A DNA stretch of 64,000 nucleotides. Origin: Stappia sp. 28M-7 (lineage in GTDB: Bacteria > Pseudomonadota > Alphaproteobacteria > Rhizobiales > Stappiaceae). Made by a program: the position numbers and the translations under genes. The stretch lies in NCBI RefSeq assembly GCF_014252955.1, contig NZ_JACMIA010000001.1, forward strand, positions 3,556,258 to 3,620,257, given 5' to 3'. Below are positions 1 to 64,000 of the stretch, piece after piece (position 1 is the first letter of the stretch; every line of letters begins with the position of its first letter). Under the pieces are notes generated by a model. It was not told the DNA's origin, did not search any database, and worked only from the letters and a program-made list of their open reading frames with translations.

Positions 1-399
1 CCCCGCGATCTCGAACACCCGGTCGAAGCCGGTCGGGATCACCACCTGATCGGCCCCGAAAAGCTGGAGATTGATCCCTTCGACCATCATGGTCAGCCCG
101 AGCGCGATGATGAAAGCATTGATGTGATTGGCGTTTCTGACCGGGCGGTAGGCAAGAAACTCAATGAGCCCGCCCACCCCCATGCCCACGACCAACGCGA
201 CCGGAATGGCAAGCCAGAGCGAAACGCCCTGGGAAGCCACGAGCACATAGACCAGATACCCGCCGAACATCGACACCGACCCGTGTGCGAAATGCGCGAT
301 GCCGAGGATGCCGAACACCGTGGTCAGGCCGAGGGCGATCAGCACATAGACACTGCCGATCGCCACGCCATTCGTGATCTGCTGAACAAGCTCCAGCAT
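1..399 (-). CDS. livH: Branched-chain amino acid ABC transporter permease LivH (C-terminus beyond window)
   Basis: This is an inner-membrane permease of a LivH-type (HAAT family) ABC importer. The visible N-terminal 133 residues begin MLELVQQITNGVAIGSVYVL and continue with the family signature ALGLTTVFGILGIAHFAHG, which is characteristic of LivH. The reading frame stays open to the window edge, so the gene is partial. It starts 4 bases after the stop of the binding-protein gene, so the two are cotranscribed. The partner permease LivM is not visible and probably lies beyond position 1. The substrate cannot be told from this fragment; the family handles branched-chain amino acids, amides and urea. 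Confidence 0.88.
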   Translation of the reverse strand, partial: MLELVQQITNGVAIGSVYVLIALGLTTVFGILGIAHFAHGSVSMFGGYLVYVLVASQGVSLWLAIPVALVVGMGVGGLIEFLAYRPVRNANHINAFIIALGLTMMVEGINLQLFGADQVVIPTGFDRVFEIAG

Positions 400-403
400 G
401 GTC

Positions 404-1624
404 TCAACCGTCGATGGAGCTGAGGAAGCGGGAATAGTCCTCGGCAACCGAAGGCAACTCCTGCACGAACACCCATGCACCGTCCTGCCACTGGAACGCG
501 CCGTTGGTGGTGTAGGCCTGTCCGTTGCCATCGAACATGCGTCCGTCGATGGGGATGTATTGCATCACCGCCTCCTTCGGCACCGGCAGGTCCCGCAGGG
601 CCTTGGCCACGGCCGCGGCATCCTCGACCGTCCCGGCCTTCAGGATCGCATCGCGCAGCGCATAGAGTTGGTCATAGGCATAGGGCGAGCTTGGCGAGGG
701 CTGGACACCAAAACGTGCCGTGAAATTCTCGTGGTAGGCGCGACCGGTTTCGCCCGTCGACTGCAGGGTCAGTTCGGTCGGCCGCAGGTCCCACACGCCT
801 TCCATCTGCTCGGAGGAGGCGACGCGCAGGAACTGTTCCTCGCTGCCGCTGGTAAAGCCGTAGCGCGGCACATCGAGCCCCAGTTCCACCGACTGCCGGT
901 AGACGAAGGCCGCTGGCTCGACATACCCGACTACCAGCAACGCATCCGGCTCCAGCGCCCGGATCTTGGTCAGTTGCGGGCTCATGTCGCGATCTTTCAG
1001 GCCAAAAGCCTCGCGCGTGACAATCTCACCGCCGCCTTTGACGAACTCGCGCTCGAAAGCGTCGACATACATGGCGTAGAACGAGGTTTCGAGGGCCCCG
1101 ATCACAGCAACCCGCTTGTGGCCCTTCGAGGCGACGAAGGTTCCGGCTGCCGCCCCCGTGTAGTCGGCGGGCGGGCGGGTACGCACCAGATTGTCTATCC
1201 CGCGCGTGGTGATCGAGCGTTCGGCGGCATTGCCGACCAGCATCACCGCATCTTCATTCTGGATGAAGGAGGCCACCGCGCCGGTTGCCCCGGAACAGCA
1301 GAAGCCCAGCAGGAACCGCGCGCCATCCCGGTCGATGAGCTTGCGCACGCTGTTCGAGGCCTCGGTCGGATTGGCCTTGTCGTCATAGGACAGGACCGTG
1401 ATCTTGTAGGTATCCTCGCCGAGGCGGATGCCGCCGGCTGCATTCACCTCTTCCGCGGCCAGTTCCACCGCCCGTGCCTGAGGCACGCCATAAACGGCGG
1501 CGGGCCCGGTCAGCGCATCGCTGACACCGACCACCAGGTCCTTTTCCGCCGCGCCGGCCAGAGACGTGGAGGCTGCGAGCACGGCAGCAGCAAGCCCCGC
1601 GCCGATCGTGGATCTGCGTTTCAT
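404..1624 (-). CDS. Periplasmic substrate-binding protein of the Liv-type ABC transporter
   Basis: A 406-residue periplasmic binding protein (peripla_BP_6 / receptor ligand-binding fold) that delivers substrate to the LivH/M permease. The N-terminus MKRRSTIGAGLAAAVLAAST is a signal peptide ending near AGAAEKD. Family hallmarks include GVSDALTGPAAVYG and the AAEEVNAAGGIRLG segment. I chose the start at 1624 because AGGGAGGAA lies 5-6 bases upstream; the longer frame to 1651 leaves that site inside the gene. The ligand is unclear: it is LivK-like but may be an amide or urea binder. Its Shine-Dalgarno contains GGGAGGA, complementary over 7 bases to the loop of the sRNA near 46.05 kb (inference only). 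Confidence 0.88.
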   Translation of the reverse strand: MKRRSTIGAGLAAAVLAASTSLAGAAEKDLVVGVSDALTGPAAVYGVPQARAVELAAEEVNAAGGIRLGEDTYKITVLSYDDKANPTEASNSVRKLIDRDGARFLLGFCCSGATGAVASFIQNEDAVMLVGNAAERSITTRGIDNLVRTRPPADYTGAAAGTFVASKGHKRVAVIGALETSFYAMYVDAFEREFVKGGGEIVTREAFGLKDRDMSPQLTKIRALEPDALLVVGYVEPAAFVYRQSVELGLDVPRYGFTSGSEEQFLRVASSEQMEGVWDLRPTELTLQSTGETGRAYHENFTARFGVQPSPSSPYAYDQLYALRDAILKAGTVEDAAAVAKALRDLPVPKEAVMQYIPIDGRMFDGNGQAYTTNGAFQWQDGAWVFVQELPSVAEDYSRFLSSIDG

Positions 1625-1691
1625 GAGTTCCTCCCTAGTGTTGTTGTTCACGCCCGGTTCCGCCGGACGGTTTCGGTCTCCCGCGCTCCGC

Positions 1692-2393
1692 TCAATCGCC
1701 GAGATAGGCGCGGGCGACGTCCGGGTTTTGCTGCAACGCCTCGCCGGTTCCCTCCAGAACCACCTTGCCGACCTCGAAGAGGTAAGCGCGGTCCGCCAGC
1801 TTCAGCGCCATCAGCGAATTCTGTTCGACAAGCAGGATGGTCATGCCCCTCGCCTTGATCCGGGCGATGGTCTCGGCCACTTCCGCGACGATTTTCGGAG
1901 CCAGTCCGAGCGACGGCTCATCGAAGATGCACACTTTCGGTCGCGCCATCAGGGCACGGGCAATCGCCAGCATCTCCTGCTCGCCGCCCGACAGGGTGCC
2001 CGCGGCCTGCCGCGCCCGTTTCCGCAGGATCGGAAACATCTGCATCATTTCATCGAGATCGTCGGCCTGCTCCGCGTCGCGGCGGGTGTAGGCCCCCAGC
2101 TTCAGATTCTGGAGCACCGTCATTTCAGGAAAGACCTGACGCCCCTCCGGACACATGGTGATGCCCGCCCGCACGATCTCGTGACCGCTCGCTCCGGTGA
2201 TGTCGCGGCCCTGGAACCGGACCGTTCCGCCGCGCGGCTTTACCAGACCGCAAACGGTTTTCAGCGCCGTGCTCTTTCCCGCGCCATTGGCACCGATCAG
2301 CGCAACGCATTCCCCCTGGTTGACGTGAAAGTCGATGCCGTGCAGCACCTCGATCTGGCCATAGCCAGCCTTCAGTCCGCTGACCTCCAGCAT
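1692..2393 (-). CDS. livF: ABC transporter ATP-binding protein LivF
   Basis: A cytoplasmic ATPase subunit of the Liv-type importer, 233 residues, the usual LivF length. Walker A GANGAGKST is at residues 34-42, the signature LSGGEQ is near residue 135, and Walker B IFDEPSLGLAP follows. The start is the ATG at 2393, which overlaps the stop of livG by one base (TGATG); the upstream extension in the same frame lies inside livG and is spurious. It pairs with LivG to form the ATPase dimer that powers uptake. Confidence 0.92.
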   Translation of the reverse strand: MLEVSGLKAGYGQIEVLHGIDFHVNQGECVALIGANGAGKSTALKTVCGLVKPRGGTVRFQGRDITGASGHEIVRAGITMCPEGRQVFPEMTVLQNLKLGAYTRRDAEQADDLDEMMQMFPILRKRARQAAGTLSGGEQEMLAIARALMARPKVCIFDEPSLGLAPKIVAEVAETIARIKARGMTILLVEQNSLMALKLADRAYLFEVGKVVLEGTGEALQQNPDVARAYLGD

Positions 2394-3151
2394 CACGCGG
2401 CCTCCCCGAGATAGGCGTCGACGACCCTTTGATCGGACCGGATTTCCCGTGGCGACCCTTCGGCGATCTTCTCTCCGAAATTGAGCACGGTGATGCGGTC
2501 GCACACTTTCATGATCAGGGACATGTGATGCTCGATCACCAGCACCGCGTGCCCGCGTGCCCCGAGCGCAAGAATGAGATGGCTCAACCGGTCCCGCTCA
2601 TGCGAAACCATGCCGGCCGCCGGTTCATCCAGTAGAATGACCGCTGGGTCGGCGGCCAGCGCCGTGGCGATCATCAGGAATCTCTGATCAGCGGCAGAGA
2701 CTTCCGCGATCCGGGTATCGGCGAGATCGGCAAGCCCGGTCAGTTGCAGGATCTCGTCCAGCCGGCCCCACAATTCCGGTTCCATGCGCGCCCCGGAGCG
2801 GAGCATCGACCAGACGCCGCGCCTGGTCCTCGCCGGCTCCGCGCCCAGCAGAACCTGCTCGCGAACCGTGAATTCGGGAAAGACACTGGCCGTCTGGAAG
2901 GTCCGCGTCAGGCCGGCCTGCACCCGGGCATATTCCGGCAGATGGTGCACCGGCTTGCCACGCAAGCGGATTTCGCCCGAGGTCGCGGGAAAGACCCCGG
3001 CCAGTGTGTTCACCGTGGTCGACTTGCCGCTGCCATTGGGCCCGATCAGTCCCATCACCTCTCCCCGGGCGATGCCGAAGGACAGGCCGTCGAGCGCCTT
3101 CACGCCGCCAAACGTCTTTCCGAGATCGCGAACGTCTAGTGCAAGGTCCAC
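2393..3151 (-). CDS. livG: ABC transporter ATP-binding protein LivG
   Basis: The second ATPase subunit of the importer, 252 residues from a GTG start at 3151 that is preceded by GGGAGG at good spacing. ATG alternatives upstream (3235, 3196) have no clear ribosome site. Walker A GPNGSGKST is at about residues 37-45 and Walker B is ILLDEPAAGM, typical of LivG. The signature motif reads VSAADQ instead of the usual LSxGxQ, which is unusual. It is the first gene of the minus-strand operon livG-livF-SBP-livH and is divergent from a LysR regulator. Confidence 0.9.
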   Translation of the reverse strand: MDLALDVRDLGKTFGGVKALDGLSFGIARGEVMGLIGPNGSGKSTTVNTLAGVFPATSGEIRLRGKPVHHLPEYARVQAGLTRTFQTASVFPEFTVREQVLLGAEPARTRRGVWSMLRSGARMEPELWGRLDEILQLTGLADLADTRIAEVSAADQRFLMIATALAADPAVILLDEPAAGMVSHERDRLSHLILALGARGHAVLVIEHHMSLIMKVCDRITVLNFGEKIAEGSPREIRSDQRVVDAYLGEAA

Positions 3152-3247
3152 CGCATCCTCCCTGCCTGCGTCTCCTCCACGCAGGCCTCCATCCATCGGC
3201 ACCTTAGTCAGCCTCCCTCCGGCGCGGAATTTCAAAAAACTGTCAAA

Positions 3248-3266
3248 CTATCCAAAAATTCGATAG
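3248..3266. promoter_or_regulatory. Candidate LysR operator in livG/LysR divergent region
   Basis: The intergenic region holds the inverted repeat CTATC-N9-GATAG, an A/T-rich dyad of the size bound by LysR-type regulators. It sits between the divergent livG operon and the LysR gene, where such regulators usually bind to control both. The assignment rests only on dyad symmetry and position. Confidence 0.4.
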
Positions 3267-3320
3267 CCTGACGGCAAAGCGCGACGCCTCAATTCAGAAT
3301 TGCAGAACGGAAGCCGACAC

Positions 3321-4208
3321 TTGGATCAGATCAGAAACCTGAATTCTCTTCAGATTTTCTTCGCCGTTTCGGAGCTGAAGAGCGTCAGTGCGGCAGCGCG
3401 GGCCCTGACGACCAGCCAAAGCGCGGTCAGCTATCATATCAAGAAATTAGAGGATGACCTCGGCGTGCCGCTGTTCGACAGACGCTTCGACGGGCTGGAG
3501 CCGACGGCGTTCGGCAGCCTGCTCGCCAGCCATGTCGGCAAGGGATTTGCCGAGATCCGCGCAGGGCTCAAGAACATCGCCAGCCTGCGCAATGGACGCG
3601 AGGTCTGTGTGGCCATGGTTCCGATGTTCGCCAGCCGCTGGCTGGCCCCGCGCATTGCCCATTTCTGGGAGGCTCATTCCGATGTCCAGCTGAGCTTCGT
3701 TCACCATGGCAACAACTACACCGAGCTGCCGCGCGGCACCCTGAATGCGGACATGGGCGTGCAATGGGGCCTCGGCAGATGGCCGGGTTTTACCGCGCAG
3801 GAGATTTTTGCCGACGACCTCGTCGTTGTCTGTAGCCCCGTCTATCTGGAGCGAACCTGTATCAGAACGGAGGCGGACCTTGCCCATTGCCGGCTGCTGC
3901 ATGTCAACGATCACGACCTGTGGGGCGAATGGTTCGGGGAGGTGCTCGGCTTCCCGCCCGATCCCCGGAACCGGATGCTGCTCGAGGACCGGAGTTTTCA
4001 GCTCAGTTCTACCCTCAACGGCGTCGGCGTCTCGCTGATGGTCAAGAGCTTCGTGCAGGATGAACTGGCCGCCGGAACCCTGGTCAACCCGCTGGGCCGC
4101 ACCTATCCAACGCAGTGCCGCTATTATCTGGTCCAGCCGGAGAATTTCGCCCTGTCCGGGCCGGCCCGGAAATTCCGGTCCTGGCTGTTGCAGGAGACCA
4201 AGGGGTAG
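3321..4208 (+). CDS. LysR-family transcriptional regulator (GcvA-like), divergent from liv operon
   Basis: A DNA-binding regulator of about 295 residues. The N-terminal winged helix reads LNSLQIFFAVSELKSVSAAA and continues with SQSAVSYHIKKLEDDLG, a classic LysR helix-turn-helix. The rest is a type-2 periplasmic-binding effector domain. No ATG is available: TTG at 3321 has GGAAG seven bases upstream, and a TTG at 3300 would add seven residues. Being divergent from the liv operon with a dyad between them, it probably controls that transporter; the effector is unknown. Confidence 0.85.
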   Translation: MDQIRNLNSLQIFFAVSELKSVSAAARALTTSQSAVSYHIKKLEDDLGVPLFDRRFDGLEPTAFGSLLASHVGKGFAEIRAGLKNIASLRNGREVCVAMVPMFASRWLAPRIAHFWEAHSDVQLSFVHHGNNYTELPRGTLNADMGVQWGLGRWPGFTAQEIFADDLVVVCSPVYLERTCIRTEADLAHCRLLHVNDHDLWGEWFGEVLGFPPDPRNRMLLEDRSFQLSSTLNGVGVSLMVKSFVQDELAAGTLVNPLGRTYPTQCRYYLVQPENFALSGPARKFRSWLLQETKG

Positions 4209-4519
4209 GCCTGTCGGCCGATCCACACCACGCCCGGTGCAACGCCGGCACAATAGCCGGCGTCGCTGCGCAGCGGCCGGCGCCCCACCTGGCCGATGAA
4301 ATCCTGCCCCGAGCTCGCCTGACAGGAGGCGATCACCTGCATGGTCGGGGACCGTCTGGTCCCCGACAACGGCTTCGGCAGCCCCATCTTCAGGTCGCGC
4401 CAGATCGTGACCGTGGGCACCGCGCACCGGCAAGGCTTTCGCCCCGGTCGCCTGAACCGCGCCGATGAATGATCTCGGCGTTATAATGAATAGCACCGAC
4501 TTTCGCGGATGCCCTTGGG
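4209..4519. other. Intergenic stretch, no gene recognised
   Basis: About 310 bases after the LysR gene. A minus-strand frame reading into the LysR 3' end exists but has no support as a gene. I see no promoter, terminator or RNA that I can defend. It leads into mobile-element remnants. Confidence 0.4.
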
Positions 4520-4650
4520 TTACATTTCCTGCTGCGGTTCAAACTCTACGGGTGGAAGCATCCCGTTCCTGACGTTTTTGCGCTTTGGGCTGTAGAACAT
4601 CTCGATATAGTCGAGCAGCCCCCGCCTCGCCTCCTCGCGTGTTCAGCAGG
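4520..4650 (-). pseudogene. IS3-family transposase remnant (C-terminal tail only)
   Basis: Reading the minus strand to the TAA at 4520 gives a tail containing REEARRGLLDYIEMFYSPKR and then NGMLPPVEFE. This is the conserved C-terminal end of IS3-family OrfB transposases (integrase-core catalytic-domain tail with YIE-FY and SPVEFE-like motifs). Only about 40 residues survive, with no start, no catalytic DDE residues and no recognisable terminal inverted repeats. It directly abuts a recombinase fragment on the other strand, so this is a scar from successive insertions and deletions. Confidence 0.7.
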
Positions 4651-4671
4651 TCCTGCGCCGTATCCGCTCGC

Positions 4672-4898
4672 GCTTGAGGAGCCAGCCGATGACCGCCTGC
4701 TGGTCGAAGGGCCGCACGAAGCATTACGACTACTATCTTTGCGATACGCGCGATTGCCCCGATCACCGAAAGTCGGTACGCAAGGAGATCATCGAGGGCG
4801 AATTCGAAACGCTGTTGGCCGCGCTCAAGCCGAGCACGCATCTCTCCCACGCGATCTACGAGATGCCGCGCGACCAGCGGAAAAGCCGCCTTTTCTAA
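4672..4898 (+). pseudogene. Serine recombinase remnant (zinc-ribbon region)
   Basis: The plus-strand frame PMTACWSKGRTKHYDYYLC followed by DTRDCPDHRKSVRKE matches the recombinase zinc beta-ribbon region of large serine recombinases, with its cysteines and the tract leading into the coiled coil (IEGEFETLLAALKP). The catalytic resolvase domain and the rest of the C-terminus are missing, so it is a decayed fragment of an integrase from a lost mobile element. It lies between the IS3 tail and an Imm11-like gene. Confidence 0.65.
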
Positions 4899-5614
4899 AG
4901 CTCGAGCTTTCCACGCGATGCGAGTGTTTGAGCGCGCAACTTCGGGCGGTATCCCCACAGCTCTCCCTTTTCCGCCTCCCAATCCAGAGCCGGCAGGATG
5001 TTTTCCTCGGGAAGCCAGGGGACGTCGATCTCCCTGCAGTAGGTTTGCTTAAGGAAGCGAATTTTTTCCTTTTTCAACGCTTTCTCGAACGCGTCGGAAC
5101 AGAAGACCCCGCTACCAATCGGTTGCAGATAGAGACCTTTCCATAAATGACGCGTCTCGATTGCCATCCGGCTCAGTACAATTTCCTTTTCACGATCTAT
5201 ATCTATGCAAGGCTTGTCTATCTCCTCAAACCGGCCCCATCGAAATCTAGATTCTTTTACAAGAACAGTATCGACGGAGGTCATGCAGTTAAATACATAA
5301 TAATTTTGCTCAATCGAAAACCCGCTTTTTCTTCGCAATTTCAGCGGAAAGAACTGGTGTATGCCGGGCTCAAATTGCTCGACCAGGTCCTTGAAGCGTT
5401 GACTGACTGCGTTGCATCCCGGCATCGGAAAGACGTCGGGCACTCGCTTCTTTGTCGTTTGCTGAGCAGAAACGGGGATTTTGGTGGGATCAACCCAAAA
5501 CCCCAAGCTGAGCCCAAAAGCCTTATCGCCTCGGTTGCCAAACTTCTCCTCGTCGTCGAATTTGAATTGAGGAGTCGACCAAGCTTGGTAGACCAACTCA
5601 AGCAGCCATGCCAT
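4895..5614 (-). CDS. Imm11-like (DUF1629 family) immunity protein, orphan
   Basis: A 239-residue soluble protein with no signal peptide. Its central part, QNYYVFNCMTSVDTV, and a C-terminal part with LWKGLYLQPIGSGVFCSDAF then EKALKKEKIRFL, resemble the Imm11 (MXAN_0049/DUF1629) immunity family, whose members neutralise toxins of polymorphic-toxin or type VI systems. Base composition is clearly lower in GC than the flanks. No toxin, VgrG, Rhs or T6SS gene is visible; neighbours are recombinase and IS remnants and a tRNA, which suggests horizontal acquisition. The family call rests on pattern recognition. The ATG at 5614 follows GGAGAGGGG. Confidence 0.6.
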   Translation of the reverse strand: MAWLLELVYQAWSTPQFKFDDEEKFGNRGDKAFGLSLGFWVDPTKIPVSAQQTTKKRVPDVFPMPGCNAVSQRFKDLVEQFEPGIHQFFPLKLRRKSGFSIEQNYYVFNCMTSVDTVLVKESRFRWGRFEEIDKPCIDIDREKEIVLSRMAIETRHLWKGLYLQPIGSGVFCSDAFEKALKKEKIRFLKQTYCREIDVPWLPEENILPALDWEAEKGELWGYRPKLRAQTLASRGKLEL

Positions 5615-5757
5615 CGAGTTGCCCCTCTCCGCCTTTCAAAAGACCACACCCTTTTTCATGAGTGAATGTTTCCGATAGCAAACTGAGGCCGAGCATCGCT
5701 TGTCTGCCCGCCCTCGCGGAGCAAGCGAGCGAAGCGGGTTTTGCGTGAGCGAAAAGA

Positions 5758-5833
5758 TGGTGGGCCCGGCAGGACTCGAACCTGCAACCAATCCGTTATG
5801 AGCGGACGGCTCTAACCATTGAGCTACAGGCCC
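5758..5833 (-). tRNA. tRNA with CAU anticodon, probably tRNA-Ile2 (lysidine-modified)
   Basis: The minus strand gives a 76-nt cloverleaf beginning GGGCCTGTAGCTCAATGG and ending GGGCCCA with an encoded CCA. The anticodon loop CTCATAA has CAU, flanked by a CCGTCCG/CGGAT-type stem, and the T arm GGTTCGAGTCC is intact. The G-C-rich acceptor and short D loop look more like the AUA-reading tRNA-Ile2 (needing TilS lysidine) than elongator tRNA-Met, but sequence alone leaves this open. It borders the mobile-DNA scar at 4.5-5.6 kb. Confidence 0.85.
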
Positions 5834-6013
5834 ATCGACAAGCTGGATGCCCGTCGCGCCGGGCGGGGCGGGAACGGCAATGCCCCGCGCGGCGTGCGAT
5901 CCTTCCTACAACACCTTTTCGAGGGGTTGCAAGGCGGGGCGCGACGCGCGACAAGCGGAAATGCGCAAGGCTAGGCGCAGCGCCCGGGCCGCATGCGAGC
6001 AACAGGGAGCCCC

Positions 6014-7096
6014 ATGCCGCAATTTCCGCTCCTGGTCGCCACGACGCTGGTGTCCATCACCCTGTTCGGCTGGCTTCTCGTGCTCGGCCGCTCGCTGCTG
6101 ATCCCCTTCGTCATCGCCCTGCTCGTCTGGTATCTCATCGTCGCCCTGGCCGAGGCGATCCGCACCCTTCCGCTCGGCCGCGTGCGCCTACCGCGCCTCG
6201 TTGCGGTGCCGGCCGCGCTGGCCGTCATCTTCATCGTCTTCAGCATGGCAGTCGACATCCTTGCCGCCAACTTGACCGAGCTTGCTCGCGATGCGCCGGT
6301 CTACCAGGCCCGGCTCGACCAGCTTCTCGAGAGCGGCTCGATCTGGGTCGGCCTTGCCGACCCGATCCAGATGCGCGATCTCGTGCCCGACAACGCCCTC
6401 AACCGGGCGCTCAGCGCCGGCGCCAACGCGATCACCCAGATCGCCGGCTCCGCCTCGCTGGTCTTCATCTACGTGCTGTTCCTGCTGCTCGAACAGTCCA
6501 CCTTCGACCGCAAGATGGCGCGGCTGTTCTCCTCGCGCGAGCGCATGGAGATCGCCTTCCTGATGCGCGAACGCATCACCGGGGCCCTGCGCCATTATCT
6601 CGGTATCAAGACCGCGGTCAGCGTGCTGACCGGCGCGCTGACCGCCGGCCTGCTGACGCTGCTCGATCTGCCCTATGCCGCGCTGTTCGGCTTCATCGCC
6701 TTCGCGCTCAACTTCATCCCCACCATCGGCTCGCTGATCGCGGTGATCTTCCCCAGCCTACTGGCGCTGGTGCATTTCGAGACGCTGACCCCCTTCCTGG
6801 TGATCAGCCTCGGCCTCGGCACCATCCAGTTCCTGATCGGCAACCTGCTGGAGCCGCGCCTGATGGGCAACAGCCTCAATCTCTCCGGCCTGGTGATCAT
6901 GCTGTCCCTGTCCTTCTGGGGAGCGGTTTGGGGCGTTACCGGCATGCTGCTCTGCGTGCCGCTGACGGTGATGGTGCTGCTCATCTGCGCCCAGTTCCCG
7001 GCCTCGCGCCCCGTCGCCGTCCTGCTGTCCGCAGACGGCGAGGTCGGGGCCCCGATGGTGCCCAGCCGCCCCGGACCGCCCTCGCCGCCGGCGTGA
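6014..7096 (+). CDS. AI-2E family transporter / PerM-like permease
   Basis: A 360-residue inner-membrane protein of the AI-2E exporter (UPF0118, PerM/YdiK) family. It has an N-terminal hydrophobic pair (LLVATTLVSITLFGWLLVLG and following), a soluble middle, then several C-terminal helices with the family pattern FALNFIPTIGSLIAVIFPSL and GNLLEPRLMGNSLNLS. The ATG at 6014 has AGGGAG just upstream; an in-frame ATG at 5993 lacks such a site. Substrate is not predictable; members have been linked to AI-2 or Na+/H+ transport. It stands alone between the tRNA and the TRAP operon. Confidence 0.85.
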   Translation: MPQFPLLVATTLVSITLFGWLLVLGRSLLIPFVIALLVWYLIVALAEAIRTLPLGRVRLPRLVAVPAALAVIFIVFSMAVDILAANLTELARDAPVYQARLDQLLESGSIWVGLADPIQMRDLVPDNALNRALSAGANAITQIAGSASLVFIYVLFLLLEQSTFDRKMARLFSSRERMEIAFLMRERITGALRHYLGIKTAVSVLTGALTAGLLTLLDLPYAALFGFIAFALNFIPTIGSLIAVIFPSLLALVHFETLTPFLVISLGLGTIQFLIGNLLEPRLMGNSLNLSGLVIMLSLSFWGAVWGVTGMLLCVPLTVMVLLICAQFPASRPVAVLLSADGEVGAPMVPSRPGPPSPPA

Positions 7097-7429
7097 GGCG
7101 TGCCGGCACGCCCCTCCCCGCACACGCCAGACCGCCACCTTGCAAATCCGCGCAAGGATCCTGCGCAATTGACCCTTTCCTCCGCCGAAATCGCCCCCAA
7201 ACCAAGCAATTTCTAGCCTGGCACCGCACAACCAATCGTTATAAATACCTAAAATACCATCCTTGACGCGAAACGCTTGGCCAGTTTATGAAACCATGTG
7301 ACCCTGACGTCGACGAAAGACTAATTCGGGAATGTCAGCCCCATCATTCACAGAACAAAGACACGCTTGCGGGTGTCGATTGACTTTGTGTCCTTCGCAC
7401 ACTCTTTAAACAATTTAGGAGGAAACAGG
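7097..7429 (+). other. 333-bp upstream region of the TRAP operon
   Basis: The first 150 bases after the permease are GC-rich and hold only a weak hairpin (AGGCGTGCCGGCACGCC) without a T tract. The second half is AT-richer, contains a candidate promoter (listed separately) and ends in the strong ribosome site of dctP. No gene or structured RNA was recognised. Confidence 0.5.
7263..7291 (+). promoter_or_regulatory. Candidate sigma-70 promoter for the dctPQM operon
   Basis: TTGACG, a 17-base spacer, then TTATGA. It lies about 140 bases before the dctP start in an AT-richer stretch. Only the -35 element is strong. Confidence 0.4.
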
Positions 7430-8413
7430 ATGAATATCTTGAAGGCAGCCGCCGCTGCCGTGATCACGCTTGGCATCAGCGCGGTCCCGGCGCTCGCCGA
7501 GATCGACACCGTGAACCTGCGCCTGGCGCATGTCGTGAACGAGCAGGACGGCTTCCATGCCGCCGCGACCAAGTTCAAGGAGCTGGTTGCCGAGCGCTCC
7601 GACGGCAAGATCACCGTCGAGATCTTCCCCAATGCCACGCTGGGCGACGAGCGCACCCTGCTCGAGGGCATGCAGATCGGCACCGTGGACATGGGCGTGA
7701 TCACCAACGGCCCGGTGTCCAACTTCCTGGAAGAGATGGCCGTGTTCGAGCTGCCCTTCCTCTTCCCCTCGCCCGAGGCCGCCTACAAGGTGCTCGACGG
7801 CGAAATCGGCCAGGAGCTGCTCGACCGCCTGTCGGAGGTCAACCTCAAGGGCCTCGCCTATGCCGAGCGCGGCTTCCGCAACCTGACCAACTCCAAGCGC
7901 CCGATCAACACCCCGGCCGATCTCAGCGGCCTGCGCGTGCGCGTGATGGAGAACCCGGTCTATATCGACAGCTTCCGCGAGCTGGGCGCCGACGCCATCC
8001 CGATGGCCTGGACCGAAGCCCTCACCGCCATGCAGCAGGGCACGATCGACGGCCAGGAGAACCCGGTCGGCGTCGTCTACTCGTTCAAGCTGAACGAGAC
8101 CCAGACCAACATGACCATGACCCGCCACACCTATGCCCCGGCGATCTTCGTCATGGGCATGCCGAAGTGGAACGAGCTGTCGGAAGAGACCCAGCAGATC
8201 GTCCGCCAGGCGGCGCAGGAAGCGGCCGAATACGAGCGCGCGCTCAACGCCCGTCTTGAGGGCGAGCAGCTCCAGGCGCTCAAGGATGCCGGCATGACCG
8301 TGGTCGAGAATGCCGATCTGTCCGCCTTCTCCGCCGCCGTTCAGCCGGTCTACGAGAAGTACGGCGAGAAGTTCGGCGACTACCTGCCCCGCATCCAGGA
8401 GGCGCTGAAGTAA
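7430..8413 (+). CDS. dctP: TRAP transporter substrate-binding protein DctP
   Basis: A 327-residue periplasmic solute-binding protein of a tripartite ATP-independent transporter. It has a Sec signal peptide (MNILKAAAAAVITLGISAVP, cleavage near ALA-E). The core shows the DctP pattern GDERTLLEGMQIGTVDMG, and GLRVRVMENPVY carries the conserved arginine that in this family binds a substrate carboxylate. The start is the ATG at 7430, which follows AGGAGG; the upstream in-frame extension is spurious. It is first of three genes with dctQ and dctM. The substrate is probably an organic acid. Confidence 0.93.
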   Translation: MNILKAAAAAVITLGISAVPALAEIDTVNLRLAHVVNEQDGFHAAATKFKELVAERSDGKITVEIFPNATLGDERTLLEGMQIGTVDMGVITNGPVSNFLEEMAVFELPFLFPSPEAAYKVLDGEIGQELLDRLSEVNLKGLAYAERGFRNLTNSKRPINTPADLSGLRVRVMENPVYIDSFRELGADAIPMAWTEALTAMQQGTIDGQENPVGVVYSFKLNETQTNMTMTRHTYAPAIFVMGMPKWNELSEETQQIVRQAAQEAAEYERALNARLEGEQLQALKDAGMTVVENADLSAFSAAVQPVYEKYGEKFGDYLPRIQEALK

Positions 8414-8414
8414 G

Positions 8415-8960
8415 ATGCTGGCAGGGTTGGCGTGGATTGACCGTCTTCTGGGCGAGACGCTCAAGCCCGTGGTCTTCGTGGGGATGGCTGCGCTCGTCGC
8501 AGTCATCACGCTCCAGATCGTCTCGCGGGTGTTCTTCACATCCGTGAGCTGGACGGAGGAAGTCGCCCGCTTTCTCCTGATCTGGATCACCTTCCTCGGC
8601 GCCACGCTGGCCTATCAGCAGGGGCGGCATATCGCGGTCACGATCATGCGTGACAGCCTGCCGCCCGCGTTCAAACGGATCGTGACGGGGGCCGCAATCC
8701 TCGTCACGATCGCCTTTCTCGTGGCCCTGGCCCGGGTCGGCTGGCAGTACACGATGCTGCAGAGCTTCCAGAAGTCTCCCTCGCTGCGACTGCCGATGAA
8801 CTACGTCTATGTCGTCATGCCGATCTCTGCCGCGCTGATTGCCTTCCTGTCGTCCATCGACCTGATCCGGCTGCTCGCTGGCGGCGGCATGCGCGAGACC
8901 CCGTCCGAGATCGACGTCGAGCTCGAAACGCAGATCCACGGGAAGGATCGCCGGGTATGA
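8415..8960 (+). CDS. dctQ: TRAP transporter small permease DctQ
   Basis: A 181-residue membrane subunit with four hydrophobic segments and the DctQ pattern VSWTEEVARFLLIWITFLGA. It starts one base after the dctP stop and its end overlaps the dctM start by four bases (ATGA), so the three are translated from one mRNA. DctQ bridges the binding protein and the large permease DctM in the inner membrane. Confidence 0.93.
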   Translation: MLAGLAWIDRLLGETLKPVVFVGMAALVAVITLQIVSRVFFTSVSWTEEVARFLLIWITFLGATLAYQQGRHIAVTIMRDSLPPAFKRIVTGAAILVTIAFLVALARVGWQYTMLQSFQKSPSLRLPMNYVYVVMPISAALIAFLSSIDLIRLLAGGGMRETPSEIDVELETQIHGKDRRV

Positions 8961-10204
8961 GCCTCCTTCTTTTCGGACTGTTCGTCCTGTTCCTGCTCAT
9001 GGGGCTGCCGGTCGCCATCGTGATCGGGGCGGCCACCATGACGGCCCTCCACACGGACGGCACCTCGCTGATGGCCGTGCCGCAGCAGATGTTCTCGGGC
9101 ATCAACTCCTTCGCCCTGGTCGCCGTGCCGATGTTCATCCTGGCCGGCGACGTCATGGCGCAGGGCGAGATTTCCAAGCGCCTCGTCGCCTTTGCCGACA
9201 GCCTCTTCGGCTTCATCAAGGGCGGGCTGTCCATCGTCTCCGTCTTTGCCGGCATGTTCTTCGCCGCGATTTCCGGCTCGGGCGCGGCGACCACGGCCGC
9301 CGTCGGTGCGAGCCTCGTTCCCGAACTGAAGCGCAAGGGCTACGACCCGGCCTCCGCCGCCTCGCTGATCGCCGCCTCCGGCACCATCGGCGTCGTCATT
9401 CCCCCGTCCGTGCCGATGATCATCTATGCGGTGATCGCCCAGGAATCGGTCGCCAAGCTCTTCCTCAACGGCTTCATTCCGGGCGTCGCCATGGGCGTCG
9501 GCCTGATCATCATCGCCGTGATCCAGGGTCACCGCCGCGCCTATCCCCGCGGCACGGAGCTGAACCCGCGCATCATCTGGCGCACCTTCGTCGCCGCCAG
9601 CTGGGGCCTGATGGCGCCGCTGATCATCCTGGGCGGCATCTTCTCCGGCATCTTCACCCCGTCGGAAGCCGCCGTCATCGCGGTGAACTACGCGATCCTG
9701 ATTTCCTTCGTCATCCATCGCGACATGACGATGAAGCAGCTCTACGACATCGTGCTGCGCGCGGGCGTGACCACGGCGGTCATCATGTTCGTCATCGCGG
9801 CTTCGTCGGTGCTGAGCTGGACCCTGTCGAGCTGGCAGGTGCCGAACCAGATCGCCACCGCCGCCCTGTCGCTGTCGTCCAACCCCTATGTCCTGCTGCT
9901 GTTGATCATGGCGGTGATCCTGGTCGCCGGCGTCTTCCTGGAAACCGCCTCGGCGCTGATCATCCTGACGCCGATGCTGCTGCCGCTCGCGGCCCAGCTC
10001 GGCCTCGACACGGTGCATTTCGGCATCATCATCGTGGTGGGCCTTGCCATCGGCATGGTGACCCCGCCGGTCGCCATCAACCTGTTCGTCGCCTCGACCA
10101 TCGCCGGGCTGCCGATCGAGCGGATCGCCAGGGCGGTGATGCCCTATCTCGCGACGCTGCTGGTGGTCTATCTGCTGATCGCCTTCGTGCCCTTCGTCTT
10201 CTGA
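8957..10204 (+). CDS. dctM: TRAP transporter large permease DctM
   Basis: A 415-residue, roughly 12-helix permease that uses the Na+ or H+ gradient to import the ligand delivered by DctP. It shows the family stretches FFAAISGSGAATTAAVGASL and IAASGTIGVVIPPSVPMIIY, and near the C-terminus GMVTPPVAINLFVASTIAGL. Full length for the family. It overlaps dctQ by four bases and is followed by an intrinsic terminator. Confidence 0.94.
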   Translation: MSLLLFGLFVLFLLMGLPVAIVIGAATMTALHTDGTSLMAVPQQMFSGINSFALVAVPMFILAGDVMAQGEISKRLVAFADSLFGFIKGGLSIVSVFAGMFFAAISGSGAATTAAVGASLVPELKRKGYDPASAASLIAASGTIGVVIPPSVPMIIYAVIAQESVAKLFLNGFIPGVAMGVGLIIIAVIQGHRRAYPRGTELNPRIIWRTFVAASWGLMAPLIILGGIFSGIFTPSEAAVIAVNYAILISFVIHRDMTMKQLYDIVLRAGVTTAVIMFVIAASSVLSWTLSSWQVPNQIATAALSLSSNPYVLLLLIMAVILVAGVFLETASALIILTPMLLPLAAQLGLDTVHFGIIIVVGLAIGMVTPPVAINLFVASTIAGLPIERIARAVMPYLATLLVVYLLIAFVPFVF

Positions 10205-10230
10205 CGGGGGCCGCGCATCGACGTTTTCGG

Positions 10231-10266
10231 AACGGCCGCCGCGATCCTGTCGCTGCGGCCGTTTTC
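10231..10266 (+). terminator. Intrinsic terminator after dctM
   Basis: AACGGCCGC pairs with GCGGCCGTT across a 15-base loop and is followed by a short T tract. It lies about 27 bases after the dctM stop and ends the TRAP operon. Confidence 0.65.
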
Positions 10267-10438
10267 GCATGCGGCCCCATGCCGTCCGGCCGGGCCATGT
10301 GGATTGACCCGAAACGACCCGAAAACCACCGGGCGAGCGCCTTCCGTCCGCCGCAATTGCTCGCGATGGTCGCGCCATTCCGCGTCCTGCGCCCGAGGGC
10401 TGCGGCGGACCGATTCCGTTTTTTGAAGGAGATATTCG

Positions 10439-11179
10439 ATGACCTCGCTCCAGACCGCCGCTCGCCTTGCCTTCGTCGGCTCGCTTGCCCTGGCCGCCGC
10501 CACCCTGCCCGCACGGGCGCAGGAGACGCCGCGCATCGCCACCATCGACATGGTCGGCACCGGCATGGTTAGCGCCGCCCCGGACATGGCGATGATCACC
10601 AGTGGTGTTGTCAGCGATGCCGACACCGCCGCCGAGGCGCTGGCCGCCAACACCGAGGCGATGTCCGCCGTGATCGCCCGCATCAAGGAGGCCGGCATCG
10701 AGCAGCGCGACATCCAGACCTCGGGCTTTTCCGTGCAGCCGCGCTACCGCCAGGTGAAGAGCTCCGCTCCGGAAGAGTACCGCAGCGAGGTGTTCGGCTA
10801 CCGCGTCTCCAACAATGTCGGCGTGCGCGTGCGCGACCTTGCCAAGCTCGGCGGGCTGATCGACGTGATGGTGCGCGACGGCGCCAACCAGGTCGGCGGC
10901 GTCACCTTCATCGTCAGCGAGGAAGGCAAGCTCAAGGACAGCGCCCGCAAGGAGGCCATGGCCGACGCGATCCGCAAGGCGGAGATCTATGCCGAGGCGG
11001 CCGGCGTCAAGCTCGGCCGGGTCCTGTCGATCAACGAGCAGGACTTCGGCGGCCCGCGTCCGGTGATGATGATGGCCCGCGCCGAAATGAAGATGGACGG
11101 CGCGCCGGCGCCGATGGAAGCGGGCGAGAGCTCGCTCGAGGTGCGTGTCAACGTCACCTGGGAGCTGGTCCAGCCGTAA
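10439..11179 (+). CDS. SIMPL domain (DUF541, YggE-like) periplasmic protein
   Basis: A 246-residue exported protein. The signal peptide covers residues 1-27 (LAFVGSLALAAATLPARAQE). The rest is one SIMPL/DUF541 domain: VGTGMVSAAPDMAMITSGVV, then an A-N-T-x-x-M helix and GIEQRDIQTSGFSVQPRY, the family core. E. coli YggE has been linked to lowering oxidative stress; the molecular activity is unknown. AAGGAG lies 7 bases before the ATG. It is monocistronic with its own terminator. Confidence 0.88.
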   Translation: MTSLQTAARLAFVGSLALAAATLPARAQETPRIATIDMVGTGMVSAAPDMAMITSGVVSDADTAAEALAANTEAMSAVIARIKEAGIEQRDIQTSGFSVQPRYRQVKSSAPEEYRSEVFGYRVSNNVGVRVRDLAKLGGLIDVMVRDGANQVGGVTFIVSEEGKLKDSARKEAMADAIRKAEIYAEAAGVKLGRVLSINEQDFGGPRPVMMMARAEMKMDGAPAPMEAGESSLEVRVNVTWELVQP

Positions 11180-11205
11180 CGGCTGCCTGCCCCCGCAAGA
11201 CGCTC

Positions 11206-11240
11206 TCCGGCGCGGGTCATCCCGCGCCGGACTTGTTTTT
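11206..11240 (+). terminator. Intrinsic terminator after the SIMPL gene
   Basis: A perfect 11-bp stem TCCGGCGCGGG/CCCGCGCCGGA with a TCAT loop, followed by CTTGTTTTT. It lies 27 bases after the stop codon. Confidence 0.8.
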
Positions 11241-11279
11241 ACCGCCCGCTGCTACGCCGTCACCTTGCGCCGGCCGCTA

Positions 11280-11879
11280 TCAGCCGGATAGCAGCCCATC
11301 GCGCATCCACACCTGCATCTGCTTGCGGCTGGAGGCCGTCTCGCCGACATCGGGCCAGTCGAAGCCGACCTTCAGCCCCTCCAGCGGCAGATAGCCGCGC
11401 TTGCGCCAGAACGGGTCGAGCGGGCTGTAGTCCTTCGGCCGCTCCGGGTGGTCCGCCGGGCGGATCACCGCGCAAAAGGCCGCGCGGTCGAAGCCGAGAT
11501 TGCGCGCATGCGCCTCGCGGCCCTCGAAGAAACCGTGCCCCAGCCCCTGCCCCCGATACTGCGGATCGAGCACGGATTCCGCGAAATAGAAGACCGTCGC
11601 CGGATCGAGGCCGGCGGCCGCGAACGGGTCGCGGAAATCCGCGACTTCTTCGCCAAGGGGCTGTCCGGTCGCCGCGCCGACAAGTCTTTTGCCGGCTAAC
11701 GCACCGACGACAACGGCGCCCTTTCCTTCCGCATATCGACGCAGGTAGCCACGCTCGTAGTCCAGCGATCCTTCGTAGAGATACGGCCATTCCCGGAACA
11801 CCCTGACCCGCAATTCCGCTAGGTCGTCGAGCACCTTGTGAATTTCCTTACCCGTCAAAGTAACAAGCTCTGCCGTCAT
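11280..11879 (-). CDS. GNAT-family N-acetyltransferase
   Basis: A 199-residue cytoplasmic acetyltransferase. The GNAT motif A acetyl-CoA loop is seen as PQYRGQGLGHGFFEGREAHA (Q/R-x-x-G-x-G/A), preceded by a beta-strand FYFAESVLD. The C-terminal GYLPLEGLKVGFDWPDVGE resembles a set of GNAT proteins with no known substrate. I take the ATG at 11879, with GAGAGG upstream, rather than the one at 11921. It is divergent from speD, about 120 bases away. Confidence 0.82.
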   Translation of the reverse strand: MTAELVTLTGKEIHKVLDDLAELRVRVFREWPYLYEGSLDYERGYLRRYAEGKGAVVVGALAGKRLVGAATGQPLGEEVADFRDPFAAAGLDPATVFYFAESVLDPQYRGQGLGHGFFEGREAHARNLGFDRAAFCAVIRPADHPERPKDYSPLDPFWRKRGYLPLEGLKVGFDWPDVGETASSRKQMQVWMRDGLLSG

Positions 11880-12001
11880 CGCCTCTCGCCGGTTTTCGGG
11901 GACTTGCGGAAAAACGTCCATTGCATCGCAGCACGAACCACCCTATAGCACCCCCGTTCGGGACTGAACCCGGGTTTCATCTGCTGGTTGGGGAGACCGC
12001 C

Positions 12002-12541
12002 ATGTCTGACGACGGCCTCTTCCAATTGGGGATGGACTTGGAAGCACGTCACCATGAAGGCGCCGACGCATCGTTTGCGGACGCATATGCCTTCGACGTG
12101 CCGAGAAGCACCACCCATACGGAAGACAACGACACTACCGCGCCTGCGGCCAACACGCAGGACGACCGGCTCGATCACTTCATCGAGCGCGAGGGCGTCC
12201 GCTGTGCCGGTTCGCATCTGATCATCGATCTCTACGACGCCACGCGTCTCGACGATCTTCCCTTTATCGAGGAGACGTTGAAGACCTGCGTCACGGAGGC
12301 CGGTGCAACGCTGCTGCACATCCACCTGCACCCGTTCGAGCCTACCGGCGTGAGCGGCGTCGCGGTGCTGGCCGAAAGCCATATCTCGGTCCATACGTGG
12401 CCCGAGGCAGGCTATGCGGCCTTCGACGTGTTCATGTGCGGCGATGCCCGGCCGGAAAAATGCGTGGAGGTTCTCGAGCAGGCCTTCCGCCCCGGTCGCA
12501 CCAGCGTCAGCGAATTGCTACGCGGCAAGGAGGTCGCATGA
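12002..12541 (+). CDS. speD: S-adenosylmethionine decarboxylase proenzyme SpeD
   Basis: A pyruvoyl enzyme that makes decarboxylated SAM for spermidine synthesis. The bacterial type-1b core is complete. The self-cleavage site lies in LAESHISVHTWPE, so the pyruvoyl group would come from Ser126; His131 and Cys146 (FMCG) align with the processing histidine and catalytic cysteine of the Thermotoga enzyme at a constant offset of 63. That offset means an extra N-terminal region of about 63 residues, rich in acidic and threonine residues and with no recognised function. GGGGAG precedes the ATG. It overlaps speE by four bases. Confidence 0.92.
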   Translation: MSDDGLFQLGMDLEARHHEGADASFADAYAFDVPRSTTHTEDNDTTAPAANTQDDRLDHFIEREGVRCAGSHLIIDLYDATRLDDLPFIEETLKTCVTEAGATLLHIHLHPFEPTGVSGVAVLAESHISVHTWPEAGYAAFDVFMCGDARPEKCVEVLEQAFRPGRTSVSELLRGKEVA

Positions 12542-13410
12542 GCGACGGGCTGGTCTTCCGCGAGACGCTCTATCCTGGCGTCCAGGTGCAGTATTCGTGC
12601 GACGACATCCTGTACCAGGATCGCTCCGAGCATCAGGACCTCGTGCTGTTCGCCAATCCGGTGTTCGGCAAGGTCCTGATGCTCGACGGCGTCACCCAGG
12701 TCACCACCGCCGACGAGTTCATCTATCACGAGATGATGGCGCATGTGCCGATCCTCGCCCATGGCGAGGCGCGCGAGGTGCTGATCGTCGGCGGCGGCGA
12801 CTGCGGCATGGCCGAGGAAGCTCTGAAGCACAAGGGCATCGAGCGACTGACCCAGGTGGAGATCGACGACGCCGTCGTCGAATTCTCCAAGGAGCATTTC
12901 GCCGATTTCAACGCCTCCGTCTTCCAGGATGACCGCTTCGATCTGGTCATCGCGGACGGTGCGCGCTTCGTGGCCGAGACCGACCGCCGCTTCGACGTGG
13001 TGATGGTGGATTCCACCGACCCGATGGGGCCGGGCGCCGTGCTCTTCACGCCCGAGTTCTATCGCGGCGTTCACCACTGCCTGAAGCCGGGCGGCGTACT
13101 GGTCACCCAGAACGGCGTCCCCTTCCTGCAGAAGGGCGAGCTGGTGTCCTCGATCGGCCACTTCTCGAAGATCTACCGCGACGCCTATGCCTATGTCGCG
13201 GCGATCCCGACCTATTTCGGCGGCCACATGGCGCTCGGCTGGGCAAGCGACAATCCTGCCCTGCGCCGCCAGCCGCTCGACGTGCTGGAACAGCGCTTCG
13301 AGGCAGCCGGCATCGACACCCGCTACTACACGCCGGAAGTGCACCAGGCCGCCTTCGCGCTGCCGCGCTTCATTCGCGATGCGGTCGCGGAAGGCAAGAG
13401 CGGCGCCTGA
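12538..13410 (+). CDS. speE: Spermidine synthase SpeE
   Basis: Transfers the aminopropyl group from decarboxylated SAM to putrescine. The 290-residue protein has the N-terminal beta domain, the nucleotide-binding loop VLIVGGGDCGMAEE, the acidic VEIDDAVV and the catalytic VDSTDPMGPG segment, as expected of polyamine synthases. Start at 12538 (ATGA overlap with the speD stop) with AAGGAGG upstream, so it is translationally coupled to speD. An intrinsic terminator follows. Confidence 0.95.
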   Translation: MSDGLVFRETLYPGVQVQYSCDDILYQDRSEHQDLVLFANPVFGKVLMLDGVTQVTTADEFIYHEMMAHVPILAHGEAREVLIVGGGDCGMAEEALKHKGIERLTQVEIDDAVVEFSKEHFADFNASVFQDDRFDLVIADGARFVAETDRRFDVVMVDSTDPMGPGAVLFTPEFYRGVHHCLKPGGVLVTQNGVPFLQKGELVSSIGHFSKIYRDAYAYVAAIPTYFGGHMALGWASDNPALRRQPLDVLEQRFEAAGIDTRYYTPEVHQAAFALPRFIRDAVAEGKSGA

Positions 13411-13434
13411 CGCCTCTCTCCTTGCCGAGAACAG

Positions 13435-13467
13435 AAAAGCCGCCGCCCCTCGGGACGGCGGCTTTTT
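13435..13467 (+). terminator. Intrinsic terminator after speE
   Basis: AAAAGCCGCCG pairs with CGGCGGCTTTT around a ten-base loop, followed by a T run. It lies about 25 bases after the speE stop. Confidence 0.85.
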
Positions 13468-13972
13468 TCATGGCCTGACGCTGGGGGCGTCGTGCCTTCA
13501 CGCCATCTTCTTCGTCTTTCCGGCAGGCCTCTCCTTTCGTCTTCCCGGACGAGGCCGAAGGCCGAAGATCCGGGACCGGAGAGCCACGGTGCCCGAGGCA
13601 GGCGTGAAGCGGTTCCACGAACGCCCTCGGCGCTCCGATCCCGCATCTCCGCTGCGCTGCGTGCGGGATGACGAGGAGAGGGTTTCCGGTATCCTCGCTG
13701 CCGCTCTGGCAACCAATAGGCCCCGGCTCGCGCTTCGCTTGACCGGGGTGACGGCAGAGGGGATGCAAGGCTTTTGCCAGTCTCTTCGGCTGTCATCCCG
13801 GCCGCGCGCAAGCGCAGAGACGGGACCCATTGGCACCCTCAGCGGGCGTGAGGCGGGAGCGCATCGCCACCTCCACGGCTGTCATACCTGCGAAGGCAGG
13901 TATCCAGTATCCACCGGGGCGGATGGTGCCGCGAAGCTAGCCGCCACCGGCGTTCTCGCGGCAACGCCCCCC
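13468..13972. repeat. Intergenic block of degenerate hairpin repeats
   Basis: About 500 bases without a gene between the convergent speE and the oxidase gene. It is built of several GC-rich imperfect palindromes, for example around CCGGACGAGGCCGAAGGCCGAA and CCCGCATCTCCGCTGCGC. The 37 bases at 13637-13673 recur exactly at 39668-39704, and other modules recur near 20.17, 31.5 and 38.7 kb. Long open frames across it, on both strands, are artefacts of composition. Confidence 0.7.
13637..13673. repeat. 37-bp intergenic repeat unit, copy 1
   Basis: Identical over 37 bases to 39668-39704. The ends ATCCCGCA and TGCGGGAT are inverted complements, so the unit can fold into a hairpin with an 8-bp stem. 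Confidence 0.8.
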
Positions 13973-15070
13973 TCAGTCGCGCGCCTCGAGCCACTCTCTC
14001 AAACCGGCCCGGTCGCCGGACAGAACCCCCTCGGCCACCCGCCGCCCGACCGCCGCGCCGAACTTGTAGCCATGGCCCGAGCAGGCCGAGACCACCGTCA
14101 GCCGGTCTTCTCCGGCGACGAAGAAATGCTCGTCCGCGGTGAACGTGTAGGCGCAGGTCACCACCTCGCTCACCCGGTACTCCTCGATGCGCGCGAACGG
14201 CGGGCCGAAATGACCGCGCAGCCGCTCGCCCTCGCCGGGCTCCGGCACACGCCGCTCGTCGGCGCCCGAGCGCACCTTGTGGATGCCCGCCCCCACCTTC
14301 AGCCCCGTGCCGCGCACCGGCGGCAGCACATAGCCGTCGACCGTGCCGCCGACATCGAGGATCACGGGCGAGGCCTCCCAGGCGGCAACGAGATCCGCCG
14401 GCGGGTCGAGATAGGCGACCGCCGTGCGATAGGAGGTCAGCCGGTCGGAAAGCTGCGGGAACAGCTGCAGCACCCAGGCCCCGGCCGTCACCACCACATG
14501 GTCGCCGGCAAGCTCCTCGCCCCCGGCAAGCCGCACCTTGCCCGACGCCGCATCCACCGCCTTCACCCGCGTTTGCGGGCGGATCGTCACGCCGGCGCGC
14601 TGCAGGAAGGCCAGCAGATCCTGCCCGATATGCCGGCACAGCAGCACGCCGCCTTCCGGGCTGGAGGCCGCCGAATGCACGCCGCCGGGATCGAGGAACG
14701 GGTGCCGGCGCACCGCCTCATCGCAGCTCAGGTCTTCCACCGGATAGCCGCCGGCCAGCAGGCTGTCGCGATACTCGATGGAGGAGTCCCGCCCGGTCTG
14801 CGACACCAGCAGGAACCCCGTATCGGCCAGATGCTTCGCGCCGAGGTCGGCCCACATCTCGTCCCAGGCCGCATAGGCCTCGTCGATCCGCCGCTGATAG
14901 CCGCCCTGCGCCCCGTAGGCACGGCGGATGATGCGGTGATGGTCGCCAGAGGCCGACAGCGGATTGGGGATCGGCCCCTGCTCCAGCAGCACCACCTCGA
15001 CGCCGCGCTTTGCCAGCGACCATGCGGTGGACAGGCCGGCGATGCCGGCCCCGACGACGATGACCTTCAT
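13973..15070 (-). CDS. FAD-dependent oxidoreductase, monomeric sarcosine oxidase-like
   Basis: A 365-residue flavoprotein of the DAO superfamily that oxidises a secondary or N-methyl amine. The N-terminal FAD loop is VIVVGAGIAGLSTAWSLAKRG. Toward the C-terminus VTCAYTFTADEHF is followed about 29 residues later by CSGHGYKFGAAVG. In monomeric sarcosine oxidases the cysteine before the YTxTxDEHF motif carries covalent FAD, and this protein has it. Substrate could be sarcosine, N-methyltryptophan or another N-alkyl amino acid. Start ATG at 15070. It may be cotranscribed with the NTF2-like gene upstream of it on the same strand. Confidence 0.85.
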   Translation of the reverse strand: MKVIVVGAGIAGLSTAWSLAKRGVEVVLLEQGPIPNPLSASGDHHRIIRRAYGAQGGYQRRIDEAYAAWDEMWADLGAKHLADTGFLLVSQTGRDSSIEYRDSLLAGGYPVEDLSCDEAVRRHPFLDPGGVHSAASSPEGGVLLCRHIGQDLLAFLQRAGVTIRPQTRVKAVDAASGKVRLAGGEELAGDHVVVTAGAWVLQLFPQLSDRLTSYRTAVAYLDPPADLVAAWEASPVILDVGGTVDGYVLPPVRGTGLKVGAGIHKVRSGADERRVPEPGEGERLRGHFGPPFARIEEYRVSEVVTCAYTFTADEHFFVAGEDRLTVVSACSGHGYKFGAAVGRRVAEGVLSGDRAGLREWLEARD

Positions 15071-15120
15071 GGGAACTTGCCTCCTTGCGGGCGTGGGCCG
15101 CCTGCGGCTGCGGGCTCAGA

Positions 15121-15531
15121 TCAGGCGCCGACCTGGGCGATCCACTCCTGCAGATTGTAATAGGTGGTGATGCGGGCGATCCGCCCCTCGCGAATGTCGA
15201 AGAACGTGCCGGCCGGCAGGCGATAGGTCTGGCCCGCCGCCGGCGGCAGGCCCTCGTCGGTGACCAGATAGGTGCCGGAGACGATGAACTCGGCCGCTGC
15301 GCGTGTGCCGTCATCGCTGGCGAAGATGACGATTTCCGACAGCTCTTCCTTGTAGCAGCGCGTCATGTGGTCGTTGAACGCGGCGAACAGCGCCTTGCCC
15401 TGCCGCCGCTCGCCCTGGTTCACGTCATGGGCGATGTCGTCGGTGACGAGCTCCAGCATCGCTGCCGTGTCGCCCGCGTTGAAGGCGGCATAATAGGCGT
15501 CGAGGAGCTTGAGGGTCGCAGCGTGCGGCAT
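15121..15531 (-). CDS. SnoaL/NTF2-like ketosteroid isomerase-related protein
   Basis: A 136-residue small cone-shaped-barrel protein. The start LLDAYYAAFNAGDTAAMLEL and the phrase DDIAHDVNQGERRQG are typical of a bacterial ketosteroid isomerase-related subfamily; EGRIARITTYYNLQEWIAQV ends it. Full length. Enzymatic role unknown, since the family includes isomerases, cyclases and non-catalytic proteins. It sits 50 bases before the oxidase on the same strand, so shared expression is likely. Confidence 0.8.
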   Translation of the reverse strand: MPHAATLKLLDAYYAAFNAGDTAAMLELVTDDIAHDVNQGERRQGKALFAAFNDHMTRCYKEELSEIVIFASDDGTRAAAEFIVSGTYLVTDEGLPPAAGQTYRLPAGTFFDIREGRIARITTYYNLQEWIAQVGA

Positions 15532-15663
15532 GTCTGGTTCCGGTGTTCGGGAGAGAAGAAGGCAGGCGTTGCGGCCGCATTCTGGCCTTCCCGTCCCGGC
15601 CTTGGCAAGCCGCAGCCATCCCCCTTGTCCACACCGTCCGCACCGTGCTCCCGCACCCGGCCC

Positions 15664-16095
15664 TCACTCGGTCGGAACGGCATCCTCCGCATACTGCGCC
15701 AGGAACGCCGCGCTCGGCGGGATCGGCTTGATCATGTCGATCAGCACGCCATTCGGATCGCGTGTGATAAAATGCCGCTGGCCGAAATCCTCGTCGCGGA
15801 TATCCAAGAGGATCGGCAGGCCTGCCGCCTTCAGCCGCGCGTATTCGGCATCGACGTCCGCCACCTCGAAATTGAGCAGCAGGCCGGCGACCGACTGCCC
15901 GCGTGCAGGCGCCGGGATCGTCTCATGGCTGCCGTCCAGCACGGCAAGGTTCACGGACGGATCGCTTTCCGACTGCAGATGCACGTACCAGTCGGCGCTG
16001 AAGGCCCGGCGAAAGCCGAAATGCGTCTCGTAGAACCGCGCGGTCGCTTCCACCTCGCCGGTCATCACCACCGGATAATAGCTCGTCACCTTCAT
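15664..16095 (-). CDS. VOC-family (glyoxalase/bleomycin resistance-like) protein
   Basis: A 143-residue protein with two beta-alpha-beta-beta-beta halves typical of the vicinal-oxygen-chelate fold: [20 protein letters not shown] in the first half, and [19 protein letters not shown] then [20 protein letters not shown] in the second. The last part is the usual metal-ligand strand with the DPNG turn. Start ATG at 16095, with GGAAGGA upstream; the longer frame to 16182 is unlikely. It is divergent from a TetR gene with two operator-like palindromes between them. Confidence 0.85.
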
Positions 16096-16213
16096 GGCCC
16101 GTCCTTCCTTGCTTTCCATCGGCAGCGCGCCCGCCGCCCCTGCGGCCCGGCCGCCTTGCCCGTCCCTTGGCGACAACAGCAAACCCTTGCCTGCCGGCGC
16201 CGCTCCATGTCAC

Positions 16214-16230
16214 ATACATGCAGCATGTAT
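16214..16230. promoter_or_regulatory. Perfect 17-bp palindrome, probable TetR operator (site 1)
   Basis: ATACATGC-A-GCATGTAT is perfectly symmetric and lies in an AT-rich island between the divergent VOC and TetR genes. TetR-family proteins usually bind such sites next to their own gene. A second related dyad follows six bases later. Confidence 0.65.
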
Positions 16231-16235
16231 CCATA

Positions 16236-16258
16236 TACATACAAACAGCCTGTATGTA
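16236..16258. promoter_or_regulatory. Inverted repeat, probable TetR operator (site 2)
   Basis: TACATACA-N7-TGTATGTA, eight-base arms sharing the TACAT core with site 1. It ends 13 bases before the TetR start, so binding would block the regulator's own translation-start region and promoter. Confidence 0.6.
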
Positions 16259-16271
16259 AATAGGTGACCCG

Positions 16272-16898
16272 ATGGACCACACGATGACGGAAAAGCCCGA
16301 CCGGCGGCGCGGCAAGGGCCGGGGCAATTCCGAGCGCTCCGCCGAAATGCGCGGCGAGCTGATCGCCGCCGGCCGGCGGCTCTTTGCCGAAAAGGGCTTC
16401 GCCGACACCTCAACGCCGGAGATCGTTGCCGCCGCCGGCGTGACGCGCGGCGCGCTCTATCATCACTTCGCCGACAAGACCGCGCTCTTCGCCGCTGTTT
16501 TCGAGGCGGAGAGCCGGGAGGTCGCGCGCGAGATCGAGGACGAGTCGAACGATGCCGCATCGGCGCGCGAGGCGCTGCTTGCCGGCGCGCGGGCTTACTT
16601 TACGGCGATGCGCGCGCCCGGCCGCTGCCGCATCCTGCTGGTCGACGGCCCGGCGGCGCTCGGCCCCAATGAGGCCATCCGCCTCGACGCCCTGCATGCC
16701 GGCCGCACCCTGCGCGAGGGGCTGACGGAAGCCCTCGCGCAAGGAGCGCTGCGCGCCCTTCCCCTCGATGCGCTGACCGGCGTGCTCTCCGCCGCCTTCG
16801 ACCGCGCCGCCCTCGACATCGCCTCGGGCGCGGACGAGACCGGCTTCCTCGCCGTCTTCGCAGCGCTTGTCGACGGGCTGCTCACCCCGGAGCGGTAA
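16272..16898 (+). CDS. TetR-family transcriptional regulator
   Basis: A 208-residue repressor-type protein. The N-terminal helix-turn-helix is plain: GRRLFAEKGFADTSTPEIVA followed by AAGVTRGALYHHFADKTALF. The remaining all-helical region is the ligand-binding and dimerisation domain. Start ATG at 16272 with AGGTGA upstream. Divergent from the VOC gene with two dyads between, so it probably represses itself and the VOC gene, perhaps also the NTF2-like and oxidase genes downstream. Effector unknown. Confidence 0.9.
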   Translation: MDHTMTEKPDRRRGKGRGNSERSAEMRGELIAAGRRLFAEKGFADTSTPEIVAAAGVTRGALYHHFADKTALFAAVFEAESREVAREIEDESNDAASAREALLAGARAYFTAMRAPGRCRILLVDGPAALGPNEAIRLDALHAGRTLREGLTEALAQGALRALPLDALTGVLSAAFDRAALDIASGADETGFLAVFAALVDGLLTPER

Positions 16899-16910
16899 GA
16901 CCCGCTCCGG
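16887..16910. other. Hairpin overlapping the TetR stop codon
   Basis: CCGGAGCGG and CCGCTCCGG form a nine-base stem around TAAGAC, placed between the convergent TetR and GST genes. There is no T tract, so it is a weak bidirectional terminator at best. Confidence 0.4.
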
Positions 16911-16917
16911 GCACGCC

Positions 16918-17625
16918 TCAGGCCAGCCCCAGTTCCTTCAGCGCTTCCTCCAGCCTCACATGGCCGAGGAACCCGCCCGCGGAGGCCGCCTCCTCGCCCG
17001 CTTCCACGCCGGCGGCAAAGCGCACCGCCGGATCGTCCGCAAGCCGCGCGAACAATACCTGCAAGCGCGGGAAGGCGCTGCGATCCGGCACGCCGTGATA
17101 TTCGGCCCAGCGCGCGATCCCGTAGAAATAGGCATCGGCCAGCGTCCGGCTCTCGCCCAGCAGATACGCCCCCTCGCCCAGCATTCGCTCCAACTGCGCA
17201 TGGGCGCCCGTCAGCTTTGCCTGCGCATAGGCGACGAGCACCGCCTTCGCCTCGCCTTCGACGCCATGCTCATAGGCATGCCAGAGCGGGCTGAACCCGT
17301 CGAACAGCGCCGTGTTCAGAAAGGCCAGCATCTGGTTCAGCCGGTCGAAGCCCGCCGTTCCCTGGCGAAAGCCGAGACCTCTTTCCGCCCCCTGCGGCGC
17401 CAGATGGTTGAGGATCGCCATGCTCTCCGCCACCAGCCGGCCGTCGGCGGTGGCAAGGCTCGGCGTCTCGGCGACCGGGTTGATGCGCCGATAGGCCTCG
17501 CTGCGGATCTCCTCGCCGGCCATGTCGATGCGGCACAGCCGATAGGGGATCTGCAGCCATTCCAGCGCGACGATCGAGCCGAAGGAGCAGCCCGCCGGCA
17601 CACCGTAGAACAGGATGGGGGTCAT
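16918..17625 (-). CDS. Glutathione S-transferase family protein
   Basis: A 235-residue protein with a thioredoxin-like N-terminal domain (TPILFYGVPAGCSFGSIVAL) containing the glutathione-binding NPVAETPSLATADGRLVAES (cis-Pro and E-S pair), and an all-helical C-terminal domain. The active-site region has a Ser/Cys next to the first helix (GCSFGS), as in several bacterial beta-like GSTs. The start at 17625 has AAGGGA upstream. It is divergent from a LysR gene that may regulate it. Confidence 0.85.
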   Translation of the reverse strand: MTPILFYGVPAGCSFGSIVALEWLQIPYRLCRIDMAGEEIRSEAYRRINPVAETPSLATADGRLVAESMAILNHLAPQGAERGLGFRQGTAGFDRLNQMLAFLNTALFDGFSPLWHAYEHGVEGEAKAVLVAYAQAKLTGAHAQLERMLGEGAYLLGESRTLADAYFYGIARWAEYHGVPDRSAFPRLQVLFARLADDPAVRFAAGVEAGEEAASAGGFLGHVRLEEALKELGLA

Positions 17626-17727
17626 GATGTCTTGTCCCTTTGCTTGCGGGGCGAGAGGTCTCGCCCGGATGCCGGGACTATGCAATCATGGACGCTGGCT
17701 CTGTAGCCCACGATATGCCCGCTTCAA

Positions 17728-17743
17728 GTCCACAAATATGGAC
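17728..17743. promoter_or_regulatory. Dyad GTCCA-N6-TGGAC between GST and LysR genes
   Basis: A short perfect inverted repeat 8 bases upstream of the LysR start, in the only AT-richer part of the divergent region. It may be an operator for the LysR protein. Weak evidence beyond symmetry. Confidence 0.3.
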
Positions 17744-17750
17744 GCTGCCG

Positions 17751-18626
17751 ATGTACAATCTCAACGACCTGCGCTTCTTCGTCCGAGCGGTGGAGGGCGG
17801 CGGCTTTGCCGCTGCGAGCCGCCTGTCCGGCACGCCGAAATCCACCGTCGCCAAGCGCGTTGCCGAGCTGGAGCGCCAGCTCGGCGCCCGGCTGGTGCAT
17901 CGCAGCTCCCGCAGCTTTCGCCTCACCGATGTCGGCCGAGACGTCTACGAGCATGCGCGCGCGGCGGTGATCGAGGCGGAAGCGGCCGAGGCCGTCGTGC
18001 GCCGCCGTCTTGCCGAGCCGAGCGGCACGGTCCGCCTCACCGCATCCGTACCGGTCTCCCGCTTCCATCTGGCGCCGAAGCTCGCGACGATCCTGCAGCG
18101 GCACCCGAAACTCTCGGTGAAGCTGCATGTCAGCGACCGCTTCGTCGACCTTGCGCATGAGGATTTCGACATCGCCGTGCGCAGCCACCGCGCGGCGCTG
18201 CCCGATTCCGGGCTGATGCAGCGGCGCCTGTCGGAGGAAGCGGTGATCCTGGCCGCGGCGCCGGCCTATCTCCAGCGCACCGGTACGCCGCAGACCCCGG
18301 CCGACCTCGCCGGCCACGAGCTGATCGACATCGGCGACGGTGCCCCCTGGCAGCTCGAAGGGCCGGACGGCGCCCGCGCCGAAGTCCGCCCCGGCTCCCG
18401 CCTGTCGCTGAACGAAGCCGGCATGCTGCTTGCCGCCGCCTGCGCCGGGCTCGGCATCGCCTGCCTGCCGCAGCAGGTCGCCGCCGGCGCTCTGGAGCGG
18501 GGCGAGCTGCTCCCCCTCCTGCCCGGCTGGCGCGCCGGCACCATCACCACGACCATCCTCACTCCGCACCGCCGCGGCGTGCTGCCGGCCGTGCGCGCAG
18601 TGATCGAGGCCCTTGTCGAGGCGTGA
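17751..18626 (+). CDS. LysR-family transcriptional regulator
   Basis: A 291-residue regulator. The start MYNLNDLRFFVRAVEGGGFA leads into the HTH FAAASRLSGTPKSTVAKRVA, followed by the effector-binding domain with FDIAVRSHRAALPDSGL, as in the DsdC/GcvA-like subgroup of one-domain effectors. I set the start at 17751 because this is where LysR similarity begins; the frame is open further upstream. Divergent from the GST gene, which is the most likely target. Confidence 0.87.
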   Translation: MYNLNDLRFFVRAVEGGGFAAASRLSGTPKSTVAKRVAELERQLGARLVHRSSRSFRLTDVGRDVYEHARAAVIEAEAAEAVVRRRLAEPSGTVRLTASVPVSRFHLAPKLATILQRHPKLSVKLHVSDRFVDLAHEDFDIAVRSHRAALPDSGLMQRRLSEEAVILAAAPAYLQRTGTPQTPADLAGHELIDIGDGAPWQLEGPDGARAEVRPGSRLSLNEAGMLLAAACAGLGIACLPQQVAAGALERGELLPLLPGWRAGTITTTILTPHRRGVLPAVRAVIEALVEA

Positions 18627-18641
18627 GCTGCGCCCGTCCGG

Positions 18642-19340
18642 TCACGCCATGTCGAGCGGCACCAGGATGGCATCATCGTCGAGCCGCACCGGCGTTCTCG
18701 CCGGCCGCACGTCGTCCGGCACGGGTGCCGACAGCAGCTTCACCGGCAGCGGAAACGGCACCGAACGGCCCTCGGCCTCGATCTTCGCAAGCACCCCCTG
18801 AAGCATCTCGAGATGCTGGTGATTGGCATGGGTGCTCGGCCACATCGTCTGCTTCAGAACCGGCCCGGCGAACCCGCCCCCTTCCGAGCGCTCGCAGATC
18901 GCCCGCAGCAGGCGCACCTCGTCGCTGTCGTTCGGATCGAAGCCACTCCGGGCCCATCTCGTTCCGCCCGATGCGAGGTCGAGCGTCACGTCGTCGCTCA
19001 TCAGGCTCAGGATGTCGATTGCCGTTGCCGCATCGCAGTCCGGCTGGCGCACCACCCACAGCAGGATCGGGTGTAGATGCTCCGCATGGTCCCAGTTGAG
19101 GTCGGGCAATATGTGCCAGAGATCCGGGCTTCGCGGCGCCCGCGTCTGCAGCCAGGCCAGGATCTCGGGCATTTCGATACGCGTCATGGCCGGCGGCTCT
19201 TCCGGCCGGGCAATGGTGGCGGCGGGCACGCGCTGCTGCGTCCGCCGCCTGGCTACGCGTGGCAGATGGCGAACGACCAGAAAGGCCGTTCCCGCGATCA
19301 CGACAAGGTACCAGAACCAGATCGGCAATCCGTCGAGCAT
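18642..19340 (-). CDS. DUF4274 domain protein with N-terminal membrane anchor
   Basis: A 232-residue protein. Residues about 5-25 (LPIWFWYLVVIAGTAFLVVR) form one transmembrane helix followed by a basic stretch, so the rest is probably cytoplasmic. The middle, WHILPDLNWDHAEHLHPILL followed by VVRQPDCDAATAIDI, resembles DUF4274 (N-W-D then a helix and P-x-C-D-x-x-T-A). Function unknown. The ATG at 19340 follows TGAGGTG. It lies convergent to the LysR gene upstream. Confidence 0.65.
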   Translation of the reverse strand: MLDGLPIWFWYLVVIAGTAFLVVRHLPRVARRRTQQRVPAATIARPEEPPAMTRIEMPEILAWLQTRAPRSPDLWHILPDLNWDHAEHLHPILLWVVRQPDCDAATAIDILSLMSDDVTLDLASGGTRWARSGFDPNDSDEVRLLRAICERSEGGGFAGPVLKQTMWPSTHANHQHLEMLQGVLAKIEAEGRSVPFPLPVKLLSAPVPDDVRPARTPVRLDDDAILVPLDMA

Positions 19341-19450
19341 GGCAATCACCTCAAGAAAGCAATGCCACGACCATGCCGGCACGGCCTTAAGCCGGCCCTA
19401 ACCCGCGCCCCAAAACTCATGGCCCAAAAACTCAGGCCCGAAAACGCAAA

Positions 19451-19476
19451 CGGGCGCGGCAATGCTGCCGCGCCCG
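19451..19476 (-). terminator. Intrinsic terminator after the doxX-like gene
   Basis: CGGGCGCGGCA and TGCCGCGCCCG form an 11-bp perfect stem with a four-base loop; on the minus strand it is followed by TTTGCGTTTT. It lies about 30 bases after the DoxX stop. Confidence 0.7.
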
Positions 19477-19504
19477 AAAGGGTCATGGTCTTGCGAAAAC
19501 AGCC

Positions 19505-19894
19505 TCAGGCCGCGCCGCGCATCCGGTCGATGCTGATCGGGCCGGGGCCCGCCGCCGACAGGTACAGGAAGGCGAAGCAGTAGAGCGCCGCCAGCTCGCC
19601 GCCGTTGAGGAGCGGGTAGAAGTTCTGCGGCGCATGCACCATGAAATAGGCGACCGCCATCGTGCCGGAGGCGAGGAACGCGGCCGGCCGCGTGAACAGG
19701 CCGAGCACGATCAGCGCGCCGCACACGAGCTCGATCAGGCCGGCAGCGCCGCCCATGGTCATCGGCGAGGCGCCCGACATCTGCGTCGGCGGCAGGCTGA
19801 GATACTTGGTCGTGCCGTGCTGCAGGAACAGCAGGCCCGCCGCGATGCGGAAGACGCTGAGAAGCGGTCCGGAATAGCTCTTGAGGAACGTCAT
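19505..19894 (-). CDS. DoxX-family membrane protein
   Basis: A 129-residue, four-helix inner-membrane protein. FRIAAGLLFLQHGTTKYLSL, with the H-G-x-x-K motif after the first helix, and GLIELVCGALIVLGLFTRPA are typical of DoxX. Members have been connected to thiosulfate and quinone oxidation in archaea and to redox stress in bacteria; the role here is unknown. GGAGG precedes the ATG, and the gene has its own terminator. Confidence 0.88.
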   Translation of the reverse strand: MTFLKSYSGPLLSVFRIAAGLLFLQHGTTKYLSLPPTQMSGASPMTMGGAAGLIELVCGALIVLGLFTRPAAFLASGTMAVAYFMVHAPQNFYPLLNGGELAALYCFAFLYLSAAGPGPISIDRMRGAA

Positions 19895-19961
19895 TCAAGC
19901 CTCCTTCGTGCCGCGCTCCCGATTGTGGGCGCCCGCCCTGCAAACAGGATGCAGGCAACGT

Positions 19962-20041
19962 CCCGGCACGGCAAGCGCCAGCCTAAGCCGATTTTCTCGG
20001 CGAGCGGGAGCCCCCTGACACGAATGTGAGGGGATAACCGG
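19962..20041. repeat. 80-bp degenerate direct repeat, copy 1
   Basis: Aligns with 20256-20336. The best-conserved parts are CCGATTTTCTC, CGGGAG and ATGTGAGG, ending AACCGG in both copies. Confidence 0.6.
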
Positions 20042-20255
20042 TGCGCGCGCCAGACCATAGCGCGGCCGCGCAGCCCTCGGCCGTCATTTCGCTCTCTGCC
20101 GACAGAGAGAGGCAGCGGCGCTGAAAACGCTCCGCCCTCGCGGTTCGTCCTCCCGGACGGCGCGCAGCGCCGAGCCGGGACCGGAGAGCCGAGCGCCTCT
20201 CGGCCACGCTCCCGAAAGACACCAGACCCGCCGTGCAGCAGTACACCAGCAGCGC

Positions 20256-20336
20256 CCCGGCGCGGCAATCACCAGCGCAACCCGATTTTCTCCCGAAACG
20301 GGAGTACCCCTGGCACGTATGTGAGGAGACAACCGG
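20256..20336. repeat. 80-bp degenerate direct repeat, copy 2
   Basis: Aligns with 19962-20041. In this copy CTCCCG-AAA-CGGGAG is a perfect hairpin, which is partly lost in copy 1. Confidence 0.6.
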
Positions 20337-20338
20337 GA

Positions 20339-22561
20339 TCAGGTGGCGGAGCCGTCATCGTCGTCGTCCGCCTCGGCTCTCGTCTTCGCCGCCTCTTCGT
20401 TCTCGGCGGTGTCGGGAGGAGCATTCTCCTTCTCCCACTTCTCAAGCAACTTGTCGGCCAGCTTCAGCAATCGGTCCACCTTGCCGAAACCGGCGGCCGC
20501 CGCCGCAACGCCAGCAACCGGGCCAAAGACCACCCCGATCAGTGACGAGATCGCAATGATCGTGGCGGGTCGCGCCATGGCTCCAACGCCATCGGCGATG
20601 CCATCGACGACCTTGGCCCGCGCCTTGTCGTAAACATCGGACGCAAGTCGCTTGGCCTCCCGAGTAAACGCGTTGTCGAGGGCAACACGCGCAACCGACG
20701 AGACCGAGTTGCGAACGACAAGTGCGTAGTCGGCAATCCGCTTCTGCCGCACAGCCGGAGGTGCAGGCTCGTTCGCCAGTGCCTCCATCGTGCGCAAGGC
20801 TTCGACGGCCGACGGCCCCACGACTTCGGGATGCCCGGCTGCCTCATCGACGATCTCGTCAAGACGAGCTTTGACGGCCTCAACCTCCGACGGTTCGATG
20901 GCAAGCGCCGTGATCTCGGCTTCCAGCTCGCGCAGCGAGGGAAAATAGCCTTGCAGATCCCTGGCCGTTTCGGACAGGTCTATCAGCGCCGCCAGCGCGT
21001 CCGGATAAAGGAACTGTTCCTCGTCGCCCGGACTGGAATACGCCTGAGCGTCAGCCTCCACCGAGCGGGCACGAGAGCGCAACAATGCCGGCCGCAAGTC
21101 CGCAACATTCTCGGGCAGTACAGAAATAAGGCCCTGAACGGACGTAAGGACCCGCTTGTCGGCGTTGCTCCGCTCCAGTCTTTCCGCCAGGGACCCAGCT
21201 TTCCGCCTCGTTTCATCCAGCAGGATCTGGGCACCTTCCGGATCGGACGCGATGTCCGCTGGAGGCACCGCTTCCAGTCGGTTGTCCTGCCAGCGGAAAC
21301 GATAGGCGGCCGGCGCCTGCGCCTCGACATTGTGCAGGGCTTCGTCGACGGCGTGGGCCAGCTTCGCTTCGCCGTCCTCAGACGTACCGGCGGTTCTACC
21401 ACCCTCCTCTTGCCACTTCGGATGGACGTAGACACCGGGCGCCGTACGGATGATCCGTCCGCTGCGCGCAAGATCGCTCAGCCGACCACGGATGGTGGTG
21501 TCTGCCGGTGGCGCCTCGAATGTCGCGAAATACCCCCGGATCTCGTCAAGCGACGCCGGACGGCCAACCTCTTCAAGAAACGAGACGATAAGCTCCGGGA
21601 ACGTGCCCCCCTCGCTACGCTTTGCGTTGGACAGCCGGTAGTTCGCGATCTCCGCAATTTCACTCAGGATATCTTCAGCGGACCGCTCGTCAGTGATGGT
21701 CCAGAACTCGTTCGGCTGGGTGGCGATGGCGATATCCGCTGCCCTACCAAAAAGGCTGCGGGGGTTCGCGCTCTTCGGCTCGGGCAGAATCGCGCGATAC
21801 CAATCGACGATCAGTCGCCATGGACCGTTCTTGACTTCATCTCGTGCAGCAAAACGGTCGAACGGATCGCGGACCCAAGGCGGAGAATGTTGTTGAAAAG
21901 AACTATCGTCTCGAAGGTCTGAAAAAATCCAGAGTGGCTCATTAATCAACTCACCGACTTCGCCAGTAAGTTGCAGCCAACTGCAATCATTGGAAGCAGC
22001 CATCCGAACAAGATTACCAGCTCCAACTGGTGAAATATTGACTGCAGAAGCAGCAGACCTGGCCGCCAAAGCGCTAATATTTACAGTAAAAGCAGCAGCA
22101 GCTCCATTGACGCTACCGCCACCAAACGCTCCACTGGCTGCTTGCGTAGCTCCAAGTGCCGCAGAAAAACGAGCATCAGCGACTGCCGCCGAAATGGATT
22201 TATAGGAGCTTATTGGCTGACTATGTATATCGGAGCGTTTATATTTTAACTTAATAATAGAAATAAAAATATCTCTAAAAGAAAAAATGACTAAATCACC
22301 CTTCTTGCGAGGATCTCCATCAAATTGAATTTGCTTGCCATATGCGGCATGAGCCCAAAACACCAGCGGAAACACCCGCAGTGCCGCGCGCACGGCAATG
22401 ACCTGCGCCCACTCAGCCGGCTTGTCCGCCAGCCACGCTTCCAGTGCTTCCGGACTGTCGATCTCCGGCCGTTTTACGTCGTCCGCCAAGCCTGCCCCCG
22501 CAGTGCCGCGCCGCAGCGCGTTCCCCAACGCCAGTCTGGCGGGAGCCTCAAAAAACAACAA
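20339..22561 (-). CDS. Uncharacterised 740-aa modular protein with winged-helix segment
   Basis: No known function. In order: an N-terminal region with IDSPEALEAWLADKPAEWAQ and ALRVFPLVF (30-68); an Ala/Gly-rich stretch (about 125-180); a tryptophan-rich part with INEPLWIFSDL and GPWRLIVDWYRAILPEPKS (205-265); a winged-helix-like segment (about 320-380: ELIVSFLEEVGRPASLDEIR then RLSDLARSGRIIRTAPGVYV); helical linkers; a Gly/Ala-rich hydrophobic segment near 683-705 (SLIGVVFGPVAGVAAAAAGF); and an acidic tail. The W-rich and Ala-rich parts resemble N-terminal modules of hypothetical proteins I recall from other Hyphomicrobiales. Codons for residues 90-200 are AT-richer than the rest. The start is TTG (two in tandem) and uncertain. 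Confidence 0.6.
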   Translation of the reverse strand: MLFFEAPARLALGNALRRGTAGAGLADDVKRPEIDSPEALEAWLADKPAEWAQVIAVRAALRVFPLVFWAHAAYGKQIQFDGDPRKKGDLVIFSFRDIFISIIKLKYKRSDIHSQPISSYKSISAAVADARFSAALGATQAASGAFGGGSVNGAAAAFTVNISALAARSAASAVNISPVGAGNLVRMAASNDCSWLQLTGEVGELINEPLWIFSDLRDDSSFQQHSPPWVRDPFDRFAARDEVKNGPWRLIVDWYRAILPEPKSANPRSLFGRAADIAIATQPNEFWTITDERSAEDILSEIAEIANYRLSNAKRSEGGTFPELIVSFLEEVGRPASLDEIRGYFATFEAPPADTTIRGRLSDLARSGRIIRTAPGVYVHPKWQEEGGRTAGTSEDGEAKLAHAVDEALHNVEAQAPAAYRFRWQDNRLEAVPPADIASDPEGAQILLDETRRKAGSLAERLERSNADKRVLTSVQGLISVLPENVADLRPALLRSRARSVEADAQAYSSPGDEEQFLYPDALAALIDLSETARDLQGYFPSLRELEAEITALAIEPSEVEAVKARLDEIVDEAAGHPEVVGPSAVEALRTMEALANEPAPPAVRQKRIADYALVVRNSVSSVARVALDNAFTREAKRLASDVYDKARAKVVDGIADGVGAMARPATIIAISSLIGVVFGPVAGVAAAAAGFGKVDRLLKLADKLLEKWEKENAPPDTAENEEAAKTRAEADDDDDGSAT

Positions 22562-22583
22562 CCTCTTTTCAGGGGGGTGAGGC

Positions 22584-24305
22584 TCAGTTGCCGGGGAAGC
22601 CGCGGGCCGACCATTCCGAGCGCGGGACCGGCGCGCCGACGCGGAAGGTGAAGCTTTCCACCCGCGTCACCTGCGTGTTCAGCTCGCAGCGGAAGGCAAG
22701 GTCGTACCACTGCCCGCCGGCGCGGAAGGCCGCCCGGCGCGGCTGCAGCACCGTGCCGCTTTCCAGCCGGAAAGAGGGCAGGAGATCGGGCTGATAGGGC
22801 GGCGTTGCCGTGCGCAGCTGCGCCCGCAGCTCGGTCATGCACAGAAGATCGACGCGCGCGGCCTGCGGCATGCCGTTCATCGCCGTACGCATGCGCGGAT
22901 CGTCGGAAATGTCGCGCGAGAACAGGCGCGTTGCCGTGGTGCCGCCGGCCAGCTCGCCCTCGCCGCCCCCGCCGCTCGGCCGGGCAAAACTCAGCCCGCC
23001 GGAGCCCGGCGTCGTTGCGGCGATCGCCCGCGCCACCGCCTCGGCCTCCGATTGCGGATCGGCGCGGGAGCCTGCAAACAGCGGGATTTCCGCCGGCTTT
23101 GCCCGCGGCACGGCCGTCCCGCCCGCCGGCACACCGGCCCCTTCCGTCGGCGCGGCCAGCACGTCGAGATCGCTCGGTCCTTGCGCCTCCGCCTCGCTCG
23201 GGTCGGTCAGCGCCGCAACTTCCGTCTCCGCCTCGCTCTCGGCGTCCGGCGCGCTTTCGGGTGCGGCCTCGGGAGCAGCTGCGCCCTCCTGCGGCATGCC
23301 CTCTTCCTCGGCGCCCGGCGTCTCGGCCGCAAGCTCCTCGGCAGTGCCCGTCTCGCCGCTGTCCGCGGTTCCCTCGCTCTCCGCCTCGCCGGGACCTTGC
23401 TGCGCGCTGTCGCCTTCGGCCTCGCCCGCGGGCTGGTCCTGCCCCTCCGCGCTGGCGGACGTCTCGGGCGCCTCTTGCGGGGCGGTCTCGGCCGGCTCGT
23501 CCAGGCCCTCGCGCAAGGTAATCTCGCCGGCCTGGTCCTCGCTGCCGCTGTCCTCCTCGGCAAACTCGGTCACCGGCATCAGCACGCGCGGCACCGCCGC
23601 CTCGGCGGCTACCTCCGGCGCCTCGGGCGTTTCCGGTGTCTCTTCCGGCGTCTGTTCTTCCGGAGCCGGCGGCGGAGGTGGTGGTGGCGGCGGCGCGGCC
23701 TGCGCCTCCTCCTTCCGGCACGTCCTCTTCTTTCGGCGACAGGGGCGGCGGCGGGGCGGCGGCGGTGCGGGCGGCTCGGCCTGCTCTTCCGCCTGCTCCT
23801 CGGCTGCGGGCGGCTCGATCAGCACCACCTCGATAGGCTCGTCGACGGTCGGCGGCAGCGCGCGCACCGCGCCGGGGCCGAAGAACACCAGCCAGGCGGC
23901 CGCCCCGTGCAACAGCAGCGAAAGGGCAAGCCCCGCCCCGATTCGCCGCCGCAAGCCGGTTCCGCGCGCCGCCACGTCCGCCGTCTCGCCGGCAGCGCTT
24001 TCGGCAACGGGATCGGGCGCGACCTGCGGCAGGTCCTGCGACGCGGGCACGGCTTCGCCCCGCCGCTCGCCCGCCCGCTCGCTAGCGGGTGGCAAGGACG
24101 TGAAACCCGGCTCCTGCTTGTCGATTGGCTGTCTCAGGGTCAGGCCCCGTCGCTCCGTTCGGTGTGGTCGGGCACGGTGTTTCGTGCGCCCGCTGCTACG
24201 CCTACCCCAGCTTCGGGGAAAAAGGGAGGCCGCACCTGCGCGCACCGCCCGTCTCGCGCCTACGTGATCGACGCTCTCCCGCCTCATGCCTGCCAAAGGT
24301 GCCAA
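22584..24305 (-). CDS. TonB-like envelope protein with C-terminal DUF930 domain
   Basis: A membrane-anchored envelope protein. One transmembrane helix near frame residues 122-142 (GAGLALSLLLHGAAAWLVFF) is followed by TVDEPIEVVLIEPPAAEEQA, the usual TonB/TolA-like entry, then a very long Pro/Glu/Ala-rich periplasmic linker. The last 110 residues form a DUF930 domain (LCMTELRAQLRTATPPYQPD, AAFRAGGQWYDLAFRCELNT, VPRSEWSARGFPGN). The true start is unclear: the first 55 or so frame residues lie in intergenic-like sequence, and GTG codons near residues 85 or 111 are candidates. A basic patch in the linker looks like a local frameshift pair (see findings). Confidence 0.75.
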   Translation of the reverse strand: MAPLAGMRRESVDHVGARRAVRAGAASLFPRSWGRRSSGRTKHRARPHRTERRGLTLRQPIDKQEPGFTSLPPASERAGERRGEAVPASQDLPQVAPDPVAESAAGETADVAARGTGLRRRIGAGLALSLLLHGAAAWLVFFGPGAVRALPPTVDEPIEVVLIEPPAAEEQAEEQAEPPAPPPPRRRPCRRKKRTCRKEEAQAAPPPPPPPPPAPEEQTPEETPETPEAPEVAAEAAVPRVLMPVTEFAEEDSGSEDQAGEITLREGLDEPAETAPQEAPETSASAEGQDQPAGEAEGDSAQQGPGEAESEGTADSGETGTAEELAAETPGAEEEGMPQEGAAAPEAAPESAPDAESEAETEVAALTDPSEAEAQGPSDLDVLAAPTEGAGVPAGGTAVPRAKPAEIPLFAGSRADPQSEAEAVARAIAATTPGSGGLSFARPSGGGGEGELAGGTTATRLFSRDISDDPRMRTAMNGMPQAARVDLLCMTELRAQLRTATPPYQPDLLPSFRLESGTVLQPRRAAFRAGGQWYDLAFRCELNTQVTRVESFTFRVGAPVPRSEWSARGFPGN

Positions 24306-24449
24306 TGGGTCCCGGGGCGCGCTTCGCTTGCCCTAGATGACAGCCCGTGAGACTGGCAAAAACCTCGCATCCCTTCTGCCGTCCCCCCGGACGAGCATCG
24401 CGAGATCCGGGGCCCAATCGTTCCCAGAGCGGCTGCGAGAGCAGCCCCC

Positions 24450-24485
24450 AAAAAAACACAGGGCCCGGCGTTGCCGCCGGGCCCC
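24450..24485 (-). terminator. Intrinsic terminator after rpoD
   Basis: On the minus strand GGGCCCGGCG-GCAA-CGCCGGGCCC is followed by TGTGTTTTTTT. It lies about 35 bases after the rpoD stop. Confidence 0.88.
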
Positions 24486-24519
24486 GAAAAATGCCTGAGC
24501 CCTGGCTCCGCCAGCGTCC

Positions 24520-26565
<2,046 letters not shown>

Positions 26566-26813
26566 GGTTGTCTCCGGCCCCGCCGGCCCGCGGGCCTGGC
26601 GCTGTCGTTCGTGTCACGCTCGTTGCCCGCCAGGCGGGCCCGGTTTCCGCTTTCCGCGCCTCAGGGCGCCGTGAAAGCCGGAGGACCGGCTGATTCATTT
26701 CGCGGCTGAATGCCGGATCCTTTCCCGGCCACGGCCTTGCGGCCATGCAGATCCCCTCCCTGCGACGCGCCGCCACGCCAGCCGGGACAGAATGTCAGTC
26801 TTAGTCGCTGTCC

Positions 26814-26830
26814 GTTAAGTGCCACTTAAC
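26814..26830. promoter_or_regulatory. Perfect 17-bp palindrome in the rpoD leader
   Basis: GTTAAGTG-C-CACTTAAC is fully symmetric and AT-rich within GC-rich surroundings, about 250 bases before the rpoD start. It has the size of a dimeric repressor operator; there is no T run to make it a terminator. Confidence 0.45.
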
Positions 26831-27034
26831 CCTGCAACCCGGTTCGACAAGACAAGACACCGGACCAAGCCGTCGCACAATGAAGGCTCCGGCCGTCCGG
26901 TTCCGCACGGGATATCGGCAGGCAAGGTGATTTCGGGCCGCCGTGTCGGCTCCTGTCATGTCTTGCGACCTCTTGTCTCCTGGACCGGGTCTGCATGACG
27001 GGCCTGTCGCGGCTCTGGATGCTGCCTGAATTGC

Positions 27035-27063
27035 TTATGTAGCGCAAAGGTTCGGATTCGCAA
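27035..27063 (-). promoter_or_regulatory. Candidate promoter for rpoD
   Basis: On the minus strand TTGCGA, a 17-base spacer, then ACATAA. It lies just after the dnaG stop and points to rpoD. Confidence 0.4.
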
Positions 27064-27126
27064 GAGTGATTCGTTGGACGTCAACCAAAGAGGCGGCGCG
27101 ATCCACAGCCGCGCGCCCCTCGTCCG

Positions 27127-29202
27127 TCAGCCGCCGGCGCCGGCAACCGCCCCGTGCGTGCCCCCGCCCTGCACACCTGCACCCTGGGCCATCGCGGCCC
27201 GGGCGCGCGCCGCAGCTCCCGCCGGGCTGGAGGACACCGGACGGGCCGAGCGGAAGACCTTGCCCCGCTCGGCGATCTCCTGCTCGTCGCGCGCACATTC
27301 CTCGCGCCGCCGGGCAAGGTCCTGCGAATGGGCGCGGATGCGCTCCCAGTCCGCCTCGTCCAGCCCGTCGCCGAGTGCGGCCAGCTCCGCCTCCAGATCC
27401 TGCTCCAGCGCCCGCAGCTCCAGCACGTCGAGATAATGGCAGAACAGATCCTCGATGAACTCCACCGGCGGCTCGTGCCGCAGGATCGGCAACCGCTGCA
27501 AGAGGTCGTGGAAGCGGGTGATCAGCCCGCGGCCTCCGCCGCCCCCGGCCTCCTCCGGCCCGTCCAGCGCCTCGGACAGGATCTGGAAGAAGCGCGTGTC
27601 CAGCGTCTCGAAGAAGCCGCTCACCGGCACGTCCTGCAGCTCGGTGGCGATGCGGCACAGCTCGTCGCGGAAGCGCGCATGCAGCACATCGCCGAACTGC
27701 GCCTGCGACAGCCGCTCCACATGCCGCTCCAGCAGCTCGGGATATTTCAGGCACAGCCCGCACAGCATCCGCTCATGGCCGAACATCGAGCTTTCGGGCA
27801 GGTCCGATCCGCGCGCCTGGCCGGAGGGCGCCTTCTGGGCGCCGCCCTGGCCGAAGCCCTGCCCGCCCCCCTGTCCGTTGCCCTGCCCACTGCCCTGGCC
27901 CCGCGCGGCACGCGCCTGCCGGTAGAACAGGTTGGACAGCCGCAGCCGGATATCGAGCTGATAGCCCCGGCGCACCCGCTCGTCGGCGATGGTGCGCACC
28001 AGGTCGTCGAGGCTCTTTTCCAGGGCCGCGCGCCGTTCGGGCGTGTCGATGCGCGCCGCATCCACCTCGCGCGACCACAGGACGTCGATCAGCGGCTGCG
28101 AGCCCTCCAGCGCCTTGGTGAAGGCGGCCAGTCCGCCGTCGGCGATCAGGTCGTCCGGGTCCTTGCCGTCGGGCAGGAAGACGAAGCCGAAGGAATGGCC
28201 GCTGCGCAGTCCCGGCAGGATGCGGTCGACCGCCCGGTGGGCGGCCGAGGTGCCGGCGGCATCGCCGTCGAAGCAGATCACCGGCTCCGGCGCCAGCCGC
28301 CACAGCCGGCCGACCTGCTCCTCGGTGAAGGCGGTGCCGAGAGCCGCGACCACATTGCCCATGCCCGCCTGGGCGATGGCGATGGCATCCATGTAGCCTT
28401 CCACCACCACCGCCTGGCCGGTGCGATGGGCGGGCTCGCGCGCCCGGTGGAAGTTGAAGACCATCGTGCCCTTGTGGAAGAGCGGGGTCTCGGGCGAGTT
28501 GAGATATTTCGGCTGGCCGTCCGGGTCGAGCGTGCGCCCGCCGAAGGCGATCACCCGGCCGCGCTCGTCCTGGATCGGGATCATCAGCCGGTTGCGGAAG
28601 CGGTCGTAGGTCGGCCGGCCGTCATCGGGGCGGATCACCAGCCCCGCCTCCACCATCGAGGCCTCGTCGACGCCCTTGCCTATCAGGTGACGCTTCAGCG
28701 CATCGCGCCCGTTCGGGGCATAGCCGATGCGGAACTCGCGCACCGTGTCCGGGCGCAGGCGGCGGCGGGAGATGTAGTCGCGCGCCTGCTCGCCGCCGCT
28801 CATCGCCAGCGCATCCTGGAAGAAGCGCGCCGCCATCTCGCAGATTTCCGCAAGGCTGGCGCGCTCGGCAGCACGGGCCGCCGCCTGCGGATCGGGCGCC
28901 GGCAGCGCCACGCCCGCCTGCTCCGCCAACCGCTCCACCGCCTCGGGAAAGGACAGCCCCTCCGTCTCGGTCAGGAAGCGGAAATGGTCGCCCGAGGCGC
29001 CGCAGCCGAAGCACTTGTAGCGGTTGCGCCGGTCGTCGACGTGAAAGCTCGGGGTCTTTTCCTGGTGGAACGGGCAGCAGGCCCAGAAGTCGCCGCGCGC
29101 CGGCTGGGACTTGCGCCGATCCCAGCTCACCCGCCGCGCGACCACCTCCGACAAAGGCACTCGGGCACGAATCTCATCGAGGAGACCGGGTGAAAATCGC
29201 AT
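27127..29202 (-). CDS. dnaG: DNA primase DnaG
   Basis: Makes RNA primers for replication. The 691-residue protein has the CHC2 zinc finger (Cys43, His46, Cys64, Cys67 in ACCPFHQEKTPSF and YKCFGCGASGD), the RNA-polymerase domain with a TOPRIM fold (VVVEGYMDAIAIAQAG and VICFDGDAAGT), and a C-terminal helicase-binding domain. Between them lies a Gly/Gln-rich linker (GQGNGQGGGQGFGQGG), a low-complexity hinge. Start ATG at 29202. Upstream of rpoD and downstream of a yqeY-like gene, a common order in this class. Confidence 0.96.
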   Translation of the reverse strand: MRFSPGLLDEIRARVPLSEVVARRVSWDRRKSQPARGDFWACCPFHQEKTPSFHVDDRRNRYKCFGCGASGDHFRFLTETEGLSFPEAVERLAEQAGVALPAPDPQAAARAAERASLAEICEMAARFFQDALAMSGGEQARDYISRRRLRPDTVREFRIGYAPNGRDALKRHLIGKGVDEASMVEAGLVIRPDDGRPTYDRFRNRLMIPIQDERGRVIAFGGRTLDPDGQPKYLNSPETPLFHKGTMVFNFHRAREPAHRTGQAVVVEGYMDAIAIAQAGMGNVVAALGTAFTEEQVGRLWRLAPEPVICFDGDAAGTSAAHRAVDRILPGLRSGHSFGFVFLPDGKDPDDLIADGGLAAFTKALEGSQPLIDVLWSREVDAARIDTPERRAALEKSLDDLVRTIADERVRRGYQLDIRLRLSNLFYRQARAARGQGSGQGNGQGGGQGFGQGGAQKAPSGQARGSDLPESSMFGHERMLCGLCLKYPELLERHVERLSQAQFGDVLHARFRDELCRIATELQDVPVSGFFETLDTRFFQILSEALDGPEEAGGGGGRGLITRFHDLLQRLPILRHEPPVEFIEDLFCHYLDVLELRALEQDLEAELAALGDGLDEADWERIRAHSQDLARRREECARDEQEIAERGKVFRSARPVSSSPAGAAARARAAMAQGAGVQGGGTHGAVAGAGG

Positions 29203-29373
29203 GGGCTTACAGGCTTTCGAAAACGGAGGATCGCCGGCGCGCGGCCCCCGGCGAGGGCGGCGGCGCCGAGCATCGGTTTCAGGGTAGGACAGCCGGGCGG
29301 AGATTTCCAGTCGCCGAGAGGGCGCGCCGCCATGCGGCCGTCCGGTGCGGGGCGCGAGACGGCTCGCGCCGGG

Positions 29374-29829
29374 CTATTCGCTGCGCAGCAGGTCCTTGAC
29401 CAGGCAGCTTGCCCGCACGAAGTCCATCTGCCCCGGAAAGCGCTCCTTGAGCGCGCTCATGCAGCGGCCCATGTCGCGCAGGCCCCGCGCATTGATGTCG
29501 CGCACCACGTCCTCGCAGGCATCCTGCATCGCCCGCTCGTCGAACTGGCGCGGCAGAAACTCCTGGATGACCGCCATTTCCTCGCGCTCCTGGGAGGCAA
29601 GGTCCAGCTGGCCGGCTTCCTCGAAGTCGCGCACGGAGCTTTCGCGCTGGCGCAGCATCTTGTTGAGGATCTCGCGGATCTCCGCATCCGGCACGACGTC
29701 ATGGCCCAGCTCGCGGGAGCGCGCATCGCGGTCCTTGATCGCCGCCAGCATAAGCCGCAGCGTCGCCGCCCGGCGCTTGTCGTCGCTCTCCACGGCGTCC
29801 TGCAACGCCGCATCGATACGTTCACGCAT
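29374..29829 (-). CDS. GatB/YqeY domain-containing protein
   Basis: A 151-residue protein matching the stand-alone GatB/YqeY family: LRLMLAAIKDRDARSRELGH, ILNKMLRQRESSVRDFEEAG and FLPRQFDERAM. The fold is shared with the tRNA-interacting tail of GatB amidotransferase subunits; its own function is not settled. It is upstream of dnaG on the same strand and divergent from carA, with which it shares a 240-base promoter region. Confidence 0.92.
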   Translation of the reverse strand: MRERIDAALQDAVESDDKRRAATLRLMLAAIKDRDARSRELGHDVVPDAEIREILNKMLRQRESSVRDFEEAGQLDLASQEREEMAVIQEFLPRQFDERAMQDACEDVVRDINARGLRDMGRCMSALKERFPGQMDFVRASCLVKDLLRSE

Positions 29830-29951
29830 GATCTGCCCTGCCGTTTGCCCGGGCCGGAAGCGCGGAAACTTTCCTCAAAGCTTCGGCTCCACTGCCGGAC
29901 ACCTCGTTCATCATGTTGATTTACAAGGATTATTTTTGTATTGTGTGTTGG

Positions 29952-29980
29952 TTGACCCTCACGCGCGCTTCCCCTAGAGT
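29952..29980 (+). promoter_or_regulatory. Candidate sigma-70 promoter for carA
   Basis: TTGACC, 17 bases, TAGAGT: a good match to alphaproteobacterial housekeeping promoters. It lies about 90 bases before the carA ATG. A weaker alternative with TTGATT and TATTGT lies just upstream in the AT-rich stretch. Confidence 0.6.
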
Positions 29981-30072
29981 GCCGCGCGACACGCACCGTT
30001 GACAGCCGAGCCCCGCTCCGTCAAGGCGCGTTCAGCGAAATCATGTCATCGAACCGATCGAGAAAGCAAGAT

Positions 30073-31284
30073 ATGACGACCGCCGACGTCTGGTCCGCGC
30101 CGCCGACCACGGCCGTTCTCGTCCTGGCCGACGGAACAGTGATCGAGGGCAACGGCTTTGGTGCCACTGGCCAGGCCTGTGCCGAAGTCTGCTTCAACAC
30201 CGCCCTTACCGGTTACGAGGAGATCCTCACCGATCCCTCTTATGCCGGTCAGATCGTTACTTTCACGTTTCCGCATATCGGAAATGTGGGGACGAACGAG
30301 GAGGATGTCGAGACCGTCAACATGGCCTCGTCCTCCGGCGTGCGCGGCGCCATCGTGCGCGCCGATGTCACCGAGCCGGCCAACTACCGTGCCTCCCGGC
30401 ATTTCGATGCCTGGTTGAAGGCGCGCGGCATCATCGGCCTGTCGGGCATCGACACCCGCGCCCTGACCGCCCTGATCCGCGAGACCGGTGCTGCCAACGC
30501 GGTCATCGCCCACGATCCGGACGGCAATTTCGACATCGAGGCCCTGAAGCTTGCCGCCCGCAACTGGCCGGGCCTCGTCGGCATGGACCTTGCCAAGGAC
30601 GTCACCTCCTCGCAGAGCTACGGCTGGACGCAGACCCCCTGGGTCTGGGACCAGGGCTACGGCGAGCGTGAGGACGGCGAGTTCAACGTCGTTGCCATCG
30701 ACTACGGCATCAAGCGCAACATCCTGCGCCTGTTGACCGATGCCGGCTGCAAGGTGACGGTGCTTCCCGCCGATGCGAGCGCCGAGGACGTGCTCTCGCG
30801 CAAGCCCGACGGCATCTTCCTGTCCAACGGTCCCGGCGATCCGGCGGCAACCGGCGAATATGCCGTGCCGGTGATCCGCGACCTGGTCGCCAGCGGCCTG
30901 CCGGTCTTCGGCATCTGCCTCGGCCACCAGATGCTGGCGCTCGCCCTTGGCGGCGAGACCGAGAAGATGCACCAGGGCCATCACGGCGCCAACCATCCGG
31001 TCTTCGACCGCACCACCGGCAAGGTCGAGATCACCTCGATGAACCACGGCTTCGCGGTCAACGCCAAGAGCCTGCCGGAGACGGTCGAGGAGACCCACGT
31101 CTCGCTGTTCGACGGCTCCAATTGCGGGCTGCGGCTCAAGGGCAGGCCGGTCTTCTCGGTGCAGTACCACCCGGAAGCCTCGCCCGGCCCGCGCGACAGC
31201 CACTACCTGTTCCGCCGCTTCACCAACCTGATGCGCGCCCGCGCCGGCACCCCGGCGCTCCCGGAAAAGGACGCCGCCGCCTGA
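30073..31284 (+). CDS. carA: Carbamoyl-phosphate synthase small subunit CarA
   Basis: The glutaminase subunit, which feeds ammonia to CarB for carbamoyl phosphate (pyrimidine and arginine synthesis). The 403-residue protein has the N-terminal CPSase domain (CFNTALTGYEEILTDPSYAG) and a class-I amidotransferase domain with nucleophile Cys282 in GICLGHQMLALALGG and the His-x-Glu pair in VQYHPEASPGP. I chose the ATG at 30073; one at 30043 would add ten residues. carB is 3.2 kb away rather than adjacent, with MerR, AraC and XRE genes in between. Confidence 0.96.
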   Translation: MTTADVWSAPPTTAVLVLADGTVIEGNGFGATGQACAEVCFNTALTGYEEILTDPSYAGQIVTFTFPHIGNVGTNEEDVETVNMASSSGVRGAIVRADVTEPANYRASRHFDAWLKARGIIGLSGIDTRALTALIRETGAANAVIAHDPDGNFDIEALKLAARNWPGLVGMDLAKDVTSSQSYGWTQTPWVWDQGYGEREDGEFNVVAIDYGIKRNILRLLTDAGCKVTVLPADASAEDVLSRKPDGIFLSNGPGDPAATGEYAVPVIRDLVASGLPVFGICLGHQMLALALGGETEKMHQGHHGANHPVFDRTTGKVEITSMNHGFAVNAKSLPETVEETHVSLFDGSNCGLRLKGRPVFSVQYHPEASPGPRDSHYLFRRFTNLMRARAGTPALPEKDAAA

Positions 31285-31320
31285 CAGGCGCGCCCCGGCC
31301 GAACCGGACATGATCACGAC

Positions 31321-31353
31321 ACGCCGCCCGCCTTGCGGGCGGCGTTTTCTTTT
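31321..31353 (+). terminator. Intrinsic terminator after carA
   Basis: ACGCCGCCCGC-CTT-GCGGGCGGCGT, an 11-bp stem, followed by TTTCTTTT. It lies 37 bases after the carA stop. Confidence 0.88.
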
Positions 31354-31760
31354 GCCCCCGGGAAGACGCGACGAGAGAAGCACGACCTCTCCTCCCCTCT
31401 GCCGTCACCCCGGCCAGGCGCAAGCGCAGAGCCGGGGCCTATTGGCTGCCAGAGCGGCGGCGAGGACACCGAAACCTCTCCTTCGTCATCCCGGACGGCG
31501 CGTCAGCGCCGAGCCGGGACCGGAGAGCCAAGGGCGTATGAGGCGCGCTCCCGAACGACACCGCCGCCGTGCCTCCCCGGTCCCGGATCTTCGGCCTTCG
31601 GCCTCGTCCGGGAAGACGCCAGCTGAGGCCGAAGCAGAAGGAAAGGCGCAGCAGGAAGGGCGTGAGCCCCAACGCTCCCCTCTCTCCCCCCAAAAAAATA
31701 GATGAGGGGGAGACAGCCGACAGAGGGGGGTGAACAGCGACAGCAACACCCGCCCACAAC
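31354..31760. repeat. Intergenic repeat block between carA and merR
   Basis: About 400 bases with no gene, made of the dispersed GC-rich repeat modules. CCGGGACCGGAGAGCC is near 31.52 kb, and CCCGGATCTTCGGCCTTCGG followed by CCTCGTCCGGGAAGAC is near 31.58 kb, the inverse of the module near 13.56 kb. A purine/pyrimidine-rich stretch with a C/A run follows at about 31.68 kb. Confidence 0.65.
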
Positions 31761-31792
31761 GAAAAGCGCCGCCCGGGGGGCCCGGACGGCGT
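31761..31792 (-). terminator. Intrinsic terminator after the MerR gene
   Basis: On the minus strand ACGCCGTCCGGG pairs with CCCGGGCGGCGC (one G-T pair), followed by TTTTCG. It lies about 40 bases after the MerR stop. Confidence 0.7.
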
Positions 31793-31831
31793 TCGGTATC
31801 TTGCTCAGCCTGGGCGCGGTGGCCCGTCGGC

Positions 31832-32284
31832 TCAAGCCTGCGGATTGGCCTCGATCAGCGCGTCCAGCGCGGCGACCACTTCGGCGGTTTCCTTGGCCTG
31901 CTCCTTGAGCTGGGCCAGCTGCTCGCTCAGCAGTTCGTCCTGACGCGCGCACATCTCGCGCAGCGAACGCAGCTGCGACATGCGGCTGGTCTTGCCTTCG
32001 AGCAGGCCGATCACATCCCTGATCTCGACCAGGGTCAGGCCGATCCGCTTTGCCTGCAGGATCACCTTCATCCGGCCGATCTCGCGAGCGCCGTAGAAAC
32101 GGCGCGCGCCTTTTCGCTCCGGGCGCAGCAGCGCCTTTTCCTCGTAGAAACGCAGCGCACGCAGAGTGACCCCGAAAGTCTCGGCCATCTCGGCGATGGA
32201 GAGCCGCGCCTCGTTCTTGCCGTCGATCTGGATCGGTCCCGCAAGGTCCGGTCCGAACGCAGAAGTCCTGGAGAGTTCCGTCAT
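31832..32284 (-). CDS. MerR-family transcriptional regulator
   Basis: A 150-residue regulator. The HTH and wing are LSIAEMAETFGVTLRALRFY and EEKALLRPERKGARRFYG; the next helices, ERIG-type LTLVEIRDVIGLLEGK, lead into a coiled coil for dimerisation. There is no cysteine-rich metal site at the C-terminus, so it is not a metal sensor of the MerR/CueR type. Start ATG at 32284. Target unknown; it is alone with its own terminator. Confidence 0.88.
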   Translation of the reverse strand: MTELSRTSAFGPDLAGPIQIDGKNEARLSIAEMAETFGVTLRALRFYEEKALLRPERKGARRFYGAREIGRMKVILQAKRIGLTLVEIRDVIGLLEGKTSRMSQLRSLREMCARQDELLSEQLAQLKEQAKETAEVVAALDALIEANPQA

Positions 32285-32332
32285 TTCACTATCCGTAATT
32301 CCCGATCGAAAGGCGCGGCCCGGAACGCGCAC

Positions 32333-32739
32333 AACGGAAGGAACTATGCCATCGGCTTCGCATTTCGGCCTTCTCTTCCGGTGCCATTTTTTTATCCCTG
32401 CGCTCTTTTTCGAAAAAAACTCGCAGAAAAACAGCTCCGCGCAAAGAAGCGCTCAGGATGCCGGCTCGCGCCTCTGCGTCGAGAAACGCGTTATCTACCC
32501 GCGACAGCTTGCCGCTGTTTGAAATCTTCTTGGCAAAAACACGACCTACGCGAAGTCAGTAGAGCGACAAGCGCCAGATTAACGCGATGGTATACAAAAT
32601 ACAGTCGCGGCATCTTCGAGATAAACATTACATAAAACTAAAGTATATACGTGGTTAGACGGGCGGAAGCCCGCCTCCAGCGCGCAAGGCTGTAAAGTTG
32701 CTGGCCGCAACCGTTCTGGGATGAGGATTATCGCGAAGT
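32333..32739. other. 407-bp intergenic region, no gene recognised
   Basis: The part from 32.52 to 32.74 kb is AT-rich (for example ATGGTATACAAAATACAG and ACATAAAACTAAAGTATA) against GC-rich flanks. A small hairpin GGGCGGAAGCCCGCC lies near 32.66 kb. I see no promoter pair, terminator or gene that I can defend. Confidence 0.4.
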
Positions 32740-33792
32740 TCACACTTTCAGGTCGCCGTTGCGGCATTCGCTGGGCGGACGCCCGAACCAGCGCCGCGCC
32801 GCCCGCGAGAAATTGCCCACCGCCGAAAAGCCCAGGCGGAACGCGATCTCCGAGATCGGCAGGTCGGTCTGCACCAGATAGTCGGCGGCCATGCGCCTGC
32901 GCACCCCGTCATGCAGGGCGTTGAACGTCGTGTCGCGCTCGGCCAGCTTGCGCTGCAGCGCCCGCACGCTGATCGCCATACCCCTCGCCACTTCGGAAAT
33001 CGTCAGCAACGGATCGGCGATGCGCTCGGCGATGGCATCGTTGACCATCGCCACGAAATCCTCCGCCCGCCGCCGGTCGTCGAGCCGCCGGCGGTTGAGC
33101 TCGCAGAGCGCGTCGAACAGGTCGTCATCGCGCAAGGGGTTCTCTCCCCCTTGCGGATCGATACGGAAATGCAGGCTGTTGCGCGGCGCGCCGAAGCGCA
33201 CCGGCACGCCGTAGAACATGTCGTGCAGCGTCACGTTGAGGGGGCGCGAGCGCGCCAGGCGCACTTCCAGCGGCTGCACGCTGCCGGCGCCGATGCGCAT
33301 CAGCCGGCCGAACACCTTGCTCGTCACCCGGTCATGCAGCTGGTCGCGGCACACCAGTTCGGGAGAGAACCCGAAGGCGAGTTCCGCGGTCTCCCCGTCG
33401 AATTCGGCCCGCACCTCGGCCACATCGGCGACGATCCGCATGAAGCGCGCGCTCACCTCCAGCGCGGTGCGGAAATTCGGCGCATGCCGGACCGCCAGCG
33501 ACACCGTGTCTTCCGGACCGTTGCCCAGCGAGCGGGTCCAGCCGAGGCCGAACGTGTCGTCGTCGGCCAGCCGGCTTGCCGCCTCCAGGGCGCTGGAATG
33601 GGCGCGCAGGCTGATGTGACCGCCCAGCGATGCGCTCACCGTCTCCGCCTCCAGCCCGCTCTCGCGCAAGACCGCGTCGAAGGGCACGCCGCGCAGCCGG
33701 CAGTAGTCGGCCAGTCCGATCTGGGCGCGAGAATGTATGAGAAGCGTATCCGCCGGCGCGGCCGCGTCGAATCTCATCAGCATTGCAGACAC
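32740..33792 (-). CDS. AraC-family transcriptional regulator (OruR/ArgR-like, Arabinose_bd N-terminal type)
   Basis: A 350-residue regulator with a long N-terminal sensor region (LADYCRLRGVPFDAVLRESG, FRTALEVSARFMRIVADVAE, HFRIDP) of the Arabinose_bd type seen in many proteobacterial AraC proteins, and a C-terminal double HTH: ISEVARGMAISVRALQRKLA and LPISEIAFRLGFSAVGNFSR, ending with RAARRWFGRPPSECR. Start could be residue 1 or the ATG at residue 4. It is divergent from an XRE-type gene. Ligand and target unknown. Confidence 0.88.
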   Translation of the reverse strand: MSAMLMRFDAAAPADTLLIHSRAQIGLADYCRLRGVPFDAVLRESGLEAETVSASLGGHISLRAHSSALEAASRLADDDTFGLGWTRSLGNGPEDTVSLAVRHAPNFRTALEVSARFMRIVADVAEVRAEFDGETAELAFGFSPELVCRDQLHDRVTSKVFGRLMRIGAGSVQPLEVRLARSRPLNVTLHDMFYGVPVRFGAPRNSLHFRIDPQGGENPLRDDDLFDALCELNRRRLDDRRRAEDFVAMVNDAIAERIADPLLTISEVARGMAISVRALQRKLAERDTTFNALHDGVRRRMAADYLVQTDLPISEIAFRLGFSAVGNFSRAARRWFGRPPSECRNGDLKV

Positions 33793-34044
33793 GATCCGTC
33801 AAAGGAGCCCGGCGGACTGCGCCGGAAGGGCAAGACCCGGGAAGCGGGCCGCCGCGCACATTATAAGAAAATGTCGGCATTATGTAAGTTCGCGTCGCCC
33901 GCGACCCAATCAGGGTAAATGGCCCGATTGCCGTTTGACATTTGCTCCGGCGCGTTGGATCAAGTCGGGCGCAAAAGTTGCGCTTCAGGCGCAGCGTTCC
34001 CCACCGGAACCGCAACAGCCCACGCAAGACCGACGAGACGGCCC

Positions 34045-34362
34045 ATGGCGCCCCCTGCCCTCACAGCCACGATGACGCCCGAGCTGTTCCGCAAGTGGCG
34101 AAAGTCGCTCGGCCTGAAGCAGAAGGATGCCGCCGAGGTGCTCGGCCTCAAGAAGCGGATGATCCAGTATTACGAGAAAGGCGACCGCAACGGCCGCCCC
34201 GTCGAGATCCCCAAGGCCGTGCGCCTTGCCTGCTATGCGCTGACCGCCGGCATCGCCGATTTCGACGGCCTGACCCCGGTCCGCGGCCCCGTCCAGCCTG
34301 CCTCCCCTCCTGCCGCCGGACGCCCAGCGCGCGCCGCTTCCGACCCGGGTGCCGGCACGTGA
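34045..34362 (+). CDS. Small XRE-type helix-turn-helix protein
   Basis: About 105 residues: MTPELFRKWRKSLGLKQKDA and EVLGLKKRMIQYYEKG form a Cro/C1-type helix-turn-helix, followed by IPKAVRLACYALTAGIADFD and a Pro/Ala-rich tail. Start could be ATG 34045 or 34072. It resembles small regulators common in alphaproteobacteria; its target is unknown. It sits alone between the AraC gene and carB. Confidence 0.75.
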   Translation: MAPPALTATMTPELFRKWRKSLGLKQKDAAEVLGLKKRMIQYYEKGDRNGRPVEIPKAVRLACYALTAGIADFDGLTPVRGPVQPASPPAAGRPARAASDPGAGT

Positions 34363-34529
34363 CAGCCCCCCGCCGCATCAGGAGCTGGAAACATGGCGAG
34401 GATGGGGTTTCACCTTTCGCGCTTTTTGCCTATAAGGCGCGCTCAGCCGTAGATTTCACCCAGTAAGACGCCAACGACCGGTTCCCGCCCGCGCGGAAGG
34501 ATCCGGCGAAGGCCAGCCGCGAGCCCAGT

Positions 34530-37844
<3,315 letters not shown>

Positions 37845-37883
37845 TAGCTTCTGGTCCGGCTTGCCGGGCCTTAGGGAAATGTG

Positions 37884-37928
37884 GAACGTTCCGGCTGGGA
37901 CACCCCCTGCCGGACGTCATTTTTTTTG
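37884..37928 (+). terminator. Probable terminator between carB and greA
   Basis: ACGTTCCGGC and GCCGGACGT flank a loop of 13 bases, followed by an eight-T run. It lies about 40 bases after the carB stop and 45 before the greA start. Confidence 0.6.
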
Positions 37929-37974
37929 ACGCGAGACGCCTGCGGGCGGCGCGAAGAAGAAGGGTCGAAGACCT

Positions 37975-38448
37975 ATGGAAAAGGTTCCGATGACAGGCGC
38001 TGGCTACGCCATGCTCGAGAAGGAGCTGAAGCAGCGTACGTCGGAAGAGCGGCCGCGCATCATCCAGGCGATCGCCGAAGCGCGCGCCCATGGTGATCTG
38101 TCGGAAAATGCCGAGTATCACGCCGCCAAGGAACAGCAGAGCCTGAACGAAGGTCGCATCAGCGAGCTTGAGGACAAGCTCGGCCGCGCCGAAGTGATCG
38201 ACGTCAGCAAGCTGTCGGGCGACACCGTCAAGTTCGGCGCCACGGTGACCCTCATCGACGAGGACACCGAGGAAGAGAAGAAGTACATGATCGTCGGCGA
38301 TGTCGAGGCCGACGTGAAGCTCGGCCGCATCTCGATCTCCTCGCCCATCGCGCGCGCGCTGATCGGCAAGGCCGTCGGCGACAGCGTCGAGGTGACCGCC
38401 CCCGGCGGCGCCCGCGCCTACGAGATCATCAACGTCACCTTCGGCTGA
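37975..38448 (+). CDS. greA: Transcription elongation factor GreA
   Basis: Rescues stalled RNA polymerase by stimulating transcript cleavage. The 157-residue protein has the N-terminal coiled coil with the acidic tip ([20 protein letters not shown], the D-x-x-E-N signature) and the C-terminal FKBP-like domain ([36 protein letters not shown]). Complete, with a terminator after it. It lies downstream of carB, as in several relatives. Confidence 0.96.
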
Positions 38449-38513
38449 TCGCCGCCCGATCGTCCGTTCCGGACAATCGGCCCCTTCCGGTCACATCGTA
38501 GATCGCTCATCCC

Positions 38514-38550
38514 ACGGCTTCGCCGGGCCCATGCCCTGCGAAGCCGTTTT
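38514..38550 (+). terminator. Intrinsic terminator after greA
   Basis: ACGGCTTCGC and GCGAAGCCGT form a ten-base stem around a 14-base loop, followed by TTTTG. It lies 66 bases after the greA stop. Confidence 0.7.
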
Positions 38551-38908
38551 GCTGTGCGGGCGGCGCCGCCGGGCCGGTGAGGGAGAGGCAGGCCGGTACG
38601 CCTGGCGCTTGCGATGGCCGGGCCGGCAACCGGCGAGCCACGACGCCGCCCCCCTCGCAAAAAGCGCCTCCGCAGTCGCCCTCGGCTCTCCGGCACGACC
38701 TCTCCTTTCGTCATTCCGGGCAAGGCGAAGCCGCGACCCGGAACCGGAGAGCCACAGAGTCTGCCTCTATTGGCAAAGCACCTCCGCGACCGCCCTCGGC
38801 TCTCCGATCCCGGCTCGGCGCGATGCGCCGTCCGGGAAGACTATGGAAGAGTTGCGCGGGATCGCGCCGGCTGGCTCGCAGAACCATCGTGGCCGCTCTG
38901 GAAACGAA

Positions 38909-38951
38909 TGGCCCCCGGATCTCCGGCTTCGCCTGCGTCCGGGGTGACGTC
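38909..38951. repeat. 43-bp intergenic repeat unit, copy 1
   Basis: Identical over 43 bases to 39792-39834. CCCCGGA and TCCGGGG make it an inverted repeat able to form a hairpin. The copies are about 880 bases apart. Confidence 0.85.
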
Positions 38952-39310
38952 AGAGAGGGAGGCACCGCCACGCGCTACCGCGGCTCTCGCCGAGCATCAG
39001 GCTGCGCACGGGACCGACCGGGCGGCCGAAAGGGTGCCAAGCCGCTCCTCACCGCTCTGCCGTCATCCCGGGCAAGCGCAGCGCGACCCGGGATCCATTG
39101 GCACCCTCAGCAGACACGAGAGGGCAGAGCGCCCACCGCCCGCTCCCGCCCCTGCGGAGGGGGAGCCGCGCAGCCGATGGCCAGACCGGGAACCGGTGGC
39201 GCTACAGGTGCGTCGATTGTCTGACAGGACGAACCAATCGGCCTGTTCGGAGCCGCCGTCTCGATTTCAGCGGATTTCGAGAGCGATTTTCGCAAAATCC
39301 TTATCGAAAT

Positions 39311-39339
39311 TTGCGACGCTAGATCAGGTCGAATAATCT
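39311..39339 (+). promoter_or_regulatory. Candidate promoter of an orphan sRNA
   Basis: TTGCGA, 17 bases, TAATCT, in an AT-rich island inside repeat DNA. It points to a hairpin-T-run structure 115 bases further on. Confidence 0.4.
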
Positions 39340-39345
39340 AATTAT

Positions 39346-39479
39346 TTCAATATCATAAACCTGAAAATCACACACCCGCTCGATTTTTTCGAGACACTGC
39401 TCTCAATCGCCGCCCGCTACTTATACCCGCGGCGGAAGCCGCCTATCCCCGCCGGGGGAAATCATCTATCCCCGTTTTT
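39346..39479 (+). ncRNA. Candidate orphan small RNA (about 134 nt)
   Basis: Between the promoter-like pair at 39311-39339 and a terminator-like hairpin at 39452-39479 (CGGGG and CCCCG flanking an AT-rich loop, then TTTTT) the sequence forms two more hairpins: CTCGA-TTTTT-TCGAG and GGCGG-AA-GCCGCC. CTATCCCCG occurs twice, once before and once within the terminal hairpin. No coding frame is plausible. I recognise no known family, so this is a prediction from structure alone. Confidence 0.3.
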
Positions 39480-39667
39480 GCAGCCCTCTGGCGCATACCG
39501 CCAAGACCCCGCTTCGGGGCACTTTGTCCCCGCTCCCGCAGCCCTCGCGACGCCCACGCGCCCCTCCCGTCGTCATTCCGGGCATGGCGCAGCCACGACC
39601 CGGAACCGGCGAGCCACAGAGGCTGCCTCTCTTGGCAAAGCGCCTCCGCTAACGCCCTCGGCTCTGC

Positions 39668-39704
39668 GATCCCGCATCTCCGCTGCGCTGCGTGCGGGAT
39701 GACG
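39668..39704. repeat. 37-bp intergenic repeat unit, copy 2
   Basis: Exact match over 37 bases to 13637-13673, about 26 kb away. It carries the same ATCCCGCA/TGCGGGAT inverted ends. Confidence 0.8.
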
Positions 39705-39791
39705 CTGGAGAGGTGTGCGAGAATGATTGGAAGAACGCTTTCGAGCACGCCGACAGGCTCTCAAGCCCATCGCGACCGCTCTGGGAACGAG

Positions 39792-39834
39792 TGGCCCCCG
39801 GATCTCCGGCTTCGCCTGCGTCCGGGGTGACGTC
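39792..39834. repeat. 43-bp intergenic repeat unit, copy 2
   Basis: Exact copy of 38909-38951. Confidence 0.85.
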
Positions 39835-39999
39835 GAAGAGGGTGGCGCGGCCATGCGTCGGCAGTCATGCGTCGTGCCGCTCACGCCTCGCCAGCCTCCG
39901 CCCCGTCGAACAAATTTTCCGACAGACGAATACCATCTCCGCACACCTCTTCAAAGTATCGTATTTACTATCTAAAATAATTCATACGAAGAATCAATT

Positions 40000-41793
40000 T
40001 TATCTACACGTTCTAAGCGAGTATTTCTCACGAAATTCTAAGATAATTTCTTTCTGTGATTTAGAAAGACGATAATCCTCATTCTGAATAATAGATAGCC
40101 GATCGAAGTCGTCAAAATCCGTGAGTGCTACTATTTTCAAGAAAGTGAGATCTCCCACAACCGATTCGTCATCCAAAAGCTGATGGATCGCAGCGCTATT
40201 GATTTCCCCGACTTCTGCCAATCGGCACAGAGCCACCACTGCGGTTCGATAGCTTCCTGCCTGCCAGGTACGAAAAGACGAGTATTTCGGGGTGTCACGA
40301 GTCTCGAAGGCGGTTTTGGACGATCGAAATACCGCACGCAGAATAGGAAACGCTTCCTTGCCCAGAGCGGGAACACCAGCGAAGGCGAAAAAGGTCGCAT
40401 CGATGGTGAGCGGATCATTCGCGAGCGTTGCCAATTGATTTTTGTGCTTCAAGAACTGGTCTGGCGGCAATTTTGCGATTGCGCGACCTGTGGAGCTCAA
40501 AGAGCTTCGAACTTTCTGGAGACCTTCGCTGTGCGCTATGTCTGCGTAATGCCGTGCGGCGGTAAACAGGCTCTCCGATAGAATAGACCATTGTTCAGTC
40601 GTATTCGGATTTAAGGCCTCGATCAGGCCAGGGGCGAGGTTGTGGGAAGCGAAGTCCTCCGACTCGATGAGGTTTCTCGCAATTTCAAAAGCGACTGCGG
40701 ATCTATCATGTCCTTTTAGAACAACGCTTCTCACGTAACTCCAAACCACGGACTTTTGTTGAGTGGTGAGCTGCCCCTTCTTCAGGAGAGCCAGAACTCG
40801 GTTTCTGTAGGCCGGGTCTTGTAGAACGCTACGCGCTTCTAACAGTTGTTGTTCGGAGAGAAACAGATGCTCAAGCGCACGCATTGCCTGTATTGTGATC
40901 CTGCGACGGATGTACCCGCGTTCCGCGCTGGTTTGAGGTCCTCTTGCAATCGAAATTGGTGCCAAAATCGGCTTCGGCGGAAATGCGGACGTCGCGGTAA
41001 ATTGAAAGATCTTGGAATATTTCCCGTCCGATAGCGCGAAAACGCTTGTTCTTTCGGCGTATATCGCCTCCGCAAAAGGATTAAACCCTAAAACTTTGAT
41101 ATTTTTGGTAGATTCTCTCTTATCACGTGTCACAAGGATAAGATCCGGCACAATTGTTTCGCCTACAAATTTCCTGATGCAACGGCCATTCTCGGCAAAA
41201 TACGTTCTCAAATCGCCAGCAATACCCCATGCGGGATATTCACAAGAACCCAAATTCACCGGTAAAAGCTCGAACGAGTTACCCTTGAATTCGATCGGAA
41301 GCTCACCTTCCGCGGGACCTTTCGAGAAGGTAACTTTACGTGCGCCAGCCAAGAAAATCAGCGTCTCGCAGACGTGACCGCATTTATTTGCCGAGCCTTC
41401 ACCAATTACAAAAACCGACTTTCCTGAAAAATCAATACTCTGAATGATATCCTCCGATGTGAGAGTCTTGGCCGTTGCAGTCAAATGAATTTCCATGATT
41501 TGGCAAATAACGGCGGATAAACCCAACGCAAGCAGGATACTCAATATTATGCTTCTTCCGATCTTGGAAGGCCAAACATAGACTTGCAGGAAGTAGAATG
41601 GCAGCGAAAGAGCCAGCGTCAGACCAACGGTCGGAATTACCCCAACAATGACTGCGACAGGGATCGTGATAAGCCCCATCAGAAGATGGAGGGTAAAAGT
41701 GGACCCCGGACCAAGCATAAAAACACCATAAATCACGACGAGGAAAACAAACGCAGGATAGGCGAAGACGGAAAATCTGCTGTTTGACGTCAT
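40000..41793 (-). CDS. Uncharacterised 597-aa membrane protein
   Basis: No recognised family. The N-terminal 100 residues contain about three to four transmembrane helices (FAYPAFVFLVVIYGVFMLGP, the LLMGLITIPVAVIVGVIPTV region, and IILSILLALGLSAVICQIM). A soluble domain follows with GKSVFVIGEGSANKCGHVCE and LRTYFAENGRCIRKF, then a long, mostly helical C-terminal region (about 310-597) that looks like repeats of paired helices, possibly HEAT-like. GC content is well below that of the neighbours, and flanks are AT-rich or repetitive, which suggests recent acquisition. Start ATG at 41793. A membrane-anchored sensor or scaffold is a guess only. Confidence 0.6.
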   Translation of the reverse strand: MTSNSRFSVFAYPAFVFLVVIYGVFMLGPGSTFTLHLLMGLITIPVAVIVGVIPTVGLTLALSLPFYFLQVYVWPSKIGRSIILSILLALGLSAVICQIMEIHLTATAKTLTSEDIIQSIDFSGKSVFVIGEGSANKCGHVCETLIFLAGARKVTFSKGPAEGELPIEFKGNSFELLPVNLGSCEYPAWGIAGDLRTYFAENGRCIRKFVGETIVPDLILVTRDKRESTKNIKVLGFNPFAEAIYAERTSVFALSDGKYSKIFQFTATSAFPPKPILAPISIARGPQTSAERGYIRRRITIQAMRALEHLFLSEQQLLEARSVLQDPAYRNRVLALLKKGQLTTQQKSVVWSYVRSVVLKGHDRSAVAFEIARNLIESEDFASHNLAPGLIEALNPNTTEQWSILSESLFTAARHYADIAHSEGLQKVRSSLSSTGRAIAKLPPDQFLKHKNQLATLANDPLTIDATFFAFAGVPALGKEAFPILRAVFRSSKTAFETRDTPKYSSFRTWQAGSYRTAVVALCRLAEVGEINSAAIHQLLDDESVVGDLTFLKIVALTDFDDFDRLSIIQNEDYRLSKSQKEIILEFREKYSLRTCR

Positions 41794-42004
41794 ATCATAG
41801 TCTCATTTCATTTATTTCTGATTTAAGCTTGCAAAAATTAATAACCCCAACGTAAAATTAAATCGTCTGGAGCAGGTTGATGTGGTTCCTGGATACTCCC
41901 ACGCTGTTTGGCGAAGCGGATTGTTCGCGTTCCGTCCTGAGTTTCCTTTGCGCTGCGCCAAAGTCCTTGTGCGAACTCTCTCTGGAAGGAGTAGCACGCC
42001 CCCC
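41794..42004. other. AT-rich junction with an unexplained open fragment
   Basis: The first 70 bases are very AT-rich; the rest has normal composition. On the minus strand a frame without start continues from the Lrp 3' side (FQREFAQGLWRSAKETQDG and following), which could be a gene remnant, but I cannot assign it. It may mark the edge of the inserted segment carrying the 597-aa gene. Confidence 0.3.
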
Positions 42005-42475
42005 TCACTCCTTCACCGGCACCACGGGTTCGTTCTTGGTCTGACGGATGGTGAGGGCCGTGCGCACGCTGTCGACATTGGGCGTGGCGGTGAGTTCGCG
42101 GATGATGAAGTTCTGGAAGGCCTGCAGGTCCGGCACCACGCATTTCAGGAGGAAATCTACCTCGCCGGACAGCATGTAGCTTTCGCGTACCTCGGGCCAG
42201 CTCTTGACCTTGTCCTCGAAGGCGTTGAGGTCGCTTTCGGTCTGCGAATGCAGGCCGACCATGGCGAAGGCGGTGACGTCGTAGCCGAGCTGTTTCTCGT
42301 CCAGCAGGGTGCGGTAACCGGTGATAAGTCCGGCCTCCTCAAGCGCGCGCACGCGGCGCAGGCAGGGCGGCGCGGAAATGCCGACGCGCCGCGCCAGCTC
42401 CACATTGGTGATGCGGCCATCCGCCTGCAGCTCTTTCAGAATGTGCCAATCAATCGCGTCGAGGCGAATTTTCAC
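42005..42475 (-). CDS. Lrp/AsnC-family transcriptional regulator
   Basis: A 156-residue regulator: LDAIDWHILKELQADGRITN and VELARRVGISAPPCLRRVRA form the Lrp HTH; the RAM effector domain follows (GYDVTAFAMVGLHSQTESDL, VRESYMLSGEVDFLLKCVVP). The start is GTG at 42475, preceded by AAGGAG; the longer ATG frame reaches into the intergenic region. Divergent from the ELM1-like/trxB genes. Its target is probably amino-acid related but unknown. Confidence 0.9.
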   Translation of the reverse strand: MKIRLDAIDWHILKELQADGRITNVELARRVGISAPPCLRRVRALEEAGLITGYRTLLDEKQLGYDVTAFAMVGLHSQTESDLNAFEDKVKSWPEVRESYMLSGEVDFLLKCVVPDLQAFQNFIIRELTATPNVDSVRTALTIRQTKNEPVVPVKE

Positions 42476-42700
42476 GCTGGTCTCCTTCACAAATCGCTGG
42501 CACAGACATGTCGTCACCCCATCCGCCACCGCGGCGGCCGGGCCGGTCGCCTCGCCCACGTTCCGGCAGGCGGGAGGACCGGCCGGACGGGCAAGGGACG
42601 CGGTGCCAGGCGCACGATGGGGCCGACAGATCGTGCCTCCTGGTCATCCGGGCACTTATGATTCTTTGCCGAAACCTGCAATACTATATCAACACAGGTC

Positions 42701-44715
<2,015 letters not shown>

Positions 44716-44778
44716 GCTGTCTTCCGGGAGGCTTCGGCCTAAATCGCTGGAAACTGACGAGAACAGGCAGAGGGTGTC

Positions 44779-45675
44779 GTGCCGCTTGACTGGGACAAGC
44801 TGAGGATTTTCCACGCGGCCGCGCAGGCCGGCAGCTTCACGCATGCCGGTGACATGCTCAACATGAGCCAGTCGGCGGTCAGCCGGCAGGTCAGCGCGCT
44901 GGAGCACGACCTGAAGGTCCCGCTGTTCCACCGGCATGCGCGTGGCCTGCTGCTGACCGAGCAGGGCGAGGTGCTGTACCGCACCGCGCGCGAGGTGTTC
45001 ATGAAGCTGGAGGCCGCGCAGGCCCGGCTGACCGACAGCCGCGAAAAGCCGACCGGCGCCCTCCGCATCACCACCACCGTCGGCCTCGGCTCCACCTGGC
45101 TGACCGAACGGCTCAACGAGTTCATCGACCTCTATCCGGAGATGGACCTCAGACTGATCTTCGACGACGACGAGCTCGATCTGGGCATGCGCGAGGCGGA
45201 CGTGGCTATCCGCCTGCGCCAGCCCACCCAGCCGGACCTCATCCAGCGCAAGCTGTTCACCGTGCATTTCCACGTCTATGCCGCGCCGAGCTACATCCAG
45301 CGTTTCGGCGCTCCGAAGTCCGTCGCCGCCCTCGACGGCCACCGGATCGTCACCTTCGGCGAGCATGCCCCGCCCTATTTGCGCGACATGAACTGGCTGG
45401 AAACCGCCGGTTTGTCGCCGGGCGAGCAGCGGCGTTCGGTGCTGCGCGTCAACAACGTGGTGGCGATCAAGCGTGCGGTCCAGCGCGGCATCGGCATTGC
45501 CATGCTGCCCGATTATATCAACGAGGACAGCTCCGGCCTCGTGCAGCTGCTCCCCGAGGCGGAGGTGCCGAGCTTCGACACCTATTTCGTCTACCCTTCC
45601 GAGCTGAAGAACACTGCGCGCATCGCCGTGTTCCGCGACTTCCTGCTGGCCAAGGCAGAGCGCTGGACCTACTGA
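44779..45675 (+). CDS. lsrB: LysR-family regulator LsrB/VtlR
   Basis: A 298-residue regulator that begins PLDWDKLRIFHAAAQAGSFT and has the HTH MSQSAVSRQVSALEHDLKVP, closely like LsrB (Sinorhizobium) and VtlR (Brucella, Agrobacterium). Location next to trxB and just upstream of an AbcR-like sRNA matches that orthologue. In relatives it activates AbcR sRNAs and affects redox balance, lipopolysaccharide and host interaction. The start is GTG at 44779. The predicted protein contains no cysteine, unlike the Sinorhizobium protein for which cysteine-based redox sensing was described. Confidence 0.88.
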   Translation: MPLDWDKLRIFHAAAQAGSFTHAGDMLNMSQSAVSRQVSALEHDLKVPLFHRHARGLLLTEQGEVLYRTAREVFMKLEAAQARLTDSREKPTGALRITTTVGLGSTWLTERLNEFIDLYPEMDLRLIFDDDELDLGMREADVAIRLRQPTQPDLIQRKLFTVHFHVYAAPSYIQRFGAPKSVAALDGHRIVTFGEHAPPYLRDMNWLETAGLSPGEQRRSVLRVNNVVAIKRAVQRGIGIAMLPDYINEDSSGLVQLLPEAEVPSFDTYFVYPSELKNTARIAVFRDFLLAKAERWTY

Positions 45676-45974
45676 GCCAGGCTCGCCCCGCGCCCCTTTC
45701 TTGCTGCACCGCAAAATTGCGAAACAGGCCCCAATGCACCCCTCCATGCGGTCGTTCGAGCATCCTTGCGGGCAATCCTGCGAACATTTCGAATGCCGAC
45801 GCAGCAGGCATCGGCGTCTCCGCTGCCGCATCCGGCGGCACGGAGCAGCTGCGACAGGCTGCCGCACTGGCGTGAAATCAGGCACTTCGCCCGCCATACG
45901 GGCAAGATATCCGGCCGATATGAACCCCTGCGCAGGGCTGACGCGACCGCCTTGCGGAATATGCATAGCAGCCC
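45676..45974. other. Intergenic region between lsrB and the sRNA promoter
   Basis: About 300 bases with no gene that I can support. Repeated GCAG/CTGC-type words give weak hairpins only. I looked for a second, tandem AbcR copy, as found in several rhizobia, and did not see one. Confidence 0.5.
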
Positions 45975-45993
45975 TGCAAGAGTGCTTCTTGCA
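45975..45993. promoter_or_regulatory. LysR-type operator (probable LsrB/VtlR box)
   Basis: TGCAAG-N7-CTTGCA, a perfect inverted repeat with T-N11-A geometry. It overlaps the -35 element of the sRNA promoter, where LysR activators commonly bind, and the lsrB gene ends 300 bases upstream. Confidence 0.6.
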
Positions 45994-46017
45994 TAGGCGC
46001 GTTGTGCACTGCATATA
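45989..46017 (+). promoter_or_regulatory. Promoter of the AbcR-like sRNA
   Basis: TTGCAT, 17 bases, CATATA; a transcript would start near 46024. The -35 is shared with the LysR dyad. Confidence 0.6.
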
Positions 46018-46021
46018 AGCA

Positions 46022-46160
46022 ACAGGCTGTTGGTCTGCTTCGTCGCTACCTCCTCCCAGCGACGTATGATGCGACCAGCTGTTCCCCTCTGGAAGGTGAT
46101 TTCGCCACGCATGTGGCAAAATCGAATAACTGCCGGGCCTCTTGGCCCGGCATTTTTTTT
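46022..46160 (+). ncRNA. abcR: AbcR-like (alpha-r15 family) trans-acting small RNA
   Basis: A probable Hfq-dependent sRNA of about 137 nt. Hairpin 1 has stem CGTCGCT/AGCGACG and exposes ACCTCCTCCC in the loop (46048-46057), the anti-Shine-Dalgarno motif of AbcR RNAs. A second C/T-rich single-stranded motif, GTTCCCCTCT, follows at 46081; hairpin 2 is GCCAC-GCAT-GTGGC; the terminator is GCCGGGCC-TCTT-GGCCCGGC with eight Ts. Position downstream of lsrB matches rhizobial AbcR loci. In relatives these RNAs block translation of many ABC-transporter binding proteins, livK included. The exact 5' end is inferred. Confidence 0.75.
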
Positions 46161-46296
46161 GCCCGGATCACAGCCGCTTGTTATGCTGAGGACAGGGCCT
46201 GCCGTTTTCGGCCGCCCTCCCATTATGCCACCAGCCCCCAAGGCGGTGGATTAGATTTCCGGTATGCTGGCGCCTTGCCCTGAGGACGCGCCAAGC

Positions 46297-46326
46297 AAAA
46301 GGCCCGGCGCAGAGCACCGGGCCTTC
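46297..46326 (-). terminator. Intrinsic terminator after msrP
   Basis: On the minus strand AAGGCCCGGTGC and GCGCCGGGCCTT form a near-perfect stem around TCT, followed by TTG. It lies about 40 bases after the msrP stop. Confidence 0.75.
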
Positions 46327-46363
46327 GGATCGTCTGGAGAGAGCGGCCGAGTGGGGCGCACCC

Positions 46364-47329
46364 TCACATGTAGAGGTTCTCGCCCTCCAGCCCCTTGTAG
46401 AGGGCGGCGACCTGCTCGCCATAGCCGTTGAAGAGCTGGGTCGGCACCTGCTCGCCCGTCGGCAGCAGCTGCTCACGCGCCTGGCTCCAGCGCGGATGCG
46501 AGACCTCCGGATTGACGTTGGCCCAGAAGCCGTACTCCGCCGACTGGATCTCTTCCCAGAAGCTCACCGGGCGCTCCTCGACGAAGGAGAAGCGGACAAT
46601 CGACTTGATCGACTTGAAGCCGTATTTCCACGGCACGGCAAGGCGCAGCGGCGCACCGTACTGCTTGGCGAGCGGCTTTCCGTAAACGCCGGTGACCATG
46701 AAGGCGAGCTCGTTGGTCGCCTCGGCCAGAGTCAGCCCTTCCACATAGGGCCAGGGATACCAGGACGCCCGCTGGCCGCTGGCCGTGTCGGGATCCATGA
46801 AGGTCTCCATGCGCAGGTACTTCGCCTCCGGCTTGGGCGAGGCAAGGCGCACCAGCTCGGCAAGGGGGAAGCCGGTCCACGGCACCGCCATCGCCCAGGC
46901 CTCGACGCAACGGAAACGGTAGAGCCGCTCCTCCAACGAGACCTTCTTCATCAGATCGTCGAAATCCAGCACCTGCGGATTGTCGCAGAGCCCGTCGATC
47001 TTCACCTCCCACGGGCGGATCTTCAGCGCCTGCGCGGCGGAGGCGATCTGCTTGTGCGAGCCGAACTCGTAGAAATTGTTGTAGACGGAGGTAACACCTT
47101 CCGGCGTGATCTCGCGGTCGAGCGTGTAGGCCTCGTTGCGGTTTGCCGGATAGAGCCCCGCATTGGGGTCTTCCTCGGCAAAGGCGCGGCGCGGGAGCCC
47201 TGCCCCGCCGGCAATGGAAGCGCCGGCGATGCCGAGCCCGGCAAGAACCGAACGGCGATTGAAGAAGACGGCCTCGGGCGTCGCCTCGCGCTCGGGCAGT
47301 TCCCAGCTGCGTTTGCGGATGATGTTCAT
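46364..47329 (-). CDS. msrP: Protein-methionine-sulfoxide reductase catalytic subunit MsrP (YedY)
   Basis: A periplasmic molybdopterin enzyme that repairs oxidised methionines in envelope proteins. The 321-residue protein carries a Tat signal (FFNRRSVLAGLGIAGASIAG), the molybdenum-ligating Cys141 in YRFRCVEAWAMAVPWTGFPL, and YGAPLRLAVPWKYGFKSIKS near the cofactor. ATG at 47329, rather than the upstream extension. The heme-membrane partner msrQ (yedZ) is usually adjacent but is not in this window next to it; an MFS gene lies upstream instead. Confidence 0.93.
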   Translation of the reverse strand: MNIIRKRSWELPEREATPEAVFFNRRSVLAGLGIAGASIAGGAGLPRRAFAEEDPNAGLYPANRNEAYTLDREITPEGVTSVYNNFYEFGSHKQIASAAQALKIRPWEVKIDGLCDNPQVLDFDDLMKKVSLEERLYRFRCVEAWAMAVPWTGFPLAELVRLASPKPEAKYLRMETFMDPDTASGQRASWYPWPYVEGLTLAEATNELAFMVTGVYGKPLAKQYGAPLRLAVPWKYGFKSIKSIVRFSFVEERPVSFWEEIQSAEYGFWANVNPEVSHPRWSQAREQLLPTGEQVPTQLFNGYGEQVAALYKGLEGENLYM

Positions 47330-47477
47330 CGTGATGCGTCCTCTTCCAGTCCCTTCAGGACGCCCTTTGCAGACGTCTGACACCGTTTGACCTAGCGTGC
47401 GCACCCCATCCCGGCAAATCAAGTGCGGTTGAACGGCCCGTGCGGACCCCGTGAGCGAGCGCCGCCGGCACCCGGTG

Positions 47478-48863
47478 TCACGGCATCTCGCGCAGCCGGT
47501 GGCCCGAGGCTTCCTGCCCCGCCGAAGCAGGCAGGAAGGCGAATATCGGCACGGAGATCAGCGCCAGCACCGCTGTCACCGCAAAGGCGACATGGAAGTT
47601 GACGAGGCCCAGCGTGTCGCCGGTGACCCAGCCCGTCGCCTCCAGCACGAAGCCGGCCAATGCCACGCCCAGCGCCAGCGAGACCTGCTGGAACACCGAA
47701 CTGAGCGCCGTCGCCTGACTGGCCTCGTTCTCCTCGATGCTGGTGAACGCCAGCCCGTTCGACGAGGTGAAGAGGAAAGAGCGGGTGAGACCGGCGCCAT
47801 AGAGCACCAGGACGAAGATCCAGATCGGCGTGCCGGGCACGAAACCGATCATGGCGAAGGTGAGCAGCGCGCCGCCCAGCGAGGCGATCACCAGCGCCAT
47901 GCGGAAGCCGACGGCCGCAAGAGCCCGCTTGACGATGAACTTCATCGAGATGGCGCCGAACGCCCCGGTGAAGGTGATGAGGCCGGACTGAAACGCGTTG
48001 TAGCCGAAGCTCGTCTGCAGCATCAGCGGCATCAGGAACGGCATGGAGCCGGACGAGATGCGGAAGATGTTGGTGCCCAGCAGCGTCAGGCCGAAGGCGC
48101 GGTTGCGCAGCAAGGCCGGATCGAGGATCGGGTTCGCCCGCCGCCTTGCATGCAGCAGATAGGCAAGCAGGGCGGCAAAGCCGATGATCGTCGTCACAAG
48201 TCCCACCGCCGGCGGCAGGGCCGGCAGGCTGATCACCGAAAGGCCGAAGACGATGCCGGCGGCCGCCGTTCCGGTCAGCAGGAAGCCGGTCCAGTCGAGC
48301 TTCGAGGTCTCGCGCCTCGGGATCTCCGGCAGGTAGATGCCGCAAAGCCAGATGCCGGCGAAGCCGATGGGCACGTTGATGATGAAGATCCAGTGCCAGG
48401 ACAGGTAGGTGGTCAGGAACCCGCCGAGCGGCGGCCCCGCCATCGGACCGATCAGCCCGGGAATGGTCATCAGCGTCATCGCATGCACCAGATCCTTCTT
48501 CTGGAAGGTCCTGACGAGGATGAGCCGGCCGACCGGCACCATCATCGAGCCGCCCATGCCCTGCAGGAAGCGCGAGAGCACGAAGGTCAGCAGCGAATTG
48601 GAGAAGGCGCAGGCGACCGAGCCGATGACGAAGACGACGATGGCCCAGCGGAACACGCGCTTGGCGCCGAACTTGTCGGCCACCCAGCCGCTGACTGGAA
48701 TGAAGATGCCGAGCGCCACCAGATAGGACGTCAGCGCCAGCTTCAGCGCAATGGGGCTGGTGCCCAGGTCCTCAGCGATCACCGGCAGCGAGGTGGCGAT
48801 GACGGTGGAATCCATCATCTCCATGAAGAACGCAAAGGCGATGATGAGGGGGATGCTGTTCAT
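47478..48863 (-). CDS. DHA2-family MFS drug/multidrug exporter
   Basis: A 461-residue inner-membrane antiporter with about 14 helices. The N-terminal helix MEMMDSTVIATSLPVIAEDL (the D-x-T-V/I-V-x-x-A-L-P family signature) and motif A-like GWVADKFGAKRVFRWAIVVF place it in the EmrB/QacA-like DHA2 group; GPPLGGFLTTYLSWHWIFII is motif C followed by the conserved W-R/H-W-I-F. Substrate unknown. It may form an operon with msrP, 150 bases downstream on the same strand. Confidence 0.9.
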   Translation of the reverse strand: MNSIPLIIAFAFFMEMMDSTVIATSLPVIAEDLGTSPIALKLALTSYLVALGIFIPVSGWVADKFGAKRVFRWAIVVFVIGSVACAFSNSLLTFVLSRFLQGMGGSMMVPVGRLILVRTFQKKDLVHAMTLMTIPGLIGPMAGPPLGGFLTTYLSWHWIFIINVPIGFAGIWLCGIYLPEIPRRETSKLDWTGFLLTGTAAAGIVFGLSVISLPALPPAVGLVTTIIGFAALLAYLLHARRRANPILDPALLRNRAFGLTLLGTNIFRISSGSMPFLMPLMLQTSFGYNAFQSGLITFTGAFGAISMKFIVKRALAAVGFRMALVIASLGGALLTFAMIGFVPGTPIWIFVLVLYGAGLTRSFLFTSSNGLAFTSIEENEASQATALSSVFQQVSLALGVALAGFVLEATGWVTGDTLGLVNFHVAFAVTAVLALISVPIFAFLPASAGQEASGHRLREMP

Positions 48864-48973
48864 GTCGACCGGAGGCGCGGCAGGGGAAGGGATCGGGGCC
48901 GCACGTCCTCAATAGCCCGAAAGCGATTGTCTGCAAATGCATGAAACGGCAAAAGTGCCGCGACCGGAGAGCT

Positions 48974-48998
48974 GAAAGGCCGGGCAGATGCCCGGCCC
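48974..48998 (-). terminator. Terminator after the sugar dehydrogenase gene
   Basis: On the minus strand GGGCCGGGCA-TC-TGCCCGGCC followed by TTTC. It lies about 25 bases after that stop codon. Confidence 0.65.
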
Positions 48999-49019
48999 TC
49001 CTGCCCGTTGTCGGCGCGA

Positions 49020-50162
49020 TCAGGGCGCGCCGGAAATCCGGTAGATCCCGCCCTCGCCCTCGTCGGTGGAAAACCACAGGGCGCCGTCCGGCCCATTGCG
49101 CAAGGTGCGGATGCGCCCGTACTCGCCAGCGAGCAGCCAGTCCTCGGTAACGATCTTGCCGTCCGCCACTGCGAGCCGCGAGATCAGTTGATCTTTCAGG
49201 GCCCCGACGAACAGGTTTCCGCGCCACTCCGGCACTGCATCGCCGGTGTAGAAGGCCATCCCCGACGGGGCGATGGACGGATCCCAGTAATACACTGGCT
49301 GTTCGTAGCCCTCCGCCTCGGTGCCGACGCCGATGCGGAGCCCGGAATAGTGGCGGCCGTAGGAGATCACCGGCCAGCCGTAGTTCTTTCCCGCTTCCGG
49401 AATGTTGATCTCGTCGCCGCCTCGTGCCCCATGCTCCACGATCCACAGCCTTCCGGTCTTCGGCTCGATGGCCGCGCCCTGGATGTTGCGATGACCGATG
49501 GACCAGATCTCCGGCAGGGCCTCGCCACTCCTCGCAAACGGATTGTCGGGCGGGATGGACCCATCTGCGGCAATCCTGAGCACGGAGCCGGCATGATCCT
49601 GCGGATCCTGCGCACGGTCCTGCTGGCCGCGGTCGCCCAAGGTGACGAAGAGCGTCCTATCGGGCGCCGGGACGATGCGCGAGCCGAAATGCCGTCCGCC
49701 GGACGTCTTGCGGTTCATGCTGACGAGGACCTTCACGTCCTCCAGCTGCGCGGCACCGTCTGTAACCACAAGACGGGCGCGTGCGGCGGCCGTGCCTGTC
49801 CCGCCCGGCCCCGGCTCGGAGAATGTAAAATAGATCGTGCGCGTGTCATCGAAATCCGGAGCGGCAACGACATCAAGCAATCCGCCCTGCCCGGAGGCGC
49901 GAACCTCCGGCACGCCGGCGACCTCGATGCGGCTGTCGCCGTCGGGCGAGACGATGAGCATCCGTCCCTCGGCCTCGTTCACCAGAAAGGAGCCGTCTGG
50001 AAGAATGTCGAAGCCCCAAGGATAGGACAGGTCGCCGACGACCTGAGTGACCGAGAAACGGGTGTCGCCGGACGTATGCACGGTCTGGGCGGAAACGCTG
50101 ACGCAGGCCGCGGCAAGAACTGCGCTGCCCGCAAGGACGGTGGTGACCAATCGCAAAGACAT
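49020..50162 (-). CDS. PQQ-dependent sugar dehydrogenase (GSDH/Yli-type), periplasmic
   Basis: A 380-residue exported protein with signal peptide (LVTTVLAGSAVLAAACVSVS, cut near AQT). It matches the glucose/sorbosone dehydrogenase six-bladed beta-propeller: YPWGFDILPDGSFLVNEAEG, GGLLDVVAAPDFDDTRTIYF, GHRNIQGAAIEPKTGRLWIV with the E-H-G following, and FVGALKDQLISRLAV. It oxidises aldoses or related sugars using PQQ. The ATG at 50162 precedes the signal peptide; the upstream extension is unlikely. Whether the cell makes PQQ is not visible. Confidence 0.88.
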   Translation of the reverse strand: MSLRLVTTVLAGSAVLAAACVSVSAQTVHTSGDTRFSVTQVVGDLSYPWGFDILPDGSFLVNEAEGRMLIVSPDGDSRIEVAGVPEVRASGQGGLLDVVAAPDFDDTRTIYFTFSEPGPGGTGTAAARARLVVTDGAAQLEDVKVLVSMNRKTSGGRHFGSRIVPAPDRTLFVTLGDRGQQDRAQDPQDHAGSVLRIAADGSIPPDNPFARSGEALPEIWSIGHRNIQGAAIEPKTGRLWIVEHGARGGDEINIPEAGKNYGWPVISYGRHYSGLRIGVGTEAEGYEQPVYYWDPSIAPSGMAFYTGDAVPEWRGNLFVGALKDQLISRLAVADGKIVTEDWLLAGEYGRIRTLRNGPDGALWFSTDEGEGGIYRISGAP

Positions 50163-50285
50163 TCTCCCTCGGCATGAAATCCGAACCCCGCGGAAAATAG
50201 CTAGGGTGCAGGCAAGCGAAGACAATCTATCATTGTAAAAGAACGGGCGGGGCGCGCCAACGGCACGCCCCATGCCCCTGTCGTG

Positions 50286-52355
50286 TCACGCGGCCTGACG
50301 GCCGTGCCGGGCAAGCACCAGATCGGCAGCCTTGCCCGTCAGCTCCGCCAGGTGATCGAAGCGGCTGGAATAGGTGGCGACACCCGCCGTCGCCGAGCGC
50401 AGCTCGACGATGAGGCCGGACAGCTCGGTCGCCGGCATCAAGGCCTGCACCTCGTCCCAACCGCTCCATCCCGGCCTTGCATCGAAGCCGAGCAATTGCC
50501 CGCGCCGCGCGGAGACGATGGCATTGATCCGCGCCGTCGCCTCGCTGGGGCAGGCGATGGTGACCTGGTGGACCGGCTCCAGCAGAACCGGCCGGCAGTC
50601 CGGTAGCCCTTCGCGCATCGCCTGGATCGCCGCCATGCGGAACGCCTGGTCCGAGGAATCGACGCTGTGATAGGACCCGTCGGTGAGCGTCACCGCGATG
50701 TCGACGGTGGGAAAGCCCAGCGTTCCGCTCTTCAGCGCCTCCTCGACACCGGCCCGCACCGACGGGATATACTGCTTGGGGATGACGCCGCCGGTGATTG
50801 TGTCGTCGAAGACGAAGCCCTCGCCGCGCCCGAGCGGGCGGATATCGATGGCGACATCGCCGAATTGGCCATGGCCGCCCGACTGCTTCTTGTGCCGGGC
50901 GCGCACGGAAGCCCCAGCGCGGATCGTCTCGCGATAGGGGATTGCCGGCTCGCCGGTCTCCACCGCAAGGCCGTATTTGGCGGTCAGCCGTTCCAGCGCG
51001 ACGCGCAGGTGCATCTCGCCCTGACCATCAAGACGGGTCTCACCGGTGTCCTGGGCCTGCGTGACGACAAGCGCCGGATCCTCCTCGCACAATTTGGCCA
51101 GGGCGGCGGAGAGCTTCACCTCGTCGCGGCGCTCGCGCGGCGAGATCGCAAGGCCGAGAACCGGCTGCGACATCTCCAGCGGAGCAAGCTGCGGCGCCGG
51201 GGCCGTACCGCCCAGCGTATCGCCTGTCCTGACGCCATCGAGCTTGCCCAGCCCGACCGTATCGCCGGCCTCCGCCTGCGGGCGTTTGGTCGCCTGCTGC
51301 CCGTTGACCCGGTAAAAGCCGGAAATGCGCACCTGCTCGCCGTCGGGCCGGGTCAGCGTGTCGGCATCGGCAAGCGTGCCCGCAATCAGCCGCGCGATCG
51401 ACAGCTTGCCGGCATGCAGCGTGTGCACCGTCTTGAGGATCTGCACGATCGGGCCGGCCTCGTCGTCGATGCCGAGGCGCGCGCGTGTGGCGGCAACACC
51501 TGGCGCATCGTGTCGCAGCGCCTTGAGCAGCCGGCCGATGCCGTTGCCGTGCTCTGCAGAGCCGAACAGCACCGGGCAAATCAATCCCCCGCGCATCTCG
51601 GCGCCGATATCGGCAAAGATCCGCTCGCGCTCGGGCGAGATATCCTCCAGCAAGGATTCCATCAGAACGTCGTCGTGATCGGCCAGCGTCTCCAGCATCG
51701 AGAAGCGCGCCTCCACCTCCCGCGCCATCGTCTCGTCGGGGATATCGATCACCTGGCTTTCGGCATGCTCGCGGTAGACATAAGCCCGCTCCAGCGCCAG
51801 ATCGATGAAGCCGGTGGCGATGCCATCGTTCCAGATCGGGATCTGGCGCAGCACCAGCGGCACCGCCGAGGCCGGCTGCAGCATGGCCAGCACGTCGCGC
51901 AGCCGCGAAGACGTGCGGTCGATCTTGTTGAGGAAGAGCAGGCGCGGAATGCCGCGATCCTCGAGCTGCTTGAGGATGACCTGCAACGCCGGCACCTTCT
52001 TCTCATCGGCCTCCGCCACGACGATGGCGAGGTCGATGCCGGGCATGACCCCGGCCATGTCGCCGAGAAAGTCGACGGCGCCGGGGCAGTCGAGAAAGGT
52101 GAAGCGCTCGCCCAGATGCTCCGCCTCGGCCACGTTGACCTCGACGCTCATGGCATGGGCCCTGGCTTCCGGTGCGCCGTCGCCCACCGTGTTGCCGGCT
52201 CCCACTGTTCCCTGTCTTGCTATGGCCCCCGTGCGGGCGAGCACCGCTTCCAGCAGCGTGGTCTTGCCGCTGCCGAACGGCCCGAAGATCCCGATGCACC
52301 GGGGCCCCGTTTCCCTGCCGCCGGCTGCACCGCCATTCACCCTGTCTGCGCCCAT
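50286..52355 (-). CDS. Elongation factor G-like GTPase (EF-G paralogue)
   Basis: A 689-residue translational-GTPase paralogue with the full EF-G domain order (GTPase, II, III, IV, V). The P-loop is GPFGSGKTTLLEAVLA (25-40) instead of AHIDAGKTT; the G3 motif is FLDCPG instead of DTPG; the G4 motif NKID is normal; the switch I region lacks the RGITI motif. Domain IV/V pieces such as QSGGHGQFGDVAIDIRPLG and TITGGVIPKQYIPSVRAGVE are conserved. It is a family widespread in Hyphomicrobiales but uncharacterised. Not the housekeeping fusA. Confidence 0.88.
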   Translation of the reverse strand: MGADRVNGGAAGGRETGPRCIGIFGPFGSGKTTLLEAVLARTGAIARQGTVGAGNTVGDGAPEARAHAMSVEVNVAEAEHLGERFTFLDCPGAVDFLGDMAGVMPGIDLAIVVAEADEKKVPALQVILKQLEDRGIPRLLFLNKIDRTSSRLRDVLAMLQPASAVPLVLRQIPIWNDGIATGFIDLALERAYVYREHAESQVIDIPDETMAREVEARFSMLETLADHDDVLMESLLEDISPERERIFADIGAEMRGGLICPVLFGSAEHGNGIGRLLKALRHDAPGVAATRARLGIDDEAGPIVQILKTVHTLHAGKLSIARLIAGTLADADTLTRPDGEQVRISGFYRVNGQQATKRPQAEAGDTVGLGKLDGVRTGDTLGGTAPAPQLAPLEMSQPVLGLAISPRERRDEVKLSAALAKLCEEDPALVVTQAQDTGETRLDGQGEMHLRVALERLTAKYGLAVETGEPAIPYRETIRAGASVRARHKKQSGGHGQFGDVAIDIRPLGRGEGFVFDDTITGGVIPKQYIPSVRAGVEEALKSGTLGFPTVDIAVTLTDGSYHSVDSSDQAFRMAAIQAMREGLPDCRPVLLEPVHQVTIACPSEATARINAIVSARRGQLLGFDARPGWSGWDEVQALMPATELSGLIVELRSATAGVATYSSRFDHLAELTGKAADLVLARHGRQAA

Positions 52356-52561
52356 GTCGCGTCTCCTTCTCCCGTCGGCCCCGCAGGGCCGCTTGTTGTC
52401 AGGAGGAGCCGGGCGCGGCTAACCTAGCGGCACCGCGCACCGGCGCCGCCGCCCGCCGACAGCGGGCGGACGTTCATCGTCGCGCCGATGCCGCGGCGAA
52501 CGCAAGGGAAACCTGTGCCGCACTGCCGCAATCCGGGCGCTTTGTGCCCCGCAACCATGCA

Positions 52562-52598
52562 CAAAAGAAACGGCCGGCGACATCGCTGCCGCCGGCCG
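52562..52598 (-). terminator. Intrinsic terminator after the aspartate aminotransferase gene
   Basis: On the minus strand CGGCCGGCG pairs with CGCCGGCCG around GCAGCGATGT, followed by TTTCTTTTG. It lies about 30 bases after the stop. Confidence 0.75.
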
Positions 52599-52628
52599 GA
52601 GGAAAGGCTCGAAAGCGCCTTGCGCGGC

Positions 52629-55690
<3,062 letters not shown>

Positions 55691-55704
55691 GGTCGGTCTC
55701 CTGG

Positions 55705-56145
55705 TCAATATCCGCCGCGCTTGATCACGGCGACACGCCGGATCGTCTGGTTCGGCAGAGGAAGAATGGGACCCAGGGTCCAGATCGGCAGGCGGCTGGC
55801 GTCATAGACGACCGCCACCCGGAACTGGGTGACATCGCCTGCGACCGGACCCGCATCGACGGAGACGTTGCCGGCGTCGATCAGTGCGTACTGGCCGGCG
55901 TTGCGCTGTACATGCTCGGTGACGATGCGAACCCGCTCCTGGTCGGTCAGGCCCGCGATCGACGCCCGCGCCGCATCGGCGGCGAGCTGGGCGACACTGT
56001 GGGTGGCACCGAAATAGATGCCGTATGCGATGATCCCGAGCATCACCAGAATGAAGACGGGAAGAACCAGGGCGAACTCGACGGCGGACGCGCCAGACCT
56101 TGCACGCAGGAAATGTTTTAGAACTGCAAGCACCTCAGCCTCCAT
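55705..56145 (-). CDS. TadE-family pseudopilin
   Basis: A 146-residue single-pass protein: FLRARSGASAVEFALVLPVF then ILVMLGIIAYGIYFGATHSV is the TadE signature, with the conserved glutamate (VEFALVLP) used for prepilin processing by TadV/CpaA. It assembles Flp-type adhesive pili in the envelope together with TadG. The start is taken at 56145; ATG 56169 would add eight residues. The other tad/cpa genes are not in the window. Confidence 0.85.
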   Translation of the reverse strand: MEAEVLAVLKHFLRARSGASAVEFALVLPVFILVMLGIIAYGIYFGATHSVAQLAADAARASIAGLTDQERVRIVTEHVQRNAGQYALIDAGNVSVDAGPVAGDVTQFRVAVVYDASRLPIWTLGPILPLPNQTIRRVAVIKRGGY

Positions 56146-56794
56146 TCCTTCAGAATGGCGGTGCAACATGCTACGGCCGTGCGCAGCATCGTCATCGCGA
56201 CGGGAAGCCCCCGTCTCTCAACGATGATGCCGAGAACTTCAAATCCATTCTCGGCAAATACTTTACTCACAAGCCACAACAATCAGACATGAAGCACCAA
56301 TGAGGCAAGTATAATTCATATGTTCATATAAGATTGCGTAAACGTTGCGGTATGTTAATAATTTCCCTCCGCAACATTTTAGAAAATTAGAATAAGTACC
56401 TACGAAAACCAACATCAGTTCCGTAGAGGAAATTTGGCTATCGGTTTGATGTAACGAAGGGTTTTTGCACGCACAGGTCGGCAGGGTCGGATCGCACCCT
56501 CACCCGCGGGTGAGCCTGGGATGGCTGTCCGCCGTTAAAAAAGTGCGTGCCGAAGGTGTTGAAAACGATGCGGCGCCCCACAGCCGGGCCGCAAAAACGA
56601 CTCGGCCCGCAACAAAGCCCACCGTGCCCCTCATGCAGCCGCACATGGCACTGGCTGCGGGCACGAACGGACGCGCGCGGTTCAGCGCCTCCTCTGGTGC
56701 CGGAGCGGTCTGAAGCTCGGCACAACGCAAAACACGCGCCGGGCTGTGCCGCGGCGCGTGTGAATGAGCAATCGCAGGACGGGAAGTATGCGAC
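56146..56794. other. 649-bp intergenic region upstream of tadE
   Basis: The 300 bases next to tadE are AT-rich and contain the inverted repeat GTTGCGG-N18-CCGCAAC followed by ATTTT (56344-56381), which may be a transcription terminator or a regulatory structure. The other half is GC-rich; an 82-codon frame starting with TTG at 56465 has no support. Confidence 0.4.
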
Positions 56795-57922
56795 CTAGTG
56801 CTTGGTCTCGATGAGCAGGTAATGGGTCGGGCCGCTCTCGATCAGCATGACCCGCATGCGCTTGCTCCGCGTCACGCCGTCGAAGCCGCTCACGGTCGCC
56901 TGCAGCGGCGTGCTGCCGCCCTTGCGCGCATGTTCGATCAGGCTGACGAAGGTCTTCGGGTGCAGCATCGTCTCGGTGATGGGCGCCGATTCCATCAGCT
57001 GCTCGGTCACCGCGAAGGTCTTGCGCGCCGAATTGTTCGCCGAGACCAGCATGCGTGTGCGCACATCGATCACCAGCATCGGCGCATGGACGCAGTTGAA
57101 TATCTGCTGGAAGTCGACCCCGCGCTCCTTCACCTTGGTCGCGGAGAAGACCACGCCGCCGAGCCCCGCCGACACCCGGAACGGGATCACGTCGAAGTTC
57201 AGCGTGAAGGAATCGCCGCTGGCCAGGAAGAAGCGCTTGCTGCCATCCATCGGCGCGCGCCGCGCCAGCGCGGTCAGCACCACTGACGCCAGCGTCTTGC
57301 CGACGCGATTGGGAATGTGCGCGATGTTGCGGCCGATGCACAGCGACGAGTCGCCGATCTCGAACAACTTGTTGAACGGGTCGTTCGCGTATCGCAGATA
57401 CCCGAAACTGTCGACCACGAGCACCGCCTTCTCGCTGTCTTCCACCAGATGGCGGATGAGGGGCGCGACACCGCGAACCGCCGTACCATTCGCCTCGTCC
57501 TCGACCTCCGCGCCGGACACGGCAATCACAAACGTGCGCCCGCCCTCGACCTGGTAGCGCATCGCCAACAGCGACAAGCCGGCGCCCAGATCGTCGCCGC
57601 CGAGCTCGATCGGACCGGCCGTGCCGTTCTTCACCGCCTGCTGGATAAGTCCGAGGATCTGCTTCTGGTCGTTTTGCGCCATATGGCGCAATGCGGTCGA
57701 CAGCGACGCCTCATTCAGCCCCGAGCGGTGTTCGAAATCGAGCGAGCGCGGCTCCAGCCAGATGACCCTCTTCGCCTGGATGTCGACCGTGAAGAAGGAC
57801 AGGCCGGCAATCGACATCGCCGGCGCCCCATTGCCGGCATTCGCGGCAACCGCCGCAGCCTCGCCCTCCGCCTCGGTCGCGGCAACAGCCGCAGGCCGGG
57901 CAGTCTTCTCCATTGCATCCAT
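56795..57922 (-). CDS. PAS-domain protein without visible output domain
   Basis: A 375-residue cytoplasmic protein with no transmembrane segments. At least two PAS folds are apparent: LVVDSFGYLRYANDPFNKLF (about 195-215) with later FNLDFDVIPF-type strands, and MLVIDVRTRMLVSANNSARK (about 290-310). No histidine kinase, GGDEF, EAL or DNA-binding domain follows, so signalling would be by protein-protein contact. The N-terminus is Ala/Glu-rich. ATG at 57922. Ligand (heme, FAD or none) unknown. Confidence 0.75.
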   Translation of the reverse strand: MDAMEKTARPAAVAATEAEGEAAAVAANAGNGAPAMSIAGLSFFTVDIQAKRVIWLEPRSLDFEHRSGLNEASLSTALRHMAQNDQKQILGLIQQAVKNGTAGPIELGGDDLGAGLSLLAMRYQVEGGRTFVIAVSGAEVEDEANGTAVRGVAPLIRHLVEDSEKAVLVVDSFGYLRYANDPFNKLFEIGDSSLCIGRNIAHIPNRVGKTLASVVLTALARRAPMDGSKRFFLASGDSFTLNFDVIPFRVSAGLGGVVFSATKVKERGVDFQQIFNCVHAPMLVIDVRTRMLVSANNSARKTFAVTEQLMESAPITETMLHPKTFVSLIEHARKGGSTPLQATVSGFDGVTRSKRMRVMLIESGPTHYLLIETKH

Positions 57923-58176
57923 TTGGCTTTTCCGGTTGCTCTTATGCGGGCCGGAATCGGCACGCACATGACCCTGATCTATCTGGGAATGATCCTGTCA
58001 AAAAAGCTCCTGATATTCGGTAAAGGGGACGCACCAAATTTACAGGATCTGTTAACCGGACCGCCACGGTTCTGCCGCGAAATGACACAGGAAGCGCCCG
58101 ATTGGCGGCTTTGGGAAGTCCAACTCGCCAGTCACTTTCTCCCCATCAGGCAAGTCCGAATGGACGGAGAAAAGTC

Positions 58177-58455
58177 ATGCGTTCCACATCCAGCTCGTCC
58201 CGCCGCCGTTCCGGCACCCGCTTCGGCAAGACGCTCAGCGCCCTTGCCATTGCCGTCCTCGGAGCTTTGCCCGCCCTGCTGATCGCCTCCAGCGCCCGCG
58301 CCTCCGGCAGCCTCATCGTCGAGGACTGGACGATGGGCGTCCTGCTTGCCGCCTTCGGCAGCATGCTGGTGCTGGTGACCGTGCTCGGCAAGCGCCTGTC
58401 GCACGGTCTTCTGGCCAGCATCCGCTCCCGCTCGAACGACCACAGGAATTCGTGA
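58177..58455 (+). CDS. Small membrane protein, 92 aa
   Basis: Two hydrophobic stretches after a Ser/Arg-rich N-terminus: TLSALAIAVLGALPALLIAS (about 20-42) and MGVLLAAFGSMLVLVTVLGK (about 55-75), so it is a small inner-membrane protein or a signal-peptide-plus-helix protein. GGAGAA precedes the ATG. Stop overlaps the next start (TGATG), so the pair is translated together. No family recognised. Confidence 0.7.
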   Translation: MRSTSSSSRRRSGTRFGKTLSALAIAVLGALPALLIASSARASGSLIVEDWTMGVLLAAFGSMLVLVTVLGKRLSHGLLASIRSRSNDHRNS

Positions 58456-58667
58456 TGCGTACCCTCTCCCTCAGCGCCGCCGCGGGCCGCAGCGTCCGTG
58501 CCACCAGCCGGAACCGGAGCGACGAGGAACGGGCAGCCATGCTGCTGGCCACCGCCGTCGGCGTCGGCCTGCTCTTCGCCGCATCGCTCACCCTGTTCGG
58601 TGGCCCGCTGACCCATTCGCTCAAGGACCTTGCCCCGCCCAAGGTCGCGGTCACCCAGGACCGCTGA
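58455..58667 (+). CDS. Small single-pass membrane protein, 70 aa
   Basis: Hydrophobic helix AAMLLATAVGVGLLFAASLT at about 27-47, a basic N-terminus (ATSRNRSDEE) and a short Pro-rich tail. It overlaps the stop of the preceding small gene, so it is coupled to it. No family recognised. Confidence 0.65.
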   Translation: MRTLSLSAAAGRSVRATSRNRSDEERAAMLLATAVGVGLLFAASLTLFGGPLTHSLKDLAPPKVAVTQDR

Positions 58668-58947
58668 CGGCACGGGGGCGCCCTGCGCCCCCCCTTCACT
58701 GGAAGGCCTGTCGCCTCGAATGAGGCCACTGGCAAAGCACCCCGTCAGCGCGTAGGCTCATCCGGGCAAGCCGCCGGCAAGCCCACAGGGGATAACCTGC
58801 CGGCTCGCGACACGTTGTTGCGATGGATCAAGGTACCGGCTGCGGCTTGCAGCAAGTGTCCGGACAGGGACGGACTTCGGCACGAGACTGCGCGGCGCGA
58901 TCCCCCGCCAGCCAGGCCGACACCGCCCCGCGCAAGACGGGAGCTGA

Positions 58948-59370
58948 ATGCAAGCCATGGCGGTCAATCTGACACTTTCTCCGGCGACAATGCGCATGCT
59001 GGTCCAAAAGGCCCGCGCAGCCTCGGCCTCGGACCTTGACGGCGGCTATGAAGACGGTCGCGACCGGGAGATCGAGTTCGACACCGACACGCTCCAGGAC
59101 AGCCATGCCCATGACGGGCTCGCCGAAGAAGAAACCGACGACCTGTCGGCCGAGGAACTGGCCGAACTGATCGCGGATCTTAACGTCGACGAGGCCGCCG
59201 AGCTTGTGGCGACCGTGTGGATCGGCCGCGGCGACTACGAAGCCGACGATTTCGAGCAAGCGGTCGACGATGCCCGCGACCGGGCCTTCCGATCAACGGC
59301 CAAATACTTGATCGGCATGCCGCTTTTCGCCGATCACCTGGAGGCCGGCCTGGACGCGCTGGACCTTTGA
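58948..59370 (+). CDS. DUF3775 domain protein
   Basis: A 140-residue, very acidic soluble protein: FDTDTLQDSHAHDGLAEEET then DDLSAEELAELIADLNVDEA and LVATVWIGRGDYEADDFEQA resemble DUF3775 (helix, then a W-x-G-R-G-D-Y/F turn). Function unknown. Start ATG at 58948 or 58957. Confidence 0.75.
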   Translation: MQAMAVNLTLSPATMRMLVQKARAASASDLDGGYEDGRDREIEFDTDTLQDSHAHDGLAEEETDDLSAEELAELIADLNVDEAAELVATVWIGRGDYEADDFEQAVDDARDRAFRSTAKYLIGMPLFADHLEAGLDALDL

Positions 59371-59501
59371 CGCCGCTGCGTCACCCACAGGCAAAGACGA
59401 TTTCTCTGGATATCCTCTCTCCCGCCTCCCTTCGCCATTTACACATTGTTAACCATGACGGTTAACTCTTCGTTGGCGAGGGAAGAGGTCGGAGATACCG
59501 C

Positions 59502-59660
59502 ATGAACTTCACGGACCGCATACAGGCAGACGAGAACACCGACCTTCACGCCGATACGCTCAGCGTACAAAAGCCTTCGCCTTGGCCGATCGCCCTTCGC
59601 GTCACCAGCGCTGCCTTCTTCCTGACGCTGGTCTTCTGCTACGCCTTCCCCAACGGCTGA
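59502..59660 (+). CDS. Small membrane protein, 52 aa
   Basis: A 52-codon frame (MNFTDRIQADENTDLHADTL...) with GGAGAT eight bases upstream of the ATG. The C-terminal half PIALRVTSAAFFLTLVFCYA is hydrophobic, so a tail-anchored protein is likely. Codon composition is like that of the neighbours. No family recognised. Confidence 0.55.
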   Translation: MNFTDRIQADENTDLHADTLSVQKPSPWPIALRVTSAAFFLTLVFCYAFPNG

Positions 59661-59718
59661 TTTTCAACGCTCCATCAAGGCGCTTGCGGGCGCTCCGCCT
59701 TTCCGGTAGCGGAGGCAG

Positions 59719-60672
59719 ATGAGCCGCTCACTCGCCAACACGCTTCTGCTTCTGACCGCCCTGATCTGGGGGTCCGCCTTCGTGGCGCAGTCCACGGCGA
59801 TGGAGCATGTCGGACCGCTGACCTTCACCGGCATCCGCTTCCTGATGGCAGCGCTCGCGGTCCTCCCCTTCGCCCTTTTCGAATCGCGCCTGCGCCGGGA
59901 CCGGCCGCTCGACCTGCGAACCGCCGGTGCCTTCACCGCGCTCGGGCTGGTGTTCTTCGCGGCGATCTCCCTGCAGCAGATCGGCCTGCTCACCACCACG
60001 GTGACCAATGCCGGCTTTCTCACCGGCATCTATGTGGTGCTGACGCCGCTGGTCGCCCTGCTGGCCTTTCGCGAAAAACCGCATCCGGTGGTGTGGCCCG
60101 CCTCTCTGATCACGCTGGGCGGCATCTATCTGCTGGGCGGCGGCGCGCTGTCCGCGCTGACCACCGGCGATATCCTCATGCTCGTCTGCGCGATCTTCTG
60201 CGCGCTGCATGTCGGCATGATCGGCAGCGTGGTGCGCCACTGCGCGCGCCCGGTCTTGCTGTCGGTCTGGCAGTTCGCGGTGGTTGGAACGGCAGCGATC
60301 ATCCCCGGCCTGCTGCTTGAGCCGGTCAGCATGGGCGCTGTGATGGCAGCCGGCCCGGAGCTTCTCTATACCGGCCTTGTTTCCGGCGGCCTTGCCTTCA
60401 CCCTGCAGGCCATCGGCCAGCGCTGGACGCGGGCGGCGGACGCCGCGATCCTGCTGTCCTCCGAGGCGCTGTTCGCCGCCCTTTTCGGAGCCCTGCTGCT
60501 GGGCGAGCGGCTGGGTCCGGCGGGACTCGTTGGCTGCGCCCTGATATTCGCGGCGATCCTGGCGGTGCAGCTGGTGCCGATGTTCTCGCGCGCCCCGCGC
60601 GAGGTCGCAGCAGGTCCCGCCATCGTGCCGCCTGTCGTCCCGCCCAAGACCGAGCCGGCCAGCCCGGCCTGA
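59719..60672 (+). CDS. EamA-family (DMT superfamily) transporter
   Basis: A 317-residue, ten-helix permease with two EamA repeats. The N-terminus NTLLLLTALIWGSAFVAQST and the second-repeat entry GDILMLVCAIFCALHVGMIG are typical; each repeat ends with a GE-like turn, for example FGALLLGERLGPAGLVGCAL. Members move amino acids, nucleosides or drugs; substrate unknown. It is followed closely by the DUF1624 gene. Confidence 0.88.
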   Translation: MSRSLANTLLLLTALIWGSAFVAQSTAMEHVGPLTFTGIRFLMAALAVLPFALFESRLRRDRPLDLRTAGAFTALGLVFFAAISLQQIGLLTTTVTNAGFLTGIYVVLTPLVALLAFREKPHPVVWPASLITLGGIYLLGGGALSALTTGDILMLVCAIFCALHVGMIGSVVRHCARPVLLSVWQFAVVGTAAIIPGLLLEPVSMGAVMAAGPELLYTGLVSGGLAFTLQAIGQRWTRAADAAILLSSEALFAALFGALLLGERLGPAGLVGCALIFAAILAVQLVPMFSRAPREVAAGPAIVPPVVPPKTEPASPA

Positions 60673-60689
60673 CAGCACGGGAGACGATC

Positions 60690-61658
60690 GTGACCGACAC
60701 CGACACCGCATCCGCCCTTCCCCATTCCGGCAGGATCGATGCGCTGGACGTGGCGCGCGGGATCGCGCTCGCTGCCATGGCGGTTTATCACTTTTCCTGG
60801 GACCTGAAGTGGTTCGGAGTGGTCGACTGGCCCGTCGATTCCGGCCTCGGCTGGCGGCTCTTCGCCATATCCATCGCGGCGAGCTTTCTGTTCCTCGTCG
60901 GCGTCGGCCAGGTCCTCACCCATCGCAAGGGACTGCGGCTGGAGCGCGCCCTGCGCCGCGCCGGCAAGATCGCCCTTGCGGCCGCGGCCATCAGCCTGGC
61001 CACCTATTTCGCGCTCTCCGGACAATATGTCCGCTTCGGCATCCTGCATGCGATCGCCGCCGGTTCGCTGCTGGCGCTGCCGGCGCTTCGCGCGCCGCTC
61101 TGGCTGGTGGCCGGGCTGGCGATTGCCGCTCTCGCCCTGCCCCACGTCATTTCGCTGAGCTTTCCCGGCGATGCCTGGCTGGTGTGGACGGGCCTTCTCG
61201 CCGCCCCGCCGCTGGCGGTCGACTACGTGCCGCTCCTGCCGTGGATGGCGGCGATCCTGGCGGGCATCGTCGCGGCCCGGCTGGCGCTCGCCTTCGGGCT
61301 CTTCGCGCGCCTCGCGGCCTGGACCGCACAGGGGCCGGCAACGCGTCTTGCCGCACTCGCCGGACGCCATTCGCTGCTCGTCTACCTGGTGCACCAGCCG
61401 GTCCTTTTCGGCCTGGTGTGGACGGCGGCAGCCCTCGGCCTGACGCCGGACCGCTCGGCCGAGACCTTTGTCGAGCAATGCGTGCAGAGCTGTACCTTCA
61501 CCGGAGAGGAAGCCGCCTGCCGCGCCACCTGCAGCTGTACGGTGGAGAGCTTGCGCGCCGACGGCACCTGGGACGCGCTGCTCGCCCGGCCCGAGGACCC
61601 CGGCCTCAACGACCTGCTGGCCGAGCGCTACCGCATGTGCCGATCCCGGGCAAACTGA
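60690..61658 (+). CDS. DUF1624 (HGSNAT-like) multi-pass membrane protein
   Basis: A 322-residue polytopic protein. The N-terminus RIDALDVARGIALAAMAVYH-F is the DUF1624/acyltransferase signature also found in heparan-alpha-glucosaminide N-acetyltransferases. The last helix pair (LLVYLVHQPVLFGLVWTAAA) is followed by a hydrophilic tail containing seven cysteines within about 55 residues (EQCVQSCTF, CRATCSC, and one near the C-terminus). The start is GTG at 60690. It may acylate a cell-surface molecule; cotranscribed with the EamA gene, 17 bases upstream. Confidence 0.82.
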   Translation: MTDTDTASALPHSGRIDALDVARGIALAAMAVYHFSWDLKWFGVVDWPVDSGLGWRLFAISIAASFLFLVGVGQVLTHRKGLRLERALRRAGKIALAAAAISLATYFALSGQYVRFGILHAIAAGSLLALPALRAPLWLVAGLAIAALALPHVISLSFPGDAWLVWTGLLAAPPLAVDYVPLLPWMAAILAGIVAARLALAFGLFARLAAWTAQGPATRLAALAGRHSLLVYLVHQPVLFGLVWTAAALGLTPDRSAETFVEQCVQSCTFTGEEAACRATCSCTVESLRADGTWDALLARPEDPGLNDLLAERYRMCRSRAN

Positions 61659-61838
61659 AGGCCCGGCTCTCACCGGAACGTGACACAGGTCACTTCGCCG
61701 CCCGCCTCAACCGGTCATTCTCATGCTACACTTATGACGCGATTGAGGAATATCGCGAGCGATGACGGCGATTGCGCAAGTCGTGCGGCAGGCCAGCAGG
61801 GCCCGGCGGCGGCGCAATAGCCGGAGGGGAGCCTTTGA

Positions 61839-63005
61839 ATGATCCGGCAGGAATGGACCGTCGGCCTGATGACCGGCACGGTGCTCGACGGCAATATCGA
61901 CGTGGCGCTGCTGCGCAGCGACGGCGAGACGATTTCCGAGTTCGGCCCGTGGACGCTGGCGCCCTATCCGGCTGACCTGCGCCCGCTGCTGGTCGAAACC
62001 CTCGCCCAGGCTGCCGACTGGGGCTTTTCCGGCGACGAGCCGGAGATCTTCGCCAAAGCCGAAGCCCGCATCACTGAAGCCCAGTCCGAGGCCGTCGCAG
62101 CCTTCCTGGAGGAGGTCGGCCTACCGCATGCAGAGGTCGCCGCCGTCGGCTTCCACGGCCAGACGGTGCTGCACCGGGCTCCGACCGTGGCGCGGACCGG
62201 CCGCACCCGCCAGCTTGGCGATGGCGCGGCGATGGCCCGCCGCCTCGGCATCACCGTCGTCAACGATTTCCGCAGTGCCGACATGGCTGCAGGCGGCCAG
62301 GGGGCACCGCTTGCCGGCATCTATCATGCCGCGCTGCTGAAGCGCGCGGAAGCCGGCCCTGAGACCGCCGTGCTCAATCTCGGCGGCGTTGCCAACATCA
62401 CCTGGGTCGATGCAGCCGGAGTGCCGCATGCCTTCGACACGGGCCCGGCCAACGCCCCGCTCAACGACTGGATCGGCCGCAAGGGACGCGGCAGCATGGA
62501 CCGCGACGGCCGCATCGCCGCCGCCGGACAAGTGGACGAGGACCGCCTCGCCCGGCTGCTTGAACACTCCTATCTGACCGCGCCCTACCCGAAGTCTCTC
62601 GACCGCAACGACTTCACCTCCGCCATGGCCGACGGCCTGTCGGACGAAGACGGCGCCGCCACGCTGACCGCCTTCACCGCCGGCGCGGTCGCCAAGGCGC
62701 TCGACCGGCTGCCGGCCCGCCCGCAGCGGCTGGTCCTGTGCGGCGGCGGGCGCCACAATCCGGTCATGCGGCGCGAGATCGCAACCCGCGCCGGGGTCGA
62801 GGTGCTGATGTCGGAAGACTTCGGGTGGCGGGGCGATGCGGTCGAGGCCGAGTGTTTCGCGCTTCTCGCCGCCCGCACCTTGCGCGCCTTGCCGATCAGC
62901 TTTCCCACCACGACCGGTGTCGCCAGAGCCCAGGGCGGCGGGGTGATCCACACAGCGACGGCGCATGGGCAGACGAACACGCAGGCAAAGGCGGGCGGTT
63001 CATGA
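61839..63005 (+). CDS. anmK: Anhydro-N-acetylmuramic acid kinase AnmK
   Basis: Phosphorylates and opens 1,6-anhydro-MurNAc during cell-wall recycling. The 388-residue protein has the phosphate-binding [20 protein letters not shown] (LMSGTSLDGID-like), [19 protein letters not shown], and [19 protein letters not shown] then [12 protein letters not shown] near the catalytic centre, and [20 protein letters not shown]. The T-V for T-S variation in the first loop is seen in rhizobial members as far as I recall. The next gene overlaps by four bases. Confidence 0.92.
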
Positions 63006-63433
63006 CGCTCCGTCTCCCCGAAAGCCTGCGGCGGCGCCAGCCCGACGAAATGCTCGGCGACCTCTTCCGCGAGGAGGCCGAGACGGAGCGCATCGCCACC
63101 CTGGTGCGCCTCAACAAGGCGCTCGCAGCCTCGCTTCAGCGACTGCAGGCGAGCGCTCGGCGGTTTCACGAGGCCGAACCGGAAGCTGCAGATGACGCAC
63201 GCCGGCGCTGGCATCGACGCCATGCGGAAGCTGGAGAGGCCCTGTGGAACGTGCTGATCCAGCGCGAGATATGCGGCCTGCGCCGACACGAGGCTTTTCT
63301 GCGCGAATTCGACGTGCCGCGCTCGGTCCAACTGCTGATGGGGCCGGCGGCAACGGCCATCGCCCCTCCCGATCCGCAACTGCCTGCCCACACCGCCCCC
63401 ACCGCAAACGACCAGACACAGCGATCCGCATGA
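63002..63433 (+). CDS. DUF6665-like small protein coupled to anmK
   Basis: A 143-residue soluble protein translated from the ATGA overlap with anmK. The middle, [20 protein letters not shown] then [15 protein letters not shown], resembles DUF6665 (LWxxVxQREACGLRD...VPxxVxxxMG). Mostly helical with an Ala/Pro-rich tail. Function unknown; its coupling suggests a tie to anmK or to the same transcript only. Family match is by memory. Confidence 0.6.
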
Positions 63434-63600
63434 CCTTTTCCTCCCCCCTCGCCAGTCTCAAGCCGTGGGCACGGCGCAACACCTTGAGAAATGTTCGCCC
63501 GCGTGAATGCAGGACCCTGCAACAACCCTTCCCACGCATCGGTTTGCCGGTATATGGACAGGGCATCCTGAACCCGCAGCGCCGGACAGCCGTGGCAACC

Positions 63601-64000
63601 ATGAACAGACTTATTGCCCGAGGCCGGAAAACGGCTGTCAATGCGGTCCTCGCCACCGTGTTGCTCGCCTTCATGCCTGCGCCCGACGGATCCGACGGTT
63701 TTCCCGCCCTGACCAGCGAGGCGAACGCGGCAACCGCTGTCCCGCCGGGCAATCGCCATGCGACGCAGCCGCGCATTCCCTTCGCCTCTGCCCGTCGGAC
63801 AGCCGCCGGCAATGCCGGCTATGACGCCAAGTTCGAGCGAATCGTGGGCGTCCTGCGCCGCGACAGCCGGTTGATCCGCGACATCAAGCGCGTGGCCGGG
63901 CTCTATGGCATCGACCCGGTACACATGCTGGGCGCCATCGTCGGCGAGCACACCTACAATTACGACAGCCTCGACAGTGCCCAGTCCTATTACGTCAAGG
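63601..64000 (+). CDS. DUF1402 family exported protein (C-terminus beyond window)
   Basis: The first 133 residues are visible. A signal-like N-terminus (TAVNAVLATVLLAFMPAP, cut near ANAATA) precedes a soluble region with YDAKFERIVGVLRRDSRLIR and GIDPVHMLGAIVGEHTYNYD, which strongly resembles DUF1402, an alphaproteobacterial family of unknown function with a lysozyme-like glutamate environment (GEHTYN). Reading frame is open to the window edge. Confidence 0.78.
   Translation, partial: MNRLIARGRKTAVNAVLATVLLAFMPAPDGSDGFPALTSEANAATAVPPGNRHATQPRIPFASARRTAAGNAGYDAKFERIVGVLRRDSRLIRDIKRVAGLYGIDPVHMLGAIVGEHTYNYDSLDSAQSYYVK

Follow-up and report, generated by a model that had tools for sequence, protein, structure and literature searches.

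The segment around lsrB in Stappia sp. 28M-7 very probably holds the Stappiaceae version of the trxB-lsrB-abcR locus, in which LsrB would activate abcR and the RNA would repress transporter mRNAs through its anti-Shine-Dalgarno (aSD) motifs. Sequence comparison supports the presence, directly downstream of lsrB, of an AbcR-type RNA that is divergent from the rhizobial ar15 RNAs. The family is already known, and the Stappiaceae copies that were scanned with Rfam all lie below its cut-off. In the window, by which we mean the whole 64,000-nucleotide stretch of DNA analysed here, a trxB-like gene, lsrB and the RNA follow one another in this order on the plus strand (Table 1), and the trxB-vtlR order is also stated for A. 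tumefaciens in the available text of PMC7486931. The lsrB product aligned over its whole length with A. tumefaciens LsrB (PDB 9HH1) at 434 bits, which bears out the initial annotation in placing lsrB directly upstream of the RNA. The closest named lsrB locus is that of Stappia indica SBBC 49, whose LsrB is 99% identical. Convergent with the RNA lies a molybdopterin-oxidoreductase gene (46364-47422, minus strand; Pfam Oxidored_molyb), which we take to be possibly that of the methionine-sulfoxide reductase MsrP.

Table 1. Features of the trxB-lsrB-abcR locus, in window coordinates
Feature	Position	Strand	Basis
trxB-like gene, putative thioredoxin reductase	43726..44715	+	Pfam Pyr_redox_2, 7e-53
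lsrB/vtlR, LysR regulator without cysteine (298 aa, GTG start)	44779..45675	+	match to 9HH1
LsrB box GCATAGCAGCCCT (GCAT-N3-[T/A]G-N3-T), putative recognition site	45963..45975	+	about -60 to -48
Perfect dyad TGCAAG-N7-CTTGCA	45975..45993		overlaps box end and -35; lineage-specific
Promoter: -35 CTTGCA 45988-45993, 17-base spacer, -10 GCATAT 46011-46016	45988..46016	+	position-wise conservation
AbcR-type small RNA, predicted, about 138 nt	46023..46160	+	putative +1 at 46023 +/-1; 3' end at the T run
Hairpin 1	46029..46079	+	fold; covariation in both its helices
aSD1/M1 motif CUCCUCCC, hairpin 1 loop	46050..46057	+	motif as in S. meliloti; overlaps Brucella M1 CUCCCA
aSD2/M2 motif UUCCCCUC, between hairpins 1 and 2	46082..46089	+	motif as in S. 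meliloti
Hairpin 2	46097..46124	+	folds of single sequences
Intrinsic terminator	46131..46160	+	stem 46131-46152 plus eight T; covariation count

Homology of the RNA to the ar15 family

At Rfam's gathering score there was no match for the RNA. A lax scan of the window gave ar15 at 21.7 bits, short of its cut-off of 40, with ar14 (23.1 bits; cut-off 58.8) and anti-hemB (24.7 bits; cut-off 49.5) slightly higher and likewise short of their own cut-offs, and the alpha-r15 covariance check proposed in the initial annotation thus came out below Rfam's threshold. Because all three scores were weak, Rfam alone was undecisive, and 80 named lsrB loci were therefore taken, these being the best 80 of 404 confirmed in the search.

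For the covariance model R1 we used 25 copies, all of them from Stappiaceae and with no rhizobial sequence among them. At 42 bits or more, R1 placed a copy downstream of lsrB, and on its strand, at 65 of these best 80 of 404 loci, a count that includes its own 25 building copies, which match by construction; at the remaining 15 it found no such RNA within 2.5 kb. Applied to the rhizobial-clade loci (L105, L107-L111 and L114), R1 matched seven of seven at 42.0-50.4 bits. When 20 loci were scanned with Rfam, an ar15 match at or above the cut-off coincided with the R1 match in six of the seven rhizobial-clade loci and in Methylobrevis L104, which lies outside that clade and passes at 40.4 bits, and lax settings gave subthreshold ar15 matches at the right place in six of ten further loci. 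The RNA thus shows independent homology to ar15 RNAs, along with the placement of aSD1 and aSD2 and a position adjoining lsrB/vtlR. The AbcR (alpha-r15) identity originally claimed for it is upheld by the R1 cross-match and the motifs, and falls short at the Rfam ar15 cut-off.

The LsrB of Stappia papers with quorum-sensing titles is presumably an unrelated autoinducer-binding protein. Literature searches for AbcR1 with Labrenzia and for AbcR with Roseibium returned no paper, in a search that left most subscription papers outside its reach and leaves absence unproven. Rhizobial small RNAs have been surveyed in PMC3927594, beside which PMC3712013 is cited (both from the available portions of their text).

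A conserved LsrB box in the promoter

An E. coli-type promoter scan of 45650-46400 found nothing; the promoter in Table 1 was drawn from position-wise conservation, for which GCATAT was itself the alignment anchor, and can be set beside the consensus CTTGAC-N17-CTATAT given in the available text of PMC8844928. The LsrB/VtlR box has been described as GCAT-N3-TG-N3-T, at -61 to -49 of PabcR1 (PMC7486931 and PMC8844928, available sections). The motif pattern was found at 64 of the best 80 of 404 loci, from which 66 copies were taken; the 56 promoters with a GCATAT -10 were aligned, amounting to 53 distinct sequences with the window uncounted, and the ten without GCATAT were set aside. All 53 distinct promoters carry the box in the form GCAT-N3-[T/A]G-N3-T, 50 of them at the same start position, and 22 carry the strict form GCAT-N3-TG-N3-T, from which the box of the window differs at a single base, with A in place of T at 45970. 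The strict form was also present in nine of the ten promoters set aside, with none in L112. One further pattern, TGCATANCWGNNNTGC, chosen after the alignment had been seen, matched the genome once, at this locus, and as about one chance match is expected by our own estimate, the single match proves little.

The initial annotation had taken the TGCAAG-N7-CTTGCA dyad as the LysR operator. The dyad is present and perfect, and its right arm, CTTGCA, is the probable -35, so that the reported overlap with the -35 is correct. As an operator it fares poorly, being perfect in two of the 53 distinct promoters (S. indica SBBC 49, L035, and Stappia sp. WLB 29, L037) against 53 of 53 for the box just upstream. 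Information at dyad positions -44 to -41 is 0.20-0.34 bit, compared with 1.6-1.7 for GCAT. Perfect inverted repeats of this geometry (arms of six bases, seven bases between them) number 37 in the window, the dyad included, so that the dyad by itself is not beyond chance. Judged by this comparison, the dyad is a chance mirroring of the box end (TGCA) and the -35 (CTTGCA) in the S. indica group, and the conserved candidate LsrB site is likely the box from 45963, beside the proposed dyad.

The dyad sits next to the -35, a common contact point for LysR activators on DNA. Together with its perfection, the left half that it shares with the box end and its intact state in L035 and L037, this would fit a dyad that serves as the main LsrB operator of the S. 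indica group, replacing or extending the older box. We regard this as unlikely given the conservation of the dyad in two distinct promoters against 53 for the box, the near-random positions -44 to -41 and the number of such repeats in the window. Beside the box as the conserved candidate site, the dyad may be a second contact site.

Structure and motifs of the RNA

The fold of 46019-46160 has an energy of -58.5 kcal/mol (z -4.4), matched by none of 200 shuffles. In the alignment of 25 copies, both partners have changed in 14 of 23 base pairs, a number reached by none of 500 shuffles. The count is favoured by the choice of pairs, which come from the consensus fold that this alignment itself gave, and seven of the 30 consensus-fold pairs (two small helices, columns 66-76 and 78-89) had been dropped beforehand. 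Both structural elements of the original description, a hairpin with the motif in its loop and a terminator whose stem is followed by eight T, are there, and the loop does carry the letters CTCCTCCC.

Folds of the window RNA, of three other Stappiaceae copies and of the rhizobial L105 and L107 have a three-hairpin layout in common: hairpin 1 with aSD1 in its loop, aSD2 in the spacer, hairpin 2 and the terminator. Around hairpin 2 of L081, the centroid departs from the best fold. An extra hairpin as a Stappiaceae novelty was considered and rejected, as the folded rhizobial copies L105 and L107 have the same layout. The aSD2 motif sits within a near-invariant stretch (46079-46101). Both aSD1 and aSD2 have been dissected in S. 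meliloti (available text of PMC8844928), and the Brucella motifs CUCCCA (M1) and GUUCCC, as given in the available part of PMC5461406, overlap them.

These features also bear on whether the RNA could belong to another small-RNA family with a CCUCCUCCC loop (NfeR1/ar14, CcsR-type or anti-hemB-like) and stand beside lsrB by chance. The slightly higher ar14 and anti-hemB scores in the window point that way, as does L086, which scores 33.4 for ar14 against 31.6 for ar15; both window scores, however, fall below their families' cut-offs, and the lsrB adjacency, the LsrB box, the GUUCCCCUCUGG spacer and the cross-match to rhizobial ar15 loci all favour ar15, which makes another family very improbable. 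Even less credible, to the point of being nearly negligible, is a leader, untranslated tail or coding region in place of an independent RNA, since the overlap of six-frame open reading frames with the region is offset by promoter-like and terminator sequences of its own, covarying stems and many indels between copies.

Spread and copy number

All 87 family genomes searched matched at E 0.1 or better, and the score was at least 65.9 bits in 86 of them; G072 is the sole genome of the 87 without a strong copy (E 0.04 only). The genome of Stappia sp. 28M-7 holds one copy at 140.6 bits in the R1 search, with the next match at 21.0, in agreement with the single copy seen originally. Two weak Rfam ar15 matches (20.7 and 18 bits) were considered as a second AbcR copy and rejected, as neither had an aSD motif; the search that gave them also matched 12 of 14 control genomes.

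A tandem pair of the RNA occurs in two Stappia genomes, G009 and G013 (the same contigs as L042 and L043), at 3572-3984 of L042 and 3572-3985 of L043, with an LsrB box before each copy. The copies within a genome are identical at 130 of 136 and 132 of 136 positions; between the two genomes, the first copies are identical at 133 of 136 and the second at 135 of 136. The aSD2 motif of G009 and G013 has one C fewer. From these identities, the pair looks like a recent duplication, separate from the rhizobial AbcR1/AbcR2.

In Roseibium/Labrenzia, four loci (L060, L069, L071 and L073) have no copy within 2.5 kb of lsrB, and in three others (L064, L065 and L066) the RNA lies 1.2-2.4 kb from it. As the RNA is distant or missing near lsrB and yet present in 86 of 87 genomes, the stretch between the two may often have received insertions in this group.

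An LsrB without cysteines

The LsrB of the window has no cysteine at all. In the alignment with 9HH1, C144, C236, C244 and C273 of A. tumefaciens LsrB correspond to V142, V234, M242 and V271, so that the C144/C273 pair of the thiol sensor is absent. According to the available text of PMC11975290, all four cysteines of A. tumefaciens LsrB are reversibly modified, and changing C273 to Ser raised H2O2 sensitivity, which changes at C144, C236 and C244 did not. Lacking cysteine, the window LsrB cannot operate the thiol switch described for LsrB, and its activity must depend on a factor apart from its own thiols.

The 81 LsrB proteins compared (the best 80 of 404 and the window) comprise 49 without cysteine, seven with both C142 and C271 (window numbering) and 25 whose cysteines lie at other positions. 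The C142/C271 pair sets the rhizobial rows apart, on one side of a branch with SH-aLRT 100 (by a quick method); because long branches meet at the rhizobial split, the root is tentative and the pair may have been either gained or lost. Nine rows of the Stappia group, L037 for example, have one cysteine, at residue 220, and include L044 and L048 (S. sediminis and Hongsoonwoonella) and a metagenome-assembled genome (L039), so that the absence of cysteine is not fixed in the group.

We tentatively suggest, at somewhat below even confidence, that the Stappiaceae and several neighbouring families have an LsrB-AbcR circuit free of a thiol sensor, in which LsrB would use its effector pocket to sense a metabolic or small-molecule signal. 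If so, the cysteine switch of rhizobial LsrB would belong to a single clade that either added it to the circuit or retained it there, and the common core of the circuit would be the control of nutrient uptake by AbcR.

Complementarity to transporter genes

AbcR in rhizobia shuts down nutrient-uptake genes. As its known targets include solute-binding-protein genes, such genes were chosen for a test of complementarity: 18 Peripla_BP_6 and 20 SBP_bac_5 genes of this genome (n=38), each with a zone of 230 bases before the domain, and as controls 30 of 56 LysR genes with a 66-base zone. Complementarity of eight bases to the aSD2 region was found at nine of the 38 genes, compared with a mean of 2.26 in permutations keeping the Shine-Dalgarno word (2 of 500 as high) and 2.96 in those keeping the core GAGGGG (4 of 500). 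At nine bases, five of 38 matched, against means of 0.63 (1 of 500 as high) and 0.86 (0 of 500). When the permutations were rerun from different random numbers, 4 of 400 were as high at eight bases and 2 of 400 at nine. At seven bases there was no clear excess, with 14 of 38 against 8.84 (54 of 500) and 9.13 (49 of 500). One of 30 LysR genes matched at eight bases, a control that is weak because its zone is shorter (66 against 230 bases). For the loop motif aSD1, there was no excess over permutations at the solute-binding-protein genes (8-mers in 4 of 38, permutation mean 2.75), and the loop was rejected as chief seed. There is thus some sequence support for aSD2, rather than aSD1, as the motif with excess complementarity before solute-binding-protein genes here. 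Genome-wide, complements of the aSD2 12-mer with at most one mismatch showed no enrichment: there were 8, counting the RNA itself, and the reversed sequence gave 15.

By our own reading, the nine aSD2 matches lie at the likely ribosome site in L128, L129, L141, L150 and L152, and possibly in L153; that of L130 is upstream of the ribosome site, and those of L149 and L163 appear to be inside coding sequence. L150 (SBP_bac_5, G000:C1:1732421) has two adjacent 11-base aSD2-complementary sites, TCCAGAGGGGATCCAGAGGGGA, just before its ATG, which places them roughly 243-222 bases ahead of the domain match. In S. meliloti, prbA is regulated through two contiguous aSD2 sites (PMC8844928, available text).

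The test in G009 and G013 together used 60 of the 65 matches to solute-binding proteins; the other five, of which four were SBP_bac_5 and one was Peripla_BP_6, had no locus. The excess for the aSD2 region was weak there at eight bases (6 of 60, mean 3.58, 85 of 400 as high), and at nine bases 4 of 60 matched (mean 0.84, 19 of 400). Four of the nine genes (L129, L149, L150 and L153) have an orthologue among the G009/G013 loci fetched, and complementarity there was weaker or absent. Matches to the altered aSD2 motif of these genomes were not raised, with eight bases matched in 4 of 60 and nine bases in none of the 60, and co-evolution of aSD2 with its targets, which had been considered, was not shown.

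Pairing energies for both motifs were stronger at solute-binding-protein starts than at LysR starts (38 against 27 genes), with SBP_bac_5 start codons chosen by a rule that is often wrong and with three of the 30 LysR loci (L173, L191 and L192) dropped because they gave no start. As solute-binding-protein starts also bind the 16S end more strongly, these energies cannot separate targeting from a strong ribosome site. The initial annotation had pointed to a 7-base match between the loop and the ribosome site of a liv binding-protein gene of the window, and the match exists (GGGAGGA before the ATG at 1622-1624 of a Peripla_BP_6 gene, 404-1651, minus strand). It is uninformative given the lack of excess for aSD1 at solute-binding-protein genes, and since many strong ribosome sites would give a match of this type, it carries little weight.

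The proposed circuit

Building on the computed RNA homology and box conservation, we infer a circuit in which the RNA would be transcribed from its own promoter once LsrB binds the box centred near -54 and activates it, as the conserved box suggests. By homology, the two unpaired anti-Shine-Dalgarno motifs of the RNA would then base-pair at the ribosome sites of mRNAs for transporters, chiefly for ABC solute-binding proteins, and so lower their translation; the complementarity at aSD2 lends this step some sequence support. Repression of the targets would presumably depend on Hfq. Published LsrB control of AbcR in S. meliloti varies: in the available text of PMC8844928, AbcR1 alone is LsrB-dependent and AbcR2 needs RpoH1, whereas that of PMC7486931 reports no LsrB control of the abcR RNAs under the conditions of that study.

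With this locus, the LsrB-AbcR circuit, known from work on Rhizobiales that live with plants and animals, reaches a family that is mainly marine, and the Stappiaceae alignment could let Rfam ar15 be widened. It also separates the activation of AbcR by LsrB from redox sensing by LsrB, two matters usually told together. As a cysteine-free LsrB still adjoins a conserved AbcR promoter, what LsrB senses becomes directly testable.

Comparison with known systems

The closest known system is AbcR1/AbcR2 of Sinorhizobium, Agrobacterium and Brucella (alpha-r15, RF02345), with which the Stappia RNA shares its placement downstream of lsrB/vtlR after trxB (as in A. tumefaciens), an LsrB-type box near -60 that differs from the strict form at one base, hairpin 1 with the CUCCUCCC loop, the UUCCCCUC spacer, hairpin 2 and the terminator. 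Sites complementary to aSD2 before some solute-binding-protein genes are a further likeness, the double site of L150 resembling that of prbA. The Stappia RNA differs in its length (138 nt, against 121 and 114 nt in S. meliloti according to the available text of PMC8844928), its score below the Rfam cut-off, its single copy and its diverged stems. Where Stappia has tandem copies, both have an LsrB box, whereas in S. meliloti AbcR2 depends on RpoH1, as far as the available literature text states.

A. tumefaciens LsrB/VtlR (9HH1) shares full-length similarity (434 bits) and the trxB neighbour with the LsrB of the window, from which its four cysteines are absent. NfeR1 (alpha-r14, RF02344) has an anti-Shine-Dalgarno loop motif and a terminator in common with the RNA; the window RNA differs from it in scoring 23.1 against a cut-off of 58.8, in adjoining lsrB and in having the ar15 GUUCCCCUCUGG spacer.
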